A program made the translations under genes and the position numbers. From a virus: 64,000 nucleotides of DNA. A model generated the notes under the pieces. That model made no database searches. It was not told where the DNA came from and saw only the letters and a list, made by a program, of their open reading frames with translations. This document shows positions 1-64,000 of the stretch, one piece after another; within the stretch, counting starts at the first letter, position 1; each line of letters starts with the position of its first letter. The DNA lies in IMG/VR virus record IMGVR_UViG_3300020021_000003, positions 37,047-101,046 of that record; one strand, 5' to 3'.

Positions 1-78
1 CTTTTACGCGCGATTAAGTATAAGACTCTTGCACGATATTACACCCATCCAACCCCCAATGGGAACACGTGACTAAGC

Positions 79-161
79 GGAAAGTGTGGAGAATCGAACC
101 CACTAGGGCATTAACCCCTACTACATTTCCAATGTAGCTGCTCACCGGTTGCATACTTTCC
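79..161 (-). tRNA. tRNA-Ser(GGA)
   Basis: A 7-bp acceptor stem (GGAAAGT with ACTTTCC), a T-arm with loop TTCGATT, and anticodon loop TTGGAAA in a 5-bp stem give GGA (codon UCC). The long variable arm is as expected for serine. No CCA is encoded. Confidence 0.9.
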
Positions 162-346
162 ATAAGGCCCTTCCCATTTGAGCATCGCCGAGAGGCTTGG
201 GAAGGGGTCGATTAAGCACTATACTAACATCTCCAGAGCGTTCGTGCAACCGATCACTTCTCTGGTCTCAGACTAGCATTTTTCCTGAACATGGCAAAAC
301 CGGCTGCACGTGGTTGTCAGGCAGGCGAGTGAATCACCTGTGCTGC

Positions 347-430
347 GGATGATGTAGGATTTGAACCCACGGAGCTGTTACACTCTCCAGTTTTCAAGAC
401 TGGTGCAATCGGCCGCTCTGCCAATCATCC
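347..430 (-). tRNA. tRNA-Ser(TGA)
   Basis: Acceptor GGATGAT pairs with ATCATCC. Anticodon loop CTTGAAA in stem CCAGT/ACTGG gives TGA (UCA). A long variable arm is present. The 185 bases between this gene and tRNA-Ser(GGA) hold only inverted repeats (such as CCCTTCCCA with TGGGAAGGG) and no gene that I recognise. Confidence 0.9.
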
Positions 431-524
431 ATGCCATACTAGCTTTGTTCTATGACGTCAGCCTATCAGCCGAAACTGGATTCTGGTCAAAAGCAGATCT
501 ACATATGGTTGAACTGCTCGGCGC

Positions 525-610
525 GGAGATAACAGGATTCGAACCTGCGGAGGTTTTACCCTCTCTTCATTAGCAGTGAAGTGCCTTAAGCCGTACTCAG
601 CCACATCTCC
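525..610 (-). tRNA. tRNA-Ser(GCT)
   Basis: Acceptor GGAGATG pairs with TATCTCC (one G-U). Anticodon loop CTGCTAA in stem CTTCA/TGAAG gives GCT (AGC). It has a long variable arm, so all three serine tRNAs here are normal class II molecules. Confidence 0.9.
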
Positions 611-623
611 ATTATTACTACGA

Positions 624-698
624 GCGCATAGTGGGAATCGAACCCCTTGTAACGGCTTTGCAGGCCATCTCCATCCCAGACGAATTAACTCTACGCGC
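624..698 (-). tRNA. tRNA-Cys(GCA)
   Basis: Acceptor GCGCGTA pairs with TATGCGC. Anticodon loop CTGCAAA in stem ATGGC/GCCGT gives GCA. The T-loop is canonical (TTCGATT). Confidence 0.88.
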
Positions 699-722
699 AT
701 AAAGGATTCTGTAGAATCCAGT

Positions 723-801
723 GGAACTGCTGGGATTCGAACCCAGGTGCTGATAACTTCCGACTTGCGGTTTTTACTACCAGACGAAACCAACCAGCCC
801 C
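723..801 (-). tRNA. tRNA-like gene, anticodon unresolved
   Basis: The acceptor (GGGGCTG with CAGTTCC, two G-U) and T-arm (CTGGG, loop TTCGAAT, CCCAG) are clear. The middle does not fold normally. GGTTT/AAACC could form a 5-bp D-stem with a 13-base loop containing GG, but no 5-bp anticodon stem with a 7-base loop and U33 is visible. It may be degenerate, or a tRNA with an unusual core. Confidence 0.55.
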
Positions 802-802
802 G

Positions 803-871
803 CTATATTACACACAGGACAATTACCAGCAGAACTGCTAGTACAAGCCACAGTGCTTCAAGTGCGTTCAT
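803..871 (-). CDS. 22-residue single-span membrane peptide
   Basis: ATG follows a near-perfect ribosome binding site (AAGGAGG, 5 bases upstream). The 22-residue product begins MNALEALW and is otherwise almost entirely aliphatic, ending VIVLCVI, so it should be one membrane helix. Its stop lies 2 bases before the 5' end of the next tRNA. Function unknown; small phage membrane peptides of this type can be holin-like or act on the host envelope. Confidence 0.6.
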   Translation of the reverse strand: MNALEALWLVLAVLLVIVLCVI

Positions 872-936
872 ATTATCCTCCTTGTAGATGCAGGGTACCA
901 AGCCTCCTGCTCCTGGGTCAACGAATAACGTTCCAT
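868..936 (-). CDS. possible 22-residue leader peptide
   Basis: A short reading frame (starts MERYSLTQ, ends STRRII) overlaps the start of the membrane peptide by ATGA, a common sign of coupled translation. The only Shine-Dalgarno-like sequence (CGGAG) touches the ATG, which is too close, so this is weakly supported. Confidence 0.25.
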   Translation of the reverse strand: MERYSLTQEQEAWYPASTRRII

Positions 937-962
937 CTCCGTAGAAATCCCAGCCCTTACGT

Positions 963-1032
963 ACCCGCTGAGGGAATCGAACCCCCGTCTTTGGTGTGTA
1001 AAACCAAGGCCCTCCCATTAGACGAAGCGGGC
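963..1032 (-). tRNA. tRNA-Val(TAC)
   Basis: Acceptor GCCCGCT pairs with AGCGGGT. Anticodon loop TTTACAC in stem TTGGT/ACCAA gives TAC (GUA). T-loop TTCGATT. Confidence 0.9.
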
Positions 1033-1055
1033 AATACCCTTTCGGGCGATACTGC

Positions 1056-1241
1056 TTAAAACAATCCTGTACCTTTTAGCATATTAGCATATAGAATTTC
1101 TATTTCATTTGTATCTAGCCACTGGATCTTTACTATTCGTGATCCTTGCCAGTCGTACTCGTCTTCCAGCACACGAGCCTTGCGGTTACGTGGACCGAAT
1201 GCTCCGTCACCTTCACGGAGAGGTGTACGTCTACCAAACAC
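1056..1241 (-). CDS. hypothetical protein, 61 aa
   Basis: Not recognised. The GTG start at 1241 is chosen because AAGGAG lies 5 bases upstream and the preceding gene stops at 1243 (TAATGTG junction). The longer reading with an upstream ATG would run through the previous gene. The product is charged (FGRRTPLREGDG near the start, then WLDTNEIEILYANML). Probably translated together with the gene before it. Confidence 0.6.
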   Translation of the reverse strand: MFGRRTPLREGDGAFGPRNRKARVLEDEYDWQGSRIVKIQWLDTNEIEILYANMLKGTGLF

Positions 1242-1242
1242 A

Positions 1243-1389
1243 TTATCTCCTTGTAAGCTGTGCTTCAGTAAATAATCTGCCATTGACTTTGTACTTGCAT
1301 AGTCCATGCATGCATTCACGAGCAGTTATCTTACCTTCACCACCCTGATAGGAAACATGGTCTCCGATATTGAATTTATATCTGGACAC
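1243..1389 (-). CDS. hypothetical protein, 48 aa
   Basis: The GTG start at 1389 has AGGAGG 4 bases upstream, the strongest binding site in this stretch. The product (starts SRYKFNIGDHVSYQ after the initiator) has the GDxVxYxGGxGKI pattern of small SH3/KOW-like beta-barrels, but the function is unknown. It forms a two-gene unit with the next gene. Confidence 0.6.
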   Translation of the reverse strand: MSRYKFNIGDHVSYQGGEGKITARECMHGLCKYKVNGRLFTEAQLTRR

Positions 1390-1407
1390 TATACCTCCTG
1401 AGTAGTT

Positions 1408-1487
1408 TGGTGGTATCCCCTGAATTTGAATCAGGAACTTCGTGCTTATGGCCCGATCGGTTAATAGATCTACTGACAATCTACCCA
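1408..1487 (-). pseudogene. degenerate tRNA-like sequence
   Basis: A T-arm (CCTGA, loop TTCAAAT, TCAGG) followed by GGATACC-ACCA looks like a tRNA 3' end with an encoded CCA. No matching 5' acceptor strand is found upstream, and the best anticodon-like hairpin (TAGAT/ATCTA) has a 9-base loop. Probably a decayed tRNA. Confidence 0.35.
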
Positions 1488-1578
1488 ACTAGTACACAAA
1501 CCTTCACTGTCGCTACCACGGCCGATCCACGACGGTTCGTCAGTTTATGCTTTTCACAGCTTACCTACAGAATACCGT

Positions 1579-1650
1579 ACCCCTGACTGGATTCGAACCA
1601 GCAATTTTCGGCTTAGAAGGCCGTTGAGTTGTCCCTTACTCTACAGAGGC
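1579..1650 (-). tRNA. tRNA-Arg(TCT)
   Basis: Acceptor GCCTCTG pairs with CAGGGGT. Anticodon loop CTTCTAA gives TCT (AGA). Its 3' end is repeated exactly (28 bases, 1576-1603) at 2265-2292 beside an HNH gene. Confidence 0.88.
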
Positions 1651-1737
1651 ATACGTAACAGACCTATTGTATCCGCTTCTCCTTCAGTCTGCTACTTCCA
1701 ATTCGGGGAAGGAGCTGACGGCCCCAAATTTAAAACT

Positions 1738-2175
1738 TTAATCCCACCAGCCGTACCAATCGTACTTGGAGTCAGTATAGATGTCAACTTCTTCCCAGTC
1801 TCCGTCCAGCAAAGCTTCTCTGATCTGCTGTCTCACTTTAGAGCGGATAGCTCCGTTTGTCAACTGCTTGATATCCTTGTTGCTTCGGATGTTCGGGTAG
1901 TACTCAAGCCAGTGACAGCAGTGCTTATCGTCTCGGTATCTTGAATCGTTAGGACTTTCGGGAAGGTCCAGAGTACAGTCTACATACTCAGACCAGCTAT
2001 TGTAAATACCAGCCATGTACCAGACTACTTCGTTGCCGTAGCCGTCCTTACGCATGATAGGCTCTTCACCGATTCGTTCCCTATGGGTAACCAAGTGATG
2101 ATGGTACGCATATCGGTCCATCTTAGGATCATTCTTGAGAACCCAATAAGGACGGTCCTTGAGTGTGCGAGACAT
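1738..2175 (-). CDS. hypothetical protein, 145 aa
   Basis: Not recognised. ATG follows GGAGGTTTGT. The N-terminus (MSRTLKDRPYWVLKNDPKM) resembles phage proteins that begin with a short RDRPYWV-type motif. A His-rich stretch (YAYHHHLVTHRE) and CCHWLEYYPN follow, so metal binding is possible. Rich in Tyr, Trp and Asp. It stands alone between tRNA genes. Confidence 0.75.
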   Translation of the reverse strand: MSRTLKDRPYWVLKNDPKMDRYAYHHHLVTHRERIGEEPIMRKDGYGNEVVWYMAGIYNSWSEYVDCTLDLPESPNDSRYRDDKHCCHWLEYYPNIRSNKDIKQLTNGAIRSKVRQQIREALLDGDWEEVDIYTDSKYDWYGWWD

Positions 2176-2208
2176 ACAAACCTCCGATAGTGCTAGGAGT
2201 TCTTACGT

Positions 2209-2243
2209 GTCGGTAGAGGGATTCGAACCCCCGACTTCCTCAC
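2209..2243 (-). pseudogene. 3' half of a split tRNA, probably Arg(ACG)
   Basis: Contains a T-arm (GGGGG, loop TTCGAAT, CCCTC) and the acceptor strand TACCGAC. This exactly complements GTCGGTA, the 5' acceptor strand found 560 bases upstream at 2803-2809. GTGAG just before the variable region could pair with CTTGC of the 5' half (two G-U). Read together, the halves make a full tRNA-Arg(ACG). Confidence 0.55.
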
Positions 2244-2264
2244 CAACTGAGTAGACGCTTTTAA

Positions 2265-2292
2265 CGTACCCCTGACTGGATTCGAACCAGCA
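2265..2292 (-). repeat. 28-bp copy of the tRNA-Arg(TCT) 3' end
   Basis: Identical over 28 bases to 1576-1603, covering the T-arm, 3' acceptor strand and a few flanking bases. The HNH reading frame just upstream contains GCCTCTG (2336-2342), the partner 5' acceptor strand, but the D- and anticodon arms between them are not normal. Confidence 0.8.
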
Positions 2293-2300
2293 TGTGTCCA

Positions 2301-2765
2301 TTAACCTTTCAACGCGTTCGTAGCGCGAGGGTATACAGAGGCAGGACCAGTCCACCATCCAAACTGCTCAAAGGTCTTTCTCCTGTGACAGTTTGCACAT
2401 AGTACCTGGCATTTATCAATCTCAGCTTGAACAGTCTCAATCTTAGAGACATTCTTGGCTGCTTCACTAATGTTGAACGATTTGATAGAAGGATCTAGAT
2501 GATCAAACTCTAGCATACGTGGATCAGTTTCACCACAGTGAACACAAGGATGATCAAGTAAGTAGCTCCAGACGTACTCTCGTATTATCTGTATATATCT
2601 TAGATCGTTCTTTCTAGCCTTGTCAAGATAGACTTGCTTGTTAGCTGTGTAATGATCCCTGTTGTATTGGTTGTGGCAGGGCTTACACATTGAGCTTTTC
2701 GAAGCAAACTCACTTAATGGCTTTTCGATACTGCACTTGCTACATGTCTTCATGCTATTAATCAT
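2301..2765 (-). CDS. HNH homing endonuclease within a tRNA locus
   Basis: 154-residue HNH nuclease. An N-terminal zinc ribbon (CSKCSIEKPLSEF, then CKPCHNQYNRDHY) precedes the catalytic part: CVHCGETDP, LEFDHLDPSIKSFNIS and CQVLCANCHRRKTFEQFGWW. This matches the small freestanding HNH family of phages. The gene lies between the two halves of a tRNA. The 9-base anticodon-loop sequence CTACGAACG occurs just before the start (2770-2778) and near the 3' end of the frame (2315-2323). More A+T-rich than its neighbours, consistent with recent arrival. Mobility is inferred. Confidence 0.88.
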   Translation of the reverse strand: MINSMKTCSKCSIEKPLSEFASKSSMCKPCHNQYNRDHYTANKQVYLDKARKNDLRYIQIIREYVWSYLLDHPCVHCGETDPRMLEFDHLDPSIKSFNISEAAKNVSKIETVQAEIDKCQVLCANCHRRKTFEQFGWWTGPASVYPRATNALKG

Positions 2766-2770
2766 AGCAC

Positions 2771-2809
2771 GTTCGTAGGCAAGTGCTCTATCCGCTGAGC
2801 TATACCGAC
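2771..2809 (-). pseudogene. 5' half of a split tRNA-Arg(ACG)
   Basis: GTCGGTA, then TA, then a textbook D-arm (GCTC, AGCGGATA, GAGC), then CTTGC and anticodon loop CTACGAA (ACG, codon CGU). The expected 3' anticodon strand GCAAG is missing; the sequence runs into the HNH gene start. The matching 3' half is at 2209-2243. Confidence 0.6.
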
Positions 2810-2831
2810 AGAGCCCCGAAGGGCTTGATAC

Positions 2832-3116
2832 TTAGTATTGAATTTGTTCTCCGTTGATATAGAGAACATATCCCTTGGGAAGCCCAATGTCAACTCGTCC
2901 AGCCCGTTGCTTTACAGTGACGCCACCAGCCTGAGTAATGCTGATGCTGCTGTTGTCACTGAATACATTATTGTAACTTCCAGCCCCAGCAGTACGATTA
3001 CCCGTTCCTCTTACCTTAACACTACTATTTGTTCCAATAGCGTTGCCAGTGATATTCCCACCAGCTTGAACGATCGTGCTGTTCTTGCCGCCACGAGCCC
3101 TCTGAAAAATCTGCAC
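2832..3116 (-). CDS. hypothetical Gly/Asn-rich protein, 94 aa
   Basis: Not recognised. The GTG start at 3116 has AGGAG 4 bases upstream and follows the stop of the preceding gene by 7 bases, so the two are probably cotranscribed. Repetitive and polar (TIVQAGGNITGNAIGTN, SSISITQAGGVTVKQRAG), suggesting a beta-rich or right-handed-repeat fold, with a C-terminal GYVLYINGEQ strand. A GCCC..GGGC hairpin follows the stop. Confidence 0.65.
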   Translation of the reverse strand: MQIFQRARGGKNSTIVQAGGNITGNAIGTNSSVKVRGTGNRTAGAGSYNNVFSDNSSISITQAGGVTVKQRAGRVDIGLPKGYVLYINGEQIQY

Positions 3117-3123
3117 TGTGCTC

Positions 3124-3609
3124 CTATTCAGTGAACGGAATCAACTGTCCTGGTGTTACTAGGCTTGGCAGTCTGTCATCAGTGAAGAGATGAACACCGG
3201 CCATGCTGTACACGTAGTCCACAATCTGAGAACAGATCATGTGCTTTGATTTCACTACTCTAGCAGTCAAGAAGGGCACTGGCAAGTGGAACCTCTTGGC
3301 CGCAATAGCAAAGTAGTCCAGGAAGCTGTATGGGACGCCCTTGAGAGCTGCTGCGTAGTCTATGATGTCCTTGCGCTGTTCGATCGCCAGGGGCACCGTA
3401 GAGACCCGTACAGAGGCATACTTGGAGGCATCAGAGACGATCGCACCACCAGGCATAGCTTCAAGGATCTTTCCGTTGTACATGTAGATGAAAGCGTGCT
3501 CATAGTTCTTGAAGCCGTCTCCGTTAAGCCATTGGCCTAATCGGATGAGAAAGCCTACTCCACCAGGAATACTTGTTAAGCCGAAATCTCCTGGCTGGGC
3601 GTCTCTCAT
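3124..3609 (-). CDS. NlpC/P60-superfamily cysteine hydrolase
   Basis: 161 aa. QPGDFGLTS near the start, YEHAFIYMYNGKILEAM (a His in the typical NlpC/P60 His position) and HMICSQIVDYVYSMAG (the Cys of the family) match permuted NlpC/P60-like proteins found in many actinophages. These hydrolyse amide or ester bonds, often in peptidoglycan or lipid substrates. No signal peptide is visible. The binding site AGGAGAG precedes the ATG. It could act in virion assembly or late in infection; substrate unknown. Confidence 0.75.
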   Translation of the reverse strand: MRDAQPGDFGLTSIPGGVGFLIRLGQWLNGDGFKNYEHAFIYMYNGKILEAMPGGAIVSDASKYASVRVSTVPLAIEQRKDIIDYAAALKGVPYSFLDYFAIAAKRFHLPVPFLTARVVKSKHMICSQIVDYVYSMAGVHLFTDDRLPSLVTPGQLIPFTE

Positions 3610-3627
3610 ATCTCTCCTCGTTAAAGT

Positions 3628-3699
3628 GCTGGCAGCAGGGATCGAACCCGCAGAATTTCGATTAAAAGTCGAATACCGTAGCCATTTGGTTATACCAGC
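3628..3699 (-). tRNA. tRNA-Lys(TTT)
   Basis: Acceptor GCTGGTA pairs with TGCCAGC. Anticodon loop CTTTTAA in stem TTCGA/TCGAA gives TTT (AAA). A GCCC-TTTC-GGGC hairpin lies just upstream. Confidence 0.92.
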
Positions 3700-3725
3700 A
3701 TACAGCCCTTTCGGGCCGGTCGAAC

Positions 3726-4199
3726 TTACTTGCCTGTACCAGCCTGTGCAGTGATGGTAGGAACGCCACCCTGTCCATCAGGGACATAGATAACAGTGTT
3801 GTTCTTTCCAGACTGTGCAATAGCCTGTAGCGCCTGAATCTGCTCCCATTGAAGATACATGGGGGTCAGGGTCTTGGCAATCTCATCCTGTGCCCTACGG
3901 ACACCTACAGCCTGCTGGAAACGAATGTCAGCCTGCTGTTCAGTAACCTGAAGCTGTTGCTTCTGGTTGGAAATTTCGATCTCAGTCACTTGGACCTTGT
4001 TGTTCGCGGCGATAATCGCGTTCTTAGCAGCGTTGTTTGCCTTGATGGTAGCATTCTGTGCATTAGTATTCGCATTCTTAGTACTCTGTGAACGGTTGAA
4101 ATCACTGCAACCAGCAACACCACCAGTCAAAATACCACCTGCAACCACAACGACGACTAGCCAACTAGCAGCAACAGCAAGGGGATTGGACTGTGCCAT
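3726..4199 (-). CDS. phage lipoprotein with coiled-coil stalk
   Basis: 157 aa. The N-terminal hydrophobic stretch ends in GGVAGC, a plausible lipobox, so the mature protein would begin at a lipidated Cys. An Asn/Ala/Lys/Gln-rich segment follows (NANTNAQNATIKANNAA) with strong coiled-coil character, then a Gly/Val-rich tail. It probably sits on the outer face of the host membrane; superinfection exclusion is one possible role, by analogy only. Confidence 0.7.
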   Translation of the reverse strand: MAQSNPLAVAASWLVVVVVAGGILTGGVAGCSDFNRSQSTKNANTNAQNATIKANNAAKNAIIAANNKVQVTEIEISNQKQQLQVTEQQADIRFQQAVGVRRAQDEIAKTLTPMYLQWEQIQALQAIAQSGKNNTVIYVPDGQGGVPTITAQAGTGK

Positions 4200-4237
4200 A
4201 TTCTTTTTGCCTCCGAATTAGTACTCCGTTATAACGA

Positions 4238-4307
4238 GCCTCACCAGGGAATCGGACCCTGTTCCACGCCTTACGAAAGCGTTATTCTACCAGTGAACTA
4301 ATGAGGC
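4238..4307 (-). tRNA. tRNA-Thr(CGT)
   Basis: Acceptor GCCTCAT pairs with GTGAGGC. Anticodon loop TTCGTAA in stem ACGCT/GGCGT gives CGT (ACG). The T-loop is TCCGATT, one base from canonical. Confidence 0.88.
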
Positions 4308-4354
4308 AGAGCCGGGCGGGTACCATGCCTGGTATGCATTCCCTAACCCAACGA

Positions 4355-4426
4355 GCCTTATCTCGGAGTCGAACCGAGTCTCTCTCCGTACCAAGGAGAA
4401 GTGCTAACCATAGTCACTAATAAGGC
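4355..4426 (-). tRNA. tRNA-Thr(GGT)
   Basis: A perfect acceptor stem (GCCTTAT with ATAAGGC). Anticodon loop TTGGTAC in stem TCTCC/GGAGA gives GGT (ACC). T-loop TTCGACT. Confidence 0.92.
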
Positions 4427-4440
4427 ATTACTACTTACGT

Positions 4441-4510
4441 ACTCCTCCGGGGTATCGAACCCCGTTCCGCTGGGTAAGAGCCAGCTACATCACCTTAATG
4501 CTTGAGGAGC
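4441..4510 (-). tRNA. tRNA-Lys(CTT)
   Basis: Acceptor GCTCCTC pairs with GAGGAGT. Anticodon loop CTCTTAC in stem GCTGG/CCAGC gives CTT (AAG). Confidence 0.92.
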
Positions 4511-4542
4511 ATAAGCCTTACTGTTTTAGTAAGGCTGCCAAA

Positions 4543-4788
4543 CTATGAGAATCCTTTACCGTTCATGTGCTTATCGCAGAAGGAGTTACCCTCAGAAGCT
4601 TCGTCCTTACATGTCCGCTTCTCACAGATGTAAGGAGTAGAACCAGCAGTCCACTTCTCCCGATCTTCCGCAGTCCAGCCCTTTGGATCAGGAGGACCAA
4701 GTTTGATGCCGTGAATATTTGTCTTTGACTTCCCCGGCTTAGCAGGTGGCTCTGCACCTGCTGGGTACTTCGGTGTCCAGAATCCCAT
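4543..4788 (-). CDS. small Cys-containing protein, 81 aa
   Basis: Not recognised. ATG follows GGAGG with 7-base spacing. The N-terminal half is Pro/Lys-rich and probably flexible. The C-terminal half has CEKRTCKDEASEGNSFCDKH, a C-x4-C-x9-C-x2-H zinc-knuckle-like pattern. It is flanked by tRNA genes. Confidence 0.7.
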   Translation of the reverse strand: MGFWTPKYPAGAEPPAKPGKSKTNIHGIKLGPPDPKGWTAEDREKWTAGSTPYICEKRTCKDEASEGNSFCDKHMNGKGFS

Positions 4789-4820
4789 AGTTTTGCCTCC
4801 TATGTCAATGAATAAAACGT

Positions 4821-4889
4821 GGAGCTAGTCGGAATCGAACCGACTGCAACGACTTTGCAAAAGTAGTCCGCTACCTCAGCGTTAGCCCC
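4821..4889 (-). tRNA. tRNA-Ala(TGC)
   Basis: Acceptor GGGGCTA pairs with TAGCTCC. The loop TTTGCAA read with U33 gives TGC (GCA). The anticodon stem has one mismatch. Reading the loop one base over would give GCA (Cys), but with worse pairing. Confidence 0.78.
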
Positions 4890-5060
4890 ATTGTAGGTGG
4901 TGTCCCCGTTATCACTGCACGACGACTCCAAGATAAGCATTAGCCCAGTGATACTCAGCATATCTTATCCCAGAAGGCATCCACATACTCGTTGCCCTTC
5001 GGTGTTCTTATATCTTAGCAGATCAACTAGTGGCTAGTCAACCTGTGGTACGTTATAAGG

Positions 5061-5097
5061 GTAAAAATAATCTCCACCAGTATTTCTACGGTGGAGA
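5061..5097 (-). terminator. rho-independent terminator
   Basis: An 8-bp stem (TCTCCACC with GGTGGAGA) with an 11-base loop is followed on the minus strand by TTATTTTT. It would end transcripts from the tRNA-Asn side. The neighbouring 4,890-5,060 holds no gene that I recognise. Confidence 0.7.
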
Positions 5098-5107
5098 GGA
5101 TTAAGGC

Positions 5108-5178
5108 TCCCACAGCTGGATTCGAACCAACAACCTTGGAGTTAACAGCTCCCTGCTCTGCCATTGAGCTATGCGGGA
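5108..5178 (-). tRNA. tRNA-Asn(GTT)
   Basis: Acceptor TCCCGCA pairs with TGTGGGA. D-arm GCTC/GAGC. Anticodon loop CTGTTAA gives GTT (AAC). Confidence 0.92.
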
Positions 5179-5263
5179 AAAACCTGAACCACAAGGGAAC
5201 AGGTGGGTTATAACTTACTACTTAACATGATACTCGAAGTTGTTTTCTCATGTCAAGCAAAGC

Positions 5264-5331
5264 ACGCCCCGTAGGAATCGAACCCACGCTTAGAGGTTTG
5301 GAATCTCTAGTACTACCATTATACGAGAGGC
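5264..5331 (-). tRNA. tRNA-Trp(CCA)
   Basis: Loop TTCCAAA with U33 gives CCA (UGG). The acceptor stem GCCTCTC/GGGGCGT has one C-C mismatch, and the top pair of the anticodon stem is open. The T-arm is canonical. Confidence 0.8.
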
Positions 5332-5378
5332 ATAAGTTGGTTCCGTTGTTCATGCCCAACGGTTTCCTAAAAGCTCGT

Positions 5379-5451
5379 ACGGGTGGAGGGACTCGAACCC
5401 CCGACGCATGGTTTCTAAGACCACGTCCTCTAGCCACTGGGATACACCCGC
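5379..5451 (-). tRNA. class I tRNA-Leu(TAG)
   Basis: Acceptor GCGGGTG pairs with CACCCGT. Anticodon loop CTTAGAA in stem GTGGT/ACCAT gives TAG (CUA). The variable region is only five bases (GCGTC), whereas bacterial leucine tRNAs normally have a long variable arm. The discriminator base is A, as LeuRS requires. Confidence 0.85.
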
Positions 5452-5517
5452 ATACTGGACTACCTACGATTAAGTTGTATACCTGGAGCTTATCACACGT
5501 TACAACGGTTGTCCAGT

Positions 5518-5589
5518 AGTTCTAGTCGGACTCGAACCGACACTGTTTCGATTTTAAGTCGAATGCCTCTGCCATTGGGCTATAGAACC
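5518..5589 (-). tRNA. class I tRNA-Leu(TAA)
   Basis: Acceptor GGTTCTA pairs with TAGAACT. Anticodon loop CTTAAAA in stem TTCGA/TCGAA gives TAA (UUA). The variable region is short (ACAGT). Discriminator A. UUA is the rare codon read by bldA in Streptomyces. Confidence 0.88.
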
Positions 5590-5642
5590 ATAGATCTACT
5601 AGGAGTGTTCTAGTTCTGTGTTTATACTTCCGTTCAATACGT

Positions 5643-5715
5643 ACTCCAGGTCGGACTTGAACCGACACTAGCACAGTTTTTGAGACTGTGTCCTCTGCCA
5701 TTGGGATACTGGAGC
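5643..5715 (-). tRNA. class I tRNA-Leu(CAA)
   Basis: Acceptor GCTCCAG pairs with CTGGAGT. Anticodon loop CTCAAAA in stem ACAGT/ACTGT gives CAA (UUG). The variable region is short and the discriminator is A. The D-arm closely matches that of the neighbouring Leu(TAG) and Leu(TAA), suggesting one ancestor. The stretch to 5,954 has no recognisable gene. Confidence 0.87.
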
Positions 5716-5954
5716 ATAAGGTGAGGGTCTGGAACCATTGTCCAGTCTCACCACACAGGTCTTTAGCTTTTAGTCGGGTCAACGCTTTCCACTTACTGTA
5801 CCCCGGAAGTACCATCCACGTCAAGCTGTCCGTGCCAGGAGTTACTGTGCAGAACCTAAAAACTATTCGATGGGAAAGCACGTTCGTAGCATATTACAGG
5901 GGCGGTAAAACCGATTACAATCGCTAGCAGATTACCCAGACCATCGAATAAAGA

Positions 5955-6028
5955 GCCCCATGTCGGATTCGAACCGACGACCTGCGCTTTACAAGAGCGC
6001 TGCTCTGACCGGACTGAGCTAACAGGGC
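5955..6028 (-). tRNA. tRNA-Thr(TGT)
   Basis: Acceptor GCCCTGT pairs with ATGGGGC. Anticodon loop CTTGTAA in the perfect stem GCGCT/AGCGC gives TGT (ACA). Confidence 0.93.
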
Positions 6029-6093
6029 AATCCCACTATATCCTATTACCCAGCGCAAGTGGTCAACGCCAGAACCCGTATTAGGGGGTTATA

Positions 6094-6396
6094 TTAGGCA
6101 GTACCAGTTGCGGTAATTGCCCAGTCTGTGTTCAGGTTGACTGTGAAGTCAGTTGGTAGGTTGTAAACGCTACTGTTGTTCAACTGGAATGTTACCAGAC
6201 CATCTCCAGCGCCGGTACCAGGTGGTAGAGGAGCTGCGAAGATTGCACGAACAGTAGTAGGATAACCTACACCAGAACCAGAAGCAGGAGTTGGGTAAAC
6301 GTACCCGTGTCCGTCAGCACAAAGGACACCTACGACCTGAGTACCCACTGCTGGAGTTGTAGCTGTGAACTTAGCTACAGAATATGTAAAAGCCAT
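6094..6396 (-). CDS. small structural-type protein, 100 aa
   Basis: Not recognised. ATG follows AGGAG. The protein is rich in Ala, Thr, Gly, Val and Pro, with few charges (TTPAVGTQVVGVLCADGHG, LPPGTGAGDGLVTFQLNNSS). This composition is typical of beta-sandwich phage decoration or head-fibre proteins. It lies alone between tRNA-Thr and tRNA-Glu. Confidence 0.65.
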   Translation of the reverse strand: MAFTYSVAKFTATTPAVGTQVVGVLCADGHGYVYPTPASGSGVGYPTTVRAIFAAPLPPGTGAGDGLVTFQLNNSSVYNLPTDFTVNLNTDWAITATGTA

Positions 6397-6474
6397 TTGT
6401 TCTCCTAGGAGTTTAGAAATTGCCGCTATAGCAACTTAATTCTACCACCCTTAGAAGATATTAAATTGTGGAGC

Positions 6475-6545
6475 ACCCCCAGTGAGAATTGAACTCACTC
6501 CTCAGGCTTGAAAGGCCAGTGTACTAACCAATATACTATGGGGAC
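6475..6545 (-). tRNA. tRNA-Glu(TTC)
   Basis: Acceptor GTCCCCA pairs with TGGGGGT. Anticodon loop CTTTCAA gives TTC (GAA). The T-loop is TTCAATT. The upstream 6,546-6,748 contains hairpins (such as CTCAGG..CCTGAG) but no gene that I recognise. Confidence 0.88.
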
Positions 6546-6748
6546 AAAAGCCCTGCCAGTTCCTGAGAACGACAGGGAGCAATCTCAGGTAGCGAGCCTG
6601 AGTATAAAACAGTCCTTGGGGCTATCCATCCCTTAACTGCACTGAAAAGTCGAACATAGGCAGCGTATTCCAATTTTCGCTAACACAACCCACTACAACC
6701 CCTCCAGGGCATGGCCATTGCTTTGGAACCTATGCAGATAGCTAACGT

Positions 6749-6821
6749 ACTCCAGACGGGATTCGAACCCGCAATCTTCACCTTGAGAGGGTGACGAGAT
6801 AACCGCTTACTCTACTGGAGC
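6749..6821 (-). tRNA. tRNA-Glu(CTC)
   Basis: Acceptor GCTCCAG pairs with CTGGAGT. Anticodon loop CTCTCAA in stem TCACC/GGTGA gives CTC (GAG). Confidence 0.92.
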
Positions 6822-6939
6822 ATACACCAGGGCCGTTTCCATGGCAACCCTGGTTTCACCTGTGCTCCCCGTTAGGATAGGCTAGGGTCTTCCCGCCCTA
6901 GTAGGTATCACAGCATCCATGGCGCTATGAGATTCAAGT

Positions 6940-7080
6940 CTAGAATTTCTTGGGACGCTTTTCCATTTCAGCCCGAATCTTCTTTAGTTCGAGCTTAGCT
7001 TGTAGCTTGGCTTTCACTCGGGAAATGGGACTATCTAGGATAGCCTGCCATTTCTTCTCGTAAATCTTCAGATCACTCAT
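6940..7080 (-). CDS. basic helical protein, 46 aa
   Basis: A short open frame from ATG at 7080 to TAG at 6940. It is Lys/Arg-rich and helical throughout (SDLKIYEKKWQAILDS, then VKAKLQAKLELKKIRAEMEK). It could bind nucleic acid, or be a small coiled coil. It fills the gap between tRNA-Asp and tRNA-Glu with few bases to spare. No clear Shine-Dalgarno sequence was seen. Confidence 0.5.
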   Translation of the reverse strand: MSDLKIYEKKWQAILDSPISRVKAKLQAKLELKKIRAEMEKRPKKF

Positions 7081-7103
7081 GGGTTTGTATGTGTAGTCCA
7101 CGT

Positions 7104-7174
7104 CAACCCAACGGGAGTCGAACCCGCTCTAACACCGTGACAGGGTGTCGTGCGCACCGGTACACTATGGATCG
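7104..7174 (-). tRNA. tRNA-Asp(GTC)
   Basis: Acceptor CGATCCA pairs with TGGGTTG. Anticodon loop CTGTCAC in stem ACACC/GGTGT gives GTC (GAC). T-loop TTCGACT. Confidence 0.88.
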
Positions 7175-7209
7175 AATACGAGAAGTTTACCTGCTCTCGC
7201 TCAGGATGT

Positions 7210-7521
7210 CTAGTACTTAGGCCACACAACATCTGGTGTTACTGAAGTAACCGTACCATTCTTGATGACTGCTCGCTCGACGTCCAAGCTGTCCTCACCT
7301 TCACGCTCGATTACCAAGTAGTTGTCTGGATAGAGCGTAGCAAGGTCTTGAAGGTCTGTCAACCAGTAATACCACTTGGTAGCGTCATAACCCTGGATAC
7401 CATTACCGTAGTCTTCCCAACCAGGATGACCCCAGTCCTTCTCATCTCCTAAATCATTTAAGACATTGAGAATATCGGGAATATCAGTATCGATAACTTC
7501 GAATGTTGAATAGTAACCCAT
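7210..7521 (-). CDS. hypothetical acidic protein, 103 aa
   Basis: Not recognised. The start MGYYSTFEV is chosen because GGAGG sits 6 bases upstream; an ATG four codons earlier overlaps that site. The protein is acidic and rich in Trp and Tyr (DEKDWGHPGWEDYGNG, TKWYYWLTDLQDL), a composition shared with several small proteins at 58-63 kb. Members of this kind are common and uncharacterised in large actinophages. Confidence 0.75.
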   Translation of the reverse strand: MGYYSTFEVIDTDIPDILNVLNDLGDEKDWGHPGWEDYGNGIQGYDATKWYYWLTDLQDLATLYPDNYLVIEREGEDSLDVERAVIKNGTVTSVTPDVVWPKY

Positions 7522-7547
7522 AGTTGCCTCCATAGATTGTAGGATTT

Positions 7548-7639
7548 TCGTAGAGTGGGACTTGAACCCACATCCGTTACTACCCAGTCGGGTGCACCTT
7601 TACTAGAAGGTCTCGTCTGCCAATTGCTAATATCTACGA
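7548..7639 (-). tRNA. class II tRNA, anticodon unresolved
   Basis: A perfect acceptor stem (TCGTAGA with TCTACGA), a canonical T-arm and a long variable arm (ACCC-GACT-GGGT hairpin). The anticodon stem ACCTT/AAGGT closes a six-base loop, CTAGTA, one base short. Tyr(GTA) or Leu(TAG) are possible readings, and Tyr is otherwise absent here. Confidence 0.65.
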
Positions 7640-7645
7640 AAAAGC

Positions 7646-7717
7646 TGGAGATGTAGGATTCGAACCTACACTTTCCTGATTCAAAGTCAGGTGGGCTGCC
7701 AATTACCCCAATCTCCA
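7646..7717 (-). tRNA. tRNA-Gln(TTG)
   Basis: A perfect acceptor TGGAGAT/ATCTCCA. Anticodon loop CTTTGAA in stem CCTGA/TCAGG gives TTG (CAA). The upstream 7,718-7,949 holds no gene that I recognise. Confidence 0.93.
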
Positions 7718-7949
7718 ATTAATTACTTAGTTTACACAGGTGCGGTCGGGTTTACCCCGATCCACCGGCCTTCATCCACATCCTCCGTAGTCTGCGACTA
7801 CTCCTCAACTAAGCAAGTGTTTGACGTGTGTGGCTCTACCTTAAAGGGTAGCCCCAGCTCTTTCCTTATCTTATCGCCACTTTCCACACTTTTACGTACG
7901 TTATTATGTGTGTTCCATATTGACTACTTCCGGAATTCTGTACGTCAGC

Positions 7950-8019
7950 TCCCCGACCTGGATTCGAACCAAGTCTAGCGGCTTCAGAGACCGCTGTGCT
8001 GCCGTTACACCATCGGGGA
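7950..8019 (-). tRNA. tRNA-Gln(CTG)
   Basis: A perfect acceptor TCCCCGA/TCGGGGA. Anticodon loop CTCTGAA in stem GCGGT/GCCGC gives CTG (CAG). Confidence 0.93.
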
Positions 8020-8077
8020 ATAAAGCGGTATTTATTTGGTTTTTCACCAAGAGGCGAACCGCAGAACCTCATTGCGT

Positions 8078-8147
8078 ACCGTATGCCGGAATCGGACCGG
8101 CGAACTCTGTTTGGAAGACAGATATGTTACCTCTACATCAATACGGC
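8078..8147 (-). tRNA. tRNA-Gly(TCC)
   Basis: Acceptor GCCGTAT pairs with ATACGGT. Anticodon loop CTTCCAA in stem TCTGT/ACAGA gives TCC (GGA). T-loop TCCGATT. Confidence 0.9.
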
Positions 8148-8273
8148 ATTGGGAAGGGCTAACCTAACTTCACATTAGGCTCTTTTACTTTACGCACCCA
8201 ACGATAACGCAAAACCCCAAAAGGGTAGGTGGGAGCAGGAAATCGGACTCGCACCGACAATCTCTGCCTCAGT

Positions 8274-8345
8274 GGCCCATTCCGCACTCGCAGCGGACGA
8301 TCTCAAGCTTATGAGGCTTGCGAGACACTATTTCTCTATATGGGC
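8274..8345 (-). tRNA. atypical tRNA-Met(CAT)
   Basis: A perfect anticodon stem CAAGC/GCTTG with loop CTCATAA gives CAT. D-stem GAGA/TCTC. The T-arm TCCGC/GCGGA has the loop TGCGAGT instead of TTCGANT. The acceptor strands GCCCAT and ATGGGC pair only if one base bulges. A second T-arm-like hairpin with the same loop follows at 8241-8257. Confidence 0.6.
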
Positions 8346-8386
8346 ATGAATTGCAGACCTAAGACTCGATCTGATACAATTAAAAC

Positions 8387-8977
8387 ATGATTATACTAAC
8401 CTGTCAAGCCTGCAACCTTGACTTTCAGCGCAAGACCAGCCAGCATAATAGTAATCTAAAGAGAGGAAGAAAACTTATAGCCTGCTCACGTGATTGTCTA
8501 ACAATACTACAAACAAAACCTAAAGTCGAATATCACTGTGAGGAATGTAACACTATATTTTCTAGAAAGAAAAGTAATAAAGATTTTTGTAGATTTTGTT
8601 CAACATCATGTTCTGCTAAATATACTACTAGAATACGATTTAAGGATTATGTATCTACAGCTAAATCATATGTAAAGAAACCTAAGTCGATTAATACCAC
8701 TACATTACAAGATTTAAAAGATAAGTATTCAATATCTCAATATCATGCAAAAATTAGAGGTTGGTCTAGACAAGTGTACAAAGATTCGGGTAGACCATTA
8801 TGCTGTTATAACTGCGGCTATGATCTACACGTAGATATTTGTCATATACAGGACGTCAAGAGTTTTCCTATGACTACTCTAGTATCTGTTGTTAATGCCC
8901 CAGATAATTTAATAGCTCTAGATAAAAGGTGCCACTGGGAATTTGACAATGGATATCTTGAGTTGAGCCCAGTGTAG
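8387..8977 (+). CDS. HNH homing endonuclease, opposite strand to the tRNAs
   Basis: 196 aa. Two N-terminal zinc-finger-like segments (CQACNLDF, then CSRDC; CEECNTIFSRKKS, then CRFC) precede a C-terminal nuclease part: CCYNCGYDLHVDICHIQDV, then NLIALDKRCHWEFDNGYL. This is the HNH pattern with the first His in DICHI and a final His in CHWEF. It is A+T-rich, runs against all its neighbours, and has no clear Shine-Dalgarno sequence, though TACAAT upstream could be a -10 box. These are signs of an independently acquired mobile gene. Confidence 0.82.
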   Translation: MIILTCQACNLDFQRKTSQHNSNLKRGRKLIACSRDCLTILQTKPKVEYHCEECNTIFSRKKSNKDFCRFCSTSCSAKYTTRIRFKDYVSTAKSYVKKPKSINTTTLQDLKDKYSISQYHAKIRGWSRQVYKDSGRPLCCYNCGYDLHVDICHIQDVKSFPMTTLVSVVNAPDNLIALDKRCHWEFDNGYLELSPV

Positions 8978-9000
8978 AAGCATTCTACCATCCTGCGAGT

Positions 9001-9071
9001 AGTGCATGGGGGAATCGAACCACCGACGAAGAGGATATGAATCTCTCGTTCTACCACTGAACTAATGCACC
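9001..9071 (-). tRNA. tRNA-Met(CAT)
   Basis: Acceptor GGTGCAT pairs with ATGCACT. Loop TTCATAT with U33 gives CAT. The anticodon stem (AGAGA/CCTCT) and T-stem each have one mismatch. It could be elongator Met or Ile2 (lysidine-modified). Confidence 0.8.
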
Positions 9072-9077
9072 ATTAAT

Positions 9078-9149
9078 ATTGCGGGCAGGATTCGTACCTG
9101 CGAACACCTTCGCTCTTGGCTAGTATGCATTGATACGCATCACCGCAAT
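9078..9149 (-). tRNA. tRNA-like gene, anticodon unresolved
   Basis: A perfect acceptor stem (ATTGCGG with CCGCAAT), T-arm GCAGG/CCTGC with loop TACGAAT, and a possible D-stem ATGC/GCAT. The region expected to hold the anticodon (CTAGCCAAGAGCGAAGG) forms no proper stem and lacks U33. It is either degenerate or folds unusually. Confidence 0.5.
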
Positions 9150-9156
9150 TGTGGTC

Positions 9157-9216
9157 GGTCCTGAATCTAATCAAAGATTCCAACACCCCAATGGATCAGA
9201 AAGGGATTTACGGACC
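9157..9216. other. 60-base inverted-repeat element between tRNAs
   Basis: GGTCC and GGACC close a 60-base segment. It contains a second stem, GAATCT/AGATTC. It is shorter than a tRNA and has no TTC-type T-loop. It might be a truncated tRNA or a processing or termination hairpin. Confidence 0.25.
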
Positions 9217-9219
9217 AGT

Positions 9220-9291
9220 GGCTCCCCCCGGATTTGAACCGAGATACATCGGGCTTCAACCGATTGCTCTACCAAGTTGAGCTAAAGAGCC
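9220..9291 (-). tRNA. tRNA-Phe(GAA)
   Basis: Acceptor GGCTCTT pairs with GGGAGCC. D-arm GCTC/GAGC. Anticodon loop TTGAAGC in stem ATCGG/CCGAT gives GAA (UUC). T-loop TTCAAAT. Confidence 0.92.
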
Positions 9292-9369
9292 AGTGAGTTA
9301 CTTACTTGTATTTAGCATCGTATCTATTATGTGATTTGGTGATGTCTATACATTGATCATAACTCTAGT

Positions 9370-9440
9370 CTAATGCCGGGGTAACGCTCCCCGTGTCTTC
9401 GGTTTCCAAAACCGACGGATTACTTTCTTCCTCGCACTAG
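9370..9440 (-). tRNA. tRNA-Pro(TGG) with aberrant T-loop
   Basis: Acceptor CTAGTGC pairs with GCATTAG. Anticodon loop TTTGGAA in the perfect stem TCGGT/ACCGA gives TGG (CCA). The T-stem is a perfect CGGGG/CCCCG, but the loop is AGCGTTA, lacking the conserved TTC. The D-region is A/G-rich and lacks the usual GG. Confidence 0.55.
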
Positions 9441-9453
9441 ATTAATACTACGT

Positions 9454-9523
9454 CGGGATAGGGAGAATCGAACTCCCGCTGCTAGTTCCCAAAACTAGCG
9501 CGCTACCATTACGCGATATCCCG
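9454..9523 (-). tRNA. tRNA-Pro(TGG)
   Basis: A perfect acceptor CGGGATA/TATCCCG, with the C1-G72 pair typical of bacterial proline tRNAs. Anticodon loop TTTGGGA in stem CTAGT/ACTAG gives TGG. It has the same anticodon as the aberrant neighbour. Confidence 0.92.
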
Positions 9524-9598
9524 TCAGTTACAGAGTCTGGTTAGAGTCCCTGTAACTTTTGGAGGCAAGTCCTATTCTAGCAGCTTGCCAGGTGTAAG

Positions 9599-9733
9599 TC
9601 AATATTTATGGTCCTTACCACCAGGACCATAATTACGTGCATGTTCTGTACAGACCCAGATGAGCTTACCACGGTACTGGATCTGTACGCTAGCTGGTTT
9701 CTTGCATCTCGACTTCCAGCACCGGTTCTGCAT
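9599..9733 (-). CDS. small zinc-ribbon-like protein, 44 aa
   Basis: A short frame from ATG at 9733, 5 bases after the stop of the upstream gene. It begins MQNRCWKSRCKKPA and continues GKLIWVCTEHARNYG. The C-x4-C ... C-x2-H spacing suggests one zinc site. It is the last protein gene before the tRNA array in the direction of transcription. Confidence 0.55.
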   Translation of the reverse strand: MQNRCWKSRCKKPASVQIQYRGKLIWVCTEHARNYGPGGKDHKY

Positions 9734-9738
9734 AGGGT

Positions 9739-9963
9739 CTACAGTACCACGGTTACTTCATCTCCGTCAACCTTTGCTATCAGTACTTCACCAGAGCGAA
9801 CTGAGACCTTCAAACCTACCAAGTCCTTGAGAGGCTCTGTGTGCTCCCAGACTATGTTGTAGTGACCCAGATGGTCAAGTAGGTCTTCTGTGACCTCCAG
9901 AGAGCCTCCTAGCCTGTGTAGAGCAGCTACCAGGAGCCTAGCCAATGTCTGTTCCTGAGTCAA
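9739..9963 (-). CDS. hypothetical protein, 74 aa
   Basis: Not recognised. The TTG start at 9963 follows GGAAGG and lies 3 bases after the stop of the preceding gene, so it is part of one operon. The protein is helical at the N-terminus (QTLARLLVAALHRLGGSL), followed by a beta-rich half ending VDGDEVTVVL. Confidence 0.6.
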   Translation of the reverse strand: MTQEQTLARLLVAALHRLGGSLEVTEDLLDHLGHYNIVWEHTEPLKDLVGLKVSVRSGEVLIAKVDGDEVTVVL

Positions 9964-9966
9964 GGT

Positions 9967-10161
9967 CTAACCTTCCTTGGTAAGTCGATGTATGGTCTCC
10001 TGTAAATGGATATTAGCTTCCTCAAGATCAGAGACATACTCGTTAAATACACCGGAGGTAAGAACAGCTATCTCTTGGATAAACCTTAATTCATCTGCAT
10101 TACTGGGGTTTATCTTATCTGTTAGAGCTTTCTCTACAAGAAGGAATATATTCTCTACCAT
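9967..10161 (-). CDS. hypothetical helical protein, 64 aa
   Basis: Not recognised. It overlaps the preceding gene by TAATG, indicating coupled translation. Mostly helical and acidic (NADELRFIQEIAVL, SDLEEANIHLQETIHRLT). Second gene of the operon that leads into the tRNA array. Confidence 0.65.
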   Translation of the reverse strand: MVENIFLLVEKALTDKINPSNADELRFIQEIAVLTSGVFNEYVSDLEEANIHLQETIHRLTKEG

Positions 10162-10343
10162 TAGACCTCTTGGTTCTCAGTAGTCAGTTCTTCATTGAGA
10201 ATATTCTCTACTAGAGATTCTAATACTCTTCTGATATAAACAGTAATTCCTAGATTCTGTATATCTGCTTGGTTCTTAAGAACAGTTAGAGTCTCTCTCT
10301 TTAACCTAAGACTACGTGAAACCATAGCTTTGTTGTCTTCCAT
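10161..10343 (-). CDS. ribbon-helix-helix-like DNA-binding protein, 60 aa
   Basis: ATG follows AAGGAGA with good spacing. The sequence has the size and pattern of an Arc/MetJ-type repressor: a basic strand (MVSRSLRLKRETLTVLKNQ) followed by two helices (NLGITVYIRRVLESLVENI). It is the first gene after the minus promoter and lies next to 12- and 16-bp palindromes, so it is a good candidate for an autoregulator of the tRNA block. Assignment by pattern only. Confidence 0.6.
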   Translation of the reverse strand: MEDNKAMVSRSLRLKRETLTVLKNQADIQNLGITVYIRRVLESLVENILNEELTTENQEV

Positions 10344-10380
10344 GTATGTTCTCCTTGTTATAAGTTCTTTCTTCTTAAGG

Positions 10381-10410
10381 AGTATACATGAGACTGTACC
10401 ACCTGGTCAA
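10381..10410 (-). promoter_or_regulatory. sigma70-like promoter of the tRNA block
   Basis: TTGACC (10405-10410), an 18-base spacer and TATACT (10381-10386), about 40 bases before the first gene. The spacer contains GTGGTACAGTCTC, also present in the divergent promoter at 10574-10603. Confidence 0.8.
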
Positions 10411-10420
10411 CTCTTCAACC

Positions 10421-10454
10421 AAGTCTTCGAAGACTTCGTTAGAAGTCTAGACTT
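10421..10454. promoter_or_regulatory. two palindromic operator-like sites
   Basis: A perfect 16-bp palindrome AAGTCTTCGAAGACTT (10421-10436) and a perfect 12-bp palindrome AAGTCTAGACTT (10443-10454) share the half-site AAGTCT. They lie just upstream of the minus promoter, between it and the divergent one. They are likely repressor or activator sites. Confidence 0.65.
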
Positions 10455-10573
10455 TAACTAACAGAAGATATATAGTCTTACCAACAAGCTTTTTCATGCT
10501 TTCGATCGGTAGTGCTTCGATCATACACCATCCCACCAAACAATACAACTCCTTTCCTCTGGTGCTCTCTAGG

Positions 10574-10603
10574 TTGACTCAGTGGTACAGTCTCTGGTAG
10601 AGT
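10574..10603 (+). promoter_or_regulatory. sigma70-like promoter, plus-strand block
   Basis: TTGACT (10574-10579), 18 bases, TAGAGT (10598-10603). The spacer shares GTGGTACAGTCTC with the opposite promoter. The predicted start of transcription falls on an ATG at 10609, which opens a 21-codon frame that could be translated without a leader. Confidence 0.75.
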
Positions 10604-10655
10604 AGCTGATGCAGGGGGAAACGGTGGGGGTACTACCAAAAAGAAGGTCAGAACT

Positions 10656-10823
10656 ATGGCGTACAAGTCTATAAACGATATCAAGGACAAAGGTCCATGT
10701 CTAGTCCCTGGTGAATCTCACAAGGGTATTCACCGCTTGGAGCTGGCATGTTGGACTTCTATCCGGAGATATCTATTCGACCACACATTCCAGGAATTCC
10801 TGGAGGAATCTAGAAAGAAGTAG
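10656..10823 (+). CDS. hypothetical protein, 55 aa
   Basis: Not recognised. ATG follows AAGAAGG with 8-base spacing. The product (MAYKSINDIKDKGPC..., then GIHRLELACWTSIRRYLF) is basic in the middle and acidic at the end. First clear gene of the rightward block. A 21-codon frame (10609-10674) overlaps its start. Confidence 0.65.
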   Translation: MAYKSINDIKDKGPCLVPGESHKGIHRLELACWTSIRRYLFDHTFQEFLEESRKK

Positions 10824-10828
10824 AGGTT

Positions 10829-11236
10829 ATGGGACGGAAGAATGAGGGTTCCTACTATTCCAAACCCTTGGCACAGATCCACGCTTACTTCAATGGGATC
10901 TGTGCCTTGTGCGGTAAGTATGTGGAGCTTGATGATGCGTCCCGTGACCACATAGTACCAAGGGCTGCCGGTGGTGGGAACGAGAAGTCGAATATCCAGT
11001 TGACCCACAAGAAGTGCAACAACCTGAAGAGTGACAGTACCTATCCTCCGGACTGGAAGGAACGGATCGAGATAGGAATCAATATCCCCGAGGGTTACCG
11101 GTGCATGTACTGCAACTTGCAGATAACTGTTCAGCACAAGGATTTTCAATACGTCGATTACATTATCTACAAGAGAAATGTCATGGCCCTGCACACTTGG
11201 TGCAATGAGGAGAGAATAGCTTATGGAAAGTTTTAG
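10829..11236 (+). CDS. HNH endonuclease with extra zinc ribbon
   Basis: 135 aa. The HNH core is clear: CALCGKYVELDDASRDHIVP, then AAGGGNEKSNIQLTHKKCNN. A second CxxC pair (CMYCNLQI) and a final C form a further zinc site. Similar in order to the HNH gene at 53,124. It may be a homing or host-DNA-degrading nuclease. Starts 5 bases after the previous gene. Confidence 0.85.
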   Translation: MGRKNEGSYYSKPLAQIHAYFNGICALCGKYVELDDASRDHIVPRAAGGGNEKSNIQLTHKKCNNLKSDSTYPPDWKERIEIGINIPEGYRCMYCNLQITVQHKDFQYVDYIIYKRNVMALHTWCNEERIAYGKF

Positions 11237-11474
11237 TTATGCTTTCAATACGAGGTTCGAGCCTATTATCAAGCATGAACTACTGGTGTACCAGAAGGAG
11301 CCGTACGGTTCTATTGCTGACGTATGCTCGGTCTGTAGTGATCCGGATAAGGGTATATGGGTTCCGGTAAGTTTCTGTCCAGAGGCTAAGGCTGATGCGG
11401 ATAAGTACTATAAGCAGATTAATAAGGACTATCTGGAACTACTGATAGAAAGAGGTAAGCGTGGGAAGGGATGA
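11223..11474 (+). CDS. hypothetical protein, 83 aa
   Basis: Not recognised. It overlaps the HNH gene by 14 bases, and GAGGAGAG upstream supplies the binding site. It contains VCSVCSDPDKGIW, a CxxC pair, and a helical acidic-basic tail. A small zinc or structural role is possible. Confidence 0.65.
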   Translation: MESFSYAFNTRFEPIIKHELLVYQKEPYGSIADVCSVCSDPDKGIWVPVSFCPEAKADADKYYKQINKDYLELLIERGKRGKG

Positions 11475-11898
11475 GGACATGGTCTACTTCTGGTCCGATG
11501 GCTGTTATGCGACTAAGAGATATAAAGACAGTTATCTAAGAGACCAGATAATCCAGATAGAGCTACATAAAGAGCGTGTACGTCTGGAAGAGACAGATCG
11601 TAGGGCTAACCAGTCCAGAAGAGATAAGATCCTCACTCATCCCGGTATTGACTGCTGTGACAGTTGTTACGGCGAGTACATAGATAACTACATGGGTGGC
11701 GGAGTAATGATGGACGGTTACTGCTGTTGTCTCGATAACCATATAAGCGGTATCGTCTATCCGTTGGACGACGCCCGGTACAGACCTATGTATCCGCCAG
11801 TCAACGGTAAGGTTCCCGAGATATTCGATAAGTGGGGACCGAAGACACAAGAGCGCTATCTTAAGCGATTTAAGGATGAACTAAGTGCTGACTCCTGA
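11461..11898 (+). CDS. Cys-rich hypothetical protein, 145 aa
   Basis: Not recognised. The GTG start at 11461 has AGAGG 5 bases upstream; an ATG at 11479 after GATGAGG is an alternative. The middle is helical and charged, followed by IDCCDSCYGEYID and MMDGYCCCLDNH, a dense cysteine cluster likely to bind zinc. It overlaps the previous gene by 14 bases. Confidence 0.7.
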   Translation: MGRDEDMVYFWSDGCYATKRYKDSYLRDQIIQIELHKERVRLEETDRRANQSRRDKILTHPGIDCCDSCYGEYIDNYMGGGVMMDGYCCCLDNHISGIVYPLDDARYRPMYPPVNGKVPEIFDKWGPKTQERYLKRFKDELSADS

Positions 11899-12061
11899 AC
11901 AGAGAATCAATAACTATCTCAATAACGGCAGAACTGTTCTTACTTACAAGCAGGGCAGACGTTATACCCAGAAGTGGCGCAAGTTCATGCAGTGCGCCGA
12001 TGAAGATGCTTATTACGAAATATGGAAAGAATCCGTCAGCAAGTACTGGTATGGAGAATAG
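11885..12061 (+). CDS. hypothetical protein, 58 aa
   Basis: GTG start at 11885, overlapping the previous stop by 14 bases, with AAGGA upstream. The product (starts LTPEQRINNYLNNGRT after the initiator) is rich in Tyr and Trp with a basic centre (YKQGRRYTQKWRKFM). Function unknown; its end overlaps the region where the next HNH gene starts. Confidence 0.6.
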   Translation: MLTPEQRINNYLNNGRTVLTYKQGRRYTQKWRKFMQCADEDAYYEIWKESVSKYWYGE

Positions 12062-12063
12062 TA

Positions 12064-12576
12064 ATGTGCGGGATGCACTATCGTCGTTGGAGAGTCAATG
12101 GTGATCCTCAAATAGTACGAGTTATACGAGAAAATCCTGAAGCTGCCTTTTGGAGCAAGGTTACCAAAGATCCTGAATCGGGGTGTTGGTTGTGGACTGG
12201 TGCGACTAACCACAACGGTTATGGCAAAATACAGCGTGAGGGTACTACTCAAGCAGCACATATCTGGGCTTATAAGACTTTCGTAGGTGAAATTCCAGAG
12301 GGATACCAGATAGATCATGTAAAAAGTGTGGGTTGTTTACACCGTAACTGTGTAAACTATGAAAATCATCTTGAAGCAGTGACTTCTGAAGAGAATTTTC
12401 TTAGAAGTCATGGAATTGCCCGAGTTAATAAAGATAAGACGCATTGTAAAAATGGGCATGAGTTCACTGAAGAGAACACCATAGTAAAAATTAATTCACG
12501 AACGGGTAAGCCGTTCCGAAACTGCCGGGAGTGTAGAAATGCAAGTCAAAGAAAGTCAGGTGTTGCCCACGTCTAG
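12064..12576 (+). CDS. HNH homing endonuclease (HNH_3-like)
   Basis: 170 aa from ATG 12064, chosen for GGAG 7 bases upstream; a longer frame to 12022 would overlap the previous gene. It contains CGMHYRRWRVNGDP, FWSKVTKDPESGCWLW, the HNH core (AAHIWAYKTFVGEIPEGYQI, DHVKSVGCLHRNCVN) and CKNGHEFTEEN with CRECRNA. This is the usual order of freestanding phage homing endonucleases, although the first zinc knuckle appears truncated. Its 3' end overlaps the start of a HAD-family gene. Confidence 0.88.
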   Translation: MCGMHYRRWRVNGDPQIVRVIRENPEAAFWSKVTKDPESGCWLWTGATNHNGYGKIQREGTTQAAHIWAYKTFVGEIPEGYQIDHVKSVGCLHRNCVNYENHLEAVTSEENFLRSHGIARVNKDKTHCKNGHEFTEENTIVKINSRTGKPFRNCRECRNASQRKSGVAHV

Positions 12577-13113
12577 GCCAGTAATTCTCCTAGACGTAGA
12601 TTAGGTGGGCCACTGAACCCTTATGCGGCCAAGGCTACGAAGCGTCCAGAGGGCTATCTGACGCACCGAATGAAGCCGCAGGGGTTCGAGCACACAAACG
12701 GGCTCAGAGTCTGGCTGAACCCCCTTCACGGCCCGTCTCTGATGGCTCTGGAGGCAGACCTGGTGTGGGCAACCATGTGGGAAGCAGACGCCAACAAGTT
12801 TATCGGCCCCGAAATCGGGCTTCCAGAGCTTCCTTTCATCGATTTCAAGGGTAATCAGACAGTTATTTACGCTACTGAGAACATGGATTCGATAAAGACC
12901 TACTTCAAGACCCCCAGAATCGCCTTCAAGATGCTCAAGCACTTCCCTGGAGTCCCGTTTCTGTGGATTGACGACGAATGCACGCAGATTGATGAAGACT
13001 TTCTCAAGGAAGCCTGCGGAGTAGAGGTAAAAGCCTACTATGTAGACCCGAGAATAGGTTTGACGGACGAAGATTTCGAAAATATCGCTGAATGGATAAA
13101 GGAGAACAGCTAA
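12539..13113 (+). pseudogene. HAD-family hydrolase, frameshifted at motif I
   Basis: From ATG 12539 the frame reads to RPVILLDVD and then meets TAG at 12602. In the -1 frame the protein resumes at once as GGPLNPYAAKATKRPEGY, followed by VWLNPLHGPSLMALEADLVW, WATMWEADANKFIG and FLWIDDE. That order (DVDGPLNPYA, then LVWAT-W-DAN) matches an actinobacterial HAD-like family. Five extra bases (TAGGT) at the catalytic DxDG would explain the break. It is either a pseudogene or uses frameshifting. An ATG at 12670 could give a shorter product without the catalytic Asp. Confidence 0.7.
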
Positions 13114-13132
13114 TGGAAAGGGATTATAGATA

Positions 13133-13309
13133 ATGGGACTACTAGGAGACAACCTTCCTCCCGGTTATGAGATCCGGGAGACAGCTAGAGACGACGGAAA
13201 TACCGAGTATACGATCTGGCGTCAGAACCAGAAGACCTACTACACTACTTTCAAGAGAAAGCTGGCTGTAACAAAGGCCAAGGAGATGTACCGTGTTCAG
13301 GGAAGGTAA
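13133..13309 (+). CDS. hypothetical protein, 58 aa
   Basis: Not recognised. From ATG 13133 (AAAGGG upstream). Sequence features: GDNLPPGYEIRETARDDGN, then a Tyr/Thr-rich strand and a basic C-terminal helix (KRKLAVTKAKEMYRV). This resembles small AP2- or integrase-arm-like beta-beta-beta-alpha DNA-binding modules, but the match is loose. Confidence 0.6.
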   Translation: MGLLGDNLPPGYEIRETARDDGNTEYTIWRQNQKTYYTTFKRKLAVTKAKEMYRVQGR

Positions 13310-13445
13310 CTTCGACTACCAGGGCTGGGAAGCAGAAAAGATTATTGTAAAAGAAGTCTGGCGGGCCACCAAGGGAACCAGAACTATTACAGCAGGAGAC
13401 CGAAGAACACTCATCAACAAGATAGACAAGGTGGAAGACAAGTAA
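13293..13445 (+). CDS. hypothetical protein, 50 aa
   Basis: The GTG start at 13293 lies inside the end of the previous gene, with AGGAG 7 bases upstream. The product has EAEKIIVKEVWRATKGTRTI and ends DKVEDK. Not recognised. The next gene starts directly after its stop (TAAATG). Confidence 0.6.
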   Translation: MFREGNFDYQGWEAEKIIVKEVWRATKGTRTITAGDRRTLINKIDKVEDK

Positions 13446-14117
13446 ATGAAATATTGGTACGATACAGAATTCATTGACGACGGATATACTATCGAGTTGT
13501 TAAGCATCGGTATTGTCGCAGAGGACGGTAGGGAGTACTATGCTGTCGTCAAGGACATCTACACAATGCGCAGGGCATGGGATATGAAGTCGGGAAATGA
13601 ATTCTGGCTCCGCAAGAACGTTATGAACAGCCTTCCCTTCCTCCCTTCCGGCAACTGGGACGAAAACCATTTCGACTACACGAACCTGAAGACCAGAGCA
13701 GAGATAGCAAGGGAAGTAGAGGATTTCTTCCTGGACATAGAGCATAGGGACCGTACACAGATGCTTCCGCATGTAGAACTGTGGGCATGGTTCGCAGCTT
13801 ACGACCATGTAGCACTGAGCCAGCTTTTCGGGCGCATGCTGGACCTTCCTGAAGGTATACCGATGTACACCAACGACATCAAGCAGGAGCACCACAGACT
13901 AGGCTTCCCACGTGTCCCACAGCAGGCTCAAGGGGCTCACAACGCCCTGGAAGACGCACGATGGAACAAGACTGCCTATGAGTACTTAGCGTCCCTTGAC
14001 GGGCCTATTGCGCGCTCTGAGGACGGTACGCTACTCTACATGCAGACAGGCTTCGACGGATCGGTCTACGCACAAGCAGTTCCTACAGCAAACCCGAAGC
14101 GTACACGCGTCTGGTAA
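13446..14117 (+). CDS. DEDDh 3'-5' exonuclease
   Basis: 223 aa. The first motif is YWYDTEFIDDGYTIELLSIG (D-x-E), the middle motif is AWFAAYDHVALSQLFG (D), and the last is AHNALEDARWNKTAYEY (H-x4-D). This is the DEDDh exonuclease fold of the polyadenylate-specific or oligoribonuclease-like type common in actinobacteria. It would remove nucleotides from 3' ends of RNA or DNA using two metal ions. Context does not show the substrate. It is cotranslated with its neighbours. Confidence 0.85.
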   Translation: MKYWYDTEFIDDGYTIELLSIGIVAEDGREYYAVVKDIYTMRRAWDMKSGNEFWLRKNVMNSLPFLPSGNWDENHFDYTNLKTRAEIAREVEDFFLDIEHRDRTQMLPHVELWAWFAAYDHVALSQLFGRMLDLPEGIPMYTNDIKQEHHRLGFPRVPQQAQGAHNALEDARWNKTAYEYLASLDGPIARSEDGTLLYMQTGFDGSVYAQAVPTANPKRTRVW

Positions 14118-14126
14118 GGAGAGGAC

Positions 14127-14306
14127 ATGGGCAAGAAGCCCCATCCGGATGAGAACAGACCAGCACACATGAAGGGGCACGCTCCAACGGAAGATGTCAA
14201 GTCAACCTGCGGGGCGTGCCTGAGAAGGGACCACAAGAGCTGCAACGGCTGGTCCACAAGAGGTAAGGTCAAGTGCCTCTGCGCTTGGCTCAAGCACACT
14301 GACTAG
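14127..14306 (+). CDS. small zinc-knuckle-like protein, 59 aa
   Basis: ATG follows AAGGAGAG. Contains TCGACLRRDHKSCNGWST and ends VKCLCAWLKHTD: a C-x2-C ... C ... C-x-C pattern likely to bind zinc. The next gene encodes a shorter relative with the same CxxC...HxxC...CxC order, so the pair probably arose by duplication. Confidence 0.7.
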   Translation: MGKKPHPDENRPAHMKGHAPTEDVKSTCGACLRRDHKSCNGWSTRGKVKCLCAWLKHTD

Positions 14307-14340
14307 AAGGATTACAAGTAATGAGAGGAGATTACAAGTA

Positions 14341-14505
14341 ATGGCAAGGTTTTTCGGAAAGGAACGCCCAAAGGCATGGATCTGCAACAACTGTAATAAG
14401 GGAAAGCACGACAAGTGTTCAGGTACCCGGTTGATATCCAATCACGATAATCTCGGGCACAAACAAGCATGCTCCTGCTATGTAGTAATCCACGACAAGG
14501 ACTGA
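14341..14505 (+). CDS. small zinc-knuckle-like protein, 54 aa
   Basis: A paralogue of the preceding gene: ICNNCNKGKHDKCSGT and a C-terminal ACSCYVVIHDKD repeat its cysteine order. Its start region is duplicated: GATTACAAGTAATG occurs at 14310-14323 and again at 14330-14343, the first copy opening a five-codon frame. Confidence 0.7.
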   Translation: MARFFGKERPKAWICNNCNKGKHDKCSGTRLISNHDNLGHKQACSCYVVIHDKD

Positions 14506-14514
14506 GGAATTCCC

Positions 14515-14658
14515 ATGGGACAGATGGTAAACGGCTGGCTGATCGAAGAGAAGAACGGATTCTTCACAGCCACGAATGCTGCGGGGAGAGTAGGAGTTAC
14601 TTCCACCAGCGAATCCAAGGTAATGACCTGGGCACTATCCCACCGAGCAGACAGGTAG
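14515..14658 (+). CDS. hypothetical protein, 47 aa
   Basis: From ATG 14515, 9 bases after the previous stop, preceded by GAGGAA. It contains MVNGWLIEEKNGFFTATN. The VNGW motif recurs in the next gene, suggesting that the two are paralogues with a small beta-rich fold. Function unknown. Confidence 0.6.
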   Translation: MGQMVNGWLIEEKNGFFTATNAAGRVGVTSTSESKVMTWALSHRADR

Positions 14659-14666
14659 GAGTATCC

Positions 14667-14834
14667 GTGAAGGAAAGAATAGGGGATACTCTCCCAGAGG
14701 TAGTAAACGGCTGGACCATATCCCAGAAGACCCTTTTCAACGGGGGCAACTGGCAAGCTGTTAAAAACGGAGTAATAGGTATCAAGCACAAAGACTACCT
14801 GTACGTAGTAGCTTGGGCAAGAACCAACCGATAA
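14667..14834 (+). CDS. hypothetical protein, 55 aa
   Basis: GTG start with AGGAG 6 bases upstream. EVVNGWTISQKTLFNGGNW, then IGIKHKDYLYVVAWAR. A probable paralogue of the preceding gene. Not recognised. Confidence 0.62.
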   Translation: MKERIGDTLPEVVNGWTISQKTLFNGGNWQAVKNGVIGIKHKDYLYVVAWARTNR

Positions 14835-14846
14835 GGAGGCTGTACC

Positions 14847-15047
14847 GTGGCTCCGTTCAAGAAGGACCAGATACCAGTAGAGTCTTTCGCAACAGCAGAT
14901 GAAGCCTGGTATGCAGTTTCACACAAGTACCAGAACCTTCTGAATTCCCCGAAATTTCGGGAAGCAAAACGACTAGGGTACTCCATAGGAGTAGCAGAGT
15001 CCAAGAGAAGGTACTGGGTGGTGGTCAATCCTCCTGGGATCAACTAA
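14847..15047 (+). CDS. hypothetical protein, 66 aa
   Basis: GTG start at 14847 after AAGGAGG. PVESFATADEAWYAVSHK, then RLGYSIGVAESKRRYWVVV. Not recognised. It is the last gene before the terminator that closes this block. Confidence 0.65.
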   Translation: MAPFKKDQIPVESFATADEAWYAVSHKYQNLLNSPKFREAKRLGYSIGVAESKRRYWVVVNPPGIN

Positions 15048-15052
15048 TAGAA

Positions 15053-15091
15053 AGAACCTCCTTCCCTTTACTGGGTTGGAGGTTCTTTTAT
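15053..15091 (+). terminator. strong rho-independent terminator
   Basis: AGAACCTCC and GGAGGTTCT form a 9-bp stem followed by TTTTATT. It lies 6 bases after the last gene of the rightward block. Confidence 0.9.
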
Positions 15092-16167
15092 TACTCTGTG
15101 TAGCTAGTGTACCCCATTATTTTTACTAAACCTGGTCTTTTTTCGATCGAGTCTCATATACTGAGATGAGTGTAGTTACACTAAGTAATAAAATAGCTAG
15201 AACTGGTACTGTATAGATCTCCTGATACTGTCATATTCGAATAACTGAAACCATATTCGGATTACCAGGCACCCCTTCCCCATGATCAACTCTTTTAAGG
15301 GTACCCCCTTCGCCCTCTAACTATCGAGTGGAATGGCTATTGAATGGCGCTGTAAGGGGCTGAATAGACGACCTACGTTCGTGAATAGGGGGATTCAATC
15401 GGGGCATAGGCTATCTCTGGCCACAGGTATTGCTGTAGGGGCGTGGATAGGGCACGAATGGCTATTCTCATAGGCTCGAATGGGTATTGCTATATAGATA
15501 AACATCGATACTGCGATCAATTCCCTTGTGAATAGGAGGAGTTGTGTCCTAGTAATTGGCTGTCCACTCATTCACCCTAGTTGGTACTCTATCCGTTGAG
15601 AGGGTGAATGAGAGGATTCATGTCCTAGAAAAGAGGGTATAACCATTCGGTGTCAGTTAGTAGTCATAGAAATGAGTACCAGGGGGCTTGACAGGGGAGT
15701 TAGTTATGTGCTCCGTAATAACGGACATATAGTAGGGTTTGGTGTCTCCCGGGCATGTACGTATAGGGATGAGCCTGTGACCAGCACATATGATGGTCTG
15801 TCAGTACCGTGGTCCATGTCTAGACCAGTCTACGGAGAGTGAAAATCGTCTGTACGGGCCCGGGAGAGGTGAGCTGGACAGAGGGGACCATCAGCATGAT
15901 CAACAGGCGTGAGAGGGGCCTCTGAGTGGTTCTCTCTCTATACTTGTCAGTAGTCTTGACAGGATGATTTTGTTCTGCCTCCGGCGGCCCGAAATTATTT
16001 TAAAATGGACATATACGGATGGAGTGACCTTGATCCAGTCTCAGTGTGGTAACGATGTGGTGTCTTTTCGCGTTCGCGCTTGCGCGGCACATGGTCTGAC
16101 GTGCAGTCTTCTCCCATGCCCACGCACGCCAGTGCACATAAAGGGGCGCACGGACAAGGGAGACGAC
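15092..16167. other. 1.1-kb non-coding region with repeats
   Basis: No convincing gene in either strand. It holds GAATGGCTATT twice (15331-15341, 15456-15466) with several near copies, a 12-bp inverted repeat (15567-15612) flanked by TGTCCTAG on both sides, and runs of GGGG-rich sequence. G+C content visibly rises after about 15.95 kb. It could be an origin, a packaging or terminal region, or a control region; the sequence alone does not say which. Confidence 0.6.
15567..15612. repeat. 12-bp perfect inverted repeat
   Basis: CTCATTCACCCT (15567-15578) and AGGGTGAATGAG (15601-15612) are separated by 22 bases. No T-run follows, so it is not an ordinary terminator. Confidence 0.8.
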
Positions 16168-16332
16168 ATGATCCTCGCGGAGATCACTCAGGCGATGCGT
16201 TCGGCCATCCTGACCATGGCTGCACAGGAGATGGACCGTATGCGCGACGCTGACATGAACGCTTGGCTTACCCCTGAGTATGTGGAGCTGGAGAACCTCG
16301 CCTACGCGCTCACTGTCGCCGCTGCTGAGTAG
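16168..16332 (+). CDS. hypothetical protein, 54 aa
   Basis: Not recognised. The start at 16168 is chosen for AAGGGAG upstream; an in-frame extension to 15964 crosses the non-coding region and has unlike codon use. Helical, Met- and Ala-rich (QAMRSAILTMAAQEMDRM). First gene of the G+C-rich block. Confidence 0.6.
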   Translation: MILAEITQAMRSAILTMAAQEMDRMRDADMNAWLTPEYVELENLAYALTVAAAE

Positions 16333-16396
16333 CTGTCTGACCTAGACCCGAAACGCTCTCTATGGAGCGTCTGTCCCTAGTGGAGGGGCACTGACG

Positions 16397-17638
16397 ATGG
16401 GTCGTCAGAGACAAGAGGAGTACCGGGACATGGCAGCCACTCAGTACATGATTACCACGAACGGCGTTGACTACGGCCCCCGCTACACGAGCAAGGGGCG
16501 CGCGGTGAGTGAGGCGGAGACCATCGGCAAGGTTGCCACGGAGCGCGCACACGGTGATGTCGTCACGGTGCAGACGGTCAAGACTGCCAAGGTTGTGTGG
16601 AGGGAGATCTACTACACGCACAACGAGGGATTGAAGTTCGGTCCCGTGCATGTCGAGATCACCGGAGACACCGACGTTCCGGCGTGCCTCACCACGGCTG
16701 ACGGACCGGTGGAGACGCTGACGGATGACCAGTGGGAGATTGAGCACGCTGCCTATGTGGAGTCGCTGAGGAGTGACCCTGAGGTGGCGCGCATGATGGC
16801 TGACTATGACGCTCACGTGGCCTCTCAGCCCGTGGTGGCGTATGTGGGCATCCGGCAGGGTCCGGCGGGATACGTCGCCGTGGAACACGTCCATGCGGCC
16901 GGTTGCGCGGACATCGCGCGCACTGAGGGCAAGTACAAGGGTGGCAGTGACGCGTACGCGTACATGTCCGACATGACCATTGCTGAGATCCTGTCGTCTA
17001 ACTACGGCGACATTGCCAGTGATGAGAACGAGACGGACACCCCGGAGTGGTGGGCATCGATCATGGACAACGCCAACGACAACGGAAGGGACGGACACTC
17101 CGGTATCCGCATCCTGCCGTGCGCACGTAAGACCATTGAGGACGGAACGGTATGCGGGATGCCGCTACTGACGTCCGGTGACGTGTTCCGTGTGAATTAC
17201 GTGCCTGCCGTAGACGGTCCCATGACGGGACAGTTTGACGATTACGACTACGCACAGGATGAGGTCAAGTTCGCTGCCATGGACGCCGGTACCGCCACCA
17301 TGTGCACCCATGGCAACGTCGTGGCTATCCAGGACGGACAGACCTACGTGTGTGGCGATTGCGAGACTGGCACGGTGGCCAGTGAGACGACAGAGATGGT
17401 CATGGGTTACGACGTGCCCATGAATGACACCATGTCTCAGCCGCTCATGGTTGACGCGCTCCTGAGTGTGACGGTGGACGGTATCAAGATCAGTCTTGGA
17501 TGGCACACGTTCACCATTCCGGTTGGTTGCGAGACGTCCATTGCTACCCTGTACGGGCAGGCTCGCGGCGAGTGGAACCGTGCCACGGTGGCCGATTGGG
17601 ACAGCATCATCACGGTTGAGGACAGCGAGACCTACTAG
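16397..17638 (+). CDS. hypothetical protein, 413 aa (or ~402 from a later ATG)
   Basis: Not recognised. G+C-rich, host-like codon use. Two CxxC-type segments suggest zinc sites: LPCARKTIEDGTVCGMPL and TYVCGDCETGTVASET, with TMCTHGN between them. The N-terminal part (AATQYMITTNGVDYGPRY) looks like a small beta domain. ATG 16430 (MAATQYM) is an alternative start. Large unknown proteins like this at the head of early regions often act on the host. Confidence 0.75.
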   Translation: MGRQRQEEYRDMAATQYMITTNGVDYGPRYTSKGRAVSEAETIGKVATERAHGDVVTVQTVKTAKVVWREIYYTHNEGLKFGPVHVEITGDTDVPACLTTADGPVETLTDDQWEIEHAAYVESLRSDPEVARMMADYDAHVASQPVVAYVGIRQGPAGYVAVEHVHAAGCADIARTEGKYKGGSDAYAYMSDMTIAEILSSNYGDIASDENETDTPEWWASIMDNANDNGRDGHSGIRILPCARKTIEDGTVCGMPLLTSGDVFRVNYVPAVDGPMTGQFDDYDYAQDEVKFAAMDAGTATMCTHGNVVAIQDGQTYVCGDCETGTVASETTEMVMGYDVPMNDTMSQPLMVDALLSVTVDGIKISLGWHTFTIPVGCETSIATLYGQARGEWNRATVADWDSIITVEDSETY

Positions 17639-17706
17639 GACACCCTGAGTGCCACTCTCCGCCCCTTTGAGTGTGTGAGTGGCACTCTTCCCCACCTAGG
17701 CTATTT

Positions 17707-17721
17707 GATCTTGCTACAGGG
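17707..17721 (+). repeat. degenerate copy of the dispersed GATCTTG element
   Basis: GATCTTGCTACAGGG preceded by CCACCTAGGCTATTT. It matches 11 of the 15 bases of the element at 19706, and the upstream bases resemble the copy at 21436. Confidence 0.45.
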
Positions 17722-17852
17722 CCGATTCTGTCCCTTGTGCGGATCATGGTATGTGGTCACAACTCGATAACAATCATGTGGTATCCGCTTGACACTCCTC
17801 ACGTGCCTATTGGAGCGTGGCCAGTGGCAGGCATCAACGAAGGGAAATGATC

Positions 17853-19628
17853 ATGGTCAAGATCGGTTCACGGCTGCATGGTGCGGTCGCTCACGTCATC
17901 ACTCGCACGGGCGACGTGTCCGCGTGCGGTCGGATGGTGATCCCTGGCAAGGGTGAGAGTAAGCGCATGTGCCGCACGTGTGTCCGTGTGAACGGGGACG
18001 CGCGGAAGGTGAACGACACTCGCCGCAAGAGTGCGCGTGAGTCCGTGATCATGCCTAAGGCTTCCGCCATGACCAGTGAGACCACTGGTGAGCAATACGT
18101 GTCTTGGGAGTACGCTCTCAGCCGCTTTGAGCTTGACGTCACCATGGAGAAAATCGCCAAGATCAATGAGCGCTGCGCTAAGCGCGGCATTCCCGGCGGA
18201 CTTTCCGTGGAGTTCACAGAGCGCATTGTCAAGGAAAAGAATGATCTCGGAATCGAGATAGAAAAGCTTTTCTATGACACGCACATCACGGGAATTGCTC
18301 CCCAGCTCCCTGGTTGGGAGTTCATCGGGATAATCGACTTTGACCAGCACGCGGGATTGATTGTCCGTGGCTACCCCGGTGCCGCTCAGATTGACCGTGC
18401 GTCCATTCGTGACGGTTGGTGCGATCACTGCCAGACGAATCGGTACCGCACGTCCACCATGGTTGTCCGCAACGTCAATACCGGAATGCAAATTCAGGTC
18501 GGCTCATCCTGCATTAAGGACTTCACCGGATGGACCGCTCTCCCGTACACCTTTGACCGTATGTCCAAGGATGTTGAGGACATGTGCGAAGGGTTCGGCG
18601 GAGGAGCGCGTGACGTGACCACAGAAACCGTTCTAGGGGTCGCATGGGCGTGTGTGCAGACTTGGGGCTTCGTTCGCTCCAATGAGGCGGGAGCAACCGT
18701 CCACATGGTGCGTGACGTCATCAATCCGCCTAAGGCCAACAGCCGCAATGCCGACTACCGCGCCGAACTGGCACGGGTGCGGGATCTCTCCGGAGAGATG
18801 ACGGAGAGGGCAATTGCACTACGCGAATGGATTGCGTCGGATGAGTTCTCCGGTCACTCGGACTACGTCCTCAATCTCAAGTCCATTGCTGCGGCGCACA
18901 TGGTGAGTGATCGGAATTATGGCATCCTCGCTTCCGCTCCTCAGGCATGGGCACGCTTTCTTGAGAAGTCCCTCATTCGCAAGATTGAGGCTGACACCCG
19001 AGTGAGTGAGCACGTCGGCGAAATCGGAGAGCGTTGGGCATTGCTGGTGACCGTGGAAAGTGAGCGGTATATTGAAACCGCTTATGGTTCCTCCACCCTT
19101 TACAAGATGCGTGACGATAAGGGAAATCTCTTCTCTTGGTTCGCATCGAATGACATTCTGTCCGATTCCATTGGGGAAAAGGTTTCTCTCTCCGCTGGTA
19201 TCAAGCGTCACGCCGAATACAAGGGAGTGTTTGAAACTCAGCTCACCCGAGTGAAGGTGATTGACGCTATCGAGACTGCCGGAATGCTTAAGGCAGCCCC
19301 GATTAAGGTCAAGGATGAAATGCGCCTCTCTGATTTGACCGTGAATCAGAATGACGTGTTCTACGTCGGTGGCACTTACTACCGGATTCGCGTTACCAAG
19401 GGAACGGCATACGCGGTCAAGTTCACTGACAACGGGTGGGAGTACTCTCCCAAGGCAATTCACACGCTCACCGTGACTGACGTCGTGTCGGCAGAGGATG
19501 CGGCACGGTTCGGCAAGCTGTACAGCCGTTGCGTCTACTGCGGTAAAGGACTGACTGACGACCGGTCCGCCAAGGTTGGCTATGGGGAGACCTGTGCACA
19601 CACCCATGGGCTTCCCTGGGGAGAGTAG
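17853..19628 (+). CDS. hypothetical protein with C-terminal zinc motif, 591 aa
   Basis: The start at 17853 (MVKIGSRL) is chosen for AAGGGA 7 bases upstream; in-frame ATGs at 17817 and 17847 fit less well. The N-terminal domain has a His...C...CRTC set (AVAHVITRTGDVSACG, KRMCRTC). The centre has CDHCQTNRYR and QVGSSCIKDFTGW, which resembles the zinc module of some phage ssDNA- or replication-associated proteins. The C-terminus CVYCGKGLTDDRSAKVGYGE with TC resembles the DUF6011-type zinc module of actinobacterial proteins. Function unknown. Confidence 0.75.
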   Translation: MVKIGSRLHGAVAHVITRTGDVSACGRMVIPGKGESKRMCRTCVRVNGDARKVNDTRRKSARESVIMPKASAMTSETTGEQYVSWEYALSRFELDVTMEKIAKINERCAKRGIPGGLSVEFTERIVKEKNDLGIEIEKLFYDTHITGIAPQLPGWEFIGIIDFDQHAGLIVRGYPGAAQIDRASIRDGWCDHCQTNRYRTSTMVVRNVNTGMQIQVGSSCIKDFTGWTALPYTFDRMSKDVEDMCEGFGGGARDVTTETVLGVAWACVQTWGFVRSNEAGATVHMVRDVINPPKANSRNADYRAELARVRDLSGEMTERAIALREWIASDEFSGHSDYVLNLKSIAAAHMVSDRNYGILASAPQAWARFLEKSLIRKIEADTRVSEHVGEIGERWALLVTVESERYIETAYGSSTLYKMRDDKGNLFSWFASNDILSDSIGEKVSLSAGIKRHAEYKGVFETQLTRVKVIDAIETAGMLKAAPIKVKDEMRLSDLTVNQNDVFYVGGTYYRIRVTKGTAYAVKFTDNGWEYSPKAIHTLTVTDVVSAEDAARFGKLYSRCVYCGKGLTDDRSAKVGYGETCAHTHGLPWGE

Positions 19629-19705
19629 TACCGAGAGAGGGTCTAGGGGGCGTCCTGCGGACGTCGGAGGGTGTCCCCTAGCCCATCAGTCCACCACACC
19701 TGAAC

Positions 19706-19720
19706 GATCTTGTTAGAGAG
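19706..19720 (+). repeat. dispersed 15-mer GATCTTGTTAGAGAG, copy B
   Basis: Exact 15-base match to 21436-21450 and, inverted, to 28623-28637. It lies in the gap after the 591-aa gene. A CGTCC-TGC-GGACG hairpin precedes it. Confidence 0.8.
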
Positions 19721-19731
19721 GCACACAGGCC

Positions 19732-19845
19732 ATGCGCACGCTTCGCAACATCATCACTGGACTGACGTTCCGTCCCGCTGTTCCCGAGTGGAATGGTATT
19801 CCGGATGAGATTTGGTCCAAGCATTTGAAGAATAGGGGAAAGTAA
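19732..19845 (+). CDS. hypothetical protein, 37 aa
   Basis: From ATG 19732 to TAA. Product MRTLRNIITGLTFRPAVP, then IPDEIWSKHLKNRGK. Not recognised. No strong Shine-Dalgarno sequence. The next gene follows immediately (TAAATG). Confidence 0.45.
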   Translation: MRTLRNIITGLTFRPAVPEWNGIPDEIWSKHLKNRGK

Positions 19846-19983
19846 ATGCGATTCCATGTATTTCACAAATGGACTCCATGGCGTTTTATCAGCAATGAAT
19901 CGGGGTGGGGACATGTAAGGCATTGTCGAGTCTGCTACACATGTAGGCTCAAGCTCCCTGGGAGGTTCTCCGTACGGATTTGA
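19846..19983 (+). CDS. small zinc-binding-like protein, 45 aa
   Basis: From ATG 19846 with AGGGGAAAG upstream. MRFHVFHKWTPWRFIS, then HVRHCRVCYTCRLKLP: C-x2-C-x2-C with nearby His, a probable zinc site. This HKWT...W...C..C pattern is frequent in short actinophage proteins. Confidence 0.6.
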   Translation: MRFHVFHKWTPWRFISNESGWGHVRHCRVCYTCRLKLPGRFSVRI

Positions 19984-20008
19984 CAGAGACTTTGAAGTTT
20001 GGTAGAGT
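19980..20008 (+). promoter_or_regulatory. sigma70-like promoter
   Basis: TTGACA (19980-19985), 17 bases, TAGAGT (20003-20008). It overlaps the end of the previous gene and would drive the membrane-protein cluster at 20224. Confidence 0.7.
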
Positions 20009-20048
20009 CCTGTACGTCGAAGCGCTACCGTAAATCATGTGTTTACGA

Positions 20049-20100
20049 TGTCTTGACCAGACTTTGTTTATATCATCTATAAGCAGGTCTGGTCAAGACA
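20049..20100. repeat. 14-bp perfect inverted repeat
   Basis: TGTCTTGACCAGAC (20049-20062) and GTCTGGTCAAGACA (20087-20100), with a 24-base loop, lie in the transcribed leader downstream of the promoter at 19980. It may be an attenuator-like RNA hairpin or a binding site. No T-run follows. Confidence 0.8.
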
Positions 20101-20223
20101 GAGTCTCAACTGATAACAGAATGGTCTCAACCTTCGGTTTCGACTGATTCTGAATATGGTTAGCCATAGATTCTAGATAGAAATCTAGGATTTATAGTTA
20201 TCCGTATTAGATAGGAAAAACAG

Positions 20224-20328
20224 ATGAGAGAATTCGGGAGAATAGTTCTTCTGGTCATCCCTGTTTATATAGTTGTGTGTTATCTGCTATTCGTCATCTA
20301 TTCGGTTATGCCTCACTTCTGGAGATAA
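20224..20328 (+). CDS. single-span membrane peptide, 34 aa
   Basis: MREFGRIVLLVIPVYIVV, then a hydrophobic run ending SVMPHFWR. One membrane helix with a short basic N-terminus. The next gene starts directly after its stop (TAAATG). Upstream TAGGAAAAACAG offers a weak binding site. Confidence 0.55.
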   Translation: MREFGRIVLLVIPVYIVVCYLLFVIYSVMPHFWR

Positions 20329-20694
20329 ATGGAAATCGTATTGGCAGCAGGCATCTCTCTGGGATATCTTTATGTCTCTGCTCTGGTGGCGAAGCATCGT
20401 TACAGCTATACCAGAGCTAAAGAACTTGACTTGAGTACGAAAAGTCATCCTAATCTAGGTATTGAGTACCATGTCGGATCTTTCAATACGTATTACAAGG
20501 GAATGTATGTACTCTCTGCCTGGTGCTTTGGTCTGTTCTTTCCCTTGACTGTTTTGGCTAGTCTTGTTGGTAGGTTCCTGGTTGACTTCACGTCAGCTGA
20601 CCCTGTACTCTCTCAAGCAGAGCATGAGGCACGGTACCTTGCCTGTCTCAAGAGGATTGACGAACTGGAGAAAGTCAATGAGCAAGCTAGGTGA
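20329..20694 (+). CDS. membrane protein, two spans, 121 aa
   Basis: A hydrophobic N-terminal helix (VLAAGISLGYLYVSALVA), a basic loop, a second helix (YVLSAWCFGLFFPLTVLASL), then a cytoplasmic helical tail (EARYLACLKRIDELEKV). Similar proteins occur in host and phage genomes without known function. Coupled to the genes on both sides. Confidence 0.7.
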   Translation: MEIVLAAGISLGYLYVSALVAKHRYSYTRAKELDLSTKSHPNLGIEYHVGSFNTYYKGMYVLSAWCFGLFFPLTVLASLVGRFLVDFTSADPVLSQAEHEARYLACLKRIDELEKVNEQAR

Positions 20695-20983
20695 TATGCC
20701 TGTTCCTCTGGTATTGACCAGGGACCAGGTTCGTACCATTCGAGGGGCTCTCTCTGTTATCTCAGAGTTCTCCCCTGAGTGGTCCATTGGTCCTGTAGAC
20801 ATCCAGCCTGTTCTAGACCTCTTGGACAGTGCAGAGACACAGGCTACGATAGTCCATGCCTCTAAGAAGCCTGAAAATGTCCCTCACTGGCGTTGTGGTA
20901 CCGTTCATGGTCCCTCTGGTTGTCCCCGTGGTGGAGGCAATGACGGATGGCATATCTCTGATGGGGAATGGGAGAGTCACTGA
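20678..20983 (+). CDS. hypothetical protein, 101 aa
   Basis: ATG 20678 inside the previous gene's end, with GGAG 7 bases upstream. It has a helical N-terminus (LTRDQVRTIRGALSVISEF) and a C-terminal HWRCGTVHGPSGCPRGGG segment with Cys and His. Not recognised. Confidence 0.65.
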   Translation: MSKLGDMPVPLVLTRDQVRTIRGALSVISEFSPEWSIGPVDIQPVLDLLDSAETQATIVHASKKPENVPHWRCGTVHGPSGCPRGGGNDGWHISDGEWESH

Positions 20984-21276
20984 TGGCTAACGAATACGTG
21001 AATCAGGCTTACACGCTTGAAGATCTTCGGCTGATTCAGGCAATGTGCCGAACTGCCTGCCCGTATCAGGAAGTTGAGGAGATGTTTCCGGCATTCCGGG
21101 AGGTCTATCTCACCACCACCAATCTCATTCGCAATATGGAGCAGGCTGCTAAGGCTATGCCGTATTCGGATGAGGACATGGAGCACGACGAGTACGAGTG
21201 CATGCACTATGACGATGGCTGTCGATGCCTGTGCCTGCCCTGTCGCGCTGGTAAGGGGGTGGAGACTTCTCCATGA
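20983..21276 (+). CDS. hypothetical protein, 97 aa
   Basis: The start at 20983 (TGATG junction, GGGAGAG 6 bases upstream) is preferred to an ATG at 20968. Helical N-terminal half (YTLEDLRLIQAMCRTACP), acidic middle (YSDEDMEHDEYECMHY), then DDGCRCLCLPCR, a four-Cys cluster that probably binds metal. Not recognised. Confidence 0.65.
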   Translation: MANEYVNQAYTLEDLRLIQAMCRTACPYQEVEEMFPAFREVYLTTTNLIRNMEQAAKAMPYSDEDMEHDEYECMHYDDGCRCLCLPCRAGKGVETSP

Positions 21277-21359
21277 TCATCCGTTGGTGGTGGATGTTCC
21301 GGCGTAGGCACCACAGACCCAAGCTAGACAGTGCAGGTTACTGCGTTCGCTGCGACTAG
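21273..21359 (+). CDS. small basic protein, 28 aa
   Basis: It overlaps the previous stop by ATGA. MIIRWWWMFRRRHHRPKL, then AGYCVRCD. A Trp/Arg-rich amphipathic peptide with a terminal CxxC. Its position just before a terminator supports it as the last gene of the unit. Confidence 0.5.
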   Translation: MIIRWWWMFRRRHHRPKLDSAGYCVRCD

Positions 21360-21370
21360 CACCATACAAG

Positions 21371-21396
21371 CCCCTGAGACAGCCTCTCAGGGGTTT
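21371..21396 (+). terminator. rho-independent terminator
   Basis: CCCCTGAGA and TCTCAGGGG form a stem followed by TTTT. It closes the 20,224-21,359 unit. Confidence 0.85.
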
Positions 21397-21435
21397 TGGT
21401 GTGTCTGGTGGACTCCTGGACCACCCTAGCTAGTT

Positions 21436-21450
21436 GATCTTGTTAGAGAG
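21436..21450 (+). repeat. dispersed 15-mer GATCTTGTTAGAGAG, copy C
   Basis: Preceded by the hairpin GGTGG-ACTCCTGGA-CCACC and CTAGCTAGTT. The hairpin and 15-mer together recur, inverted, at 28,623-28,670. Confidence 0.8.
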
Positions 21451-21476
21451 CCCTTCAATCCGTTTCAGACCAGGGC

Positions 21477-21505
21477 TTGACACGGATCATCAGAGCTACT
21501 AGATT
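21477..21505 (+). promoter_or_regulatory. sigma70-like promoter
   Basis: TTGACA (21477-21482), 17 bases, TAGATT (21500-21505), 60 bases before the next gene. Confidence 0.7.
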
Positions 21506-21564
21506 CATGTTTGTCAGCACGACGCAGACACCCGACTGAGGGTCAACGCAACGGAGAGCAGACA

Positions 21565-21792
21565 ATGACTGAGAAGATGCAGAGTTGCCGATCGGATGAG
21601 GGAAAGATCGTCGGATTGGTTGATGCCTGCATTGGCATTCACCGGTTCTTGGCAGAGTCTGATTTGAGCCTGCCCGATGTGCAGGAAGCACTAGCCGACA
21701 TGTTCATGGACCCTGATTTCCTCAAGATCCAAGAGGCAGGCATGCACGCTGTGCAGATGGTTGCGGCAAGAAAGGCAAAGCAATGCCAATAG
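21565..21792 (+). CDS. hypothetical helical protein, 75 aa
   Basis: The start at 21565 (GGAG 8 bases upstream) is preferred to a longer frame from 21511. KIVGLVDACIGIHRFLAESD, then LPDVQEALADMFMDPDFL. Not recognised. All helical. Confidence 0.65.
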   Translation: MTEKMQSCRSDEGKIVGLVDACIGIHRFLAESDLSLPDVQEALADMFMDPDFLKIQEAGMHAVQMVAARKAKQCQ

Positions 21793-22025
21793 GTGTAGGA
21801 TCAAAGGCTACCGTGTGGCATGAGGATGATAAGACCTCAGAGATCAAGGGTCTCACCACTTCCGAACTTGCTCTACTCGTGGTAGGTTTGGGAGCGCTCG
21901 TTGAGTATGAGAGCATCAGTGCTACGGCTGCGATAGAGGCTCTTGATCTTCGGGAGGCTTTGGCCGAAGCAATGGATCTGAAATTGGGTCTCCCACCCCG
22001 CTTGACGGAGTCGCAGACGACTTGA
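21783..22025 (+). CDS. hypothetical protein, 80 aa
   Basis: It overlaps the previous gene by 10 bases. TSELALLVVGLGALVEYESI, then helical repeats (AAIEALDLREALAEAMDLKL). Not recognised. It precedes the 290-base region holding the structured RNA. Confidence 0.65.
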   Translation: MPIGVGSKATVWHEDDKTSEIKGLTTSELALLVVGLGALVEYESISATAAIEALDLREALAEAMDLKLGLPPRLTESQTT

Positions 22026-22136
22026 CACGCTAGACAGCAAGTGCAAGGATAGGCGCAGCAGGACAGCACAAAGCCCCAAACAGAGGGTCAGGGAAACTTG
22101 ACACCGTGCGGGGAGCATGAAAGGGTACACAGTACG

Positions 22137-22278
22137 GGAATGGTCGTTCAGCAGGTAAGAAACCTGAGATGTCCGCATAAAACATGCGGGATAAGCTGTA
22201 ACATCAGGGTTCACCATTCCGCCTAGTGGTTGCTTACCTTCTACAGGGATCGAATAATATCTCTCTGTAGCGGGTAAG
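22137..22278 (+). ncRNA. candidate structured leader RNA
   Basis: A multi-branch structure can be drawn. P1 GGAATGGT (22137-22144) pairs with ACCATTCC (22213-22220) and encloses hairpin CAGGT-AAGAA-ACCTG (22152-22166) and a second arm GATGT/ACATC (22168-22205) topped by CCGCAT-AAAAC-ATGCGG. A further hairpin (CTTACC..CTACAG / CTGTAG..GGTAAG) spans 22233-22278, ending 34 bases before the next start codon. Possible riboswitch, protein-binding leader or small RNA. I do not match it to a known class. Confidence 0.5.
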
Positions 22279-22312
22279 GAACTACTAGACGCGCAGCACA
22301 ATAGGAGTAGTA

Positions 22313-22708
22313 ATGTGCATTGCAGGGGACGCGCCTTGTCCCAACGCTTGTCGGTGTGGTTGTAACTCTGGCGAATACGAATGTGCTTGTGAGGCTGCAA
22401 TGCAGATCGTCTATCAGAACCGTGTGCCGCATGCTTCGCAAGAGGTCATTGACTCTGAGGTGTGGTCATGGCAGGATGGCACTGTGGACCACATCGGAGA
22501 CAGTGTGGCACAGGCGATTGCGGCACAGTGGCACTCGCCTGGATCTCCGAACAGTACGGCACTGAGCACAATGGGTGCCGTTACGTGGGATATGCGCATT
22601 GAGGACTTTGCGAGTGATGTGGAGTACCTGTTGGCTGGGCAAGAGGACCGCTGGGCACTTGATGCCCTTGAGACCTACATTCAGGCTGCACAAGAGGGAG
22701 AGCTGTAA
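22313..22708 (+). CDS. Cys-rich N-terminus hypothetical protein, 131 aa
   Basis: ATG follows AGGAG with 6-base spacing. The first 30 residues are very Cys-rich (CIAGDAPCPNACRCGCNSG, then YECACEA), likely zinc-binding, followed by an acidic helical region. Not recognised. Its leader contains the structured RNA, so its expression may be controlled at RNA level. Confidence 0.7.
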   Translation: MCIAGDAPCPNACRCGCNSGEYECACEAAMQIVYQNRVPHASQEVIDSEVWSWQDGTVDHIGDSVAQAIAAQWHSPGSPNSTALSTMGAVTWDMRIEDFASDVEYLLAGQEDRWALDALETYIQAAQEGEL

Positions 22709-22915
22709 ATGATGACTCGCCAGGATTTCGAGAAGTTCGCCATTGTCATTCGTGACCAGGTGAACAGTGTTCCTGATGGACTCAGTCCGTTTGAAAGGCA
22801 TTTGATTGCGGCAACTCTCATCGAAATTGCCTCTGATCTCGCCGACGTGATGGAGGGTTCGAATTCTCTGTTTGACCGGAGTCGTTTCCTCAAGGCTTGT
22901 GGAGTGCCGGAGTAG
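22709..22915 (+). CDS. hypothetical protein, 68 aa
   Basis: It starts immediately after the previous stop. MTRQDFEKFAIVIRDQVN, then PFERHLIAATLIEIASDLAD. Helical; similar short proteins beginning TRQDFE are frequent in actinophages, function unknown. Confidence 0.7.
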   Translation: MMTRQDFEKFAIVIRDQVNSVPDGLSPFERHLIAATLIEIASDLADVMEGSNSLFDRSRFLKACGVPE

Positions 22916-22930
22916 TTCGCTTAGCTTTCT

Positions 22931-22971
22931 CTAGGAAATACACGTAAGGGTTGTGCCCTTATAGTTCCTAG
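22931..22971 (+). terminator. nested hairpin after 22,915
   Basis: CTAGGAA (22931-22937) and TTCCTAG (22965-22971) enclose a second stem, TAAGGG-TTGTG-CCCTTA. There is no T-run, so it may be a processing site or attenuator rather than a classic terminator. Confidence 0.4.
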
Positions 22972-23024
22972 GGATTACTAGCCGAATTACACAGGGTAAT
23001 CGACTTAACGTGAAGGGTAGTCTC

Positions 23025-23423
23025 ATGACTGCAATTACTGTCGCCGCTTTCTTCCCGGACAACGACGGTGAGATCGTTCGGGTGCACGATGCCTCTTGCA
23101 CGCATACGCTGCGAGACTGGCGCGCCTATGGTGCTCCTGTCATGCTGTACGTGGAGACCGGTAAGGCCATCGTTCGACAGCTCAGCAAGAACGGTATTCG
23201 CTTCAAGGGTGTGCGCGTGATGCCCTGTGCACGGATTCCTGAAGGGTACTGGAGCCACACTCCGACCGGTGAGCGTATGAAGCTCCACCACACTCGTATC
23301 GGCGCTCTCAACGCCACTCACCGTATCCGCAAGATCGATGCGGAGTCGGGCCACTTCAACACCCCTGAGCTTGCGCCGTACATGAGCGTGCGCTACGGTT
23401 TCAAGTACACCAACGCCAAGTAA
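23025..23423 (+). CDS. hypothetical protein, 132 aa
   Basis: The start at 23025 is chosen for AAGGG upstream. FFPDNDGEIVRVHDASCTHT, then GIRFKGVRVMPCARIPEGYW and RYGFKYTNAK. Beta-rich with scattered Cys and His. Not recognised. Confidence 0.7.
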   Translation: MTAITVAAFFPDNDGEIVRVHDASCTHTLRDWRAYGAPVMLYVETGKAIVRQLSKNGIRFKGVRVMPCARIPEGYWSHTPTGERMKLHHTRIGALNATHRIRKIDAESGHFNTPELAPYMSVRYGFKYTNAK

Positions 23424-23502
23424 TCCAGCGAATATCATTCCCGTTACGGCGGGATTGGTATTGACCGGATTAAAGGGTAATTCGGGCAACGAGAGGACTG
23501 TC

Positions 23503-23889
23503 ATGTCAAGGGTTATCGATGTTCCCGAAACTGTTGCACTTGTTGACGCTGCGATTGAGTTGCGTGGACGCAAGTACGTCTATCCGCGTCCCCAGGGTGC
23601 TGGCTGCCAATACGTGACCAACCTGGGCACGCCTGAGCAGGAGCCTGGTTGCATTATTGGAGCGGCTCTGATCAATGGTGGAGTAGTAGAGCCTGAGTTC
23701 TTTTTGGGAGAGAATAACGCGGGTGAGTACAATCACCTGATCATCAATGCTATCTACGAAAGCATTCCTGGAGTGGAGTTCACTAGTCAAGCCATGTCTT
23801 ACATGTCCATAGTTCAGGCACGACAGGATTGCGGTGAATCCTGGGGAGCCTCTGTTGACTACGCCAAGAGCAAGCTCGATATCAACTAG
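23503..23889 (+). CDS. hypothetical protein, 128 aa, related to 46,427 gene
   Basis: ATG follows AGAGG with 7-base spacing. YPRPQGAGCQYV, PGCIIGAALINGGV and QDCGESWGASVDYAKSKL. The protein at 46,427-46,804 has the same order (ACGYVDDE, SCLIGCYLVEKG, DFGQSWGYAYDAT), so the genome carries two members of one family. Function unknown. Confidence 0.75.
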   Translation: MSRVIDVPETVALVDAAIELRGRKYVYPRPQGAGCQYVTNLGTPEQEPGCIIGAALINGGVVEPEFFLGENNAGEYNHLIINAIYESIPGVEFTSQAMSYMSIVQARQDCGESWGASVDYAKSKLDIN

Positions 23890-23900
23890 GGAGAAACAAT

Positions 23901-24098
23901 ATGGATAAGACTGCTCTTGCTAAGCTTGGATTTGCTATGGTCTGTTCCGTTCTACTTGGCGGAATGGTTCTGATGTTCGCGGCGCCGTTTGTTGGCCTGT
24001 CTTTCGGGTATTGGGCTGGAGTACTGATCTGCTATGCGATTGAGGGTATGATCGGCGCAGGTGTGATGTTCGGTATTCAGGCAGCCCAGGATGTTTAG
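23901..24098 (+). CDS. membrane protein, two spans, 65 aa
   Basis: ALAKLGFAMVCSVLLGGMVL and YWAGVLICYAIEGMIGAGVM are two membrane helices separated by a short loop. The binding site GGGAGAA precedes the ATG. Small two-span proteins here could be holin-like, but no lysis gene is near. Confidence 0.7.
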   Translation: MDKTALAKLGFAMVCSVLLGGMVLMFAAPFVGLSFGYWAGVLICYAIEGMIGAGVMFGIQAAQDV

Positions 24099-24128
24099 GC
24101 TTCCAAGTAACTTCTATGATTGGATGCT

Positions 24129-24266
24129 ATGAAGAAATTTAGGTATTTCGTTTGGGGATTTTCCTCCGCGTGGTTCCTTAGTTTGGCTCTAGTCGGTAGT
24201 ATTTACGGCATGGTTGGACTAGTTCTGATTGTTGCTATTCTTGTTATTGACTATCTCTCTAGTTGA
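24129..24266 (+). CDS. membrane protein, 45 aa
   Basis: MKKFRYFVWGFSSAWFLS, then a long hydrophobic stretch and a short tail DYLSS. One long or two short spans with a positively charged N-terminus. No clear Shine-Dalgarno sequence. It follows another small membrane protein. Confidence 0.5.
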   Translation: MKKFRYFVWGFSSAWFLSLALVGSIYGMVGLVLIVAILVIDYLSS

Positions 24267-24274
24267 TTGAGCTT

Positions 24275-24321
24275 CCCGCTATTCATACACGTTCTCTTTG
24301 TGAGGGAATAGGAATAGCGGG
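24275..24321 (+). terminator. hairpin, probable terminator
   Basis: CCCGCTATT (24275-24283) and AATAGCGGG (24313-24321), 9 bp, with a 29-base loop. Followed by TTACT rather than a T-run. Confidence 0.5.
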
Positions 24322-24356
24322 TTACTGAACCAATTAAAAGATCTTGAGGTCAGGTA

Positions 24357-24385
24357 TTGACTCAGGCTGGCTAGGAGGCTAGGTT
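24357..24385 (+). promoter_or_regulatory. sigma70-like promoter
   Basis: TTGACT (24357-24362), 17 bases, TAGGTT (24380-24385). Transcription would begin at or next to the ATG at 24392, so the ParB-like gene may be read from a leaderless message. Confidence 0.55.
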
Positions 24386-24391
24386 GAAGGC

Positions 24392-24706
24392 ATGACAAAG
24401 ACGATGGATCTTGCGGCACTGCTGTCCATGGACTCCAACGATGCACGGTGCATGGGACTCCGCAAGGTACGGGACATCATGAGTGTGAAGCGCAAGGATG
24501 CCGGATACCTGCGTCTGTGCGACTCGATCAGGAGCGAGGGTATCTCTTCCCCCATCCTGATCTGCCGTAGCCGTAGGGGACGTCCTGTAGTCTTCAACGG
24601 GCATCACAGGATCGCTGCCGCTATCGAATGCGGCATCACAGAGCTTCCGGTCACGGAAGATTTCATGCTGAGCGAAGATGAGAAGTGGACGGAAGAATGC
24701 GCGTAA
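24392..24706 (+). CDS. ParB/Srx-like nuclease-fold protein, 104 aa
   Basis: Contains the ParB N-terminal pattern: LCDSIRSEGISSPILICRSR, then GRPVVFNGHHRIAAAIECGI and TELPV. The GHHR motif corresponds to box II (G-x-x-R). Phage proteins of this fold bind DNA or nucleotides and may use CTP or ATP. It lacks the HTH and dimer domains of full ParB. It could regulate the following genes. The next start overlaps its end. Confidence 0.78.
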   Translation: MTKTMDLAALLSMDSNDARCMGLRKVRDIMSVKRKDAGYLRLCDSIRSEGISSPILICRSRRGRPVVFNGHHRIAAAIECGITELPVTEDFMLSEDEKWTEECA

Positions 24707-25092
24707 CTGAGGATGACTTTAACCGGCTGGTGACTCAGGTTGCAGTCTATGATCCGAAGTGGTATTTCGAAGACTACAACGAGGGTGTTACGGATCATGT
24801 AGTCCATCGCGTGTACCCGTTCCGCTACATCAACGAGCTGGACAGCTCTTACAGCTCAGTCCTGTTCGCCCGAGAGTTCTTGGAGCGCCAAGACATCGCC
24901 TATACGGTCGTCTACGACGCCGGAGACATGAATTGGTGCATCCTGTCCGACTACGCTCCTCCGCACTGGGTTGAGGCTGTAGAGCGCTCCAAGGCTTGGA
25001 ATGATCAACTGACACTCCAGAACTTGCAGCCCCGGGAGCTTGACAAGCCTTTCGCCCCTGCACTAGGTTGGAACCAACAGCCCAGCGAATAA
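24697..25092 (+). CDS. hypothetical protein, 131 aa
   Basis: ATG 24697 inside the end of the ParB-like gene; a GTG at 24685 is an alternative. FNRLVTQVAVYDPKWYFEDY, then SVLFAREFLERQDIAYTVVY and PPHWVEAVERSKAW. Acidic and aromatic. Not recognised. Coupled to the ParB-like gene. Confidence 0.65.
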   Translation: MRVTEDDFNRLVTQVAVYDPKWYFEDYNEGVTDHVVHRVYPFRYINELDSSYSSVLFAREFLERQDIAYTVVYDAGDMNWCILSDYAPPHWVEAVERSKAWNDQLTLQNLQPRELDKPFAPALGWNQQPSE

Positions 25093-25100
25093 GGGAAGTT

Positions 25101-25406
25101 ATGGAAACGGCAGTCAAGGAATATCGCGTATGGCTGGAGACTGGTGATCTGCTAGGTCTGGTCTGCGTCTACAAGCGGCGTGCATGGTGGACGGTTGAGA
25201 ACGAACAGCCGTTCTATATCAGTGAGCGTCCGAAGCCCAAGGGTTTCCGCAGTGAGCAGGATGCTTACGACTACGCCATGGGCGAGGCAGAACGTTACAT
25301 GTCTCAGGCCATGGAATGGGAAGAGGCAGAGACCGAACGTCAGGGTTACGCATGGGATGCGGAGTTCTCCGATTCCTATCACATTCAAGTGACGGAGGCA
25401 GAATGA
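25101..25406 (+). CDS. hypothetical protein, 101 aa
   Basis: The start at 25101 follows AAGGG; a longer frame would overlap the previous gene. VKEYRVWLETGDLLGLVCVY, RRAWWTVENEQPFYI, then an acidic helix (YAMGEAERYMSQAMEWEEAE). Not recognised. Confidence 0.65.
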   Translation: METAVKEYRVWLETGDLLGLVCVYKRRAWWTVENEQPFYISERPKPKGFRSEQDAYDYAMGEAERYMSQAMEWEEAETERQGYAWDAEFSDSYHIQVTEAE

Positions 25407-25636
25407 CCAGCACCAATGAGCAGGTTGCACAGGATTTCTTCAAGAACTTCCCGGATAAGCCTGGTGCGCGAGTCGGCGACAAGGTAGTCTTCCTGATGGT
25501 AGAGAACGACAGCATCCTCCGCTATCAGGGTACGCTGTGGCAGACACGGTCAGATGGTGCGGGTACCATCCTTGTAGGCAACCTGTTCAAGACTACCACC
25601 ATGACCTACGTTCGCAAGGCACAGACGGATAGCTGA
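25403..25636 (+). CDS. hypothetical protein, 77 aa
   Basis: It overlaps the previous stop by ATGA, with GGAGGCAG upstream. ARVGDKVVFLMVENDSILRY and GTILVGNLFKTTTMTYVRKA suggest a small beta-barrel. Not recognised. Confidence 0.65.
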   Translation: MTSTNEQVAQDFFKNFPDKPGARVGDKVVFLMVENDSILRYQGTLWQTRSDGAGTILVGNLFKTTTMTYVRKAQTDS

Positions 25637-25718
25637 GTTTTTCACTGCATAGGGCTTGCGTTCTGTGCGGTGAGATGGTTAGCTAGCACCAGCAACCAAC
25701 CGGACGAGAGGCTACACC

Positions 25719-25976
25719 ATGACTGAGCTTGAGATGATGGCGCGAGTTGCTGTCAACCCGCTCGTACAGCAGTACCGCAAGGTTGTGCAGGAGTATCGTA
25801 ACCGCATGGTCGCTGCGTATGGTCCCGACTTCGATGCCGAGTGGACGAACGATGCTGACCTTGACCCGCGCGGCTTCAAGATCATGACGGACCGTGAGCG
25901 TGAGAAGTACAATGCTCTGCACATCCGGATGAACGTGGTCCGGAAGATGGTCCGGGAAAGTCTTCAGAACCGCTAG
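25719..25976 (+). CDS. hypothetical helical protein, 85 aa
   Basis: AGAGG precedes the ATG. LVQQYRKVVQEYRNRMVAAY, then LDPRGFKIMTDREREKYNAL. Basic and helical, possibly nucleic-acid binding. The bases before its ATG (GGCTACACC) resemble those before the next gene (GGATTACACC), a repeated translation-start context. Confidence 0.68.
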   Translation: MTELEMMARVAVNPLVQQYRKVVQEYRNRMVAAYGPDFDAEWTNDADLDPRGFKIMTDREREKYNALHIRMNVVRKMVRESLQNR

Positions 25977-26054
25977 ACAGCGTAGCTAGTAGGGTATAGA
26001 GTTACACCAACAAGCCAAACAGAGCCAAACGGCTCAAGGACAAAGGATTACACC

Positions 26055-26258
26055 ATGAACGCTCTGCTCCGGAAGCTCGTTTCGTACACCACCATCAGCG
26101 GCGAGACCGTCAAGGGCAAGATCATTGCGGCCGGTCGGGACAAGTACGGCCCGCTGTACGTCGTCAAGGTCACCACTGCGGATGTGCGTGCGTATGCCAA
26201 GGGTTCGACCTTCGCTGTCTCCGCTGAGAACTTCGGCAGTGTCCTGGTCCTGCGGTGA
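26055..26258 (+). CDS. hypothetical small beta protein, 67 aa
   Basis: AAGGATTACACC precedes the ATG. LVSYTTISGETVKGKIIAAG, then YVVKVTTADVRAYAKGSTF. An SH3-like barrel is likely. Not recognised. Confidence 0.65.
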   Translation: MNALLRKLVSYTTISGETVKGKIIAAGRDKYGPLYVVKVTTADVRAYAKGSTFAVSAENFGSVLVLR

Positions 26259-26461
26259 GAATCGCAATCATTGAGTGGACCGTGAACATTGGAAACGGTC
26301 CCAGGACAATGACACATGCGATTGTCGAGAGGACAGGACAAGATTTGGAAAGTGCCGCATCTCGTTGGGCATACATGTCCCTGTCCGAAAAGGCTTACGA
26401 GAACTGCACCATTACGGTGTGCAATACCGATCCCGCGAGCATGGAAGTTATTCGTGGATAA
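26255..26461 (+). CDS. hypothetical protein, 68 aa
   Basis: GTG start overlapping the previous stop (GTGA) and no Shine-Dalgarno sequence, so probably translated by coupling. IIEWTVNIGNGPRTMTHAIV, then SEKAYENCTITVCNTDPASM. Not recognised. Confidence 0.6.
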   Translation: MRIAIIEWTVNIGNGPRTMTHAIVERTGQDLESAASRWAYMSLSEKAYENCTITVCNTDPASMEVIRG

Positions 26462-26624
26462 TCTGATCTCAACCGTAGGGGAATTGCGAAAGAGGCTCGC
26501 AGGAATGCCGGACGATTGGCCGGTGGCTGTGTTCGTTGATGACAATTGCGGTTGCTGTTCTACCGGTGGCGGATGGGAGCAACTGCAAGTTGAGCTTACG
26601 GACGGAATGGTTAAGATTCGGTAA
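26454..26624 (+). CDS. small protein of the TxxELxxxLxxxP family, 56 aa
   Basis: The GTG start at 26454 has GGAAG 6 bases upstream. STVGELRKRLAGMPDDWPVA and DDNCGCC. The next gene has the same order (TTGELIKFLQELPADTPVYI), and a third member is at 49,640 (VADVIKILSTFPGNMEVKV). A family of short proteins with this motif is common in phages; function unknown. Confidence 0.6.
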   Translation: MDNLISTVGELRKRLAGMPDDWPVAVFVDDNCGCCSTGGGWEQLQVELTDGMVKIR

Positions 26625-26779
26625 TGGACTACTCAGATGCATATCCGCAGACTACGGGAGAACTGATTAAGTTTCTTCAGGAACTCCCCGCAGACACTCC
26701 GGTGTATATCAGTGCGCACGATGGTGGTTGGGAAGCTGTAGAGGCTTTCTTTGAGGATGGAATAGCTTACCTGAGCTAG
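26624..26779 (+). CDS. small protein of the same family, 51 aa
   Basis: It overlaps the previous stop (TAATG). QTTGELIKFLQELPADTPVY, then SAHDGGWEAVEAFFEDGI. A paralogue of the preceding gene; likely a tandem duplication. Confidence 0.62.
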   Translation: MDYSDAYPQTTGELIKFLQELPADTPVYISAHDGGWEAVEAFFEDGIAYLS

Positions 26780-26841
26780 TTCTCTTGTGGGATTCAGAAT
26801 GCAGAGTTTCTGAGTCCTACTGGACCACTAGAGGAGAGAAC

Positions 26842-27183
26842 ATGGCTGACACGTCGATCGACTCTGACACGCTTGCCTACGTAGCAGCAGGAGCCAAGTA
26901 TCTCGACGAAACATCGCCCGATTGGGCGCTGTACATGAATTCGCGAGAGCTGGACATGTCGGACGGAGAGTACTGCGTCCTCGGGCAATACCATGGAGAC
27001 TATTTCACGGGTCTGAATGTTCGTAAGTTGTCGCATGATGACGCTCACGACTACGGTTTCAGTGTGCTGACGGCTGCTGGTTTTGAGGGTTCTGAGTATT
27101 GGGACACCTACGATGAGTGGACACAGCTCACCTACATGTGGCGTGATGAGATCGCCAAGCGTCTTGCCGTACATGTGCTCTAG
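26842..27183 (+). CDS. hypothetical protein, 113 aa
   Basis: The start MADTSIDS is chosen for GAGGAGAG upstream. YVAAGAKYLDETSPDWALYM, then EYCVLGQYHGDYFTGLNVR and LTYMWRDEIAKRLAV. The CVLGQ pattern recurs in small actinophage proteins of unknown role. Confidence 0.68.
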   Translation: MADTSIDSDTLAYVAAGAKYLDETSPDWALYMNSRELDMSDGEYCVLGQYHGDYFTGLNVRKLSHDDAHDYGFSVLTAAGFEGSEYWDTYDEWTQLTYMWRDEIAKRLAVHVL

Positions 27184-27187
27184 TGGC

Positions 27188-27217
27188 TTGACAGGATGGA
27201 GCTTGCTCCGGTAAGTT
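27188..27217 (+). promoter_or_regulatory. possible promoter
   Basis: TTGACA (27188-27193), 18 bases, TAAGTT (27212-27217), just after the previous stop. The spacer carries the palindrome GGAGCTTGCTCC, a possible operator. Confidence 0.45.
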
Positions 27218-27266
27218 CCTTCCTATCAGGTTCCTAAGCGGTAGGAATCGGAAACAGGAGATGAAA

Positions 27267-28040
27267 ATGTCTGTTGATCTTGTGGCCTTGTTCGTCACGC
27301 TGGAGCAGTACGAGAGCACTGAGGAGAATACCACCAGCATTGGTGACATCATTCAGGAGTTTCCCGGCGTGTCGGAGACAGAGCTGTTTGAGGCTCTTGA
27401 GAAGCTTGCTGACGTGAAGCTGGTGGACGCTCTCGGACGCGGACTGACTGCTGAGTGGTTCATCGACGTCCCGGACGTCAACAGTGACAATGCGGAGAGT
27501 GTGGCAGAATCCGCTCTCAAGAGTGTTGAGCCGAAGCCTGAACCGCGCAAGCGTCGCACTGCTGCTGAGATGGCAGAGGCCAAGCGTCAGGAGCGCGAGC
27601 GTACGGAGTACAACGCCAAGGCTGCTGAGAGTCAGGATGCTGTGATGAGCCAGGGTGAGAACGTGGACTACAGTGATCTTGCTGAGGATGAGCTTCCCAG
27701 TGCTGTGCTGGAGATTCTGGAGGAGGCTCCGGCTACTCCGCTTGACGTTGCTCAGGCCATGGCTGTTCATCCGGCTACGCTGGTCACCGTTCCGAAGCCT
27801 TTCGTTTCGGTCGAGCATGAGAGCGACATTGAGAAGAACGGGCTTGCACTCGATGAGCCGGAGTTCATCCCTGAGCTTCCCGAGGGTGTCAACGGCAATA
27901 CCTGGTACATGGCGCACGCTGCCATCACTCAGACTGCGCGTGACTGGTGGATGGGCAAGGCAGCAGAGCAGCGCAACGCTTTCATCCTGGCCAATCCTGG
28001 TACGTCGATCACTGAGCAGGAACTTGCTGCGCGTCTCTAG
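27267..28040 (+). CDS. hypothetical protein, 257 aa
   Basis: The start at 27267 (AGGAG 6 bases upstream of the second ATG) is preferred to 27261. An N-terminal winged-helix-like part (IIQEFPGVSETELFEALEKL, then GLTAEWFIDVP), a charged Lys/Arg/Glu linker (RKRRTAAEMAEAKRQERER), an acidic segment, and a C-terminal helical domain. It might be a DNA-binding regulator. Not recognised beyond that. Confidence 0.7.
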   Translation: MSVDLVALFVTLEQYESTEENTTSIGDIIQEFPGVSETELFEALEKLADVKLVDALGRGLTAEWFIDVPDVNSDNAESVAESALKSVEPKPEPRKRRTAAEMAEAKRQERERTEYNAKAAESQDAVMSQGENVDYSDLAEDELPSAVLEILEEAPATPLDVAQAMAVHPATLVTVPKPFVSVEHESDIEKNGLALDEPEFIPELPEGVNGNTWYMAHAAITQTARDWWMGKAAEQRNAFILANPGTSITEQELAARL

Positions 28041-28104
28041 TGTGTGATAGGGATTGGGAATCATAAGATTCCCTTTCTCTATGACCTACTAGGAAGGGTT
28101 AGTA

Positions 28105-28311
28105 ATGGAAAGCCTTTTTGGTCCTGAGTTTTGGGCAATCGTGGAAAGCAAGATGCGCGAGGGGCAGAGGAAGGGACAAGCGATTGTCAATCTGACCTGT
28201 GAGATGTTTCCGGAGGCACGACAGCTCGACGGTACTCTCTGGGATTGCTTCTACCGCGATTCCCTGATCAGTGACTACCTAGAGCGTTTGGTGGATCTTC
28301 TCACTAAGTAA
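28105..28311 (+). CDS. hypothetical protein, 68 aa
   Basis: GGAAGGG precedes the ATG. FGPEFWAIVESKMREGQRKG, then LDGTLWDCFYRDSLISDYLE. Helical. Not recognised. Confidence 0.65.
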   Translation: MESLFGPEFWAIVESKMREGQRKGQAIVNLTCEMFPEARQLDGTLWDCFYRDSLISDYLERLVDLLTK

Positions 28312-28320
28312 GGAAAGGTA

Positions 28321-28506
28321 ATGGCTAAACGCTTTCGAAAGGGACAGAGAATCATTCACCAGCGGCGTGCTTGTGAGAATGTCAGGAAAGCATACAATGC
28401 CACTCCTGCCGATGCTCACCGCTGGTTTGTTCTCAACGGAATTCCCATCATGGAATTGAGTGAAATGTCCCGCAAGAGGATCAATCGTCTGATGTATCAG
28501 AAGTAG
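28321..28506 (+). CDS. basic hypothetical protein, 61 aa
   Basis: AAGGAAAGG precedes the ATG. KRFRKGQRIIHQRRACENVR, then MELSEMSRKRINRLMYQK. Strongly basic, likely nucleic-acid binding. Last gene of the G+C-rich rightward block. Confidence 0.65.
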   Translation: MAKRFRKGQRIIHQRRACENVRKAYNATPADAHRWFVLNGIPIMELSEMSRKRINRLMYQK

Positions 28507-28516
28507 CTGACACAGA

Positions 28517-28558
28517 GAAACCCCCTGGCCTACTCAAAGGCTTAGGGGGTTTCTTTAT
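28517..28558 (+). terminator. rho-independent terminator
   Basis: GAAACCCCCT and AGGGGGTTTC form a 10-bp stem followed by TTTAT. It ends the rightward block. Confidence 0.9.
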
Positions 28559-28612
28559 GCGGTTGACTTGACGTGTCCTCGCTAGAGTCTGTGCCGACAC
28601 AGGAGCGGGAAG

Positions 28613-28689
28613 CTCTCAGAGCCTCTCTAACAAGATCCAATAGGGAGGGTGGACTCAGGGACCACCTAAGGGGTCAGAGGCTCTGAGAG
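28613..28689. repeat. 14-bp inverted repeat enclosing element copy D
   Basis: CTCTCAGAGCCTCT (28613-28626) and AGAGGCTCTGAGAG (28676-28689). The interior holds the inverted 15-mer CTCTCTAACAAGATC (28623-28637) and the hairpin GGTGG..CCACC seen at copy C. It lies between converging gene blocks. Confidence 0.8.
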
Positions 28690-28712
28690 AGCCCTACAGA
28701 GCCGTTGTGAGG

Positions 28713-28874
28713 CTACTTGTGGGCAGAGGCACCATGGCCGAACTCGCTAGCAGCAATCGCACGGCGTTGACGCTCGGCCATTTGACGTGTCTGTGGTTTC
28801 TTGCTATAAGTCTTGCCTGTATCCTTGTTCTTCACCTTGAAGCCAGAGCCGCTTTTGTCTACTGCGTAGGGCAT
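28713..28874 (-). CDS. basic hypothetical protein, 53 aa
   Basis: It overlaps the previous stop by TAATG. PYAVDKSGSGFKVKNKDTG, then KPQTRQMAERQRRAIAASE. Lys/Arg-rich; short proteins beginning MPYAVxKxG occur in actinophages, function unknown. An opposite-strand frame covering the same bases lacks a binding site and is rejected. Confidence 0.65.
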   Translation of the reverse strand: MPYAVDKSGSGFKVKNKDTGKTYSKKPQTRQMAERQRRAIAASEFGHGASAHK

Positions 28875-29047
28875 TACTTGCCTCCGCAAGTCGGCACAGC
28901 GGTTGCTACAGGGCTCTTGATTGCCGGTTGAGAGTCCATGTCACCTTTGGCTGCACAGACTGTCAGAGCCACTCCAGAGGCCAGCACGACCGACAGAGCA
29001 GCAGTGCAACAGGTACGTCTGTCCCATGTTCGTTGATGATTACTCAT
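28874..29047 (-). CDS. small secreted or lipid-linked protein, 57 aa
   Basis: ATG follows AGGAG. A positively charged N-terminus (SNHQRTWDRRTCC), then a hydrophobic segment (ALSVVLASGVALTVCAA), then a short polar tail ending PTCGGK. It reads as a signal peptide with a possible lipobox (LTVC). It could modify the envelope or block superinfection; that is inference. Confidence 0.6.
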   Translation of the reverse strand: MSNHQRTWDRRTCCTAALSVVLASGVALTVCAAKGDMDSQPAIKSPVATAVPTCGGK

Positions 29048-29070
29048 GCAAATTCTCCTAAAAACAGAAA

Positions 29071-29113
29071 AGCGGATATATTCCCATTATATTGCAATGG
29101 GAATATATCCGCT
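29071..29113 (-). terminator. strong rho-independent terminator
   Basis: A perfect 18-bp stem (AGCGGATATATTCCCATT and its complement) with a 7-base loop, followed on the minus strand by TTTCTGTTTTT. It ends transcripts from the 29,133 gene. Confidence 0.9.
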
Positions 29114-29132
29114 GTGATTCTGCTATGAAGTT

Positions 29133-29348
29133 CTAGACGTAGGAGTTCTCCGAAACCTCTTCGAAGGTGATAGACACAGTGTCAGTCTTCACGTAGGTAA
29201 CCCAACGGCTACCGTTACGGACAGCGATTTCTCCCCACTGATCGGTTTCAGCAGAGGAATCCGCCGTATAAGTCCCGTTCTTGTCCCGCACGACGTCACC
29301 AATGCGAATGGAAAGAACAGGCTCATTGTCATACGTGGCCATAGCCAT
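29133..29348 (-). CDS. hypothetical protein, 71 aa
   Basis: AAGGA precedes the ATG. VLSIRIGDVVRDKNGTYTAD, then GEIAVRNGSRWVTYVKTD. Beta-rich, acidic. Not recognised. Its position beside the ArdA-like gene suggests an accessory role in host evasion, but nothing in the sequence proves it. Confidence 0.7.
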   Translation of the reverse strand: MAMATYDNEPVLSIRIGDVVRDKNGTYTADSSAETDQWGEIAVRNGSRWVTYVKTDTVSITFEEVSENSYV

Positions 29349-29436
29349 TTTGGTTCCTTAAACGTAGTAATGATCAGCATTTACTGACCAATGCCAATCC
29401 CCTCTCTCACAGGGGAAGGACATTCGCTAGTAAAGA

Positions 29437-29964
29437 CTAGTTCGTGAACACGTACAGCTCACTACCGTACTCATGCGTGTTGAAGTCGGATCGGACGTTG
29501 TCGAAAGTCTTCTGATAGTTGATCTCGATCCAGTCGGGAAGATTCTCAGGCAGATAATCCACCTGCTCCAGCCAGTCAGCCATGAAAGCTTCCTCAGAGT
29601 CATAGACTCCCTGGTAACCCTCCATGTACGGGCGACCGTGACGACCATGCTCGAACACCTCAGCATCGTGCCAGCCGAACAGCTCACCGTAAGCGATGAT
29701 GATCCCGGCATTCTCAGGATCGGTTGCCAGGGCATCGAAAACCGCAGTGACAACCGCCAGGCGCTTGACGTTGATGTACTCACCCGAATTGTAATCGGTG
29801 TGAATCTCAATCTCGTTGATCTTCCAGCCGGTAGCCTCAAGATGGGCCAGAATGCGTCCAACCTGGTCAGAACCGTGATCCTCATTGAACCGAGCAATCC
29901 GGTTCGGGTAGTCCCGGTGCCACAGGTCCACGTAGAGCTCAGTGAACGTTTCGCCGCTAGCCAT
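29437..29964 (-). CDS. ardA: ArdA-like antirestriction protein
   Basis: 175 aa from ATG 29964 (GGAGG 7 bases upstream). Very acidic. ETFTELYVDLWHRDYPNRI, the central YEGYQGVYDSEEAFMADW-like region (seen as YMEGYQGVYDSEEAF, then ADWLEQVDYLPENL) and the C-terminal WIEINYQKTFDNV ... ELYVFTN follow the order of ArdA family members. ArdA dimers mimic bent B-form DNA and inhibit type I restriction enzymes. No DNA-binding or catalytic residues are expected. Identification by pattern; a distant ArdA homologue is likely. Confidence 0.75.
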   Translation of the reverse strand: MASGETFTELYVDLWHRDYPNRIARFNEDHGSDQVGRILAHLEATGWKINEIEIHTDYNSGEYINVKRLAVVTAVFDALATDPENAGIIIAYGELFGWHDAEVFEHGRHGRPYMEGYQGVYDSEEAFMADWLEQVDYLPENLPDWIEINYQKTFDNVRSDFNTHEYGSELYVFTN

Positions 29965-30036
29965 TGTATAGCCTCCGTTTCGGTTCCCAGTGAACCACAC
30001 GGTACAGGTACTCCACAACCTGTACCATGCTGATGA

Positions 30037-30321
30037 CTAGGCGTACGGATTCGACCAATGCCCGAACTTATGCAAGCTTACAGGGTGTTCCGTCAGTTGC
30101 AGGACCAGATCCATATGAAAGATCATGGCTTCAGTGTAGTCACCATGAGAAGTCACAGGGAAGCCCAGAGAATCGCCGTTGTGCGTAGTCGTGTCGTTGA
30201 AGACACAGGTTTCCAGTCCGTATCGTGCACTCTCGCAGGTAGAAACTTCCCAGTCACCTACCCGAGTCAATCGGACGACGTAGGGCAAGGTGTTCGGAAT
30301 CTCTCGTGGGCATTGGTACAT
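30037..30321 (-). CDS. hypothetical protein, 94 aa
   Basis: GGAGG precedes the ATG, and it is the first gene after the promoter at 30,361. PNTLPYVVRLTRVGDWEVST, then SHGDYTEAMIFHMDLVLQLT. Not recognised. Cotranscribed with the ArdA-like gene. Confidence 0.7.
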   Translation of the reverse strand: MYQCPREIPNTLPYVVRLTRVGDWEVSTCESARYGLETCVFNDTTTHNGDSLGFPVTSHGDYTEAMIFHMDLVLQLTEHPVSLHKFGHWSNPYA

Positions 30322-30360
30322 GCTGTCCTCCGTTCGGCCCCTGTTGGGCTGATGAGTAGA

Positions 30361-30389
30361 ACACTAGACCCGATCACCCAACGTGTCAA
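30361..30389 (-). promoter_or_regulatory. sigma70-like promoter of the ArdA unit
   Basis: TTGACA (30384-30389), exactly 17 bases, TAGTGT (30361-30366). TTGACC lies a few bases upstream, and AGCGCT between them could be an operator. Confidence 0.75.
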
Positions 30390-30520
30390 GCGCTAGCTTC
30401 CACTAGGTCAACTCCGCACGTCAGAGCCCGTATGAGAGCCTGAGATTGACAAGGTGGACGTGGGATGCCAGTCTGTACCCATCGCGCCGCACAGAGGCGC
30501 ACAGACAGTCTGGAGAGTAC

Positions 30521-30718
30521 GTGGCAGACAGTTTTGATGATGCAGTCAGCGTGTTTGCGATAGCTGCACGGGACAACGGAATGCATATTGATTCCTTCCG
30601 TATGTTCTTCGCACAAGGTGAGGCACGATTGCGTGTCCAAGATGCTCTAGTGCGTAGGGGTGTTATAGAGAGGATCAAGCGAAACGGAAACATGATCTTC
30701 TATCGTTGGGCAGAGTAG
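30521..30718 (+). CDS. small winged-helix-like protein, 65 aa
   Basis: The GTG start at 30521 has GGAGAG upstream; a longer frame would start inside the control region. DAVSVFAIAARDNGMHIDSF, then EARLRVQDALVRRGVIERIK and NMIFYRWAE. The helix-helix-wing layout suggests a DNA-binding protein. It diverges from the ArdA unit, so it may control that unit. Confidence 0.6.
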   Translation: MADSFDDAVSVFAIAARDNGMHIDSFRMFFAQGEARLRVQDALVRRGVIERIKRNGNMIFYRWAE

Positions 30719-30729
30719 TTGACTTCGGT

Positions 30730-30751
30730 CCCCATCTGTATTAGGGTGGGG
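30730..30751 (+). terminator. possible terminator
   Basis: CCCCATC and GGTGGGG hairpin after the stop of the 65-aa gene, followed by a GAGCGC-TT-GCGCTC hairpin. No T-run. Confidence 0.4.
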
Positions 30752-30850
30752 ATCACACACGGAGCGCTTGCGCTCTAAGAGCCACTTGTCGGGCTATTCG
30801 GCAACCTACGGATTCAAACCAGTCCTGCCCAAAAATAATTAGGAGTCGGA

Positions 30851-31078
30851 ATGCTGAACTCTAATCTCCAGTTCATGGCGGTGTCTGCCGACATCATCAC
30901 TGTTGCCCGGCAGATGCACACTTCGCATACCGTCCACGGATTTCTTAAGGGATTCGCTGGTGCCGATATCAGGCAGCAGCAGGAACTGCTGAAGATGCTT
31001 TTTACCCTGAACCTGGTTGATGGGAATACCATGGCGAATGCTAAGAATATCCATTGGACTATTCGCAAGTGGTTCTAA
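30851..31078 (+). CDS. hypothetical helical protein, 75 aa
   Basis: AGGAG precedes the ATG. LQFMAVSADIITVARQMHTS, then DIRQQQELLKMLFTLNLVDG and NIHWTIRKWF. Helical, with a possible helix-turn-helix. Last rightward gene; it converges on the leftward block. Confidence 0.65.
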   Translation: MLNSNLQFMAVSADIITVARQMHTSHTVHGFLKGFAGADIRQQQELLKMLFTLNLVDGNTMANAKNIHWTIRKWF

Positions 31079-31127
31079 ACAGAAATAGGGCTAGATTCCT
31101 TAACGGTTTCTAGCCCTATTTCTGTTT
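31077..31127. terminator. bidirectional terminator between converging genes
   Basis: A 19-bp perfect inverted repeat (AAACAGAAATAGGGCTAGA and its complement) overlaps the stops of genes on both strands. Pyrimidine-rich sequence follows on each side. Confidence 0.9.
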
Positions 31128-31389
31128 ACTTTCCTTCTGATAATCCAATCAGGAACTGGTCCCAATTAACGTCTCGTATCTCTCCCCTAGCCACGAACAT
31201 AGCTTCAAGGAACAGATGCAGAAAGTCTAATTCGGAATTGCTGATAGTTATGTCAATAATTCCATCGTCAGTATCCAGACAGATACCGAGTGTCTCTGTA
31301 TCAGCGGACAGCACCAAGCCTGAATCGAATTCAGCGAGCAGTATGTCCCCAGTCAAAAGCTTCTGTACTAAGTTGTCGAATTCCTCCAT
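31126..31389 (-). CDS. hypothetical acidic protein, 87 aa
   Basis: The start MEEFDNLV at 31389 is chosen because it overlaps the previous stop (TAATG). TGDILLAEFDSGLVLSADTE, then DDGIIDITISNSELDFLHLF. Beta-rich and acidic. Not recognised. Confidence 0.68.
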   Translation of the reverse strand: MEEFDNLVQKLLTGDILLAEFDSGLVLSADTETLGICLDTDDGIIDITISNSELDFLHLFLEAMFVARGEIRDVNWDQFLIGLSEGK

Positions 31390-31571
31390 TAGTAAACCCC
31401 ATCTCCAAAACATACTAGGCAATCAGCGTCTTCGTACTTGTCCATACCTGTGCCGAAGCAAGAATGGCACGATCTCGTATCAGTCTCATCGAATATCTCG
31501 TACCCGAAAAGTTCATCCTCATTGTCAGGGTCAAACTGTTCGAGGGATTCCCTGTCATTTATGTCTACCAC
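31389..31571 (-). CDS. DnaJ-type zinc-ribbon protein, 60 aa
   Basis: GTG start. Contains SCHSCFGTGMDKYEDADCLV followed by CFGDG, two CxxCxGxG-type half-sites like those in the DnaJ central domain. It probably binds one zinc. Coupled to the TGT-like gene upstream and the next gene downstream; a partner role is possible. Confidence 0.65.
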   Translation of the reverse strand: MVDINDRESLEQFDPDNEDELFGYEIFDETDTRSCHSCFGTGMDKYEDADCLVCFGDGVY

Positions 31572-31574
31572 TAG

Positions 31575-33056
31575 TTAGTACTCTCCAAGAATTTCTGCAT
31601 CCATTATTCCTAATTGTTCTACCGCGAGTTCTGGCGAGATTGCTGCTGGCAGCGCTGAGAAAGACTGATTGGTCATATCGCCGAATAAATTGCTGACCAT
31701 CGACATCTGACCCTGCTGCTTTGCAGTCACAGTAAGTGAAAAGCCTTCCTGCTCCATATCGTGCTTGGTCTTCATAAGCTTTCCCAAACGGTCGATTTCA
31801 CTGGATAGGTTAGGATCTGCGTATCCTCCTTCAGTGTCTTCGGCCATTTTCATGAACAAAACACGCTGTGCCTGCATCTCTACAAGCGTATCCATAAGGG
31901 AAGTGACCTGTTCCTTCGTACGGATGACGATAGGAATATCATAGGCACAAGTACTGTTCGGTTCAAACATAGGGCACTTGGCAGCAAGGAAACAGGTATC
32001 GCAGATACGCATGGACTCACTGCGCGTCTTCACCTTGGAGATCTCTACATCCTCATAGAGCCCGGTATCCTTGTTCTTTACTTTATTCGTCTCTGTATCG
32101 AAAGCCAGGAGAGGAATAGGACGCATCTGAGAAGGATCTCTGCGGGTAGGAGTTGGCAGTCTGTTCTGCACCCTTTCAAGGTCAGTACCAACTTGGTCAG
32201 TATCTAATTCCGTAAAGTCCTCATCGGGCATTTCGGTAGTGATAGTTACTCCTGTACGGTTTAGTGATGCAATTAGTTTCTTCCAGGACCACAATGATAC
32301 ACGAAGCATCTCCTGTGAGTCGTCTGCATTGATCTTAGCCAAGTCGAAACCGGCAGAAGTAAAGGTAGAACGCTCCTTCTTACGCGACTGGTCCTTCATC
32401 GACTTGGGATATCTCTTCAACTGATTATGAGACCAGACGATAGTGTCCCCGAATCTAGCGGGAGAAGTCCACGAAGTAGAGGATACAGACTCCCATTTAA
32501 CGGCCTTCATAAGATCAGGCTTGGTCATGGACAGACCATGGAGTTTTACTCCGGACCTGGCCAGACGGTTAAGTACGGGAACGAGATCTCTTCCATTGAG
32601 AAGAGTCTGAGGAATTCCGACACGGCCGAACCGCTCTGCAAGGGAGTTGAGATCGTCCAATCCGTCGTCCCCATGCCATATTGGGAGAAACTTGTCGAAC
32701 GCGACATCTCGCAGGGTATCCCTTTGCTCCTCAAGAAATCCAGGACCCAGATGAATTGAGTCAAACTCTCCGTAGAGTTCGATACGAGAGATATTTTCGC
32801 CAACCCACCGATAATAATCAGCTGCAAGCGATCTAAGTTCATCATCTGTATACTTATGCTCCTTTGCGTCATTTATTGTATGGCACCCCGAGTCAACGAA
32901 TATATTAAAGGTGCTGTCGAATTTCTTATCCAGTTGCCAGAGGTTCTTCACTCTCTGGCGCATTCCCATAAAGTTCAGGCTTACATCCTCCACACCCATT
33001 TCCAGCATAAGCCGGGCATAAGTGGGAAGGTGTAAGCCTTGCTGATAGAGCTTCAC
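31575..33056 (-). CDS. TGT/DpdA-like TIM-barrel protein, 493 aa
   Basis: The N-terminal half reads like a phage TIM-barrel related to tRNA-guanine transglycosylase: NIFVDSGCHTIND, ELYGEFDSIHLGPGFLEEQR, FLPIWHGDDGLDDLNSLAER, GVKLHGLSMTKPDLMKAVKW and ESVSSTSWT. In that superfamily, Asp residues and a substrate pocket exchange guanine for a deazapurine in RNA or DNA. The C-terminal third has a Cys cluster (RICDTCFLAAKCPMFEPNS, then TCAYDI) and a long helix. I assign the fold by pattern. Activity on DNA, on tRNA, or neither, is open. Confidence 0.5.
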   Translation of the reverse strand: MKLYQQGLHLPTYARLMLEMGVEDVSLNFMGMRQRVKNLWQLDKKFDSTFNIFVDSGCHTINDAKEHKYTDDELRSLAADYYRWVGENISRIELYGEFDSIHLGPGFLEEQRDTLRDVAFDKFLPIWHGDDGLDDLNSLAERFGRVGIPQTLLNGRDLVPVLNRLARSGVKLHGLSMTKPDLMKAVKWESVSSTSWTSPARFGDTIVWSHNQLKRYPKSMKDQSRKKERSTFTSAGFDLAKINADDSQEMLRVSLWSWKKLIASLNRTGVTITTEMPDEDFTELDTDQVGTDLERVQNRLPTPTRRDPSQMRPIPLLAFDTETNKVKNKDTGLYEDVEISKVKTRSESMRICDTCFLAAKCPMFEPNSTCAYDIPIVIRTKEQVTSLMDTLVEMQAQRVLFMKMAEDTEGGYADPNLSSEIDRLGKLMKTKHDMEQEGFSLTVTAKQQGQMSMVSNLFGDMTNQSFSALPAAISPELAVEQLGIMDAEILGEY

Positions 33057-33881
33057 TTACTCTTCCTTGTTCCCTAGTGGCTGACTGGCAGCAGATTCCC
33101 ATTCCTTTGCCGCCGCAGCGAGAGTTCTGTCTCTTCCGCCCGCTGCCTGACTCTTACGTCTTGCTTGGACAGCTCTGCTCTTAGTATTCGCCCAAGCCTC
33201 CAAATGGGAACCAGCAGACGCTATTCCGCCTGGCTTGGCAGTCCAAGAGCCGACAGAGATAGTCTGTGGAGCTGCTTCAGTGGACACCTTTGCTGTTGCA
33301 TTGGGCAGAGCCTGAGTAGAGGAACCGGGATGGACAGCTTGCGGGAATTGACCTGCTACAGGCTTAGCCACTGGCTTCTTTGCTCCTATTTTAGGTGGAG
33401 TATTGACCTTTGCTGCCGCTCTTGTTCTCTGGTTGCCCTCAGTAATAGCCTGACCGTGGGCATAGTTTCTCTGCTGCTGCATTGTCTTCTGCGCTTGACT
33501 GGCAACTTGAGCCTTCTGAGCTGTCGCCTGCTTCTGAGCTGGACTCGTCGGTACTGCGAAAGTACGTGGTGGAGCGCCCTGAGCAGGAGCCTGAGTGCCT
33601 TTGTTGACTCCGGCAGCATGAGCCTTCTGTGCGGTCATTGCAGCTGCCTGATGGGCCTTCTGCTGCTTCTGGTTGGCAGCCTGTGCTGTCTTCAGAGTAG
33701 AGTCTACGCCGTTCGCCCAAGTCTGTCTAGCATTGGTACGTGTTGCAGCAGTTTTCTTTGCCGCAAGGTTGTTACGGATTCCCTGCTTCACTGTCTTCGC
33801 ATGGATATCCTTGAATACATTGTGCTTGAACTGTTCCCCGACAGTGTTGATACTACCTAGATTAGGAATATTCGCGGGCAT
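33057..33881 (-). CDS. low-complexity Ala/Gln/Lys-rich protein, 274 aa
   Basis: Almost entirely Ala, Gln, Lys, Thr and Pro (NQKQQKAHQAAAMTAQKAHA, AQKQATAQKAQVASQAQKTM), with no clear fold until a short C-terminal helix. Such basic, disordered proteins serve as scaffolds or internal virion proteins. Context: ends next to the start of the TGT-like gene and upstream of structural-type genes. Confidence 0.7.
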   Translation of the reverse strand: MPANIPNLGSINTVGEQFKHNVFKDIHAKTVKQGIRNNLAAKKTAATRTNARQTWANGVDSTLKTAQAANQKQQKAHQAAAMTAQKAHAAGVNKGTQAPAQGAPPRTFAVPTSPAQKQATAQKAQVASQAQKTMQQQRNYAHGQAITEGNQRTRAAAKVNTPPKIGAKKPVAKPVAGQFPQAVHPGSSTQALPNATAKVSTEAAPQTISVGSWTAKPGGIASAGSHLEAWANTKSRAVQARRKSQAAGGRDRTLAAAAKEWESAASQPLGNKEE

Positions 33882-33895
33882 ATAGTCCTCCAGGA

Positions 33896-34393
33896 CTAGA
33901 AATCATTGAATCTGGTATCTGTGGCTCTTGCTTCCAATTGTCTCTTCTTTTCTGCCAGAAGCTGATTCCAAGGAGTTATCGTGTCAGTGTGGCCGGGGCG
34001 GAAAGTAGGATTGGTGTACTGCGGGTGCAGGAACAGGAAGGAAGCAATTCCGTGCTCCAGTAATGCTGCGGCTACGCTGGTGTCAGACTCCAGTACGAGT
34101 GAGAGAGGACCGTCCTTACGTAATCTGCCGATCTGTAGAAGTCGTCTCTCTGCGGCATCTTCAGGATCGAGTTCATCATAGTAGACTTCTCTTACATGTT
34201 CAGTCATACCGTTCATAAGAAGCCAATAGCTTATCTTCTCACGGTTATGGCTATCAAAGATAAGGCTTATTCTATGGTCCTTAACGAGTGACTTATAAAG
34301 TAACAGGCCAGGGATGATAACTCCTGAGTCATTGGGCTGCCGTAATATACCTTCTACTACTATCGCTATATGGTTACCCCAGTTCTCACTCAT
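33896..34393 (-). CDS. HAD-like hypothetical protein, 165 aa
   Basis: AIVVEGILRQPNDSGVIIPG, then KDHRISLIFDSHNREKISYW and LVLESDTSVAAALLEHGIAS, FLFLHPQYTNPTFRPG. The order resembles HAD-fold proteins in actinophages, but the usual first Asp (DxD) is replaced by VVEG, so it may lack phosphatase activity. Function unknown. Confidence 0.6.
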   Translation of the reverse strand: MSENWGNHIAIVVEGILRQPNDSGVIIPGLLLYKSLVKDHRISLIFDSHNREKISYWLLMNGMTEHVREVYYDELDPEDAAERRLLQIGRLRKDGPLSLVLESDTSVAAALLEHGIASFLFLHPQYTNPTFRPGHTDTITPWNQLLAEKKRQLEARATDTRFNDF

Positions 34394-34638
34394 TAGACTA
34401 TTATCTCCGATAGTGACAGTCTTCCATCAGCTTCCATAATAGGTGTTACTTCATATTTCATACTATCGGCTCTATAGATCTGCCATTCAGAGAATATACG
34501 AACACCTAAGTCTGTGTTTACGACATAACGCTCTTTGTCTATAACATCTGAGACAGTACCCAGCAGGAACTCCAATACTGTTCCCTCGTTGTAGAACCAT
34601 GTTCCTACTACTCGATCTCCTACTTCAAATCTGTTCAT
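34393..34638 (-). CDS. hypothetical protein, 81 aa
   Basis: RFEVGDRVVGTWFYNEGTVL, then YVVNTDLGVRIFSEWQIYR. A KOW/SH3-like barrel is likely. It shares its end and start with both neighbours (overlaps of 1 base), so the three are translated together. Confidence 0.7.
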   Translation of the reverse strand: MNRFEVGDRVVGTWFYNEGTVLEFLLGTVSDVIDKERYVVNTDLGVRIFSEWQIYRADSMKYEVTPIMEADGRLSLSEIIV

Positions 34639-35474
34639 TATTCCCCAGTTAGTATCTCATTGAGTGCGTTGACAATACCGTCTCGCTTAGCTCTCTGCCA
34701 GGCGTAGTTATAGTAATCGCCGTAACCTTCACCAGTATTGGAGAAGGCTTCCTTACGTCCTAAGTGGATAGTATCGAACAGATTATTGGCCTGTTGTACG
34801 ATCAACTTCTTATGCTGAGCCTTGTTAACGTTATTAGCTTCCTTATCCACAGCGTTATATCTATCGACAAGAGTCTTAGCTGCCATAAGATTAGCGTCAG
34901 CCGCATCTTCATACTCCTTAGGATAAAGAGTATTAGGCTGCTTAGCAGGCTTAACCGTCCATCCGTCAGTCGTTAGGTTATAAGCAGCATAAGGATGGAT
35001 GTTGACAATACTATTGGACTCGTTCTCCACATACTGGTTCAGGAAGAACGTCAGCTCGTAGAACTGCTCAGTCCACCATCCGTGCTCTGTCTCATAGGCG
35101 AACATGTAGTCCGATGTCATAGGCCACAGATTCTTTTTCATATCAGTGTCTATGTAGTCGGCTATCTCTCCTCGGCTACTCCACTGGTAGTCAGGATTGT
35201 CTGTAACGAACTGGTTGAAATCTAGTCCGAAGAGGACGTCGAGATCACCGTTTCCACGATCCGAATCCCATTGATAGCTAATTCCACTGCCTGCCAGCCA
35301 AACCATAGTCCAAGCCCCAGGATTATTGTACTTACGGCCAAGATAATCCAAAAGAAGATGGTTGATAGTCTCGCGTACATTAGGTCTTAAGTGCTCGCCC
35401 TCGAATAGGTGTGGATCAAGTATCTGCGCGGGCTTACTGAAATAGCCGCTCTGTCCGTCTGTCAATGTAATCAT
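34638..35474 (-). CDS. nucleotidyltransferase-fold protein, 278 aa
   Basis: WLAGSGISYQWDSDRGNGDL followed by DVLFG is a G-S ... D-x-D type nucleotidyltransferase motif; NLWPMTSDYMFAYETEHGWW and ELTFFLNQY continue the palm-like domain. The C-terminal half is helical (MAAKTLVDRYNAVDKEANNV). Actinophage relatives are annotated as putative nucleotidyltransferases; the substrate (tRNA, protein or small molecule) is unknown. With the tRNA array, tRNA end processing is one option. Confidence 0.7.
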   Translation of the reverse strand: MITLTDGQSGYFSKPAQILDPHLFEGEHLRPNVRETINHLLLDYLGRKYNNPGAWTMVWLAGSGISYQWDSDRGNGDLDVLFGLDFNQFVTDNPDYQWSSRGEIADYIDTDMKKNLWPMTSDYMFAYETEHGWWTEQFYELTFFLNQYVENESNSIVNIHPYAAYNLTTDGWTVKPAKQPNTLYPKEYEDAADANLMAAKTLVDRYNAVDKEANNVNKAQHKKLIVQQANNLFDTIHLGRKEAFSNTGEGYGDYYNYAWQRAKRDGIVNALNEILTGE

Positions 35475-35500
35475 GAATACAGCTTATCCTATCTGATACG

Positions 35501-35534
35501 AAAAAGGAAGCCCTATAGATTCTATAGGGCTTCC
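35501..35534 (-). terminator. rho-independent terminator
   Basis: GGAAGCCCTATAG with its complement, 13 bp, followed on the minus strand by TTTTT. It ends the lysis-gene transcript. Confidence 0.92.
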
Positions 35535-35548
35535 TCTATTATCTCGTA

Positions 35549-36457
35549 CTACTTAACGACATTAAAACCATACTTCTTTCCCAGACGGACAAGGGAGTCA
35601 TAACCAGGAATACCATTGGTATCCGTTCCCTTGTATCCGCACTTTGCCTGCCACTTACCGTATGCCTTCACAGTAAGGGAGCCGAATGAGCCATCAGCAT
35701 AGTACTTCTTTGAAAGCAATCCGGCACGGTACAGAGCAGACTCTACCAGCTTTACGCCTGATGCATATGTCTGGTGTCCCTGAGAAGACTTAGGATCTGT
35801 CTGGGCTGCCTTGATCAGGTTGGACAAGTCAACAGTAGGCTTGCTAGGAGTTGGCTTAGTAGGTGGCTTTACTGGAACAAAGCTCTGTGACCAGGCGTGC
35901 AGGTCACTTAGGCTCAGCTTGCAGTAGTCCAGATCCGCACCCTTTACACCATACTGGTGGAACAGCCAATTGGCCTTAATTCCAGGTGCTCCGGCAGGAA
36001 GTCCGCCTGTAGCAATCCACAGGAAGTCCTGGTAGTAGCTGTTCGTATCAATATCTACCCAGTAGGACTTGTTGCAGTACAGACCGACAGGGTTGTGAGG
36101 AAGCTTTGCCTTGAGATCCTTCAGGAATGTATCCTTGTACGCACGCTTCTCAGCATCAGAAACACCCTTATTGTTTGCGTCATAGCCTTCCCAGTCCAGT
36201 ACAACTGGCTCACCGGGCTTAGGAGCCACCTTTGCCAGGAAGTAATTGATCTCGGCGTCAGCGTTGTTGTGCATGTGAGGGTAGTGGTAGAAACCGGTGA
36301 GAATTCCAGCGGCTTCAGCAGTCTCTCTCTGTGATACCCAATTCGGATTCACGTAGGACAGTCCCTCGGTTACCTTGATGAAAGTAAAACTTACTCCGTG
36401 TGTAGTCGGCTTGGCACTGGTGTAACCTGACCAGTCCTGCCCGTAGATTCCTGACAT
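35549..36457 (-). CDS. GH25 endolysin with binding domain
   Basis: 302 aa. GH25 muramidase: YGQDWSGYTSAKPTTHGVSF, FIKVTEGLSYVNPNW, GFYHYPH and VVLDWEGYDAN carry the catalytic D-x-E pattern (conserved Asp and Glu). A Pro-rich linker (VKPPTKPTPSKPT) leads to a C-terminal peptidoglycan-binding-like repeat (GSFGSLTVKAYGKWQAKCGY). It cuts MurNAc-GlcNAc bonds. No signal peptide, so a holin is needed. Confidence 0.92.
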   Translation of the reverse strand: MSGIYGQDWSGYTSAKPTTHGVSFTFIKVTEGLSYVNPNWVSQRETAEAAGILTGFYHYPHMHNNADAEINYFLAKVAPKPGEPVVLDWEGYDANNKGVSDAEKRAYKDTFLKDLKAKLPHNPVGLYCNKSYWVDIDTNSYYQDFLWIATGGLPAGAPGIKANWLFHQYGVKGADLDYCKLSLSDLHAWSQSFVPVKPPTKPTPSKPTVDLSNLIKAAQTDPKSSQGHQTYASGVKLVESALYRAGLLSKKYYADGSFGSLTVKAYGKWQAKCGYKGTDTNGIPGYDSLVRLGKKYGFNVVK

Positions 36458-36466
36458 TAGTTCTCC

Positions 36467-37222
36467 TTATGCGTAAGCCTGAGTGAACAGGAGCTTCCAG
36501 CCGGTTGGTCCAATACTGGGATCATAGGTGACACCAGTGGAATTCGTGTGGTTAGCGGTGTTGAATGCAGCCACAGAAGCCTGTGTATGAGCCCCATAGT
36601 TGTCTGCTAGGGCAATAGTCTTGTCCAGATATCCTGTGACCTGTAGAGCAGCCTGTAAAGGCTTTGCTGAAGGGTTTGACTTATTGGGTGCCAGTCCCGT
36701 TGGGAAAGCCGGGGGAACATAGACAGGAACTAATCGATAGTCATGCGGATCAGCCGTAGTAGGACAGATTCCATCCGGGAAATCAGGAGCAAAGTATCCT
36801 GTAATAGAAGGATCGGTGCGCAGACGCGTGTGGGAATATACACCATTGCCCTCAGCAGAACCGTCATTGTTGGTATTGCCGCCCTTTGTCGTTACGTTAG
36901 TAGCATCGAAGGATACGACGATCTCTGTGTGGTCTCCATCATCGAAGTTTACCCAAGCGCTGACAGAAGGATAAGCACTCCACTGTCCCTTTGCCTGTGC
37001 CCACGTGGTGAAGTCCACTACATTGTCAGTCTTGGGAACGATAGCGTCCAAGCCCTGGTCATGGTACATGCACCAGTTGAAGATGACGCACCATGAAACG
37101 CCGTTCTCTCCGTACTCTTCCCCGAAGATTGTCATGTTGTCGTAATCCGCGCCCACAAGAGTCTCGTAGACTCCCTCTGGAATGCTCTCCAAATGGGTAA
37201 TCAAGTCTTGCCACTGTGCCAT
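36467..37222 (-). CDS. CHAP-type peptidase/amidase with binding domain
   Basis: 251 aa from ATG 37222 (AAGGA upstream); the longer frame to 37393 overlaps the previous gene. ENGVSWCVIFNWCMYHDQGL has the catalytic Cys, and DDGDHTEIVVSF the His, of CHAP/NlpC-like lysins. The C-terminal part (KPLQAALQVTGYLDKTIA, then ASVAAFNTANHTN) resembles a PG_binding_1 domain. It probably cuts peptide cross-links beside the GH25 lysin. Confidence 0.82.
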   Translation of the reverse strand: MAQWQDLITHLESIPEGVYETLVGADYDNMTIFGEEYGENGVSWCVIFNWCMYHDQGLDAIVPKTDNVVDFTTWAQAKGQWSAYPSVSAWVNFDDGDHTEIVVSFDATNVTTKGGNTNNDGSAEGNGVYSHTRLRTDPSITGYFAPDFPDGICPTTADPHDYRLVPVYVPPAFPTGLAPNKSNPSAKPLQAALQVTGYLDKTIALADNYGAHTQASVAAFNTANHTNSTGVTYDPSIGPTGWKLLFTQAYA

Positions 37223-37233
37223 ATTGTATTCCT

Positions 37234-37770
37234 TTAGTTGCGTAGCTTGCGGGGATCGATAAGTGAGGCTACTCTGTTCGCCTCTGCCTGCTGCTGTGCC
37301 ATCTGCTGCATCTGCATAGCGCGCTGTTCCATGGTAATCGTGGTGGCTACGGCAGTCTGCTGAACCTGGCAGCTCATCATGATGTTGGAACAACCACCGA
37401 CAATATCGTCAAGGCTTGGATCACGAAGAGGAGTGTACTCTCTATCAGCATAGTCGTAAACAGTAGTCCATTGTCCGTCCAATCCTTGGACTACTAGGAA
37501 TGCTGTAGTGACATCAGGCTCCAGTTGTGGAGTCTCCTTGCCACTGTCATTTTGGTTCCTTATGGTTTCGTGTAGTGCGTCGATTTTCTTATGGGTTTCA
37601 ACATGCTGTGCATTGATCTTCTTGTTCTGCTTATTGAAAGCAGTAAAAGTTACCCATGTGGTTACTACGAGTGATGCTTCCAGATTCCCGAATACATTAT
37701 GGAAATTGAATACAAGGATAAGTACTGTAACTACAGCCATTAGTATATGTATATAGAAATCCAGTTTCAT
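37234..37770 (-). CDS. membrane protein, candidate holin or spanin-like, 178 aa
   Basis: Two N-terminal spans (FYIHILMAVVTVLILVFNFH and LEASLVVTTWVTFTAF), then a charged coiled-coil (NKQNKKINAQHVETHKKIDA), a middle domain, and a Gln/Met-rich helix (RAMQMQQMAQQQAEANR). It sits directly upstream of the two lysins, the usual place for a holin, but it is long for one. Role inferred from position. Confidence 0.6.
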   Translation of the reverse strand: MKLDFYIHILMAVVTVLILVFNFHNVFGNLEASLVVTTWVTFTAFNKQNKKINAQHVETHKKIDALHETIRNQNDSGKETPQLEPDVTTAFLVVQGLDGQWTTVYDYADREYTPLRDPSLDDIVGGCSNIMMSCQVQQTAVATTITMEQRAMQMQQMAQQQAEANRVASLIDPRKLRN

Positions 37771-37771
37771 A

Positions 37772-38332
37772 TTACTTCCCTACATGTGACTTTACACTTT
37801 GATGATACGGGCAGTATTCACAAATGAACGAACGCTTCACCTTTGTGTCGTCATACGTAGGAAGACCAGCAGCCTTGCGCTCTCGCGAGGTATTGGGCTT
37901 GATCTCCTTGGACACGTCGAGATAGTCATTGCACTTGGGCTGAGTGTTGGACTTGTATGCTGGCTGGTTGTGCCTGTTCCAGCACTCCAGTGCGTCAGCC
38001 TTCATCTGGTTCTGGACATCGTAGAAATCCTTGTCGAATCCTGTTCGCCCGTCTGACTCCAGGATCTTCTTAGTGATGTCCTTGCGGTACTCAGGGTCCT
38101 TCCAGTGGCGTGTAGGAACGAATCCTAACTTGCACCACTCAAGTACGTGTCTGTCCTCGAATGAAGGATGTCTGCGAAGGTGTGTCTCAAGGATATAGCC
38201 GATTCTAGGATCATTGTCCGCGTTGTCAGGATCATAATCCGGAATCTCGTCAATAGTTTGGCAAGGGTGGCAAATGATAAGGCCAGTAAGGTGGACGTTC
38301 TTATCCTTATGCGGATCAAACGTATCAGCCAT
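37772..38332 (-). CDS. hypothetical protein with Cys/His sites, 186 aa
   Basis: The start at 38332 is chosen for GGAGAAC 5 bases upstream. IICHPCQTIDEIPDYDPDNA, DPRIGYILETHLRRHPSFED, then FICEYCPYHQSVKSHVGK. Two CxxC pairs near the two ends, with several His, suggest one zinc site joining them. Relatives occur in many actinophages without assigned function. Confidence 0.72.
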   Translation of the reverse strand: MADTFDPHKDKNVHLTGLIICHPCQTIDEIPDYDPDNADNDPRIGYILETHLRRHPSFEDRHVLEWCKLGFVPTRHWKDPEYRKDITKKILESDGRTGFDKDFYDVQNQMKADALECWNRHNQPAYKSNTQPKCNDYLDVSKEIKPNTSRERKAAGLPTYDDTKVKRSFICEYCPYHQSVKSHVGK

Positions 38333-38375
38333 TAAGTTCTCCAATTAGTAGTTCGTTCAACTTTTCCATGGTAAC

Positions 38376-38421
38376 AGAAAAAGCCTTACCTCTCAACCAT
38401 TAAGGAAGAAAGGTAAGGCTT
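38376..38421 (-). terminator. rho-independent terminator
   Basis: AAGCCTTACCT and AGGTAAGGCTT, 11 bp, followed by TTTTTC on the minus strand. Confidence 0.92.
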
Positions 38422-38426
38422 CTACT

Positions 38427-39083
38427 TTAGTACTTCAGGCAGCCGATAGGAACATAGATCTCATCACCAGGATGGATCAGCGCTGGATTGGTGATCCAGG
38501 AGTTCACTGGCAAGGAAAGGATGATCTGGTAGGTAGTACCATGCGTACGGGCGATGTTGTACAGGGTATCGCCAGGCTGGACAACGTACCAGATGTACAG
38601 ACCCTCATAGCAGTACCCAATAGGTGCATTCGGGTCGGTAATCGGCGGAGCAGGTTCAACAGGGATATGAACCGCAGGAGCCTGTGTGACAGCCTTGGAG
38701 GTCTTTACTGGGGCTGGAGTACTGTGATGGACTGTACGGCTCTTAGACGGGCTGTGAGGGGTCTTGGAGAGGCCATGAGAGCCACATCCCCAAGGGGACA
38801 GTCCACGATGTGAGTAGAGAGTCTCTGCAACTGCGATCTGCTCTGACTTGGTTGCCCCGTTTGCATTGTAGGCGTACTTGCCTCCACCGTTGCTGATCCA
38901 AGTATTGTGGTCGAACTGTAGTCCACCATAATAACCATTGCCTGTATTGATGTGCCAGTTGTTTGTGGATTCACACTGGGCGATAGCATTCCAGTTGACG
39001 GAAGCAGCATGAGCAGGAACAGCGAATCCGAGAATACTGACAACAGCGGCAGTTCCAAGTGCGATCTTGCTAATTGCGTTCAT
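38427..39083 (-). CDS. secreted Rpf-like transglycosylase with LysM
   Basis: 218 aa. Signal peptide (MNAISKIALGTAAVVSILGF, then AVPAHAA). The transglycosylase domain reads VNWNAIAQCESTNNWHINTG and YYGGLQFDHNTWISNGG, matching resuscitation-promoting-factor domains with the catalytic Glu in QCES. A Pro/Thr/His linker leads to a LysM module (VVQPGDTLYNIARTHGTTYQ, then IHPGDEIYVP). It would cut host wall glycan from outside, perhaps to help release or spread. Confidence 0.9.
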   Translation of the reverse strand: MNAISKIALGTAAVVSILGFAVPAHAASVNWNAIAQCESTNNWHINTGNGYYGGLQFDHNTWISNGGGKYAYNANGATKSEQIAVAETLYSHRGLSPWGCGSHGLSKTPHSPSKSRTVHHSTPAPVKTSKAVTQAPAVHIPVEPAPPITDPNAPIGYCYEGLYIWYVVQPGDTLYNIARTHGTTYQIILSLPVNSWITNPALIHPGDEIYVPIGCLKY

Positions 39084-39587
39084 TTACTTCACCCATCCGA
39101 ATGTAATGTAGGAGAATCCCCAGTTGTAGAATGCATCATCGATCTTTACCTTGCCGTGCGTACTGTTGGCATCGATCATCTCGTTGTGCCCGATGTAGAT
39201 ACCGACGTGCTGAACACTACCATGGTTCCAGAAGAACAGGATATCCCCGACCTGAACCGTGTGGTGTGCCTTGGTTTGGTGCTTAGAGGAAGTCTGGTGC
39301 TTCTTTGAAAGGTACGACCACTCAGTGTTGGTAGTAGTATGCGTCTTTCCCATATCATGGCCGACAGCCTTGAATGCTGAGTAGATCAGACCGGAGCAAT
39401 CGAAGTGGTTAGGACCCAAGCGACCTGAGCTCTCACTGTAGGGCTTACCCATATCGTGCTTCTCAATGTAGCTGACTGCCTTGGAACCCGCAACCGTTGT
39501 GGCACTTGCATTCGTAGCAAGACCCATAACCGGAACAAGGGCAACAGCAGTGACAGCCAGGACGCGCTTAAGAGTATTACTAGACAT
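39084..39587 (-). CDS. secreted NlpC/P60 peptidase
   Basis: 167 aa from ATG 39587. Signal peptide (NTLKRVLAVTAVALVPVMGL ... ASA). Catalytic Cys in NHFDCSGLIYSAFKAVG, His in SVQHVGIYIGHNEMIDA, and a following Asn/His region, as in D,L-endopeptidases of the NlpC/P60 family. It ends directly before the transglycosylase gene; together they can cut both glycan and peptide parts of the wall. Confidence 0.9.
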   Translation of the reverse strand: MSSNTLKRVLAVTAVALVPVMGLATNASATTVAGSKAVSYIEKHDMGKPYSESSGRLGPNHFDCSGLIYSAFKAVGHDMGKTHTTTNTEWSYLSKKHQTSSKHQTKAHHTVQVGDILFFWNHGSVQHVGIYIGHNEMIDANSTHGKVKIDDAFYNWGFSYITFGWVK

Positions 39588-39609
39588 GATTATCCAAACA
39601 CTAGACAAT

Positions 39610-39662
39610 AAGGACCGCTGCTACGTCCTGCGGAATGTCCGCGTTCTGTAACAACGGTCCTT
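39610..39662 (-). terminator. hairpin, probable terminator
   Basis: AAGGACCG and CGGTCCTT close a 53-base segment that contains a second hairpin GCGGA-ATG-TCCGC. The outer stem extends through CTAGAC/GTCTAG with a few mismatches. It separates the structural-type genes from the secreted hydrolases. Confidence 0.65.
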
Positions 39663-39736
39663 AGTCTAGGCCGTACTACGCTGTTCTGTCAACTGCCTTG
39701 CTGCACCACGTTGGTGGGCATGTACTACCGTCCAGC

Positions 39737-40012
39737 CTACCAGGTCTTGCCGAAGACTGGTCCGTCTTCCTCTGTCTCAAATTTATTGTTGACAAAATCC
39801 CCAGTAGGAATTGTACGGTTAGTACCCGGAACATTGACAACGCGAGGCTGTCCGAATCCGTAGTACGGTAGACTCAATGAGCGCTTCGCAGCATAGTTCT
39901 CTTCAGAGTCCAGTGAGCTACTGGAGTCAGGACGAAGCTGCTTTACCTGTCCATCCATGTACGCCCCACGGTTTAGGTCTGCATTCATGGATCTCAATTG
40001 TGGATAAGCCAT
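39737..40012 (-). CDS. hypothetical structural-type protein, 91 aa
   Basis: AAAGGA precedes the ATG. SMNADLNRGAYMDGQVKQLR, then SLSLPYYGFGQPRVVNVPGT and NNKFETEEDGPVFGKTW. Polar and probably extended. Several neighbours share this composition, suggesting small virion proteins. Not recognised. Confidence 0.65.
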   Translation of the reverse strand: MAYPQLRSMNADLNRGAYMDGQVKQLRPDSSSSLDSEENYAAKRSLSLPYYGFGQPRVVNVPGTNRTIPTGDFVNNKFETEEDGPVFGKTW

Positions 40013-40023
40013 ATCAATTTCCT

Positions 40024-40203
40024 TTACTGTGGCTTCTTAGGACGTCCTGCTTTGCCCTTGACAACGGCTACAGGCTTGATCATCTTGTACTTGGAGGCAT
40101 CCGCCGACGCTACCTTCTTAGGTGCGCGGGCTACGTCTCCCCTACGTCTGTCGCTACTCTTTCGAGCAGTCGGTACAGATCTCGGTGCTTTCTTCTCTGC
40201 CAT
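40024..40203 (-). CDS. basic Lys/Arg/Ala-rich protein, 59 aa
   Basis: ATG 40203 follows AGGAG. AEKKAPRSVPTARKSSDRRR, then SKYKMIKPVAVVKGKAGRPK. The terminal GRPKK resembles an AT-hook. Probably binds nucleic acid; it might be packaged with the DNA. Confidence 0.65.
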   Translation of the reverse strand: MAEKKAPRSVPTARKSSDRRRGDVARAPKKVASADASKYKMIKPVAVVKGKAGRPKKPQ

Positions 40204-40214
40204 AGTAATCTCCT

Positions 40215-40547
40215 CTACCACTGGCCGGTAATATTCGGATAAGAAGTTCCTTCGTAACCACCCTCAGTTCCGGAGAAGTTCCCGAACTGTGCGGAGAAGG
40301 AGTCATCTACAGTAATGATGTCCTCTATACCTGGAGTATAGTCTCTGTACCCGAATCTGTCAGGTGTGCGGCCGATATTGGGGATAGGAGGCTTTCTGTT
40401 CGCCGCGTCAGAATAAGCATTTGCCACCAACTGAGCAGATACAAGCTGCTCTGCAAATGACTGTACAGGCTTGGTGACGTTGTATATAGGATTCTCGTCA
40501 CCCTGTTCCCTTTTAGTGGGATTGTAGTTCTGGTTCTGCTTGTCCAT
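40215..40547 (-). CDS. hypothetical protein, 110 aa
   Basis: ATG 40547 overlaps the previous stop region; the longer frame to 40607 runs inside the upstream gene. DKQNQNYNPTKREQGDENPI, SFAEQLVSAQLVANAYSDAA, then an acidic, aromatic C-terminus. Likely a small virion or assembly protein. Not recognised. Confidence 0.62.
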   Translation of the reverse strand: MDKQNQNYNPTKREQGDENPIYNVTKPVQSFAEQLVSAQLVANAYSDAANRKPPIPNIGRTPDRFGYRDYTPGIEDIITVDDSFSAQFGNFSGTEGGYEGTSYPNITGQW

Positions 40548-41113
40548 TAAACTGATCTCCCACTTCCGGATGCTGACCAGCCAGGAAGGTTGGTTCGAGC
40601 TTGCCATTCCCTCATCTGCGGACTTATGTTGCCAGACATCTGTGGATCGTAGGCGATGTTCAGTTCCTTAGCCAGTTCCTTGGCCTTCTCATTGGTGATG
40701 TACTTTCCACCATGGGCTAGACGTTCCAGAGGATTTCCCTGTGCCGCGAATCTGTGCTTGTCTCCGTGGAGTCTGTTCTCCAGCGTTGTATAAGGAGTAA
40801 GGTCCTCAGGCCAGAAATAGTCCTGAACGCCGATTCTAGAGCCCTTGTGGACTCCTCTGGAGTAGCTTCTGGCATTGTTGCGGACAGTCTGAAGGAGCTT
40901 GTCCTGTCGTCTGTCGATAACAGAGCCGAGATACCCGTCAGGGTATTGGGCTTCAGGTGTCTTACCTGTTGACGCAGCCAATCGGGCATCGAGAATGGAA
41001 CGGAAACCTGTAAGGGCTTGTCCTCCACCACCAGCGTACTGGGTAACAGATCCCTGCTGTCCGACAGGCGGCATGTACTGCGTATTGTTGAGTCCTGCTA
41101 CTGAGCTAGGCAT
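40547..41113 (-). CDS. hypothetical structural-type protein, 188 aa
   Basis: NTQYMPPVGQQGSVTQYAGG, then ARSYSRGVHKGSRIGVQDYF and HGGKYITNEKAKELAKELNI. Gln/Gly-rich N-terminus and basic middle. It overlaps the DUF1003 gene by 8 bases. Not recognised. Confidence 0.65.
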   Translation of the reverse strand: MPSSVAGLNNTQYMPPVGQQGSVTQYAGGGGQALTGFRSILDARLAASTGKTPEAQYPDGYLGSVIDRRQDKLLQTVRNNARSYSRGVHKGSRIGVQDYFWPEDLTPYTTLENRLHGDKHRFAAQGNPLERLAHGGKYITNEKAKELAKELNIAYDPQMSGNISPQMREWQARTNLPGWSASGSGRSV

Positions 41114-41453
41114 CTTCCTCCTCTATTCCCAGCTTGGTCATGATCTTCTCCAGCATCTGCTCCGACTTTATATCGGCTTCTAGATCCTGGTCGAACTTGT
41201 CTCTGTCCAATTTAGCCTGTCTGTTCTGCGAGAACAGGATAATCGGTGCCGCATAAGAAGCCTGTAGAGACAGCAGTAGAGTCATGAAAATGAACGGATA
41301 ATGGTCGAACTGCATTCCACTCGGTGCGAAGATGTTCCAGAGGAACCACATAACAATGAAAAATGTCATCCCACCGATGAACTTCAAAGACCCGAAGAAT
41401 ACAGCGAATCTATCAGCATAACTATTGATCTTGCTATCAGTGGGATCTTCCAT
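41106..41453 (-). CDS. DUF1003-type membrane protein, 115 aa
   Basis: Two spans (GGMTFFIVMWFLWNIFAP and HYPFIFMTLLLSLQASYAAP) and the diagnostic segment SLQASYAAPIILFSQNRQAK, followed by a charged coiled-coil. This matches DUF1003 proteins, common in bacteria and some phages, of unknown function. It may be a late membrane protein. Confidence 0.82.
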   Translation of the reverse strand: MEDPTDSKINSYADRFAVFFGSLKFIGGMTFFIVMWFLWNIFAPSGMQFDHYPFIFMTLLLSLQASYAAPIILFSQNRQAKLDRDKFDQDLEADIKSEQMLEKIMTKLGIEEEDA

Positions 41454-41773
41454 TAGTTCGATGCCTTCTTTGCTGCTAAGCGCCAGTTGTCTGTCCAGGA
41501 CCCACGGGAAGGCATCATAACGACGCGTCGTGGGGTGTCTGTGGCACTGGCAGCGTTCTTCTCGTACAGGGTTGCTGTAGGGTGCAGAGTAGCTCCCATC
41601 TTGCCGTAGGCAGCGCTGCGGTTGCTCTTGGTGCCCAAGAAGCTGTCAGAGCTTCCCTTTCCGCCCTGTCCTCTTGGTCGGCTACGTCCACGCTCAGCCT
41701 TTCCAACGCAGGACAGTACTGCTGCGGAGGTTCCCATTGTTGGGAAGGAACCAGTGCCAATAGTATCTGTCAT
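41453..41773 (-). CDS. hypothetical protein, 106 aa
   Basis: ATG 41773 follows AGGAG; the longer frame would run through the HNH gene. TDTIGTGSFPTMGTSAAVLS, then RGRSRPRGQGGKGSSDSF and RRVVMMPSRGSWTDNWRLAA. Polar and basic. Its 5' region borders the HNH insertion. Confidence 0.62.
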   Translation of the reverse strand: MTDTIGTGSFPTMGTSAAVLSCVGKAERGRSRPRGQGGKGSSDSFLGTKSNRSAAYGKMGATLHPTATLYEKNAASATDTPRRVVMMPSRGSWTDNWRLAAKKASN

Positions 41774-41781
41774 ATTAACTC

Positions 41782-42309
41782 CTAAATAGTTATAGCAGCA
41801 GTATTGTGGCTGCCACAGTCTAAACATTGATTTAAGATACCTTGGCCATGGCTTCCGGTTCTCAGTTGTAAATTTTCTATACGGTTGTCCAAGGTGTCGC
41901 CATTTATGTGATGTACCGTTTCTTGTGGAAATGGTAGAAGGAATCTACCTATGTTACGTTCCATAACTAGTCTATGCTGTGCCACGTATCTAGCTCTGGT
42001 GGTTTTTCCCGCATATGTAGGATCTACTTTTTCAAGAATATATCCATTCTTTTCCTTAGTGAAACCTGGAGACTCTTTTCTTCCTCTAGGCTTAGCCGTT
42101 GGAATTACTGTAGGATCTCCATATTGTCTCTTACGAGAATGATGTAAAGAGCATAAATCCTTAATAAGGATAGGCTCTCTACATTCATCAATTGTACAAG
42201 TCCATCTATCAGGATCACTCTTCCATCGAAGAAAAAGATAGTGCTTCTGACAGTGATCTTTTCTAAAAAGTTTGTTAAAACAGTTGTCATAGCTACATGT
42301 ATTAGTCAT
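41782..42309 (-). CDS. HNH homing endonuclease
   Basis: 175 aa. Zinc knuckles (CSYDNCFNKLFRKDHCQKHY; CTIDECREPILIKDLCSLHH) precede the HNH_3 core: YVAQHRLVMERNIGRFLLP, TVHHINGDTLDNRIENLQLR. It ends CLDCGSHNTAAITI just before the binding site of the next gene. A+T-rich relative to its surroundings and lodged within a set of small structural-type genes, as expected of a freestanding homing gene. Confidence 0.9.
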   Translation of the reverse strand: MTNTCSYDNCFNKLFRKDHCQKHYLFLRWKSDPDRWTCTIDECREPILIKDLCSLHHSRKRQYGDPTVIPTAKPRGRKESPGFTKEKNGYILEKVDPTYAGKTTRARYVAQHRLVMERNIGRFLLPFPQETVHHINGDTLDNRIENLQLRTGSHGQGILNQCLDCGSHNTAAITI

Positions 42310-42367
42310 ATAGCTATACTATCGTAATGTTAGAAATGAACCGGTTCTGTTGATGTCATGTGTTCTC

Positions 42368-42610
42368 CTAGGAACGGTAGTATGCGTGAATGCGAGATGC
42401 TGACTGAGTGGATTCACTCTGCCCATTCGGATTGCTGGCTATAGGAGACAGTACCGAACTGGGTTGGTAAGAAGTAGGAGCTACCTGCTGAACTGAATGG
42501 GTACTCCCTCCACCAGAGATGCCAGAAGAGAATTCGGCGGTTCTGGAAGAGGGAAGCTGCGAAGGTGAGGCTCCCATAGGCATACCGTTGTGGTAATCTG
42601 TTCCTGCCAT
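42368..42610 (-). CDS. hypothetical Ser/Pro-rich protein, 80 aa
   Basis: DYHNGMPMGASPSQLPSSRT, then SSGISGGGSTHSVQQVAPTS. Disordered composition, like its neighbours. Possibly a small virion component. Not recognised. Confidence 0.6.
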   Translation of the reverse strand: MAGTDYHNGMPMGASPSQLPSSRTAEFSSGISGGGSTHSVQQVAPTSYQPSSVLSPIASNPNGQSESTQSASRIHAYYRS

Positions 42611-42624
42611 TGTATGCTCCTGGT

Positions 42625-42900
42625 CTACGTTACTATTACCTTGAAAATGAGAGCACTGATATCTCCATCTTCCATGGTTACCGTAGTAAATCCTGGACGG
42701 ACAGAGAGAATGCTTCCTCTGGGACCAACAAAGGACTGTGCAATAGCTACAGCCTTCATAGTCTGATTAACTGCTGCCGCGCCGATTGCTCGGAGAGTGA
42801 TCTCCTTGCCCTCATAGACGTTGTTGGCAATCGCTGCTGCTAACTTTGCTGCGGAAGAGGATGACTTCACCTTGAGAAGTACCTCGTTGTTTTCTACCAT
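42625..42900 (-). CDS. SpoVS-like protein, 91 aa
   Basis: VLLKVKSSSSAAKLAAAIAN, then KEITLRAIGAAAVNQTMKAV and AIAQSFVGPRGSILSVRPGF match the stage V sporulation protein S family (Alba-like fold, with the conserved IGAGAVNQ-type motif). In Bacillus and Streptomyces relatives this family influences development and may bind nucleic acids. Full length for the family. Its presence in a phage of sporulating hosts is notable. Confidence 0.88.
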   Translation of the reverse strand: MVENNEVLLKVKSSSSAAKLAAAIANNVYEGKEITLRAIGAAAVNQTMKAVAIAQSFVGPRGSILSVRPGFTTVTMEDGDISALIFKVIVT

Positions 42901-42930
42901 ATTTTTCTCCGTATTTGATTTGCCGATAAA

Positions 42931-42969
42931 ATAAAACAGCCTTACCCCTCATTATAAGGGATAAGGCTG
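42931..42969 (-). terminator. rho-independent terminator
   Basis: CAGCCTTACCC and GGATAAGGCTG stem with TTTTATTTT following on the minus strand. It separates the resolvase gene from SpoVS. Confidence 0.88.
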
Positions 42970-42973
42970 CTGA

Positions 42974-43453
42974 CTACGCAGTATATAACATATGGGCTAA
43001 TCCATAGGCATCTGCTAAGTTGTTATCGGTTATATCTGGTTCCCATTTCTGTACTGCGGCCACCATTTCTTCCTTGGAAGCTTTTCCACTTCCTGTGACG
43101 TACTGCTTGAGCGTTGTCGGTGGAATAGCGATCGGGTCTTGGTATAAGACCAGTCGGGAGGTAAGTTTAACGACTCCTCCCAGTTCGCCAAGCTTCTCCC
43201 TATTAAGTCGTGCTCCATATGCGTAGCCTTCCATTGCTATGTGTATTTCGGCGCCGGAGGATTGATGCATAGTGAAGTACATGAGAAGGTCGTCATAGAT
43301 CTTTACTAAGCGTTCCCCCTCTGTCTTGAACTTGCTGAGTGGGTACTTCAGTAAAGATTTCTGATGGCAGTGACCTGTCTCGTCCAAAACCACTAGCCCA
43401 AATCCGCTATAGGACTGATCGATTCCGATCATCAATTTCTTTGGGCTCACCAT
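42974..43453 (-). CDS. RuvC-like Holliday junction resolvase
   Basis: 159 aa from ATG 43453. LMIGIDQSYSGFGLVVLDET has the first catalytic Asp (G-I-D-x-S), IHIAMEGYAYGARLNREKLG the Glu, and NNLADAYGLAHML the last Asp of the RNase H-like RuvC fold. It would resolve branched DNA before packaging. The start is uncertain: an upstream ATG (43474) gives a longer overlap with the previous gene. Confidence 0.85.
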   Translation of the reverse strand: MVSPKKLMIGIDQSYSGFGLVVLDETGHCHQKSLLKYPLSKFKTEGERLVKIYDDLLMYFTMHQSSGAEIHIAMEGYAYGARLNREKLGELGGVVKLTSRLVLYQDPIAIPPTTLKQYVTGSGKASKEEMVAAVQKWEPDITDNNLADAYGLAHMLYTA

Positions 43454-43601
43454 CTTGCGGGATCGGGATGTCATTCTTGAGGATCTTCACCGTTTCTAGG
43501 TTTATCTTTGCATCTGCCTGAGTCTCAGGAGAATTGTGCTTGGCATAGTCTTGTGCAGCCTGTTCCAGTAATTCCTTTGCTGCCTCTGTCGGGTCGCTCA
43601 T
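43407..43601 (-). CDS. hypothetical helical protein, 64 aa
   Basis: The start MSDPTEAA at 43601 overlaps the previous stop (TAATG). AKELLEQAAQDYAKHNSPET, then INLETVKILKNDIPIP. Helical, acidic. Not recognised. Overlaps the resolvase gene. Confidence 0.62.
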   Translation of the reverse strand: MSDPTEAAKELLEQAAQDYAKHNSPETQADAKINLETVKILKNDIPIPQDGEPKEIDDRNRSVL

Positions 43602-43810
43602 TACTGCACCCATATTCCGTATCGGCTTGAATAGACCTTCTCGTATGTCTTCTTGTCCACCATGACCATATAGGAATTACCACGGGGACGATTCGTGCTC
43701 TTAGGGTTCTGAGCGTCATACTCTATATCAAAAGCATACGCGTCTTCAGGAGAGCGGTGCAGAGAATGCCCTGCTGCCCAGTCCTGTCGCTGTACTCGCC
43801 AAGTACTCAC
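43601..43810 (-). CDS. hypothetical protein, 69 aa
   Basis: WRVQRQDWAAGHSLHRSPED, then FDIEYDAQNPKSTNRPRGN. Basic N-terminus and aromatic C-terminus. Coupled at both ends by 1-base overlaps. Not recognised. Confidence 0.65.
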   Translation of the reverse strand: MSTWRVQRQDWAAGHSLHRSPEDAYAFDIEYDAQNPKSTNRPRGNSYMVMVDKKTYEKVYSSRYGIWVQ

Positions 43811-44058
43811 TAGAACTCCTCATGCTCGCAACAATTGCACTTACAGGGAATTTTCACACCGCAGTCACGGAACGCATCGAGAATACTGGGGTAGTCCATG
43901 AACAGCTCTACTGACTCATCCTCGGTATCCCAGTCACCATTCTGAAGCTGCCTGATCAGAACCGTAGCAAGTCTCTTCAGAGCTGGCCCGGTAACTCCAT
44001 CGTGGATAGCCACTCTCATAGTCTCATCGAAAATAGGATTGGCACTATTCCAGCCCAT
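43810..44058 (-). CDS. hypothetical protein with Cys tail, 82 aa
   Basis: PIFDETMRVAIHDGVTGPAL, LKRLATVLIRQLQNGDWDTE, then DCGVKIPCKCNCCEHEEF. The helical body resembles other small actinophage proteins of unknown function, and the terminal CKCNCCEH probably binds a metal. Confidence 0.68.
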   Translation of the reverse strand: MGWNSANPIFDETMRVAIHDGVTGPALKRLATVLIRQLQNGDWDTEDESVELFMDYPSILDAFRDCGVKIPCKCNCCEHEEF

Positions 44059-44175
44059 TTATTTTCTCCCTTTGTTGTAGAAATTCTTGCAGATCTGCGA
44101 GCAGAAAGGAAACCATTTGGGAACTGCTAGTTGGCCACAGGCACATATTCCAGGTACTCTGTGCGTTCCTGTCAC
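44059..44175 (-). CDS. small zinc-finger protein, 38 aa
   Basis: GTG start overlapping the previous stop by GTGA, with GGAGGTCT upstream. RVPGICACGQLAVPKWFPFC, then SQICKNFYNKGRK: C-x-C ... C-x3-C, one likely zinc site. It fills the gap exactly to the next gene. Confidence 0.6.
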   Translation of the reverse strand: MTGTHRVPGICACGQLAVPKWFPFCSQICKNFYNKGRK

Positions 44176-44558
44176 TCCCAGACCTCCTCGTAAGGTATAC
44201 CAGCTTTCGCTGCCATATCGATAGTCATCTGTGTGCCTCTGTTCTTGGCTCCTTCTAAGAAGAACCCTAGCACCATGTCCGGCTTACTGTCAATCATCAG
44301 TTGGTTGCGGATAGCGAAGTCTCTAGGGTAAAGCACTGTACGCCCGTCTGAGGGCTTAGGAGGGAAGGGTACTACCTCCCAGCCACGACCATAACCATAG
44401 GCCGCACAGTAGGCGTCTACGCCTCCCTCAGGGCACTCTCCGTGCCATAGCTCAAGGTGCTTGTGAGGTCCGTCCGCATATTCTTCCAGGTACGGAAAAA
44501 TGACCTGCATTTTCGATGCAGGCCACTCTCTTGATCCCGTAACCAATAGCTTGGTCAC
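44172..44558 (-). CDS. SLOG-fold (DUF2493-like) protein, 128 aa
   Basis: LLVTGSREWPASKMQVIFPY, then LELWHGECPEGGVDAYCAAY and FAIRNQLMIDSKPDMVLGFF, EGAKNRGTQMTIDMAAKAG. This is the YspA/DUF2493 order of the SLOG (Rossmann-like) superfamily, which binds nucleotides or nucleotide-linked signals. In phages it is widespread; the ligand is unknown. Confidence 0.85.
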   Translation of the reverse strand: MTKLLVTGSREWPASKMQVIFPYLEEYADGPHKHLELWHGECPEGGVDAYCAAYGYGRGWEVVPFPPKPSDGRTVLYPRDFAIRNQLMIDSKPDMVLGFFLEGAKNRGTQMTIDMAAKAGIPYEEVWE

Positions 44559-44722
44559 TTCTTTTTCTTGTGCCTTCCCTTTTCCTTGGTGATCTTTCCA
44601 CCAGCACTGTCAATGAGCCGAATATCCAGCTCTAACTGGATCTCCTTGTCATTGGGAACCCTTCCCATACGGTACTCCAGCTCCTGCTTGACAATTTCCC
44701 AGTCCTTGTCGCCCTTACTCAT
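44555..44722 (-). CDS. hypothetical charged protein, 55 aa
   Basis: SKGDKDWEIVKQELEYRMGR, then DKEIQLELDIRLIDSAGGKI and a Lys-rich tail. It overlaps both neighbours (8 bases upstream, 4 downstream). Not recognised. Confidence 0.6.
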   Translation of the reverse strand: MSKGDKDWEIVKQELEYRMGRVPNDKEIQLELDIRLIDSAGGKITKEKGRHKKKK

Positions 44723-44876
44723 TTATATCACCCTTCTTGTATTTCTTTACTTCTTCTCTTTCGTGCTTCCTACAGAGATAGTGACCCTTTGAGCCCTTGT
44801 ATACAAACCAGGTAACAAGGGTCACTCTCTTCTGTCCTCCGCAGATAATACACTTGTCTTTTTCATGACTGCCCAT
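44715..44876 (-). CDS. small zinc-finger protein, 53 aa
   Basis: From ATG 44876. GSHEKDKCIICGGQKRVTLV, then GHYLCRKHEREEVKKYKKG. CxxC ... CxxH makes one classic zinc site. Overlaps the next gene by 8 bases. Confidence 0.62.
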   Translation of the reverse strand: MGSHEKDKCIICGGQKRVTLVTWFVYKGSKGHYLCRKHEREEVKKYKKGDINE

Positions 44877-44878
44877 AA

Positions 44879-45220
44879 CTACCACCACACCAAAAAGAGA
44901 TATACTCCAGCCGGAATCTCATCCATCTGGTAAAGAGCCTCTAGAATATCGTGGGGATTAGGCTTGTCGTCAGGCTTAGCATTGACCAGATCTTCCATGA
45001 ACCTGTCGAGATCAAAGGAAACCGCGTGGCCGAATTCATCCCAGCTATACACGCCATCATAATCCCACATACCCACCTCGTAAGTCCAGTAGGTGTTCTG
45101 GTAGGGGTACATCATGATAGGCGCGTAGCGATAATTTATGTTGAAGCGCTCGTTGACGAAATTCTGGAAATTTTCCGACCAGATTTCGTTGTAAGTCTTT
45201 ACGTCATTTGGAAACTTCAT
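44879..45220 (-). CDS. hypothetical aromatic protein, 113 aa
   Basis: TYNEIWSENFQNFVNERFNI, NYRYAPIMMYPYQNTYWTYE, then FDLDRFMEDLVNAKPD. Rich in Tyr, Trp and Asn. It has an AGGAG-like site upstream. Not recognised. Confidence 0.68.
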   Translation of the reverse strand: MKFPNDVKTYNEIWSENFQNFVNERFNINYRYAPIMMYPYQNTYWTYEVGMWDYDGVYSWDEFGHAVSFDLDRFMEDLVNAKPDDKPNPHDILEALYQMDEIPAGVYLFLVWW

Positions 45221-45251
45221 ATTATCTCCTTTTGTCGAGTAAAACTAACAC

Positions 45252-45276
45252 GGGAGTGGGTTTTTAGTCCACTCCC
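45252..45276 (-). terminator. hairpin between 45,220 and 45,290 genes
   Basis: GGGAGTGG and CCACTCCC, 8 bp, with a 9-base loop. No long T-run; termination is likely but not certain. Confidence 0.45.
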
Positions 45277-45289
45277 ATATTAATTCGGC

Positions 45290-45499
45290 TCAGTCAATCC
45301 ACTTGTCACTGTGTACAGTACAAGCCCAGCTACTTGCATCACGCTTGTAAGGAAGGGGAAGACCCAATCCCACAAGCCTTGGTCGATGCTTCATGCGATG
45401 CAGGACAACATTTTCATTGTGGCCACAGTTCGGGCAGGACGGACCCTTTCCCTTAGTCTTATTATCTGCGTATCGATCGAAAGAATCAGCCATTACCAC
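45290..45499 (-). CDS. zinc-ribbon protein, 69 aa
   Basis: GTG start overlapping the previous stop (TAGTG); an ATG two codons on is an alternative. KGPSCPNCGHNENVVLHRMK, then SSWACTVHSDKWID: CxxC and CxxH. Probably binds zinc; role unknown. Confidence 0.65.
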   Translation of the reverse strand: MVMADSFDRYADNKTKGKGPSCPNCGHNENVVLHRMKHRPRLVGLGLPLPYKRDASSWACTVHSDKWID

Positions 45500-45714
45500 T
45501 ATTTCTCATCCGGAAATATTGCGTAGACTAGCTCAACAGAATGATTTGCTGCGTGCTGTGCTGCGTCTTCCCAGCCTGTTTTGTAGTAATCAAGGGCTAG
45601 TTTGTACAGATCCGTACGAAATTCCTTGTCATCTACAGCCTGCAAACTCTCAGGTAGTTCTGTAGTAAGAAATAGCTCTAACTCGGGAATATTATAAAAC
45701 TTCTCGTTACTCAT
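45499..45714 (-). CDS. hypothetical protein, 71 aa
   Basis: KFYNIPELELFLTTELPESL, then RTDLYKLALDYYKTGWEDAA. Helical, acidic. It overlaps the end of thyX by 4 bases. Not recognised. Confidence 0.68.
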   Translation of the reverse strand: MSNEKFYNIPELELFLTTELPESLQAVDDKEFRTDLYKLALDYYKTGWEDAAQHAANHSVELVYAIFPDEK

Positions 45715-46430
45715 TGAAAGGGCTCCTCAGGAAAGTCCTGGTAACTGGCTGGGGCAATCTCTCGTAGCTCAGCGAGTAGCAAAGTAGCAAGCTCCCTGAT
45801 CTCAGCATCCGCATGCTTGGAGTAACGCTTGAAGAACACGTCACGCCATGCGCGATGGTTCGCTGTGATAACCATACTCACAGGAGCGCAGTTTGGCAAG
45901 ACGCTTCGGGCTGCCTCACGGGCTTCCTTGCGTGTCTTCCCTTGTGCTGTAAGAACATTAACGTAGCTCTCATAGCTTGTCAATGCCCTCTTGTACTCGG
46001 CACGAAGATCGTCTTCAAGCTCTGTCCCTCGGATAGCTGGAGGAATGACAGGATCAGTGCCACTGTAGTCCACATAGCGCTGACTCTCAACCGAGAAGCT
46101 AGCATGACGATGACGAGTCAGTTCAGCCAGCAAAGAACGGCTTACCTCTGTAATGTAGAACGTGGCAGATGCATGCTCAAGAACACTGAAATGACTCTGA
46201 TTAATGATATTGCCGATATACCTTTCATCAGTCTGTGTAGCCGGATTCGGCATATTCCAGGACTGGTAGCAAGAACGTCCAGCAAAATGAGCCAGAGTAT
46301 CAGCGTCAAAATGCCTGTCTTCCCAGTGGTAGAAATTGGGACGATCCAAGAACTGTCGCCCGAACTTCGTATCGAACAGATCACGCGGAATCTCGTGCAT
46401 TTCAGTTGAAGCAATAAGCGTAACCTTCAC
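45711..46430 (-). CDS. thyX: FAD-dependent thymidylate synthase
   Basis: 239 aa. The ThyX signature is clear: TRHRHASFSVESQRYVDYSG (RHR-x7-S pattern and the following QRY), with FSVLEHASATFYITEVSRSL and VITANHRAWRDVFFKRYSKH. It converts dUMP to dTMP using methylene-THF, NADPH and FAD. It works with the class II reductase at 53,571 to supply dTTP for replication. Ends overlap both neighbours. Confidence 0.97.
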   Translation of the reverse strand: MKVTLIASTEMHEIPRDLFDTKFGRQFLDRPNFYHWEDRHFDADTLAHFAGRSCYQSWNMPNPATQTDERYIGNIINQSHFSVLEHASATFYITEVSRSLLAELTRHRHASFSVESQRYVDYSGTDPVIPPAIRGTELEDDLRAEYKRALTSYESYVNVLTAQGKTRKEAREAARSVLPNCAPVSMVITANHRAWRDVFFKRYSKHADAEIRELATLLLAELREIAPASYQDFPEEPFQ

Positions 46431-46804
46431 TCAGAATCCTTTGTTGGTTGAAATGTAGCGTCGTAAGCATATCCCCAAGATTGTCCGAAATCCTGATAAT
46501 TCTGGATTTCTTGCAGGGCTTCCCCAGCATCACCTGCGAAATGGATCTTATCCATGATGATTTCTGCCAGTTCCCAAAATGGAAGAAAACGTGTGTGGGA
46601 TCCAGAAAGATCCTCAATCGGAATACCCTTTTCAACCAGGTAACAGCCGATCAGACAACTGGGAGACTTCTCGTCATCCACATAACCGCATGCAAATGAT
46701 CCATCAGAAATCTCAATGGGTTCGTAAATCTTGTCCATGCCGCCGTATTTCGCAATAACGGCAGGCATCTCGTCCCGGACATCTTCCCAGTCAATATAGA
46801 GCAC
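46427..46804 (-). CDS. hypothetical protein, 125 aa, related to 23,503 gene
   Basis: IDWEDVRDEMPAVIAKYGGM, FACGYVDDEKSPSCLIGCYL, then NYQDFGQSWGYAYDATFQPT. The Cys-containing core and QSWG motif match the protein at 23,503. A small family of unknown function represented twice in the genome, in two blocks with different composition. Confidence 0.75.
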   Translation of the reverse strand: MLYIDWEDVRDEMPAVIAKYGGMDKIYEPIEISDGSFACGYVDDEKSPSCLIGCYLVEKGIPIEDLSGSHTRFLPFWELAEIIMDKIHFAGDAGEALQEIQNYQDFGQSWGYAYDATFQPTKDSE

Positions 46805-46806
46805 TG

Positions 46807-46974
46807 TCAGACCTTCTGGTAGTTAGCGGCAAGGGAATCATAGGAAACGGCTACAAGAGCCCTGTCCTTACCGCCTCGAAGGTACACCGTTTTGTTCTTC
46901 TTGTCCACAGTGTCCACCTTGTAGATGACATCAGTGATCATGTTGTGCTTGTAGCTCTCACCCTTACGGGGCAT
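46807..46974 (-). CDS. hypothetical basic protein, 55 aa
   Basis: From ATG 46974 (AGGA upstream). PRKGESYKHNMITDVIYKVD, then KTVYLRGGKDRALVAVSYDS. A small beta-rich protein. Not recognised. Confidence 0.62.
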   Translation of the reverse strand: MPRKGESYKHNMITDVIYKVDTVDKKNKTVYLRGGKDRALVAVSYDSLAANYQKV

Positions 46975-46982
46975 TTGCATTC

Positions 46983-47108
46983 CTAACGCTCGACGCCAAA
47001 GTTTTTATAAATCTCTAGTATTGCTTTTACTAGTTTAGGGTGAGTCTCTTTCTCACATTTGTTGTTATTAATTAAACAGGGCCAGGGAGACTGGTGCCTA
47101 GAGCACAC
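46983..47108 (-). CDS. small Cys/His protein, 41 aa
   Basis: GTG start at 47108 with AGGAAG just upstream. VCSRHQSPWPCLINNNKCEK, then KLVKAILEIYKNFGVER. C-x3-H ... C ... C suggests one zinc site. It fits the gap between its neighbours. Confidence 0.5.
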   Translation of the reverse strand: MCSRHQSPWPCLINNNKCEKETHPKLVKAILEIYKNFGVER

Positions 47109-47118
47109 TGCTTCCTGA

Positions 47119-47595
47119 CTAGGCGTTGTACTTGCCATTACGTTCCTCTACGTTAGTACGGGAAGTTCGTCTTGTCAACTCTCTTGAAACCGTTTTAGCG
47201 CAAGCTTCCAAGTGAGCATACACTGCTTTCACTCTCTCCGCAAAGGACTCGGCTACTAACAGAGCATAGTCAGCTTCCTGAACTTCTGGCTCTAAGGCCA
47301 CCAGAGCTTTTGTCTCAGCTACAGTCTTTGCTTTCTTTTGTACAGTGTACTTATCGCTGATAGCTTGTAATTTTCTAGTAACCAGACGAACCTCAATAGC
47401 GGCCTCAGCTACTTGGTAACCCGCGTAGCCTGTCCAGCTAGTAAACTCACTCAGAAGCTCCATCAAAGCGTGGTCAGGAAGGTCGGACAACCCTACCGGA
47501 AGTTCCGGCTGGTCGTCTGAGGGGCGTGCTGGGGCTCGTAAGCCTATCTTCTCCAGTCCCCACCCGCTCTGTACTGCTTGACTTCTCGTTGCCAT
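47119..47595 (-). CDS. hypothetical helical protein, 158 aa
   Basis: ALMELLSEFTSWTGYAGYQV, AEAAIEVRLVTRKLQAISDK, then a long helical tail with basic end. Its place beside the Cas4-like nuclease gene suggests a DNA recombination or replication accessory role. Similar proteins are found next to such nucleases in actinophages. Starts inside the nuclease gene's end. Confidence 0.68.
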   Translation of the reverse strand: MATRSQAVQSGWGLEKIGLRAPARPSDDQPELPVGLSDLPDHALMELLSEFTSWTGYAGYQVAEAAIEVRLVTRKLQAISDKYTVQKKAKTVAETKALVALEPEVQEADYALLVAESFAERVKAVYAHLEACAKTVSRELTRRTSRTNVEERNGKYNA

Positions 47596-48550
47596 ATTTC
47601 TCGCAATCCTTACAACTAGAACCAGTAATACATATAGGAGCTACACCCATTTCCAAGCCCACGACAATAGCATCGCAAAAGCCTAACATCTCGTCACAAT
47701 ACTCAGGATCGTATTTAACTACGAATTCCTTTACCCCTTGATTGAACTTAGCCTCATAAATGAATATGATCTGGTCAAAGGAAAGACCCATAATATTGCA
47801 CAAGCGCAGATAGAGCTGTCCCTGTCGAACATGGGAAGGAAATGGCTCTTTGATATCCTTCCAGAGTCCCTGAAGGTATATTTTCTGACCATCTGAATTG
47901 GCCTCGTATACTTCAGGTGCCTCTATTCTAACCGTACCAGCGCCTACCGACTTAATCTCGATAAGAGCGTCCAAATGCGGGATAGCTCCATCAGCATGGC
48001 CGGAGATAAGATACTGCTCTGCCCGCAAAGGTACCTCGCGGTATATATCGACTCCACCGGATCGTTCACAGTGCTCACAGAACTGACCAGCCTCGAACAG
48101 GTGGGACTTGGTAACGTAGCCACAAGTATGGCACTCCCAGTTTCCCCAGAGCAATCCCATGTCCCTCAGACGGTTCTGCCACTTGGTGTGGATCATGTGA
48201 CCTTCGTCGAAGATGTTCAGGAGCTGGACACCTACGTACTCAGGAGGCTTGAGAAAGGGGTTGGACGCCTCTCTACAGGCCGCAATACGGTAGTAGGTAC
48301 CTCTGGGACACCAGTCTGTCTTCGCCATCTCAGAGGGGTGAATAATGTCCTGTCGTCTGTTGCTGGGCTTGGCGTGTTCCTTGATCATCCATGCTTGGAT
48401 CTCTCCGACTAGCAGAGTCCCCTTTGAGGCATTGGAGTAGGCTGCCAGATTTCCGGTCAGCTTAGGACCCCAACCCTTTTCTACTACTGCCAAGACTTTC
48501 TTTCCTTCCGTAACTGAGCTCTCTCGTCTGGTCTCATTCCGCCCCAGCAT
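47474..48550 (-). CDS. Cas4/RecB-like PD-(D/E)XK nuclease
   Basis: 358 aa. IIHPSEMAKTDWCPRGTYYR (first Cys), a zinc ribbon (CHTCGYVTKSHLFEAGQFCE, then HCERSG), ISGHADGAIPHLDALIEIKS (the D ... E-x-K catalytic motif) and CDAIVVGLEMGVAPICITGS with CKDCEKYG (last cysteines). Four distant cysteines suggest an iron-sulfur or zinc site as in Cas4/AddB nucleases. It probably resects DNA ends in recombination. The start is uncertain because the frame overlaps the WhiB gene. Confidence 0.82.
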   Translation of the reverse strand: MLGRNETRRESSVTEGKKVLAVVEKGWGPKLTGNLAAYSNASKGTLLVGEIQAWMIKEHAKPSNRRQDIIHPSEMAKTDWCPRGTYYRIAACREASNPFLKPPEYVGVQLLNIFDEGHMIHTKWQNRLRDMGLLWGNWECHTCGYVTKSHLFEAGQFCEHCERSGGVDIYREVPLRAEQYLISGHADGAIPHLDALIEIKSVGAGTVRIEAPEVYEANSDGQKIYLQGLWKDIKEPFPSHVRQGQLYLRLCNIMGLSFDQIIFIYEAKFNQGVKEFVVKYDPEYCDEMLGFCDAIVVGLEMGVAPICITGSSCKDCEKYGNEKSSSTERVGTGEDRLTSPSTPLRRPAGTSGRVVRPS

Positions 48551-48780
48551 CCGTAGCGCTCATTGTTTACCATTGCGAATTCTAAACAGGCTTCCAGCAA
48601 TGGGCAAGGCTTTCCATCGTACAGTCCTGTACAAACAGCTTTAGCATCAGCATATGACTCCTCTATATCCTCTTCGGGATACCAAGGATCTTCATCTGCT
48701 GATGCCGGGAACGCTACACATTTAGCTGTCTTACTGGGATCATCGTGAAACCATTGTGGAGCCAGGCTACGTAACTTCAT
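48484..48780 (-). CDS. WhiB-like transcription regulator
   Basis: 98 aa from ATG 48780. KTAKCVAFPASADEDPWYPE, ADAKAVCTGLYDGKPCPLLE with ACLEFAMVNNERYGCWGGMR then PDER: four cysteines (C ... C-x6-C-x5-C) for a [4Fe-4S] cluster, and the GCWGGxRPDER turn of WhiB-like proteins. WhiB proteins exist only in actinobacteria and their phages. It likely binds host sigma factor. It could redirect host transcription or block superinfection. Confidence 0.92.
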   Translation of the reverse strand: MKLRSLAPQWFHDDPSKTAKCVAFPASADEDPWYPEEDIEESYADAKAVCTGLYDGKPCPLLEACLEFAMVNNERYGCWGGMRPDERAQLRKERKSWQ

Positions 48781-49096
48781 TACCAATTTCTGCTCTTTCC
48801 CTGAGTTCAAAATAGTCGTCCCTGGACATGATTACCCAAGAATTACCACTGGTCTTGAACTCTACCAGAAAGATCGGAATTCGTCCATCTATAAGTGCTT
48901 GAGTGGAATTCTTTTCCAACTCCGCATCTTTGAGCGGATAGGATTTGGCTGAAGTTATCTTCAATTCCCATAGTTCGTTGTCAGACCTGACGTCTCCTTT
49001 ACGAACCCAACCGTTACCACTGCCAGAATTAACAGAACCCCCGAGCTTTCGCGCGAGGGTCCTTTCCTGCTTCTGTGAATCCTTGAGTGTTGCCAC
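48767..49096 (-). CDS. PDDEXK resolvase-like nuclease, 109 aa
   Basis: GTG start overlapping the previous stop (TAGTG). VNSGSGNGWVRKGDVRSDNE, LWELKITSAKSYPLKDAELE, then RIPIFLVEFKTSGNSWVIM. G-D ... E-x-K motifs match small phage Holliday-junction resolvase or nuclease proteins of the PD-(D/E)XK fold. It could duplicate the role of the RuvC-like enzyme at 42,974. Confidence 0.72.
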   Translation of the reverse strand: MATLKDSQKQERTLARKLGGSVNSGSGNGWVRKGDVRSDNELWELKITSAKSYPLKDAELEKNSTQALIDGRIPIFLVEFKTSGNSWVIMSRDDYFELRERAEIGNEVT

Positions 49097-49269
49097 TAAA
49101 GGAGAGTCACAAATTCATGGGCTTCAGTATCCACATCGAGAGGATCGTAGTCGTACGTGCCAGCAGTACAGTCACAACCACCCATACCGCAGAACCTCTC
49201 ACGCTCAATCCTGACTTCCTTGTTCGGGTCTTCCTTCAGAAGGACTGCAATCAACTCATGTACCAGCAT
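49096..49269 (-). CDS. hypothetical protein, 57 aa
   Basis: From ATG 49269 (GAGGAGAG upstream). LVHELIAVLLKEDPNKEVRI, then FCGMGGCDCTAGTYDYDPLD. It has the VRIER...C...CDC layout of a small family common in phages; function unknown. Confidence 0.65.
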   Translation of the reverse strand: MLVHELIAVLLKEDPNKEVRIERERFCGMGGCDCTAGTYDYDPLDVDTEAHEFVTLL

Positions 49270-49280
49270 GTTCTCTCCTC

Positions 49281-49631
49281 TTATAGAAACTTGGCGAGCT
49301 TTCCACAGATATTCGTTACGTCAATAACAGCCTTGTTCTTCTCGTCCTCTGTCTTGTAGCTGTGCTCTGTAAAGTGCTGAAGGCTTTCCGTGAGTTCCCT
49401 AATGGCATCCCACTTGGTCTTCGGCTTCACCTTATCAAGACTGGTGTAGCCCTCAAATGGGCTTGGACAAGAACAACCGCTGTCCGAGATGACATAGAAC
49501 TTGTCCTCTCCGTCATGAAGAACAGCAGTGATATCGAAGTCCCACTCAGGTTCACCCCACTGAAGAGAGCCAATAAATTGCAGCCCGAAATACTCAGGCT
49601 GGTTGTACAGGTCCGGCTTGTCCCAACCCAT
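49281..49631 (-). CDS. hypothetical protein, 116 aa
   Basis: YNQPEYFGLQFIGSLQWGEP, DFDITAVLHDGEDKFYVISD, SGCSCPSPFEGYTSLDKVKP. The YVISDSGCSCPSPFE motif is conserved in many actinophage proteins of unknown function. The Cys-x-Cys may bind metal. Confidence 0.75.
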   Translation of the reverse strand: MGWDKPDLYNQPEYFGLQFIGSLQWGEPEWDFDITAVLHDGEDKFYVISDSGCSCPSPFEGYTSLDKVKPKTKWDAIRELTESLQHFTEHSYKTEDEKNKAVIDVTNICGKLAKFL

Positions 49632-49639
49632 TACTACTC

Positions 49640-49819
49640 CTACAGATAGTCGATAACTACAATGTCGTAAGGGGATATATCAATGATAATATCCTTCAGA
49701 GCATAATCCCCGAAATCGTCCCAACCCAAGGGATCGGATGGCTCATGGAGCGTAGCAACCTTGACCTCCATATTCCCAGGGAAAGTAGAGAGTATCTTGA
49801 TAACGTCAGCAACAGTCAT
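49640..49819 (-). CDS. small protein of the TxxELxxxLxxxP family, 59 aa
   Basis: ATG 49819 (AAGGAGAAG upstream). TVADVIKILSTFPGNMEVKV, then DDFGDYALKDIIIDISPYDI. A relative of the 26,454 and 26,624 proteins. Function unknown. Confidence 0.62.
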   Translation of the reverse strand: MTVADVIKILSTFPGNMEVKVATLHEPSDPLGWDDFGDYALKDIIIDISPYDIVVIDYL

Positions 49820-49935
49820 TTCTTCTCCTTCACACAAGTCTTGTGAACCCAGCCATGTCCATATGGGTCAGGTGTAGCCTGGTTCAATCCGATCTTAAGC
49901 TTACAGATATGACAGGTTGGAACTAATAAAGTCAT
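49816..49935 (-). CDS. small zinc-ribbon protein, 39 aa
   Basis: AAGGAG precedes the ATG. TLLVPTCHICKLKIGLNQAT, then HGWVHKTCVKEKK: CxxC ... HxxC. It begins with two consecutive TTA leucine codons, rare in Streptomyces. It overlaps the next gene by ATGA. Confidence 0.6.
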   Translation of the reverse strand: MTLLVPTCHICKLKIGLNQATPDPYGHGWVHKTCVKEKK

Positions 49936-49962
49936 CACTTCTCCTTAAGTATTCCAGCCAGA

Positions 49963-49981
49963 CTCTCCTACAAGAGGAGAG
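49963..49981 (-). terminator. hairpin
   Basis: CTCTCCT-ACAAG-AGGAGAG. The intergenic segment resembles that at 50,303-50,321, and both follow small membrane-protein genes, suggesting a duplicated unit. Confidence 0.45.
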
Positions 49982-49994
49982 AAAGGCAAGCTAC

Positions 49995-50276
49995 TTAAGC
50001 CTCTAGATCAGTTGCAGCAGACTTGTCCGTCTTGCCAAGAACCAGCTTGATAACGTCCCGGACAATTCCAATACCGAACTTGGCAAAGAATGCAACAGGC
50101 CATACCGTAATGAAAAAGCTTCGGTACAGGGCACAAAGCAGAAGACCAAGATCCTTGCCGTACTTACTGCGGAATCCGTCCAGGCTTCGATGCTCGATAA
50201 CATCATCTGACACGGTAACAGCACCGATTGCCCAGAAAATACCACCAGCAATGATAGCAATAGTAATCCAGAACAT
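49995..50276 (-). CDS. membrane protein, 93 aa
   Basis: An N-terminal span (ITIAIIAGGIFWAIGAVTV), a second hydrophobic segment (LLLCALYRSFFITVWPVAFF) and a charged tail. Not recognised. Confidence 0.68.
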   Translation of the reverse strand: MFWITIAIIAGGIFWAIGAVTVSDDVIEHRSLDGFRSKYGKDLGLLLCALYRSFFITVWPVAFFAKFGIGIVRDVIKLVLGKTDKSAATDLEA

Positions 50277-50302
50277 TTCTCTCCTTAAATAGGCCAGTCA
50301 AA

Positions 50303-50321
50303 CCCTGCTACGAGAGCAGGG
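50303..50321 (-). terminator. hairpin
   Basis: CCCTGCT-ACGAG-AGCAGGG, similar in place and flanks to 49,963-49,981. Confidence 0.45.
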
Positions 50322-50330
50322 AGAGACAAG

Positions 50331-50582
50331 CTACTTACTGAGAATACTGCGGATCTGCTGAGCAGCAGCCTTCAAACATACTTCCAGGAAGATTCCAAGA
50401 AGTACAATAGCTCCCGTAATACCCACGAATGTCCAACCGCCAAACACAGACGCCAGTCCAATACCGATAATGCTCACAACAAGGATGAGTACCGAAGCCT
50501 TGCGCTCTGCTACCCGCAGACCCTCTTCAGGGTCAGAGAACTTCTCTCGGATAAGGTCGGCAAATTCCTGAGGATCAGTCAC
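50331..50582 (-). CDS. membrane protein, 83 aa
   Basis: The GTG start at 50582 overlaps the RNA ligase stop (GTGA), with GGGAG upstream. A soluble N-terminal helix (PQEFADLIREKFSDPEEGLR) and two spans (SVLILVVSIIGIGLASVFGG; VGITGAIVLLGIFLEVCL). Not recognised. Confidence 0.68.
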   Translation of the reverse strand: MTDPQEFADLIREKFSDPEEGLRVAERKASVLILVVSIIGIGLASVFGGWTFVGITGAIVLLGIFLEVCLKAAAQQIRSILSK

Positions 50583-51199
50583 TTTGCAATCTCCCACTTG
50601 TGGATGTCGTCGTTCTCTGTGAGTACCTTATACCGTGCGCCGATCTCGCGCAACTCCACGATCAGACCCTCAGCCTTGTAGCCAGGAGAAGCCTTGGAGC
50701 CGTTGTCGATCAGGTCTTGCTTCAGCTCCTGAATCTTAGCACCGTCATACGGCCCGGTAAAGAGCAGAGGAACGATGTACAGTCCCAGGTCGAACATGTC
50801 ATCAGTTGGGTGAAGCTCTCCAAGCCAGCGCTCAGCATTGAAGAGACTGAAACGCTTCGGCACACCGTAACCGCGCTGAATGCCAGAGCCCCACCACTCA
50901 CCGTAGTGGTCACCAGGACCAAGGATGGACACCAGCTCGTTGAGGTTGTCGGATACCCAACCAGCAAATCCGGCATTGTCAGTGGACTTACCTGGAGCAA
51001 TGAATCGGTTACGGGACTGGACCCACACGTTGTACATACCGTTATCGTCAACGGCAACAACTGAAAGAGCCGCAGAAGCGTCAACCAGGGGATCGAAAGG
51101 ACGAATACGGATAGCACCATTGCTACCGTCAAGCTTCTCAGTAATACGCATCTTCTCCTTGGAGAGTCGCGGGATACTGCTAAACTTTTGGAACTCCAT
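50579..51199 (-). CDS. Rnl2-like RNA ligase
   Basis: 206 aa. RITEKLDGSNGAIRI contains the nucleotidyltransferase motif I (K-x-D-G) with the lysine that takes AMP; YGEWWGSGIQRGYG is motif III-like; EGLIVEL is motif IV; and YKVLTENDDIHKWE holds the motif V lysine. This is the short RNA-ligase family of phages. With a tRNA array of this size, the likely job is to reseal tRNAs cut by host defence nucleases. Confidence 0.88.
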   Translation of the reverse strand: MEFQKFSSIPRLSKEKMRITEKLDGSNGAIRIRPFDPLVDASAALSVVAVDDNGMYNVWVQSRNRFIAPGKSTDNAGFAGWVSDNLNELVSILGPGDHYGEWWGSGIQRGYGVPKRFSLFNAERWLGELHPTDDMFDLGLYIVPLLFTGPYDGAKIQELKQDLIDNGSKASPGYKAEGLIVELREIGARYKVLTENDDIHKWEIAK

Positions 51200-51222
51200 A
51201 GTGGTATAGCCTCCTGTTTTAG

Positions 51223-51435
51223 TTAGACGTACATCTCTGAACCGTCAGCACCATCAAATGCCCAGGCGCCTCTGTCATGATCCCACTGGACCTGCCCGGT
51301 TTCCCCTTCGATCTTCAGCGCCCCGCAGTCACACTGTACCAGCAGAATCTCTTCCCCCGCAAGGTCTAGGGCATTCAAGGCAATCATCAGTGACTGCCAG
51401 CGGATCTTCTGCTCAGGAGAAAGATTGTCTTCCAT
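51223..51435 (-). CDS. hypothetical protein, 70 aa
   Basis: LSPEQKIRWQSLMIALNALD, then VQCDCGALKIEGETGQVQWD. CxC and a beta-rich end. Acidic. Not recognised. Confidence 0.65.
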   Translation of the reverse strand: MEDNLSPEQKIRWQSLMIALNALDLAGEEILLVQCDCGALKIEGETGQVQWDHDRGAWAFDGADGSEMYV

Positions 51436-51442
51436 TGGACTC

Positions 51443-51823
51443 CTAGATATAGTCGGCTAGAACTACTGTCAAGTCAACAGTACTTCCGTAGGTTGAAGGA
51501 ATCTTCACACCCTTGGTAATGCGGGTCAAGTTTGTAACTCTCTCGTAGACAGTATAGGTAAAGCCCTGAGGATACAACTCGGTATTGTCCGTGCAAGGCA
51601 GGGTAATACTGAAAGTCCCTGGTCCACCCTGGTTGGGTGCTCCACCTGCTGTACCTGGAAGGTACGCCACAAGTGGTGGGGTTGTCAAGAACTCTGCGTC
51701 AGTGGCGTCAGAGAGACTGCCAACGCTCGGAATGAACTGTATCGTACCGTTCTCTCCAGCGCCACTGATGAAGTTGATGTACTTACCCGTAACTATGATG
51801 GTCTTTCCACCGGTAACACTCAT
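51443..51823 (-). CDS. structural-type beta protein, 126 aa
   Basis: TIIVTGKYINFISGAGENGT, PLVAYLPGTAGGAPNQGGPG, then TYTVYERVTNLTRITKGVKI. The sequence looks like a fibronectin- or BppU-like beta domain found in tail or head fibres. It lies oddly between replication genes, so it may be a moron-type insertion. Confidence 0.65.
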   Translation of the reverse strand: MSVTGGKTIIVTGKYINFISGAGENGTIQFIPSVGSLSDATDAEFLTTPPLVAYLPGTAGGAPNQGGPGTFSITLPCTDNTELYPQGFTYTVYERVTNLTRITKGVKIPSTYGSTVDLTVVLADYI

Positions 51824-51826
51824 AAA

Positions 51827-52903
51827 CTAGTCCTTATTGGTAGCTATTTCGAGGGTCAGTCTCATGATCTCCTCGCGTAGCTCAATGTTATCGCGGATAG
51901 CTTCCACCATGACATCTCTGCCCTTCCAGCCCAGTCTTTCCGTTGCCCCGATCGGTGTGTAGTAGAACATACCACCTCCACCACGCTCGATGACCTTGAA
52001 CAGGACACCCATGGTGATGATATCCTTCACAGCATCGTACTGTCCAGGCTTGAAGCCACCTTCTGTGTAGTCGAAGTACATATCTGCTGCTGCTGTTCTC
52101 TGTGGTGCACCCTGCTTGTTCTTGGTGATCTGGTACTTCGTGGTCTGACCAACAGGAACCTTGCCCAAGCCTTCACGGGACTCAGTAACCCAGTCGTCTC
52201 GGCTGATCTTTACACGCTGGTAGAAATTGTAGTTCTTAGCCTTACCACCTGGTTCAGTCTTAGGTGTTCCGTGTGGAGAATAGCCACCGATATTGTCACG
52301 GTACTGGTTGACGAAGAATCCGATATAAGGACGATCGTCAGTGAAGCTGTCCGTAATCTTACGGAAGAACTGTCCTACTCTTCGGGCGCCGGAAGCCATA
52401 GAGAATTCCTCCATGGTCTTATCCGCTTCCGCGTCTGCAATCAGTGCAGGATAGGAGTCGATGACAATGCAGTCAAAGGAATGGGAACGTGCAGCATTGA
52501 TAACGCCCTGGAATCCCAATTCCATGTTGTTGGTCTCATCCACAACAACTCTGTCATTGTCTATACCATTCAGTGCAGCCCAGTCAGGATTGTAGGGCTC
52601 AGATGCCAACCAGTAGACAGAGTAGTCGTCCCTCAATGCCTGGTTCGTAGCAATAGTATGCAGAATGGTAGTCGTCTTGCTACTGCTTGCTTCTCCTACT
52701 ACTTCAATCCATCTGTTGTTCGCCCAGCCACCACCTAATGCGACGTCTAAGGACAAGATCCCTGAGGTCTGGCACGGAGGTACATAGATTTCTGAGCCTA
52801 AGATAAGCGGTCTGTGCCCATCCTTTACTAACTTCTTGTTCATCTCAGCCTTGAAAGCCTTGATCTTTAATGCCTGTTCCGAAGTAACCACTTTGCTCCT
52901 CAA
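51827..52903 (-). CDS. recA: RecA-like recombinase
   Basis: 358 aa. GILSLDVALGGGWANNRWIE and VVGEASSSKTTTILHTIATN (Walker A variant GEASSSKTT), IVIDSYPALIADAEADKTME (Walker B), and IGFFVNQYRDNIGGYSPHGT with the L2-loop region. The order and length match phage RecA/UvsX proteins. It would form filaments on ssDNA with the SSB at 59,421. Confidence 0.92.
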   Translation of the reverse strand: MRSKVVTSEQALKIKAFKAEMNKKLVKDGHRPLILGSEIYVPPCQTSGILSLDVALGGGWANNRWIEVVGEASSSKTTTILHTIATNQALRDDYSVYWLASEPYNPDWAALNGIDNDRVVVDETNNMELGFQGVINAARSHSFDCIVIDSYPALIADAEADKTMEEFSMASGARRVGQFFRKITDSFTDDRPYIGFFVNQYRDNIGGYSPHGTPKTEPGGKAKNYNFYQRVKISRDDWVTESREGLGKVPVGQTTKYQITKNKQGAPQRTAAADMYFDYTEGGFKPGQYDAVKDIITMGVLFKVIERGGGGMFYYTPIGATERLGWKGRDVMVEAIRDNIELREEIMRLTLEIATNKD

Positions 52904-52909
52904 TAGAGT

Positions 52910-52941
52910 AACCCCTGATAAGCCTAAGCCTATCAGGGGTT
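52910..52941 (-). terminator. hairpin terminator
   Basis: AACCCCTGATA and TATCAGGGGTT, 11 bp, with a 10-base loop. Confidence 0.75.
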
Positions 52942-52959
52942 ACTGACATTCGTCAATAC

Positions 52960-53127
52960 TTATTCATCCGGCTCACGCATGGCATCCCTCAGGATATCCA
53001 AAACGGTACAGCCTACTACAAAGATGGTGAACACCATACCTACGGACATCCAGAAAGGATTGCCGAGGATTATGATAATGATTCCGATGACAAAGGAGCT
53101 GAAGTAGCTCCCGATAATGCGTATCAC
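52960..53127 (-). CDS. membrane protein, two spans, 55 aa
   Basis: The GTG start at 53127 overlaps the HNH stop (GTGA); a longer frame to 53196 would run inside the HNH gene. IRIIGSYFSSFVIGIIIIIL and MSVGMVFTIFVVGCTVLDIL are two membrane helices. Not recognised. Confidence 0.62.
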   Translation of the reverse strand: MIRIIGSYFSSFVIGIIIIILGNPFWMSVGMVFTIFVVGCTVLDILRDAMREPDE

Positions 53128-53555
53128 GTAGAACACAGCTCCTTCAGTCCTCGTTGATCGAGACCGTCGAACTGCTTGTTGAAAGCTACTCGACAATCCT
53201 TGTGCATGGCCCGCATGTTGTCAGGCGTGCCAGGCTTCGTCTTGTCCCACCTTACCTTGTCGTACTTCCGCTTGTCAAGCTTCGTGTCACACCAGACACA
53301 CTTGCCGTGCTGCTTGTTGTAGAGGTAGTGAGGCTTCCTGTCAGTGAAACCCTCATCACCCCGCTCAGAATTGCAGGTACTGTGGGCAAGCTGGAGGTTG
53401 TCTGCATCATCAGTACCTCCAGCCGAACGTGGGACAACGTGGTCTACGTTGCAATCCCGAATGTCTGCGAACCGGAAGCAGATCTGGCAGATACCCAGAT
53501 CCCGCTTCCACAGCTCCCAGAGTGTATCCATTCCCATTCCCCGGTAGTGCGACAC
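53124..53555 (-). CDS. HNH endonuclease with second zinc site
   Basis: 143 aa. CQICFRFADIRDCNVDHVVP, AGGTDDADNLQLAHSTCNSE form the HNH core. KCVWCDTKLDKRKYDK and MRAMHKDC form a second metal site. It resembles the HNH gene at 10,829 in layout. GTG start after AGGAGG. It could be a homing nuclease or a host-DNA nuclease. Confidence 0.85.
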   Translation of the reverse strand: MSHYRGMGMDTLWELWKRDLGICQICFRFADIRDCNVDHVVPRSAGGTDDADNLQLAHSTCNSERGDEGFTDRKPHYLYNKQHGKCVWCDTKLDKRKYDKVRWDKTKPGTPDNMRAMHKDCRVAFNKQFDGLDQRGLKELCST

Positions 53556-53570
53556 TTCTTGACGCCTCCT

Positions 53571-55508
53571 TTAGACAAGGTCTACAGTCTCACATCCTCC
53601 ATCAGCAGAGCAAGCGAGGGTCTGTGAACCAACGGTTTGATCGTACTGTTCGTACCAACTGAGTTCTTCCCAAGGAAGTTCAGTAGGTGTTCTGGCTACT
53701 AAATCATCGTACTGTTCCTGTGTCAAGCTCTGATACGGAGCCTGCTTGTAGACATGGTCGGAGTAAGGGAGGAAGGCTACTCCGGACAGCTCATCGAAGT
53801 TCTGCCAGACCCATGCACCTGTCTCCATCCATTCGTCTTCCTTCACTGTGATAGTAACGGAAGGCTTGTGCTCTGTCCAGTGGCGCTGATAGGTCAGCCA
53901 CAGGTCGAGATGCTGGACTGCTCCTACATCCTTGCGTGTCAGTGCACCTTCTGGTGCCTTGATTGGGAAGGAGAATACCACAGTAGCATCAGGATTGGTG
54001 ACGTCATCCTCATGGACTACCCCGAAGTCGATCATCAGTCGGGTGAGTGGGTCCTTCTTGTCCGCTCTGACTGTACGCTCATAGTACTCGTCATGCCAAG
54101 TGTGCATACCAGAGGCAGCATTGGCAAGCTGAGAAGTAGTACCCTCAGGCTTTACGCAGGTAACAGCGGCAGAAGGATTGATACCAAGCTTCGTAGCTAT
54201 ACGAACGTTCTGATTCACGGCAACTTCACGGAGGATATCAAGCCATTCCTCCAGAGTATCCTGTCCCTTACTACCGTTCAGTACAGGATGACCCAACTGT
54301 CCTGTCATTGATACGCCGAGTAGTCTTTCCGCTTCAGTGTTCTCCTTCCAGATAGGACGGAGATACTGGAAATCAGTAAGAGTACTCTGCCATGTGCCGA
54401 AGATAGTAGCTGCCTCTACCTTGTCTACAAGATTGAGTAGGTCATCATCGGCTTCAACAATAATTGTAGATAGGTTGCAGAATTGAAATGGTCTAAGGAT
54501 GATTTCGGAACAAGGATTAGTTCCATAGTCGATTGATTGATCGCGTCTTCCAAATTTCGCTGCCTGATCCTGAGACGCTCTTCGGTTAAAGATCCCTCGT
54601 TCTCCGGACTTACTGTCATAAATGTTCTTCCATTCCCCCATGAATTGGGACTGAGTAGGACGACCCTCGTACACAGCAGAGATATTGCAGAGTGCTCTGT
54701 ACCCGTGGTCAGTCCACCATTCACCTGACTTGGCGGTAGCCATGTCTTGGTCATCGAGATCAGTCAGTCCGAGGAGAGCAGAGCGTCTTACTCCGCCAAC
54801 CACTACGACACTGGCGATCTTGCAGACGATATCAAAGACCTCAAGAGAGGTCAACTGACGTCCCTGTGCCCCATTGAACTTGTCACTGACGAACTCAAAC
54901 AGATCCTCAAGGGGAGCAGGTCCGCTAGAACGACCCCCAAAGGTCACTAGACGGCTCCCTGCGGGACGTACAGCACTGGTATCCCACTCGGGGTAGAAGC
55001 CCTGATACAAGGCCGTTACAAGCTCTCTCAGAGCCTTTGCCCAACCCTCCTTGGAGTCCTCTACTTCAATAACTCCATGGTCTCCTGAATACCAAAAAGG
55101 TTCTACTACTGGTAGTTTCTCTACATACTGTCTCTCGACAGAGAAACCTACCCCAGTTCCATTCATAAGAATGTAAAGCAATTCATCAAAGGCAACTGGA
55201 TTATCAATAGGAAGATAAGAGCAGTTGTATCCAGCAATATGAGACCTGTCCAGAGCAGCACCGGCAGTCATCAGTGCACGCATGGAACCGAATGCTTCCA
55301 GGTTCAGGAACTTCTCTTCCAGAAAGCTGTACATCTCATAGTCTACTGGCGCGTAATTCTTCTCCACATGGTAAATCATGTAATCCATGTAGCGTTCTAC
55401 ACTTTCCTCCCAGCTCTCTCGTCTCTGCTTCTCGTCATCCCATCGTGCGTATCTGCTGATGGCAATAAAACTCTGGTATGGACTCATCTTCACGTTGGTA
55501 AACTCCAC
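53571..55508 (-). CDS. class II ribonucleotide reductase
   Basis: 645 aa. GYNCSYLPIDNPVAFDELLY and LMNGTGVGFSVERQYV, the active-site segment NPCSEIILRPFQFCNLS (Cys-x-Glu radical chemistry), CVKPEGTTSQLANAASGMHT and a C-terminal redox pair (CSADGGCETVDLV). This is the monomeric adenosylcobalamin-dependent ribonucleoside-triphosphate reductase type of actinophages. It needs B12 from the host. It supplies dNTPs with ThyX. Confidence 0.92.
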   Translation of the reverse strand: MEFTNVKMSPYQSFIAISRYARWDDEKQRRESWEESVERYMDYMIYHVEKNYAPVDYEMYSFLEEKFLNLEAFGSMRALMTAGAALDRSHIAGYNCSYLPIDNPVAFDELLYILMNGTGVGFSVERQYVEKLPVVEPFWYSGDHGVIEVEDSKEGWAKALRELVTALYQGFYPEWDTSAVRPAGSRLVTFGGRSSGPAPLEDLFEFVSDKFNGAQGRQLTSLEVFDIVCKIASVVVVGGVRRSALLGLTDLDDQDMATAKSGEWWTDHGYRALCNISAVYEGRPTQSQFMGEWKNIYDSKSGERGIFNRRASQDQAAKFGRRDQSIDYGTNPCSEIILRPFQFCNLSTIIVEADDDLLNLVDKVEAATIFGTWQSTLTDFQYLRPIWKENTEAERLLGVSMTGQLGHPVLNGSKGQDTLEEWLDILREVAVNQNVRIATKLGINPSAAVTCVKPEGTTSQLANAASGMHTWHDEYYERTVRADKKDPLTRLMIDFGVVHEDDVTNPDATVVFSFPIKAPEGALTRKDVGAVQHLDLWLTYQRHWTEHKPSVTITVKEDEWMETGAWVWQNFDELSGVAFLPYSDHVYKQAPYQSLTQEQYDDLVARTPTELPWEELSWYEQYDQTVGSQTLACSADGGCETVDLV

Positions 55509-55533
55509 AGGCTGGAAGGGAAAGGGTATTCAG

Positions 55534-55941
55534 TTATAGAGCGGTAATATGCTGGCCTTGACCGGCATTCAATTGTGCAATAGAAGCCTTGAGAGAAGAG
55601 GATTCTCCTGTCTGTCGAGCTGCTGCCGCTGGCTGTCCATTAGGAGAAGCCAGAGAAGGGAGACCATAACCGGTCTGCTCAAAACGTGGATGATAACCGC
55701 ACTCAGCACAAGCCACAGCATAACTGCCGTGCTGCATGTATTTGTCACTGGAGCAACCAGGACAGCGTCCGCCCTGCTTGAGCCTTGCAGTAGGAACATA
55801 CTGTCCCTGAGCTGCTTGAGGCTGTTGGATACTTTGCTGCTGTGTTACTGGTGCTTGGGTGGTATAGAGACCATAGAGATCCCTTGATGGTGCTTGTGCT
55901 GGAGCTGGTGTTCCGTTTAATTTATTCGCCCAAAATGACAT
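55534..55941 (-). CDS. Gln/Ala-rich zinc-ribbon protein, 135 aa
   Basis: A Gln/Pro-rich N-terminal half (TTQAPVTQQQSIQQPQAAQG), then GGRCPGCSSDKYMQHGSYAV and ACAECGYHPRFEQTGYG: CxxC ... CxxC zinc ribbon. Low-complexity C-terminus. Possibly a virion or assembly protein. Confidence 0.68.
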   Translation of the reverse strand: MSFWANKLNGTPAPAQAPSRDLYGLYTTQAPVTQQQSIQQPQAAQGQYVPTARLKQGGRCPGCSSDKYMQHGSYAVACAECGYHPRFEQTGYGLPSLASPNGQPAAAARQTGESSSLKASIAQLNAGQGQHITAL

Positions 55942-56359
55942 TGTTGTCTCCGTATTTTACTAGTCCTTTTTCCAACAGGTGTCCGACAACGGACTCTGCA
56001 ATAGATGTTCCCAGCTTGAGGTTGTTCATTCTGAACTTGAACAGTTCGTCTGGACTGAATTTATCTTCGAACTCCTCTGACATGATGATAGCTGTACTCG
56101 CCGAGTCTATTGCTGCATAGCATATTGCAGGGAATATCATACCGAAAGGCATGAGGGAATGCTTTCGTTTCCACATGTCCTCTGCCTCTGCTTCGAGTAC
56201 GTCCATACTGGCTGGATTCTGTCCGAATCTCATGGGATCTTCCTGCATCTTCTGCGGCCCGATCATATCCCACATCATAGAACGGGCTAAACGCGCAGTA
56301 AACTCCTGCCACCGATCGATCTCGGGGACAGGAGCTACCTCTTCAAATGGGTCTATCAC
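55922..56359 (-). CDS. hypothetical helical protein, 145 aa
   Basis: EIDRWQEFTARLARSMMWDM, RKHSLMPFGMIFPAICYAAI, then FKFRMNNLKLGTSIAESVVG. Helical throughout. It ends over the start of the zinc-ribbon gene and follows polA. Not recognised; an accessory replication role is possible. Confidence 0.68.
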   Translation of the reverse strand: MIDPFEEVAPVPEIDRWQEFTARLARSMMWDMIGPQKMQEDPMRFGQNPASMDVLEAEAEDMWKRKHSLMPFGMIFPAICYAAIDSASTAIIMSEEFEDKFSPDELFKFRMNNLKLGTSIAESVVGHLLEKGLVKYGDNNVILGE

Positions 56360-56374
56360 GTAGTAATCATCTCT

Positions 56375-58462
56375 TTACTCCTTGGCGTCACTCCAACGGT
56401 CAACGACTGCAATAGAATCCAGAGTCATAGCGAGGGGAACATTCAGGAGATCCTGAACTTCTGCTCCCGACATCGCTTCGAGAAGGAACTTCTTGCCTTC
56501 CTCTACTCTATCCTCTGGACACTGAATGACAAGTTCATCGTGGACGGACAGAACCATATAGATTTCCCTGCCCGGATTCTTCAGTGCGTCTTCTGATAGT
56601 ATCCTATTCATTCGTATCATTGCAAGCTTGATGATGTCACCCAGCGAGCCCTGGACCAGTGAGTTGAATACCTGACGCTCTCCTCTTGCCAGGACCGAAC
56701 GAACAGCACTCGCATGTCTGCGAGGGTTGTACCAAGGAAGCCTAGGAGCTTCTCTCTGTGCCACATCGTAGAGTACTTCCCAGACCCTGCGCTTGCGACC
56801 CATGATCGTAGAGATGTAGGGAATTCTCACTCTACCAGTAATACTTCCCCGACTTCTAGCGAGTTCCATAATCTGGTCACGGAATGCATAGATCTCAGGG
56901 AATGCCTTGCGGTGGTTCGCAAGCAGAACATCGGCTTCCTCCACAGTAATTCCCAGAGTCTGTGCAACCTTCTTGTTCTGTGCACCATAGACAATAGCGA
57001 AGTTCAGAGTCTTAGCAGCATCTCGCTGCCACTTCTTTACATCCTCAATGGTGACACTGTAGACCAGCGAGGCTGTCTGAGTATGCGCGTCCACTCCGGC
57101 ATGGAAACCATCGTAGAGCCCGCCGAATCCAATCATACTTGCAAGGATTCTCAGTTCCATCTGCGCGTAGTCGGCTACAAGGAACTTGTAACCCTTCGGT
57201 GCACGGAACAGACCACGAACCTTCTTACCCAGTTCAGAACGTGGAGCAGGAATGTTCTGAAGGTTCGGGGTACGGGAACTGAATCGTCCAGTGAGCGTAC
57301 CATACTGAACCAGGTCGGTATGGATGCGGCCATTGAAGATACGGGAAGGCTTCTTAGGGTCTCCGTCTACGCCCAAGTAGCCTTGGACATACGTACTCTG
57401 GAGCTTTGCTACTTCAGCATACGCTGTGAGAGCATCGACAACTTGGTTGCCCTCGAAAGGTTCCAGCGCTTCCTGATCTGTTGAGTAGTCGTAGATGGTC
57501 GGCTCAGCCTTACGCTGGGCCTTGAGCTTACCACCCTTGGTCATCTTGACAGGCACAAGACCCTGACAACCATCAGACTTGGGTCCGAAGAGTACTTCCT
57601 GCTTCTGCTTCGGCGAGTTCATATTGAAGATCTTGCCCGCAGCCTTGTAGACGTCAGCCTCTAGGATCTCCAGCTTTAGAGAGAGTTCCTTCTCCAGTTC
57701 CCGAAGGGCTTGTACGTCCACTGGAGCGCCTATCAGACCCATCTGGCAACAGACGTCCGTCGTTTGCTCCTCAAGCTCTCTGATGGCCCAAAGATCCTCA
57801 CCTAGGCACCTTCCATCGAACTGCTTCCAGAGCAACCAGGTGTACTTGGCGTCCAGCAGAGCATAGCGGGCTACCTTGGAGAAGGCATGCTTCTCAATGC
57901 ACCTACCGACTTCCTCCTTGTCGTAGTCAACGCCGAAGTAGAAGCGAGTGAGTTCCTTGAGCCCCTTACCCTTAGGACGCTGGTTGAATCCCCATCCCAG
58001 TTCCCCGACATTCTCATCAAGCAGCCATTGAAGGACAATAGAATCCGAGTTGGGGCCTATAGGAATCCTATCGAAGTACTTCTCGACAGTAATAAGATCG
58101 AAGGTTGCATTGTGTGCGATCTTAGTAATGTCAGGGTTGAAGAACAGCGGCTCAAGGATTGCGAATACCTGGCTAGGCCGCATCTGCTCAGGTGGAGCAT
58201 CATAGACCAACGGATAGACTATCTTGTTCTTGGTATGCGCTTTCTGCAACAGCACGTCACCGTTGGGATGTCCCATAGGAATGACAATAGTTCTGCCATG
58301 AGTAGCCATGGACAGCCACACTACCCTGTTCTGCGTGGGAACTCCACGAGTGTCAGGCAGTGGGCCGTCCATGGTCTCTGTGTCCCATGAGAATGCGTCC
58401 TGCTTAAGGAAGTACTCAACCTCTGTCCTCAGTTGTTCCGCAGTTAGTATAAGTCCTTCCAT
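56375..58462 (-). CDS. polA: family A DNA polymerase
   Basis: 695 aa. The 3'-5' exonuclease domain has FSWDTETMDGPLPD (D-x-E) and IAHNATFDLITVEKY; the polymerase domain has GTLTGRFSSRTPNLQNIPAP, KFLVADYAQMELRILASMIG (motif A, DYxQxELR), RDAAKTLNFAIVYGAQNKKV (motif B, K-x7-YG) and MVLSVHDELVIQCPEDRV (motif C, HDE). No 5' nuclease domain. This is the replicative polymerase of the phage. AGGAGTATAA precedes the ATG. Confidence 0.96.
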   Translation of the reverse strand: MEGLILTAEQLRTEVEYFLKQDAFSWDTETMDGPLPDTRGVPTQNRVVWLSMATHGRTIVIPMGHPNGDVLLQKAHTKNKIVYPLVYDAPPEQMRPSQVFAILEPLFFNPDITKIAHNATFDLITVEKYFDRIPIGPNSDSIVLQWLLDENVGELGWGFNQRPKGKGLKELTRFYFGVDYDKEEVGRCIEKHAFSKVARYALLDAKYTWLLWKQFDGRCLGEDLWAIRELEEQTTDVCCQMGLIGAPVDVQALRELEKELSLKLEILEADVYKAAGKIFNMNSPKQKQEVLFGPKSDGCQGLVPVKMTKGGKLKAQRKAEPTIYDYSTDQEALEPFEGNQVVDALTAYAEVAKLQSTYVQGYLGVDGDPKKPSRIFNGRIHTDLVQYGTLTGRFSSRTPNLQNIPAPRSELGKKVRGLFRAPKGYKFLVADYAQMELRILASMIGFGGLYDGFHAGVDAHTQTASLVYSVTIEDVKKWQRDAAKTLNFAIVYGAQNKKVAQTLGITVEEADVLLANHRKAFPEIYAFRDQIMELARSRGSITGRVRIPYISTIMGRKRRVWEVLYDVAQREAPRLPWYNPRRHASAVRSVLARGERQVFNSLVQGSLGDIIKLAMIRMNRILSEDALKNPGREIYMVLSVHDELVIQCPEDRVEEGKKFLLEAMSGAEVQDLLNVPLAMTLDSIAVVDRWSDAKE

Positions 58463-58470
58463 TTATACTC

Positions 58471-58581
58471 CTAAGTTGCTCGTGATGTCAGCAGTGCCCA
58501 CAATACCGTAAGCCTTTCCCGGAATGAGAGCCACGCTACTTGATTACAGATGCTTCCTACTCGTTGTTGCTTTGTCAGCAT
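58471..58581 (-). CDS. small basic protein, 36 aa
   Basis: ATG 58581 overlaps the previous stop (TGATG), with GAGGA 6 bases upstream. TKQQRVGSICNQVAWLSFRE, then a hydrophobic end (VLWALLTS). It fits exactly between its neighbours. Unknown. Confidence 0.5.
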   Translation of the reverse strand: MLTKQQRVGSICNQVAWLSFRERLTVLWALLTSRAT

Positions 58582-58838
58582 CACAGTTCCTCATCCAACG
58601 GCATCTCAGCGATGGAGTACCGAGTGTAATCGTACTGACTAGGACCACGGGAGATCAAGTCTCCATCCTCACCAGTCTCCCAGTCAAATTCCGGGTTGTC
58701 CCGGTGAATCTCCCACATCTTCATCAAAGCAAGAGAAGAATCAAGAGTGGGAAATACATCATCAAGGTCAGCCTGATGTCCATTCCAGGTATACCGCTGA
58801 ATCATGTAGAGCTTGCCGGTACCTGAGGAGTTTCCCAT
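58581..58838 (-). CDS. hypothetical protein, 85 aa
   Basis: The start MGNSSGTG at 58838 follows AAAGGG. YMIQRYTWNGHQADLDDVFP, then LALMKMWEIHRDNPEFDWET. Acidic and aromatic, like several neighbours. Not recognised. Confidence 0.65.
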   Translation of the reverse strand: MGNSSGTGKLYMIQRYTWNGHQADLDDVFPTLDSSLALMKMWEIHRDNPEFDWETGEDGDLISRGPSQYDYTRYSIAEMPLDEEL

Positions 58839-59338
58839 TACTGTCCCTTTCGGTAACTGTGTCGTCCGGTTCCCTTGCCTGCCGATCCTCGCACAGGGCA
58901 CTCCCAGATGTCAATGGACTGAGTGCACTCGAAGTAACCCTTCCACCCTGCGTAGTACTGTACACCCTTGTACTCCAGCACGTTAGTGTAGCCACGGTTG
59001 CGCCCGCCGTTGTCAGTATCGTAGGCGCGGGTCAATGCCAGCAAGACATCAGCATCCTCCGTATTGTCAAAGGCATCTACAACCTGGTAGTAGCCACCAT
59101 CACGGCCGAAAGTATCCCCGGATTCATAATCGACAACGACAGCATACACATTGTCTCCCAAGTCTACGTCGAATTCCTTGACCGGGTTACTGTAGTAGCT
59201 GTCCTGTAGAGCATCAGTAGTCTGCACAGCATAGACGTTGTCCACCTGACCATGTGTGCTGTCACGGCTCCAACTGTCATCCGGATCCTCACCACCGATG
59301 TTGTACGAACTGGTCTCAACAACGATCTTGACTCGCAT
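58838..59338 (-). CDS. hypothetical acidic beta protein, 166 aa
   Basis: ATG 59338 follows GGAGGAG. VKIVVETSSYNIGGEDPDDS, DVDLGDNVYAVVVDYESGDT, TNVLEYKGVQYYAGWKGYFE. Beta-rich and acidic; its pI and layout suggest an interaction protein rather than an enzyme. Not recognised. Confidence 0.7.
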   Translation of the reverse strand: MRVKIVVETSSYNIGGEDPDDSWSRDSTHGQVDNVYAVQTTDALQDSYYSNPVKEFDVDLGDNVYAVVVDYESGDTFGRDGGYYQVVDAFDNTEDADVLLALTRAYDTDNGGRNRGYTNVLEYKGVQYYAGWKGYFECTQSIDIWECPVRGSAGKGTGRHSYRKGQ

Positions 59339-59357
59339 TATCTTCTCCTCCATGTAA

Positions 59358-59401
59358 GAAGCCCACCTGCTCTGTTGTGGTAACAGTATCAGGTGGGCTT
59401 C
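59358..59401 (-). terminator. hairpin terminator
   Basis: GAAGCCCACCTG and CAGGTGGGCTTC, 12 bp, with a 20-base loop. Located between the ssDNA-binding gene and the 166-aa gene; moderate T content follows. Confidence 0.7.
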
Positions 59402-59420
59402 GGGTCTGTCTAGCTAACTC

Positions 59421-60182
59421 TTAGTTACGTGCGCGCTTCACTGGAAGGTCTGTCGGAAGAACGTTCACTTCGTCCAGGTAATCGCGGGTACTGATGAAAA
59501 CGATCTCAGCACCGTACTTGTCATCCTCAAGAGCCTCAAGCTCACTCTCGTTCAGCGGCTCGACGCCATAGTCCTCCTGAAGATCACGTGCCTTCAGCTT
59601 CTGAACTCGGGTAGCTGGAGCATCACGGTTGGCGATCTTCTCGTGGTAGACCTGGAAGTAGCGGGCAACATCGTTCAGTGCACCCTCTTCAGCAAGGCTC
59701 TGGAGCTGTGTAGCAACCTCATTACCGAAGGTCCAGGTCTTGACCTCATCAGGCTCAGCCATGTCTACGACGTTCATTGCGAAGGTCCAGGATGCACGAA
59801 CACCCTGATCGCACAGTGGGCACTCACTCTGAGGGCAAGTGTAGTAGCGCTTTGCACTGTTCAGGTAGTGTCGCTTGTACTTCACTGGAGGCATCTCGTC
59901 CAGGAGCTTGACAATTCGCTTGCCCTTGTCCTTCAGGACCAGGTTAGGAGACTTGACAGTCTCTACACGTTCCTCAGCAGGAGCACCCCAGCCAGAACTG
60001 ACAGGAGTACGGGTGACCTTAGGAGCCATGCGGCGCTCTGCGTTCTTTACAATACCCTCAGCCTCAGACACAACATCCTCAGACTCCTTGAGACCAGAGG
60101 CAACGTCTGCAATCACATCCTCGTTGGTGTAACCGTCCTGCTCGGTGCTCTCAGTAACCTTAACTCGACTAACACGTGCCAT
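59421..60182 (-). CDS. ssDNA-binding protein (T4 gp32-like type)
   Basis: 253 aa from ATG 60182. KSPNLVLKDKGKRIVKLLDE, the zinc motif region YYTCPQSECPLCDQGVRASW, WTFAMNVVDMAEPDEVKTWT, and an acidic C-terminus (NESELEALEDDKYGAEIVFI). Zinc-containing OB-fold SSBs of actinophages have this order. It would coat replication intermediates and load RecA. Confidence 0.8.
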   Translation of the reverse strand: MARVSRVKVTESTEQDGYTNEDVIADVASGLKESEDVVSEAEGIVKNAERRMAPKVTRTPVSSGWGAPAEERVETVKSPNLVLKDKGKRIVKLLDEMPPVKYKRHYLNSAKRYYTCPQSECPLCDQGVRASWTFAMNVVDMAEPDEVKTWTFGNEVATQLQSLAEEGALNDVARYFQVYHEKIANRDAPATRVQKLKARDLQEDYGVEPLNESELEALEDDKYGAEIVFISTRDYLDEVNVLPTDLPVKRARN

Positions 60183-60236
60183 GTGTAATTCCATTCTGTA
60201 TATTTACCGCTAGGCGATATGAATATGTGGGTAAAA

Positions 60237-60503
60237 CTAGATCAAACGGTGGGCAATGGAACCAGTCTTGGTTACCTTGCCAGTTCTGTCCACTACTGGA
60301 ATCTCCGACGTAAGAGCCTTGAACAGTTCCAGGTCGGGTGCCTGTAGTGTATCGATCTTCTCACTGAACTGCGCAGTAAGCTCATCGAGATCAGCATCAA
60401 CAGGTACGTCCACAGTAACGGACACGAAGGTGTCAGCACTCTCGTAGTTTCCCATGTTGACCTTGAAGGAACGGGAAACCGCTACCTTCATCATTGATCC
60501 CAT
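60237..60503 (-). CDS. hypothetical protein, 88 aa
   Basis: The start is uncertain (ATG 60503 or a following ATG). VAVSRSFKVNMGNYESADTF, VSVTVDVPVDADLDELTAQF. This NMGNYES...V pattern is common in actinophage genomes next to SSB or polA genes; function unknown. Confidence 0.65.
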   Translation of the reverse strand: MGSMMKVAVSRSFKVNMGNYESADTFVSVTVDVPVDADLDELTAQFSEKIDTLQAPDLELFKALTSEIPVVDRTGKVTKTGSIAHRLI

Positions 60504-60547
60504 TGTAACAGTCGAGACTGACACAGCGCCCGGCAATTGCTGGACGT

Positions 60548-60967
60548 CTACTTGCGGGTCAGGGACTGAAACAAGCTTAGGACTCTCGGACTGAATTGTG
60601 TCTCCGATAGCTTGACTCCTTTGTGCGGGAATAATACACCCTCTTCCTTAGCGATTGTGACCATACCCTCAACCATAACACGCGTGTACATGCGTCGTCT
60701 ACCCCTCGGATCATCAGAGGGCTTGGTGTACGGGGACTTCGGTATGATACCTTCTTGCTCCCACTTGCGTATGGTTCCCGGCTTTCTATCGCCGAGTGCC
60801 TTTGCGAGGTGGCCGATGGAGAAGAACTCAGTCCTTACTCCACCGACCAGAAACTCGAATGGCTTCTCATCCCAAGTGGGGTCTTCCCTGGTAGCCGTCT
60901 CTACTGAGAGAGGAACTGGCGAACCAGAGAAGACCTTATCCAATTGTTGTTGCCATGTAGCTACCAA
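60548..60967 (-). CDS. MerR-type helix-turn-helix protein, 139 aa
   Basis: TTG start directly after the previous stop. FFSIGHLAKALGDRKPGTIR, KWEQEGIIPKSPYTKPSDDP, RGRRRMYTRVMVEGMVTIAK: the MerR HTH (sigma-like first helix pair) and the RxY wing. The N-terminal extension is unusual. Probably a DNA-binding regulator or a small replication initiator-like protein. Confidence 0.78.
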   Translation of the reverse strand: MVATWQQQLDKVFSGSPVPLSVETATREDPTWDEKPFEFLVGGVRTEFFSIGHLAKALGDRKPGTIRKWEQEGIIPKSPYTKPSDDPRGRRRMYTRVMVEGMVTIAKEEGVLFPHKGVKLSETQFSPRVLSLFQSLTRK

Positions 60968-61453
60968 TTAGTACCCGCATTCGTACTCGAACTGGACAAC
61001 TCGGGTAGGAGTGACGACGATGTTGGTGTTGTACCCGAACATCTCACGTAGGACATTCTCGTAATGACCATCGATAGAATCACGTAGAGCACCGATTTCC
61101 AGACCATCAGGGTGGCTACTGGTCCGGCCATAGTAACCCTCATCGTAGTAGTCAAATTCCTGTCCCGGATAGGCTTCCTCAAGGTCAGGCTCTGAACCGT
61201 CAAGCCAAGCGTCAGCAACAATCTGGTTGGAAGTCATGTAGACCTCACCGAGAGTGAACTCACAAGGGTCACCATCATTGAAACCAGGAATGTACTGGTG
61301 CCACATGATACCAACTACACCAGCCGCGAACAACTCCTGTAGCTCACCGTAAAGCTTCTCGATAGAGTACTGCTCCAGGGACGTATAGCCATAGGCGTAC
61401 ACATCACCCTCAACTGGAATGCCCATGAACGTACGGTTGTCAGATCGCGCCAT
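60968..61453 (-). CDS. hypothetical acidic protein, 161 aa
   Basis: DVYAYGYTSLEQYSIEKLYG, YIPGFNDGDPCEFTLGEVYM, AYPGQEFDYYDEGYYGRTSS. Very acidic and Tyr-rich. The FNDGDPCEF motif occurs in many phage proteins of unknown function. Confidence 0.72.
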   Translation of the reverse strand: MARSDNRTFMGIPVEGDVYAYGYTSLEQYSIEKLYGELQELFAAGVVGIMWHQYIPGFNDGDPCEFTLGEVYMTSNQIVADAWLDGSEPDLEEAYPGQEFDYYDEGYYGRTSSHPDGLEIGALRDSIDGHYENVLREMFGYNTNIVVTPTRVVQFEYECGY

Positions 61454-61856
61454 TTACTTCTCCCTTAGTGAACAAATCATTGAAATTTCCCATTTCCTTA
61501 CGCTGTGCTCCAGACATCCATGCAGCCAGTAGCATACCGTCAATGTAATCCTTCGGACTCGGAAGCCTACCCAGATCCTCAATGATATGGCGCTCTGCAA
61601 TAAGACGTACTGGAATACCCTTGGTAGTGTGGATAGTACTACCACCAGATGTTGTCTTCTCAGTACGAATTTCCAGGATAGTTCCGAAGATCTTCTCGCA
61701 CAGGAAGACTCCAAGCGTGTGGTGGTAGAGGGAACGATGTCTCGCGTCCCCGATCACCTGCTTGGAACTGTCTATGAACTCCTCTATTGCAAGGTAGTCC
61801 TCAGGTGTGCCGCCCCACTTGTGTGAAGCGGACACAGCATGATACCAACTGTTCAT
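61440..61856 (-). CDS. DUF6915-like protein, 138 aa
   Basis: SASHKWGGTPEDYLAIEEFI, DARHRSLYHHTLGVFLCEKI, FG, then IPVRLIAERHIIEDLGRLPS. The conserved His pairs (RHR..HH, ERH..ED) match DUF6915, widespread in phages. The His cluster suggests a metal site. Function unknown. Confidence 0.75.
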   Translation of the reverse strand: MNSWYHAVSASHKWGGTPEDYLAIEEFIDSSKQVIGDARHRSLYHHTLGVFLCEKIFGTILEIRTEKTTSGGSTIHTTKGIPVRLIAERHIIEDLGRLPSPKDYIDGMLLAAWMSGAQRKEMGNFNDLFTKGEVNGAI

Positions 61857-62035
61857 GTCTTGATGATCCCTTGGTCGAGAAGGTCCGTTGCTACTGCTAT
61901 CATCAAGCGCTTATTGTTATCCGGCACAGCTTCCCAGGGAACAGCGGATGACTTTCGAGTGGTGTAATTGTAATCTCCTGCTTGTCGCTCATAGGATTCA
62001 TGGAATGCTTTGGCAATTCCCTCGGCACTGTTCAT
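61853..62035 (-). CDS. hypothetical protein, 60 aa
   Basis: ATG 62035 (GAGGA upstream). EGIAKAFHESYERQAGDYNY, then VPDNNKRLMIAVATDLLDQG. Helical; short proteins with this ending are common in actinophages. Coupled to both neighbours. Confidence 0.65.
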   Translation of the reverse strand: MNSAEGIAKAFHESYERQAGDYNYTTRKSSAVPWEAVPDNNKRLMIAVATDLLDQGIIKT

Positions 62036-62187
62036 GAGTAATCCTCGTTTCCCCACATGATCTCATGAGCCACATCGTAACCTACCCAGTTGTCCACACC
62101 AGCCTGTTCCAAAGCCTCAAGGAAGTCTCGACTCCCAATGAGGTCTTCATACTCTCTCAAGGTGATCAGGATCATCTCTTCAGCCAC
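62032..62187 (-). CDS. hypothetical protein, 51 aa
   Basis: GTG start overlapping the previous stop (TAGTG). MILITLREYEDLIGSRDFLE, then GVDNWVGYDVAHEIMWGNED. The LREYEDL...FLEAL-AGVDNW motif is a small phage family of unknown function. Confidence 0.62.
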   Translation of the reverse strand: MAEEMILITLREYEDLIGSRDFLEALEQAGVDNWVGYDVAHEIMWGNEDYS

Positions 62188-62369
62188 TAGATATCCCTAA
62201 TGTCATTGATCCCGGTGTAAGCAAACAAGTGCTGCTCAAGTTCTAGTTCCATCATGGAATAGAACTCATTCCAATCATCTTCATCCATTGCTGCCGAGTA
62301 CTGAAGATCAGTCAGTTCAATCACCAAATCCATTGGACGATCGAAACTAATTTTTACCTTCCGCTTCAT
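62187..62369 (-). CDS. hypothetical protein, 60 aa
   Basis: ATG 62369 (GGAAGGAA upstream). KRKVKISFDRPMDLVIELTD, then DWNEFYSMMELELEQHLFAY. A basic strand followed by an acidic helix. Not recognised. Confidence 0.62.
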   Translation of the reverse strand: MKRKVKISFDRPMDLVIELTDLQYSAAMDEDDWNEFYSMMELELEQHLFAYTGINDIRDI

Positions 62370-62529
62370 GGTATTCCTTCCACTTCTCGTACTCCTCAAT
62401 CGTACGGAGTATTGTTCGATGGCTTATGTTCAGACAGTTCAGCAGATTACGATAGCCACAGTCCTTGTCCATTGCATAGTGGATAGCTGTAGCAGCATCC
62501 TCAATGTTGTACGGCCAAGGTGCGTCCAC
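62347..62529 (-). CDS. hypothetical HTH-like protein, 60 aa
   Basis: GTG start overlapping the previous stop (TAGTG). EDAATAIHYAMDKDCGYRNL, LNCLNISHRTILRTIEEYEK. The second half resembles a helix-turn-helix. It overlaps the next gene by 23 bases. Not recognised. Confidence 0.6.
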   Translation of the reverse strand: MDAPWPYNIEDAATAIHYAMDKDCGYRNLLNCLNISHRTILRTIEEYEKWKEYHEAEGKN

Positions 62530-62717
62530 TACAGCTCAGCCTTGAAGATCTTGTGCTGGGCCTTGAAGTACTTATACATCTGCTCAGTAAAGGACCAATC
62601 AGCCATCAGCATATCCAGCTCAGTAAAGAACTCAACAAGCTCATCCTGGTCCAGATAGCGAAGCAGGTCATCCATCAGATCGTCAAGGTCAACGGTCACA
62701 GAGGTAACGAGTTCCAT
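62529..62717 (-). CDS. hypothetical acidic helical protein, 62 aa
   Basis: VDLDDLMDDLLRYLDQDELV, then ELDMLMADWSFTEQMYKYFK. Acidic first half, basic end. Not recognised. One-base coupling to both neighbours. Confidence 0.65.
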   Translation of the reverse strand: MELVTSVTVDLDDLMDDLLRYLDQDELVEFFTELDMLMADWSFTEQMYKYFKAQHKIFKAEL

Positions 62718-62990
62718 TTAATTCTCCAGTTCATAGTACTTATAGAGGGTAAAACCATGGAGGAGCTTGACTTCATCCTCAGAAAACCATGGGTGCATGC
62801 CTACATAGCGACCTTCTCCATCCTTGCGAATATCGAAGACCTCGCGGCACTTAACAATGTAGTAGAACTCTTCGTCTTCGTCAAGCCACTTATGCATGAC
62901 CTCGACAGTAACAGCATTGTGGCTGACTTCACTTGCGTTGTTGAGGATGTTACCAACCTCGAAGTCATACGTCAACTGGTGTCCATTCAT
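62718..62990 (-). CDS. hypothetical protein, 90 aa
   Basis: The start MNGHQLTY at 62990 is chosen to limit overlap with the upstream gene. SEVSHNAVTVEVMHKWLDED, EEFYYIVKCREVFDIRKDGE. Acidic and aromatic. Not recognised. Confidence 0.62.
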   Translation of the reverse strand: MNGHQLTYDFEVGNILNNASEVSHNAVTVEVMHKWLDEDEEFYYIVKCREVFDIRKDGEGRYVGMHPWFSEDEVKLLHGFTLYKYYELEN

Positions 62991-63240
62991 ACCGTACGAC
63001 AGGCAGCTTGACAACCTCAGTGGCCACAATTTCCTCCTCGCCGCTCCAGGGGTCCTCTTCCTGCATCTCAGTGGACGGGGAAAGGTAGCTTACTTGGTAG
63101 TTCTTGCCTTCAAAGGTAAAGATACCGTCCCATACGTCGTACCATCGGTGACTCTCAATGAACTCTGTGTCGAATAGCTCATAAGGATAGTCGTTATCCT
63201 CCATGAATTCACGTGAGAATATACGTGTTACTTTAGACAT
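62965..63240 (-). CDS. hypothetical acidic protein, 91 aa
   Basis: SREFMEDNDYPYELFDTEFI, then GKNYQVSYLSPSTEMQEEDP. Acidic, aromatic, overlapping both neighbours. Not recognised. Confidence 0.65.
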   Translation of the reverse strand: MSKVTRIFSREFMEDNDYPYELFDTEFIESHRWYDVWDGIFTFEGKNYQVSYLSPSTEMQEEDPWSGEEEIVATEVVKLPVVRYEWTPVDV

Positions 63241-63514
63241 CGATATCCACCCATCTAAGTACAGTAGTCAGACTGGAACCCCAGGTGTCAGGATCACTAG
63301 TAGGCTTGATAGGCTCATTTGCAAGCACAGCCACTAGCTTTTGTGCACTGGTCGTAGTCTGAGGATCGGAAAGGTACTCCGCATAGGTACGGAACTGAGT
63401 CATCATACCCTTGATAGTGGAAATACTGTTGTACGGGCGGGAGACCTTGACCTTACCGTCTGAATCGGTTCGGACCCAACGATAGAAATCTAAGTCATCA
63501 TACTTGTCAGCCAT
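63233..63514 (-). CDS. hypothetical protein, 93 aa
   Basis: DDLDFYRWVRTDSDGKVKVS, STIKGMMTQFRTYAEYLSDP. The upstream gene (63,507) has a matching layout (SDTEFYRFVVNGDSYSQSYV), so the two are probable paralogues. Function unknown. Confidence 0.68.
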   Translation of the reverse strand: MADKYDDLDFYRWVRTDSDGKVKVSRPYNSISTIKGMMTQFRTYAEYLSDPQTTTSAQKLVAVLANEPIKPTSDPDTWGSSLTTVLRWVDIDV

Positions 63515-63779
63515 CGTAATTCACCCACTTCAACTCGGCTCGCGGCGTCTGAACATAAGTGGTGTACTCACCATCACGTACATCCCATTCAATAACAGCA
63601 GTCAGCTTCTGAAGAGAGTAGCTGTTGGTGTTCTCCTCGCGCTTACGCGTTTCCGGATTGAACACACGGTTCTGCTTCTTGTGCCAAGTGATACCACCTG
63701 TAGCAGCGCGCTTGTTCACATAAGACTGAGAATAGCTATCGCCGTTTACAACAAACCTGTAGAACTCTGTGTCACTCAT
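63507..63779 (-). CDS. hypothetical protein, 90 aa
   Basis: TEFYRFVVNGDSYSQSYVNK, KKQNRVFNPETRKREENTNS. Beta-rich start and charged middle. A likely paralogue of the next gene downstream. GAGAGG precedes the ATG. Confidence 0.68.
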   Translation of the reverse strand: MSDTEFYRFVVNGDSYSQSYVNKRAATGGITWHKKQNRVFNPETRKREENTNSYSLQKLTAVIEWDVRDGEYTTYVQTPRAELKWVNYDG

Positions 63780-63836
63780 ACCTCTCCTCTAATAGTCCAT
63801 AGCTACCCGCACTTTCATGCGGATAACTAAAGCATA

Positions 63837-64000
63837 TTAGTGGCTGCGACGAACCGTACGACGGGTAGTAGTCGTAGTGGTCTTCTTACCAGTGACCGGA
63901 TGGGTCTGCGTACGAGTCTTCGTCGTGGTGTGAACAGTGTACGTGTGATGCGAAGGGTTGGCAAACAGGGTGCTGTGGCTCGTGTAGTACTGACGGGTCA
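63837..64000 (-). CDS. basic Thr/Arg/His-rich protein, partial
   Basis: Open to the end of the window. The C-terminal 54 residues read TRQYYTSHSTLFANPSHHTY, then TKTRTQTHPVTGKKTTTTTR and RTVRRSH. Very basic and low-complexity, likely binding nucleic acid. The start lies beyond 64,000. Confidence 0.55.
   Translation of the reverse strand, partial: TRQYYTSHSTLFANPSHHTYTVHTTTKTRTQTHPVTGKKTTTTTTRRTVRRSH

Follow-up and report, generated by a model that had tools for sequence, protein, structure and literature searches.

Three leucine tRNAs without a long variable arm in the tRNA array of a virus related to Streptomyces phages

Textbooks describe tRNA-Leu as a class II tRNA in bacteria. For E. coli LeuRS, a review names A73, A15-U48, G18G19 and A20a as the elements on which the enzyme depends, reports that sequence and folding of the variable arm are uncorrelated with leucylation and that arm-free variants are still active, and adds that the tRNA charged by LeuRS of human mitochondria has no arm (PMC9976931). 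With regard to mycobacteria, a comparative study remarks in passing that a tRNA cluster, regarded as a product of horizontal transfer, includes a tRNA-Leu(TAG) whose variable loop is short (PMC6582537). A study of MenT3 mentions long variable loops in some M. tuberculosis tRNAs, "especially" Leu-2, 3 and 5 (PMC11541572), which would fit a short form of the two remaining leucine tRNAs of this species, as seen in Mycolicibacterium. Beyond this remark and the implicit statement in the MenT3 study, a search of the literature outside subscription journals returned no published account of how arm-less tRNA-Leu is distributed in bacteria. Arm-less tRNA-Leu is a known kind of molecule that has been little described.

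The stretch of DNA analyzed here (the window, 64,000 nucleotides) is part of a 101,046-base IMG/VR virus record and starts with a minus-strand tRNA array, the leucine tRNAs of which sit between those for Trp and Thr (Table 1). The closest named relatives of the record are the Streptomyces phages BRock, Alone3, LuckySocke, GiJojo and pSt2308, to which its DNA polymerase is 60-62% identical over the full length and its RecA-like protein 57-59%, and local differences aside the gene order of the array is that of Alone3 and BRock. Since Streptomyces phages are its closest named relatives, the host of this virus is likely actinobacterial. A large protein further along the window matches the phage queuine tRNA-ribosyltransferase family phrog_887, a member of which is also present in the BRock annotation.

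Table 1. Positions of the RNA and protein features discussed (in the window unless a locus is named)
Feature	Position	Strand	Evidence
tRNA array around the leucine tRNAs	77..9523	minus	ARAGORN, 26 genes in window
Serine tRNAs of the array, long-armed	77-161, 345-430, 523-610		ARAGORN
abiF RNA family match	169-204	minus	RF03085, 39.6 bits (gathering 37)
Possible tRNA-Cys(GCA) with U73	about 626-700	minus	read by eye
~81-nt RNA matching both ends of the tmRNA model	719-801	minus	RF00023, 48.4 bits
Weak tRNA-Arg(ACG)-like match	2267-2342	minus	25 bits
tRNA-Leu(UAG), arm-less	5377/5378-5451	minus	ARAGORN; Rfam RF00005 49.7 bits; structural parse
tRNA-Leu(UAA), arm-less	5516/5517-5589	minus	ARAGORN; Rfam RF00005 62.9 bits; structural parse; identity comparison
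tRNA-Leu(CAA), arm-less	5641/5642-5715	minus	ARAGORN; Rfam RF00005 46.9 bits; structural parse; identity comparison
Protein matching queuine tRNA-ribosyltransferase family	31575-33056	minus	phrog_887
~81-nt RNA of the same kind, L453	2141-2221	minus	RF00023, 64.5 bits
~81-nt RNA of the same kind, L474	17025-17105	plus	RF00023, 57.4 bits
~81-nt RNA of the same kind, L475	18357-18437	plus	RF00023, 61.0 bits

The three leucine tRNAs of the array are real, intact and arm-less. Rfam RF00005 covers each of them over the full model and leaves no space for an arm, so that the covariance models bear out the original observation, and a canonical class II tRNA-Leu with an overlooked long arm was ruled out by the spans obtained with ARAGORN and Rfam. 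Structural parsing gave a fully paired acceptor stem (7/7) and anticodon stem (5/5), a 7-nt anticodon loop and a three-pair D stem with positions 13 and 22 unpaired in all three, and their folding z-scores were weak (-0.8 to -2.1). The UAG tRNA carries the variable region GCGTC, a TCC/GGA D stem, a G15:C48 pair and the anticodon loop CTTAGAA, the UAA tRNA the variable region ACAGT, a GCC/GGC D stem, A15:U48 and the loop CTTAAAA, and the CAA tRNA the variable region GCTAGT, a TCC/GGA D stem, A15:U48 and the loop CTCAAAA. The preliminary description had given all three a five-base variable region and A73; A73 and the lack of an arm were found throughout and all variable regions fall within 4-7 nt, but the five bases apply to the UAG and UAA tRNAs and that of the CAA tRNA measures six. 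Its further statement that the serine tRNAs of the same array keep normal long arms agrees with the ARAGORN calls for all three of them. Two of the leucine tRNAs have an anticodon reading UUA/UUG (UAA and CAA), while the third has UAG and is hence not filed as a UUR tRNA. The first pair is G1:U72 in all three; among phage tRNAs it was seen in 45% of those for leucine and in 10% of the others.

Several further RNAs were noticed in or near the array. Both ends of the tmRNA model are matched by an RNA of about 81 nt, not called by ARAGORN, that lacks nearly 300 middle positions of the model including the tag-coding part. In the window as well as in BRock, GiJojo and pSt2308 it is located close to the Ser(GCT)/Val tRNAs, and the copies have a GAAAGCCGCACGCGG-like stretch in common. 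This may be a conserved, tag-less mini-tmRNA-like RNA and perhaps of greater interest than the leucine tRNAs. The abiF family match adjoins tRNA-Ser(GGA), and the possible tRNA-Cys(GCA) received no ARAGORN call.

The short form also occurs in bacterial chromosomes. In a complete Mycolicibacterium chromosome from which all 46 tRNAs were recovered, the sole TAA and the sole CAA tRNA are arm-less (variable regions CAAGT and CCAGT; A73), while the GAG, CAG and TAG leucine tRNAs are long-armed. These bacteria use the standard genetic code, and Mycolicibacterium therefore reads UUA and UUG as leucine by means of arm-less tRNAs. Among 100 actinobacterial genomes, 71 had a matching UAA tRNA, of which 22 were arm-less and 49 long-armed, with a pattern that admits both arm forms and one match per genome. 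In a Streptomyces genome (G118), for which part of the 68 tRNAs was read, an arm-less CAA tRNA is present and TAA is represented by one tRNA of each form; the second, arm-less tRNA-Leu(UAA) (L466, loop CTTAAAC) is found beside the long-armed bldA-like one (L464) and could be of interest for bldA/UUA regulation. When 84,980 prokaryote genomes were scanned with a pattern for arm-less tRNAs with leucine anticodons, at least 120 were obtained, and all those listed proved to be leucine tRNAs, had a variable region of 5 nt and came mostly from actinobacteria; as the pattern demanded part of a leucine-type D loop, the scan is no measure of D-arm conservation. The arm-less form as a feature of phages only was thereby ruled out. 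The general premise that bacterial tRNA-Leu is normally class II accordingly holds only in part and fails for the UUR-reading tRNAs of many actinobacteria.

Because many actinobacteria have the short form as their normal UUA/UUG leucine tRNA and phages commonly carry it, the three tRNAs are most likely subject to ordinary leucine charging with the code unchanged. To judge from sequence comparison, they are very probably leucine tRNAs in the actinobacterial short form for UUA/UUG that would be charged with leucine by the host LeuRS. The host enzyme would recognize A73 together with a leucine-type core consisting of a D stem of three pairs that leaves 13 and 22 unpaired, a GG-Y-A-G-A D loop and a 15:48 pair, and would have no need of the missing arm. 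The tRNAs would provide decoding of UUA, UUG and CUA during infection of an actinobacterial host that is probably GC-rich.

The identity elements are in line with this reading. Among 171 distinct arm-less leucine tRNAs of phages, A73 was present in 170, A14 in 164 and A15:U48 in 147, and 13-22 was paired in 8; the corresponding counts for 79 long-armed phage leucine tRNAs were 77, 77, 78 and 1. Non-leucine class I tRNAs differ, with 13-22 paired in 1312 of 1602. As arm-less and long-armed leucine tRNAs agree at these positions and non-leucine class I tRNAs deviate at 13-22, the common element is the leucine core rather than the general class I form. A73 was also found in 130/130 cellular arm-less leucine tRNAs. 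Two of the three window tRNAs retain the published E. coli determinants (A73, D-loop core and 15:48 pair), with the proviso that these rules may not hold for an actinobacterial LeuRS. The preliminary description had considered charging by the host LeuRS in a non-standard way; without an arm such charging would appear non-standard only against the textbook expectation, given that the E. coli enzyme reportedly does without it (PMC9976931).

The origin of each tRNA was assessed by comparing the core, comprising the D arm, variable region and T arm and excluding the anticodon stem and loop. The core of the UAA tRNA reached 98% identity with arm-less Leu(UAA) from actinobacterial chromosomes, compared to 66% with the best cellular long-armed leucine tRNA and 83% with the best tRNA of another kind, which suggests descent from an actinobacterial tRNA-Leu(UUR). 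The CAA tRNA probably has the same ancestry, with core identities of up to 88% to actinobacterial chromosomal tRNA-Leu(CAA)/(UAA). The shared origin that had been proposed from similar D-arms thus gains support for these two and is uncertain for the UAG tRNA, the core of which is also near that of a phage Arg tRNA. We infer that the UAG tRNA either belongs to this leucine group with a changed anticodon or is another tRNA that was remodelled. It is the least certain of the three, and real doubt attaches to it only. In a rather unlikely alternative, the UAA and CAA tRNAs are ordinary leucine tRNAs, whereas the UAG tRNA was remodelled from a tRNA-Arg or another class I tRNA and is in decay or poorly charged. 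Its closest neighbor over the whole sequence is indeed the Alone3 tRNA-Arg(ACG) (79%), with which it has the T arm and the G15:C48 pair in common, and in three sister phages (BRock, GiJojo and pSt2308) its place is taken by a UAG tRNA with a long arm. On the other hand, its stems are intact, it has A73 and a leucine-like D stem that leaves 13 and 22 unpaired, its core is slightly nearer to cellular arm-less leucine tRNA (86%, against 83% for the Arg tRNA), and G15:C48 is known from arm-less leucine tRNAs as well, being present in 1/130 of the cellular and 5/171 of the phage ones.

The preliminary description had also raised charging by another synthetase and, with it, recoding of UUA, UUG and CUA. 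In favor of such recoding in the proteins of the phage, the missing canonical arm and, in the UAG tRNA, the missing A15:U48 pair could be cited. Comparison with related phages gave it no support. When 38 non-overlapping ORFs of the window were aligned to BRock, the TAG and CAA tRNAs of which are long-armed, UUA/UUG/CUA positions coincided with leucine in 78/133 cases and CUU/CUC/CUG positions in 199/336 (59% vs 59%; Fisher p = 0.92). In well-conserved neighborhoods leucine was found at 38/55 and, for the control leucine codons, at 113/166, and no amino acid other than leucine stood out at UUA/UUG/CUA in this alignment. Alone3, a relative with possibly shared biology, was used in the same way and the result was that obtained with BRock. 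Recoding by these tRNAs was rejected on this basis. In addition, A73 and the leucine core are kept, a complete mycobacterial chromosome has arm-less tRNAs as its only ones for UAA and CAA, long-armed leucine tRNAs occupy the same place in sister phages, and a search of the possibly incomplete 101-kb record for class Ia (PF00133) and class IIa (PF00587) synthetase domains returned no match, with 14/14 control genomes positive. Taken together, charging by a synthetase other than LeuRS is extremely improbable.

Leucine tRNAs without an arm also proved to be common in other phages. In IMG/VR loci picked for an unrelated tRNA (Asn), 21/62 leucine tRNAs were arm-less, and the matches listed from a pattern scan of IMG/VR include a UAA form whose variable region has 6 nt. 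All three of the TAA, TAG and CAA tRNAs of Lactobacillus phage LP65 are arm-less, as are both leucine tRNAs found in E. coli phage wV8 (TAG and CAA), and further examples are present in Bacillus, Gordonia, Serratia and cyanobacterial phages. The CAA tRNA of the window was matched in 280 phage records, mostly Felixounavirus-like, in 277/280 over at least 80% of its length. The reverse case was seen as well, in that tRNAs of IMG/VR phage loci L197, L142, L192, L165, L227 and L229 have long variable regions by parse together with an anticodon for Asn, Ile(UAU), Met, Thr or Gly.

Within the group of sister phages, the interval between Trp and Thr holds a TAG and a CAA tRNA that are both long-armed in BRock and both arm-less in Alone3, a long-armed TAG and an arm-less CAA tRNA in GiJojo and pSt2308, and the arm-less TAG, TAA and CAA tRNAs in the window. 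The class I form in related phages, which with normal leucine charging had been named beforehand as a finding that would refute the original reading, was seen, as to form, in Alone3 (UAG and CAA) and in GiJojo and pSt2308 (CAA). Such a swap of long and short forms within one phage group argues that both do the same job, and leucine tRNAs exchanged in the same place constitute a natural test of what LeuRS requires. The swaps at one syntenic place, together with arm-less forms in phages of unrelated hosts and the dependence of MenT3 of M. tuberculosis on the serine variable arm (PMC11541572), could also be taken to mean that arm loss is selected in phages, either to evade host nucleases or toxins recognizing long-armed tRNAs or to reduce serine mischarging. 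This is improbable, as the serine tRNAs of the window retain their arms and in actinobacteria the short form is simply that of the host. In a broader and likewise unlikely version, arm-less tRNA-Leu would be a widespread and largely unrecognized alternative form in bacteria and phages, and phages of unrelated hosts would have gained it repeatedly and exchanged it for the long-armed form at one locus, since LeuRS can dispense with the arm and tRNAs lacking it escape arm-recognizing defences or toxins. The data indicate that a sizeable share of actinobacteria and many phages read UUA/UUG by arm-less leucine tRNAs. As these are common in both, the length of the variable arm is an unsafe marker of recoding or of tRNA misannotation.

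Compared to known systems, the leucine tRNAs of the window have their syntenic place in common with the leucine pair of Alone3, BRock, GiJojo and pSt2308, to which the UAA tRNA is an addition. The absence of a long arm is shared with animal mitochondrial tRNA-Leu, which is charged by LeuRS via A73 and A14 (PMC9976931) but belongs to an organellar system with its own LeuRS. The tRNA-Leu(UAG) of the mycobacterial cluster (PMC6582537) likewise combines a UAG anticodon and a short variable loop within a mobile tRNA cluster; it resides, however, in bacterial chromosomes and was mentioned without a function. The arm-less chromosomal Leu(UAA) and Leu(CAA) tRNAs of actinobacteria (Mycolicibacterium L415/L439, Gordonia, Nocardia and Rhodococcus; Streptomyces CAA, L459) have in common with those of the window A73 and the leucine D arm, with the UAG and UAA tRNAs the 5-nt variable region, and with the UAA and CAA tRNAs A15:U48. 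In contrast, the G1:U72 first pair is a feature of the three phage copies, and the UAG tRNA, arm-less in the phage, is long-armed in the examined Mycolicibacterium and Streptomyces genomes.
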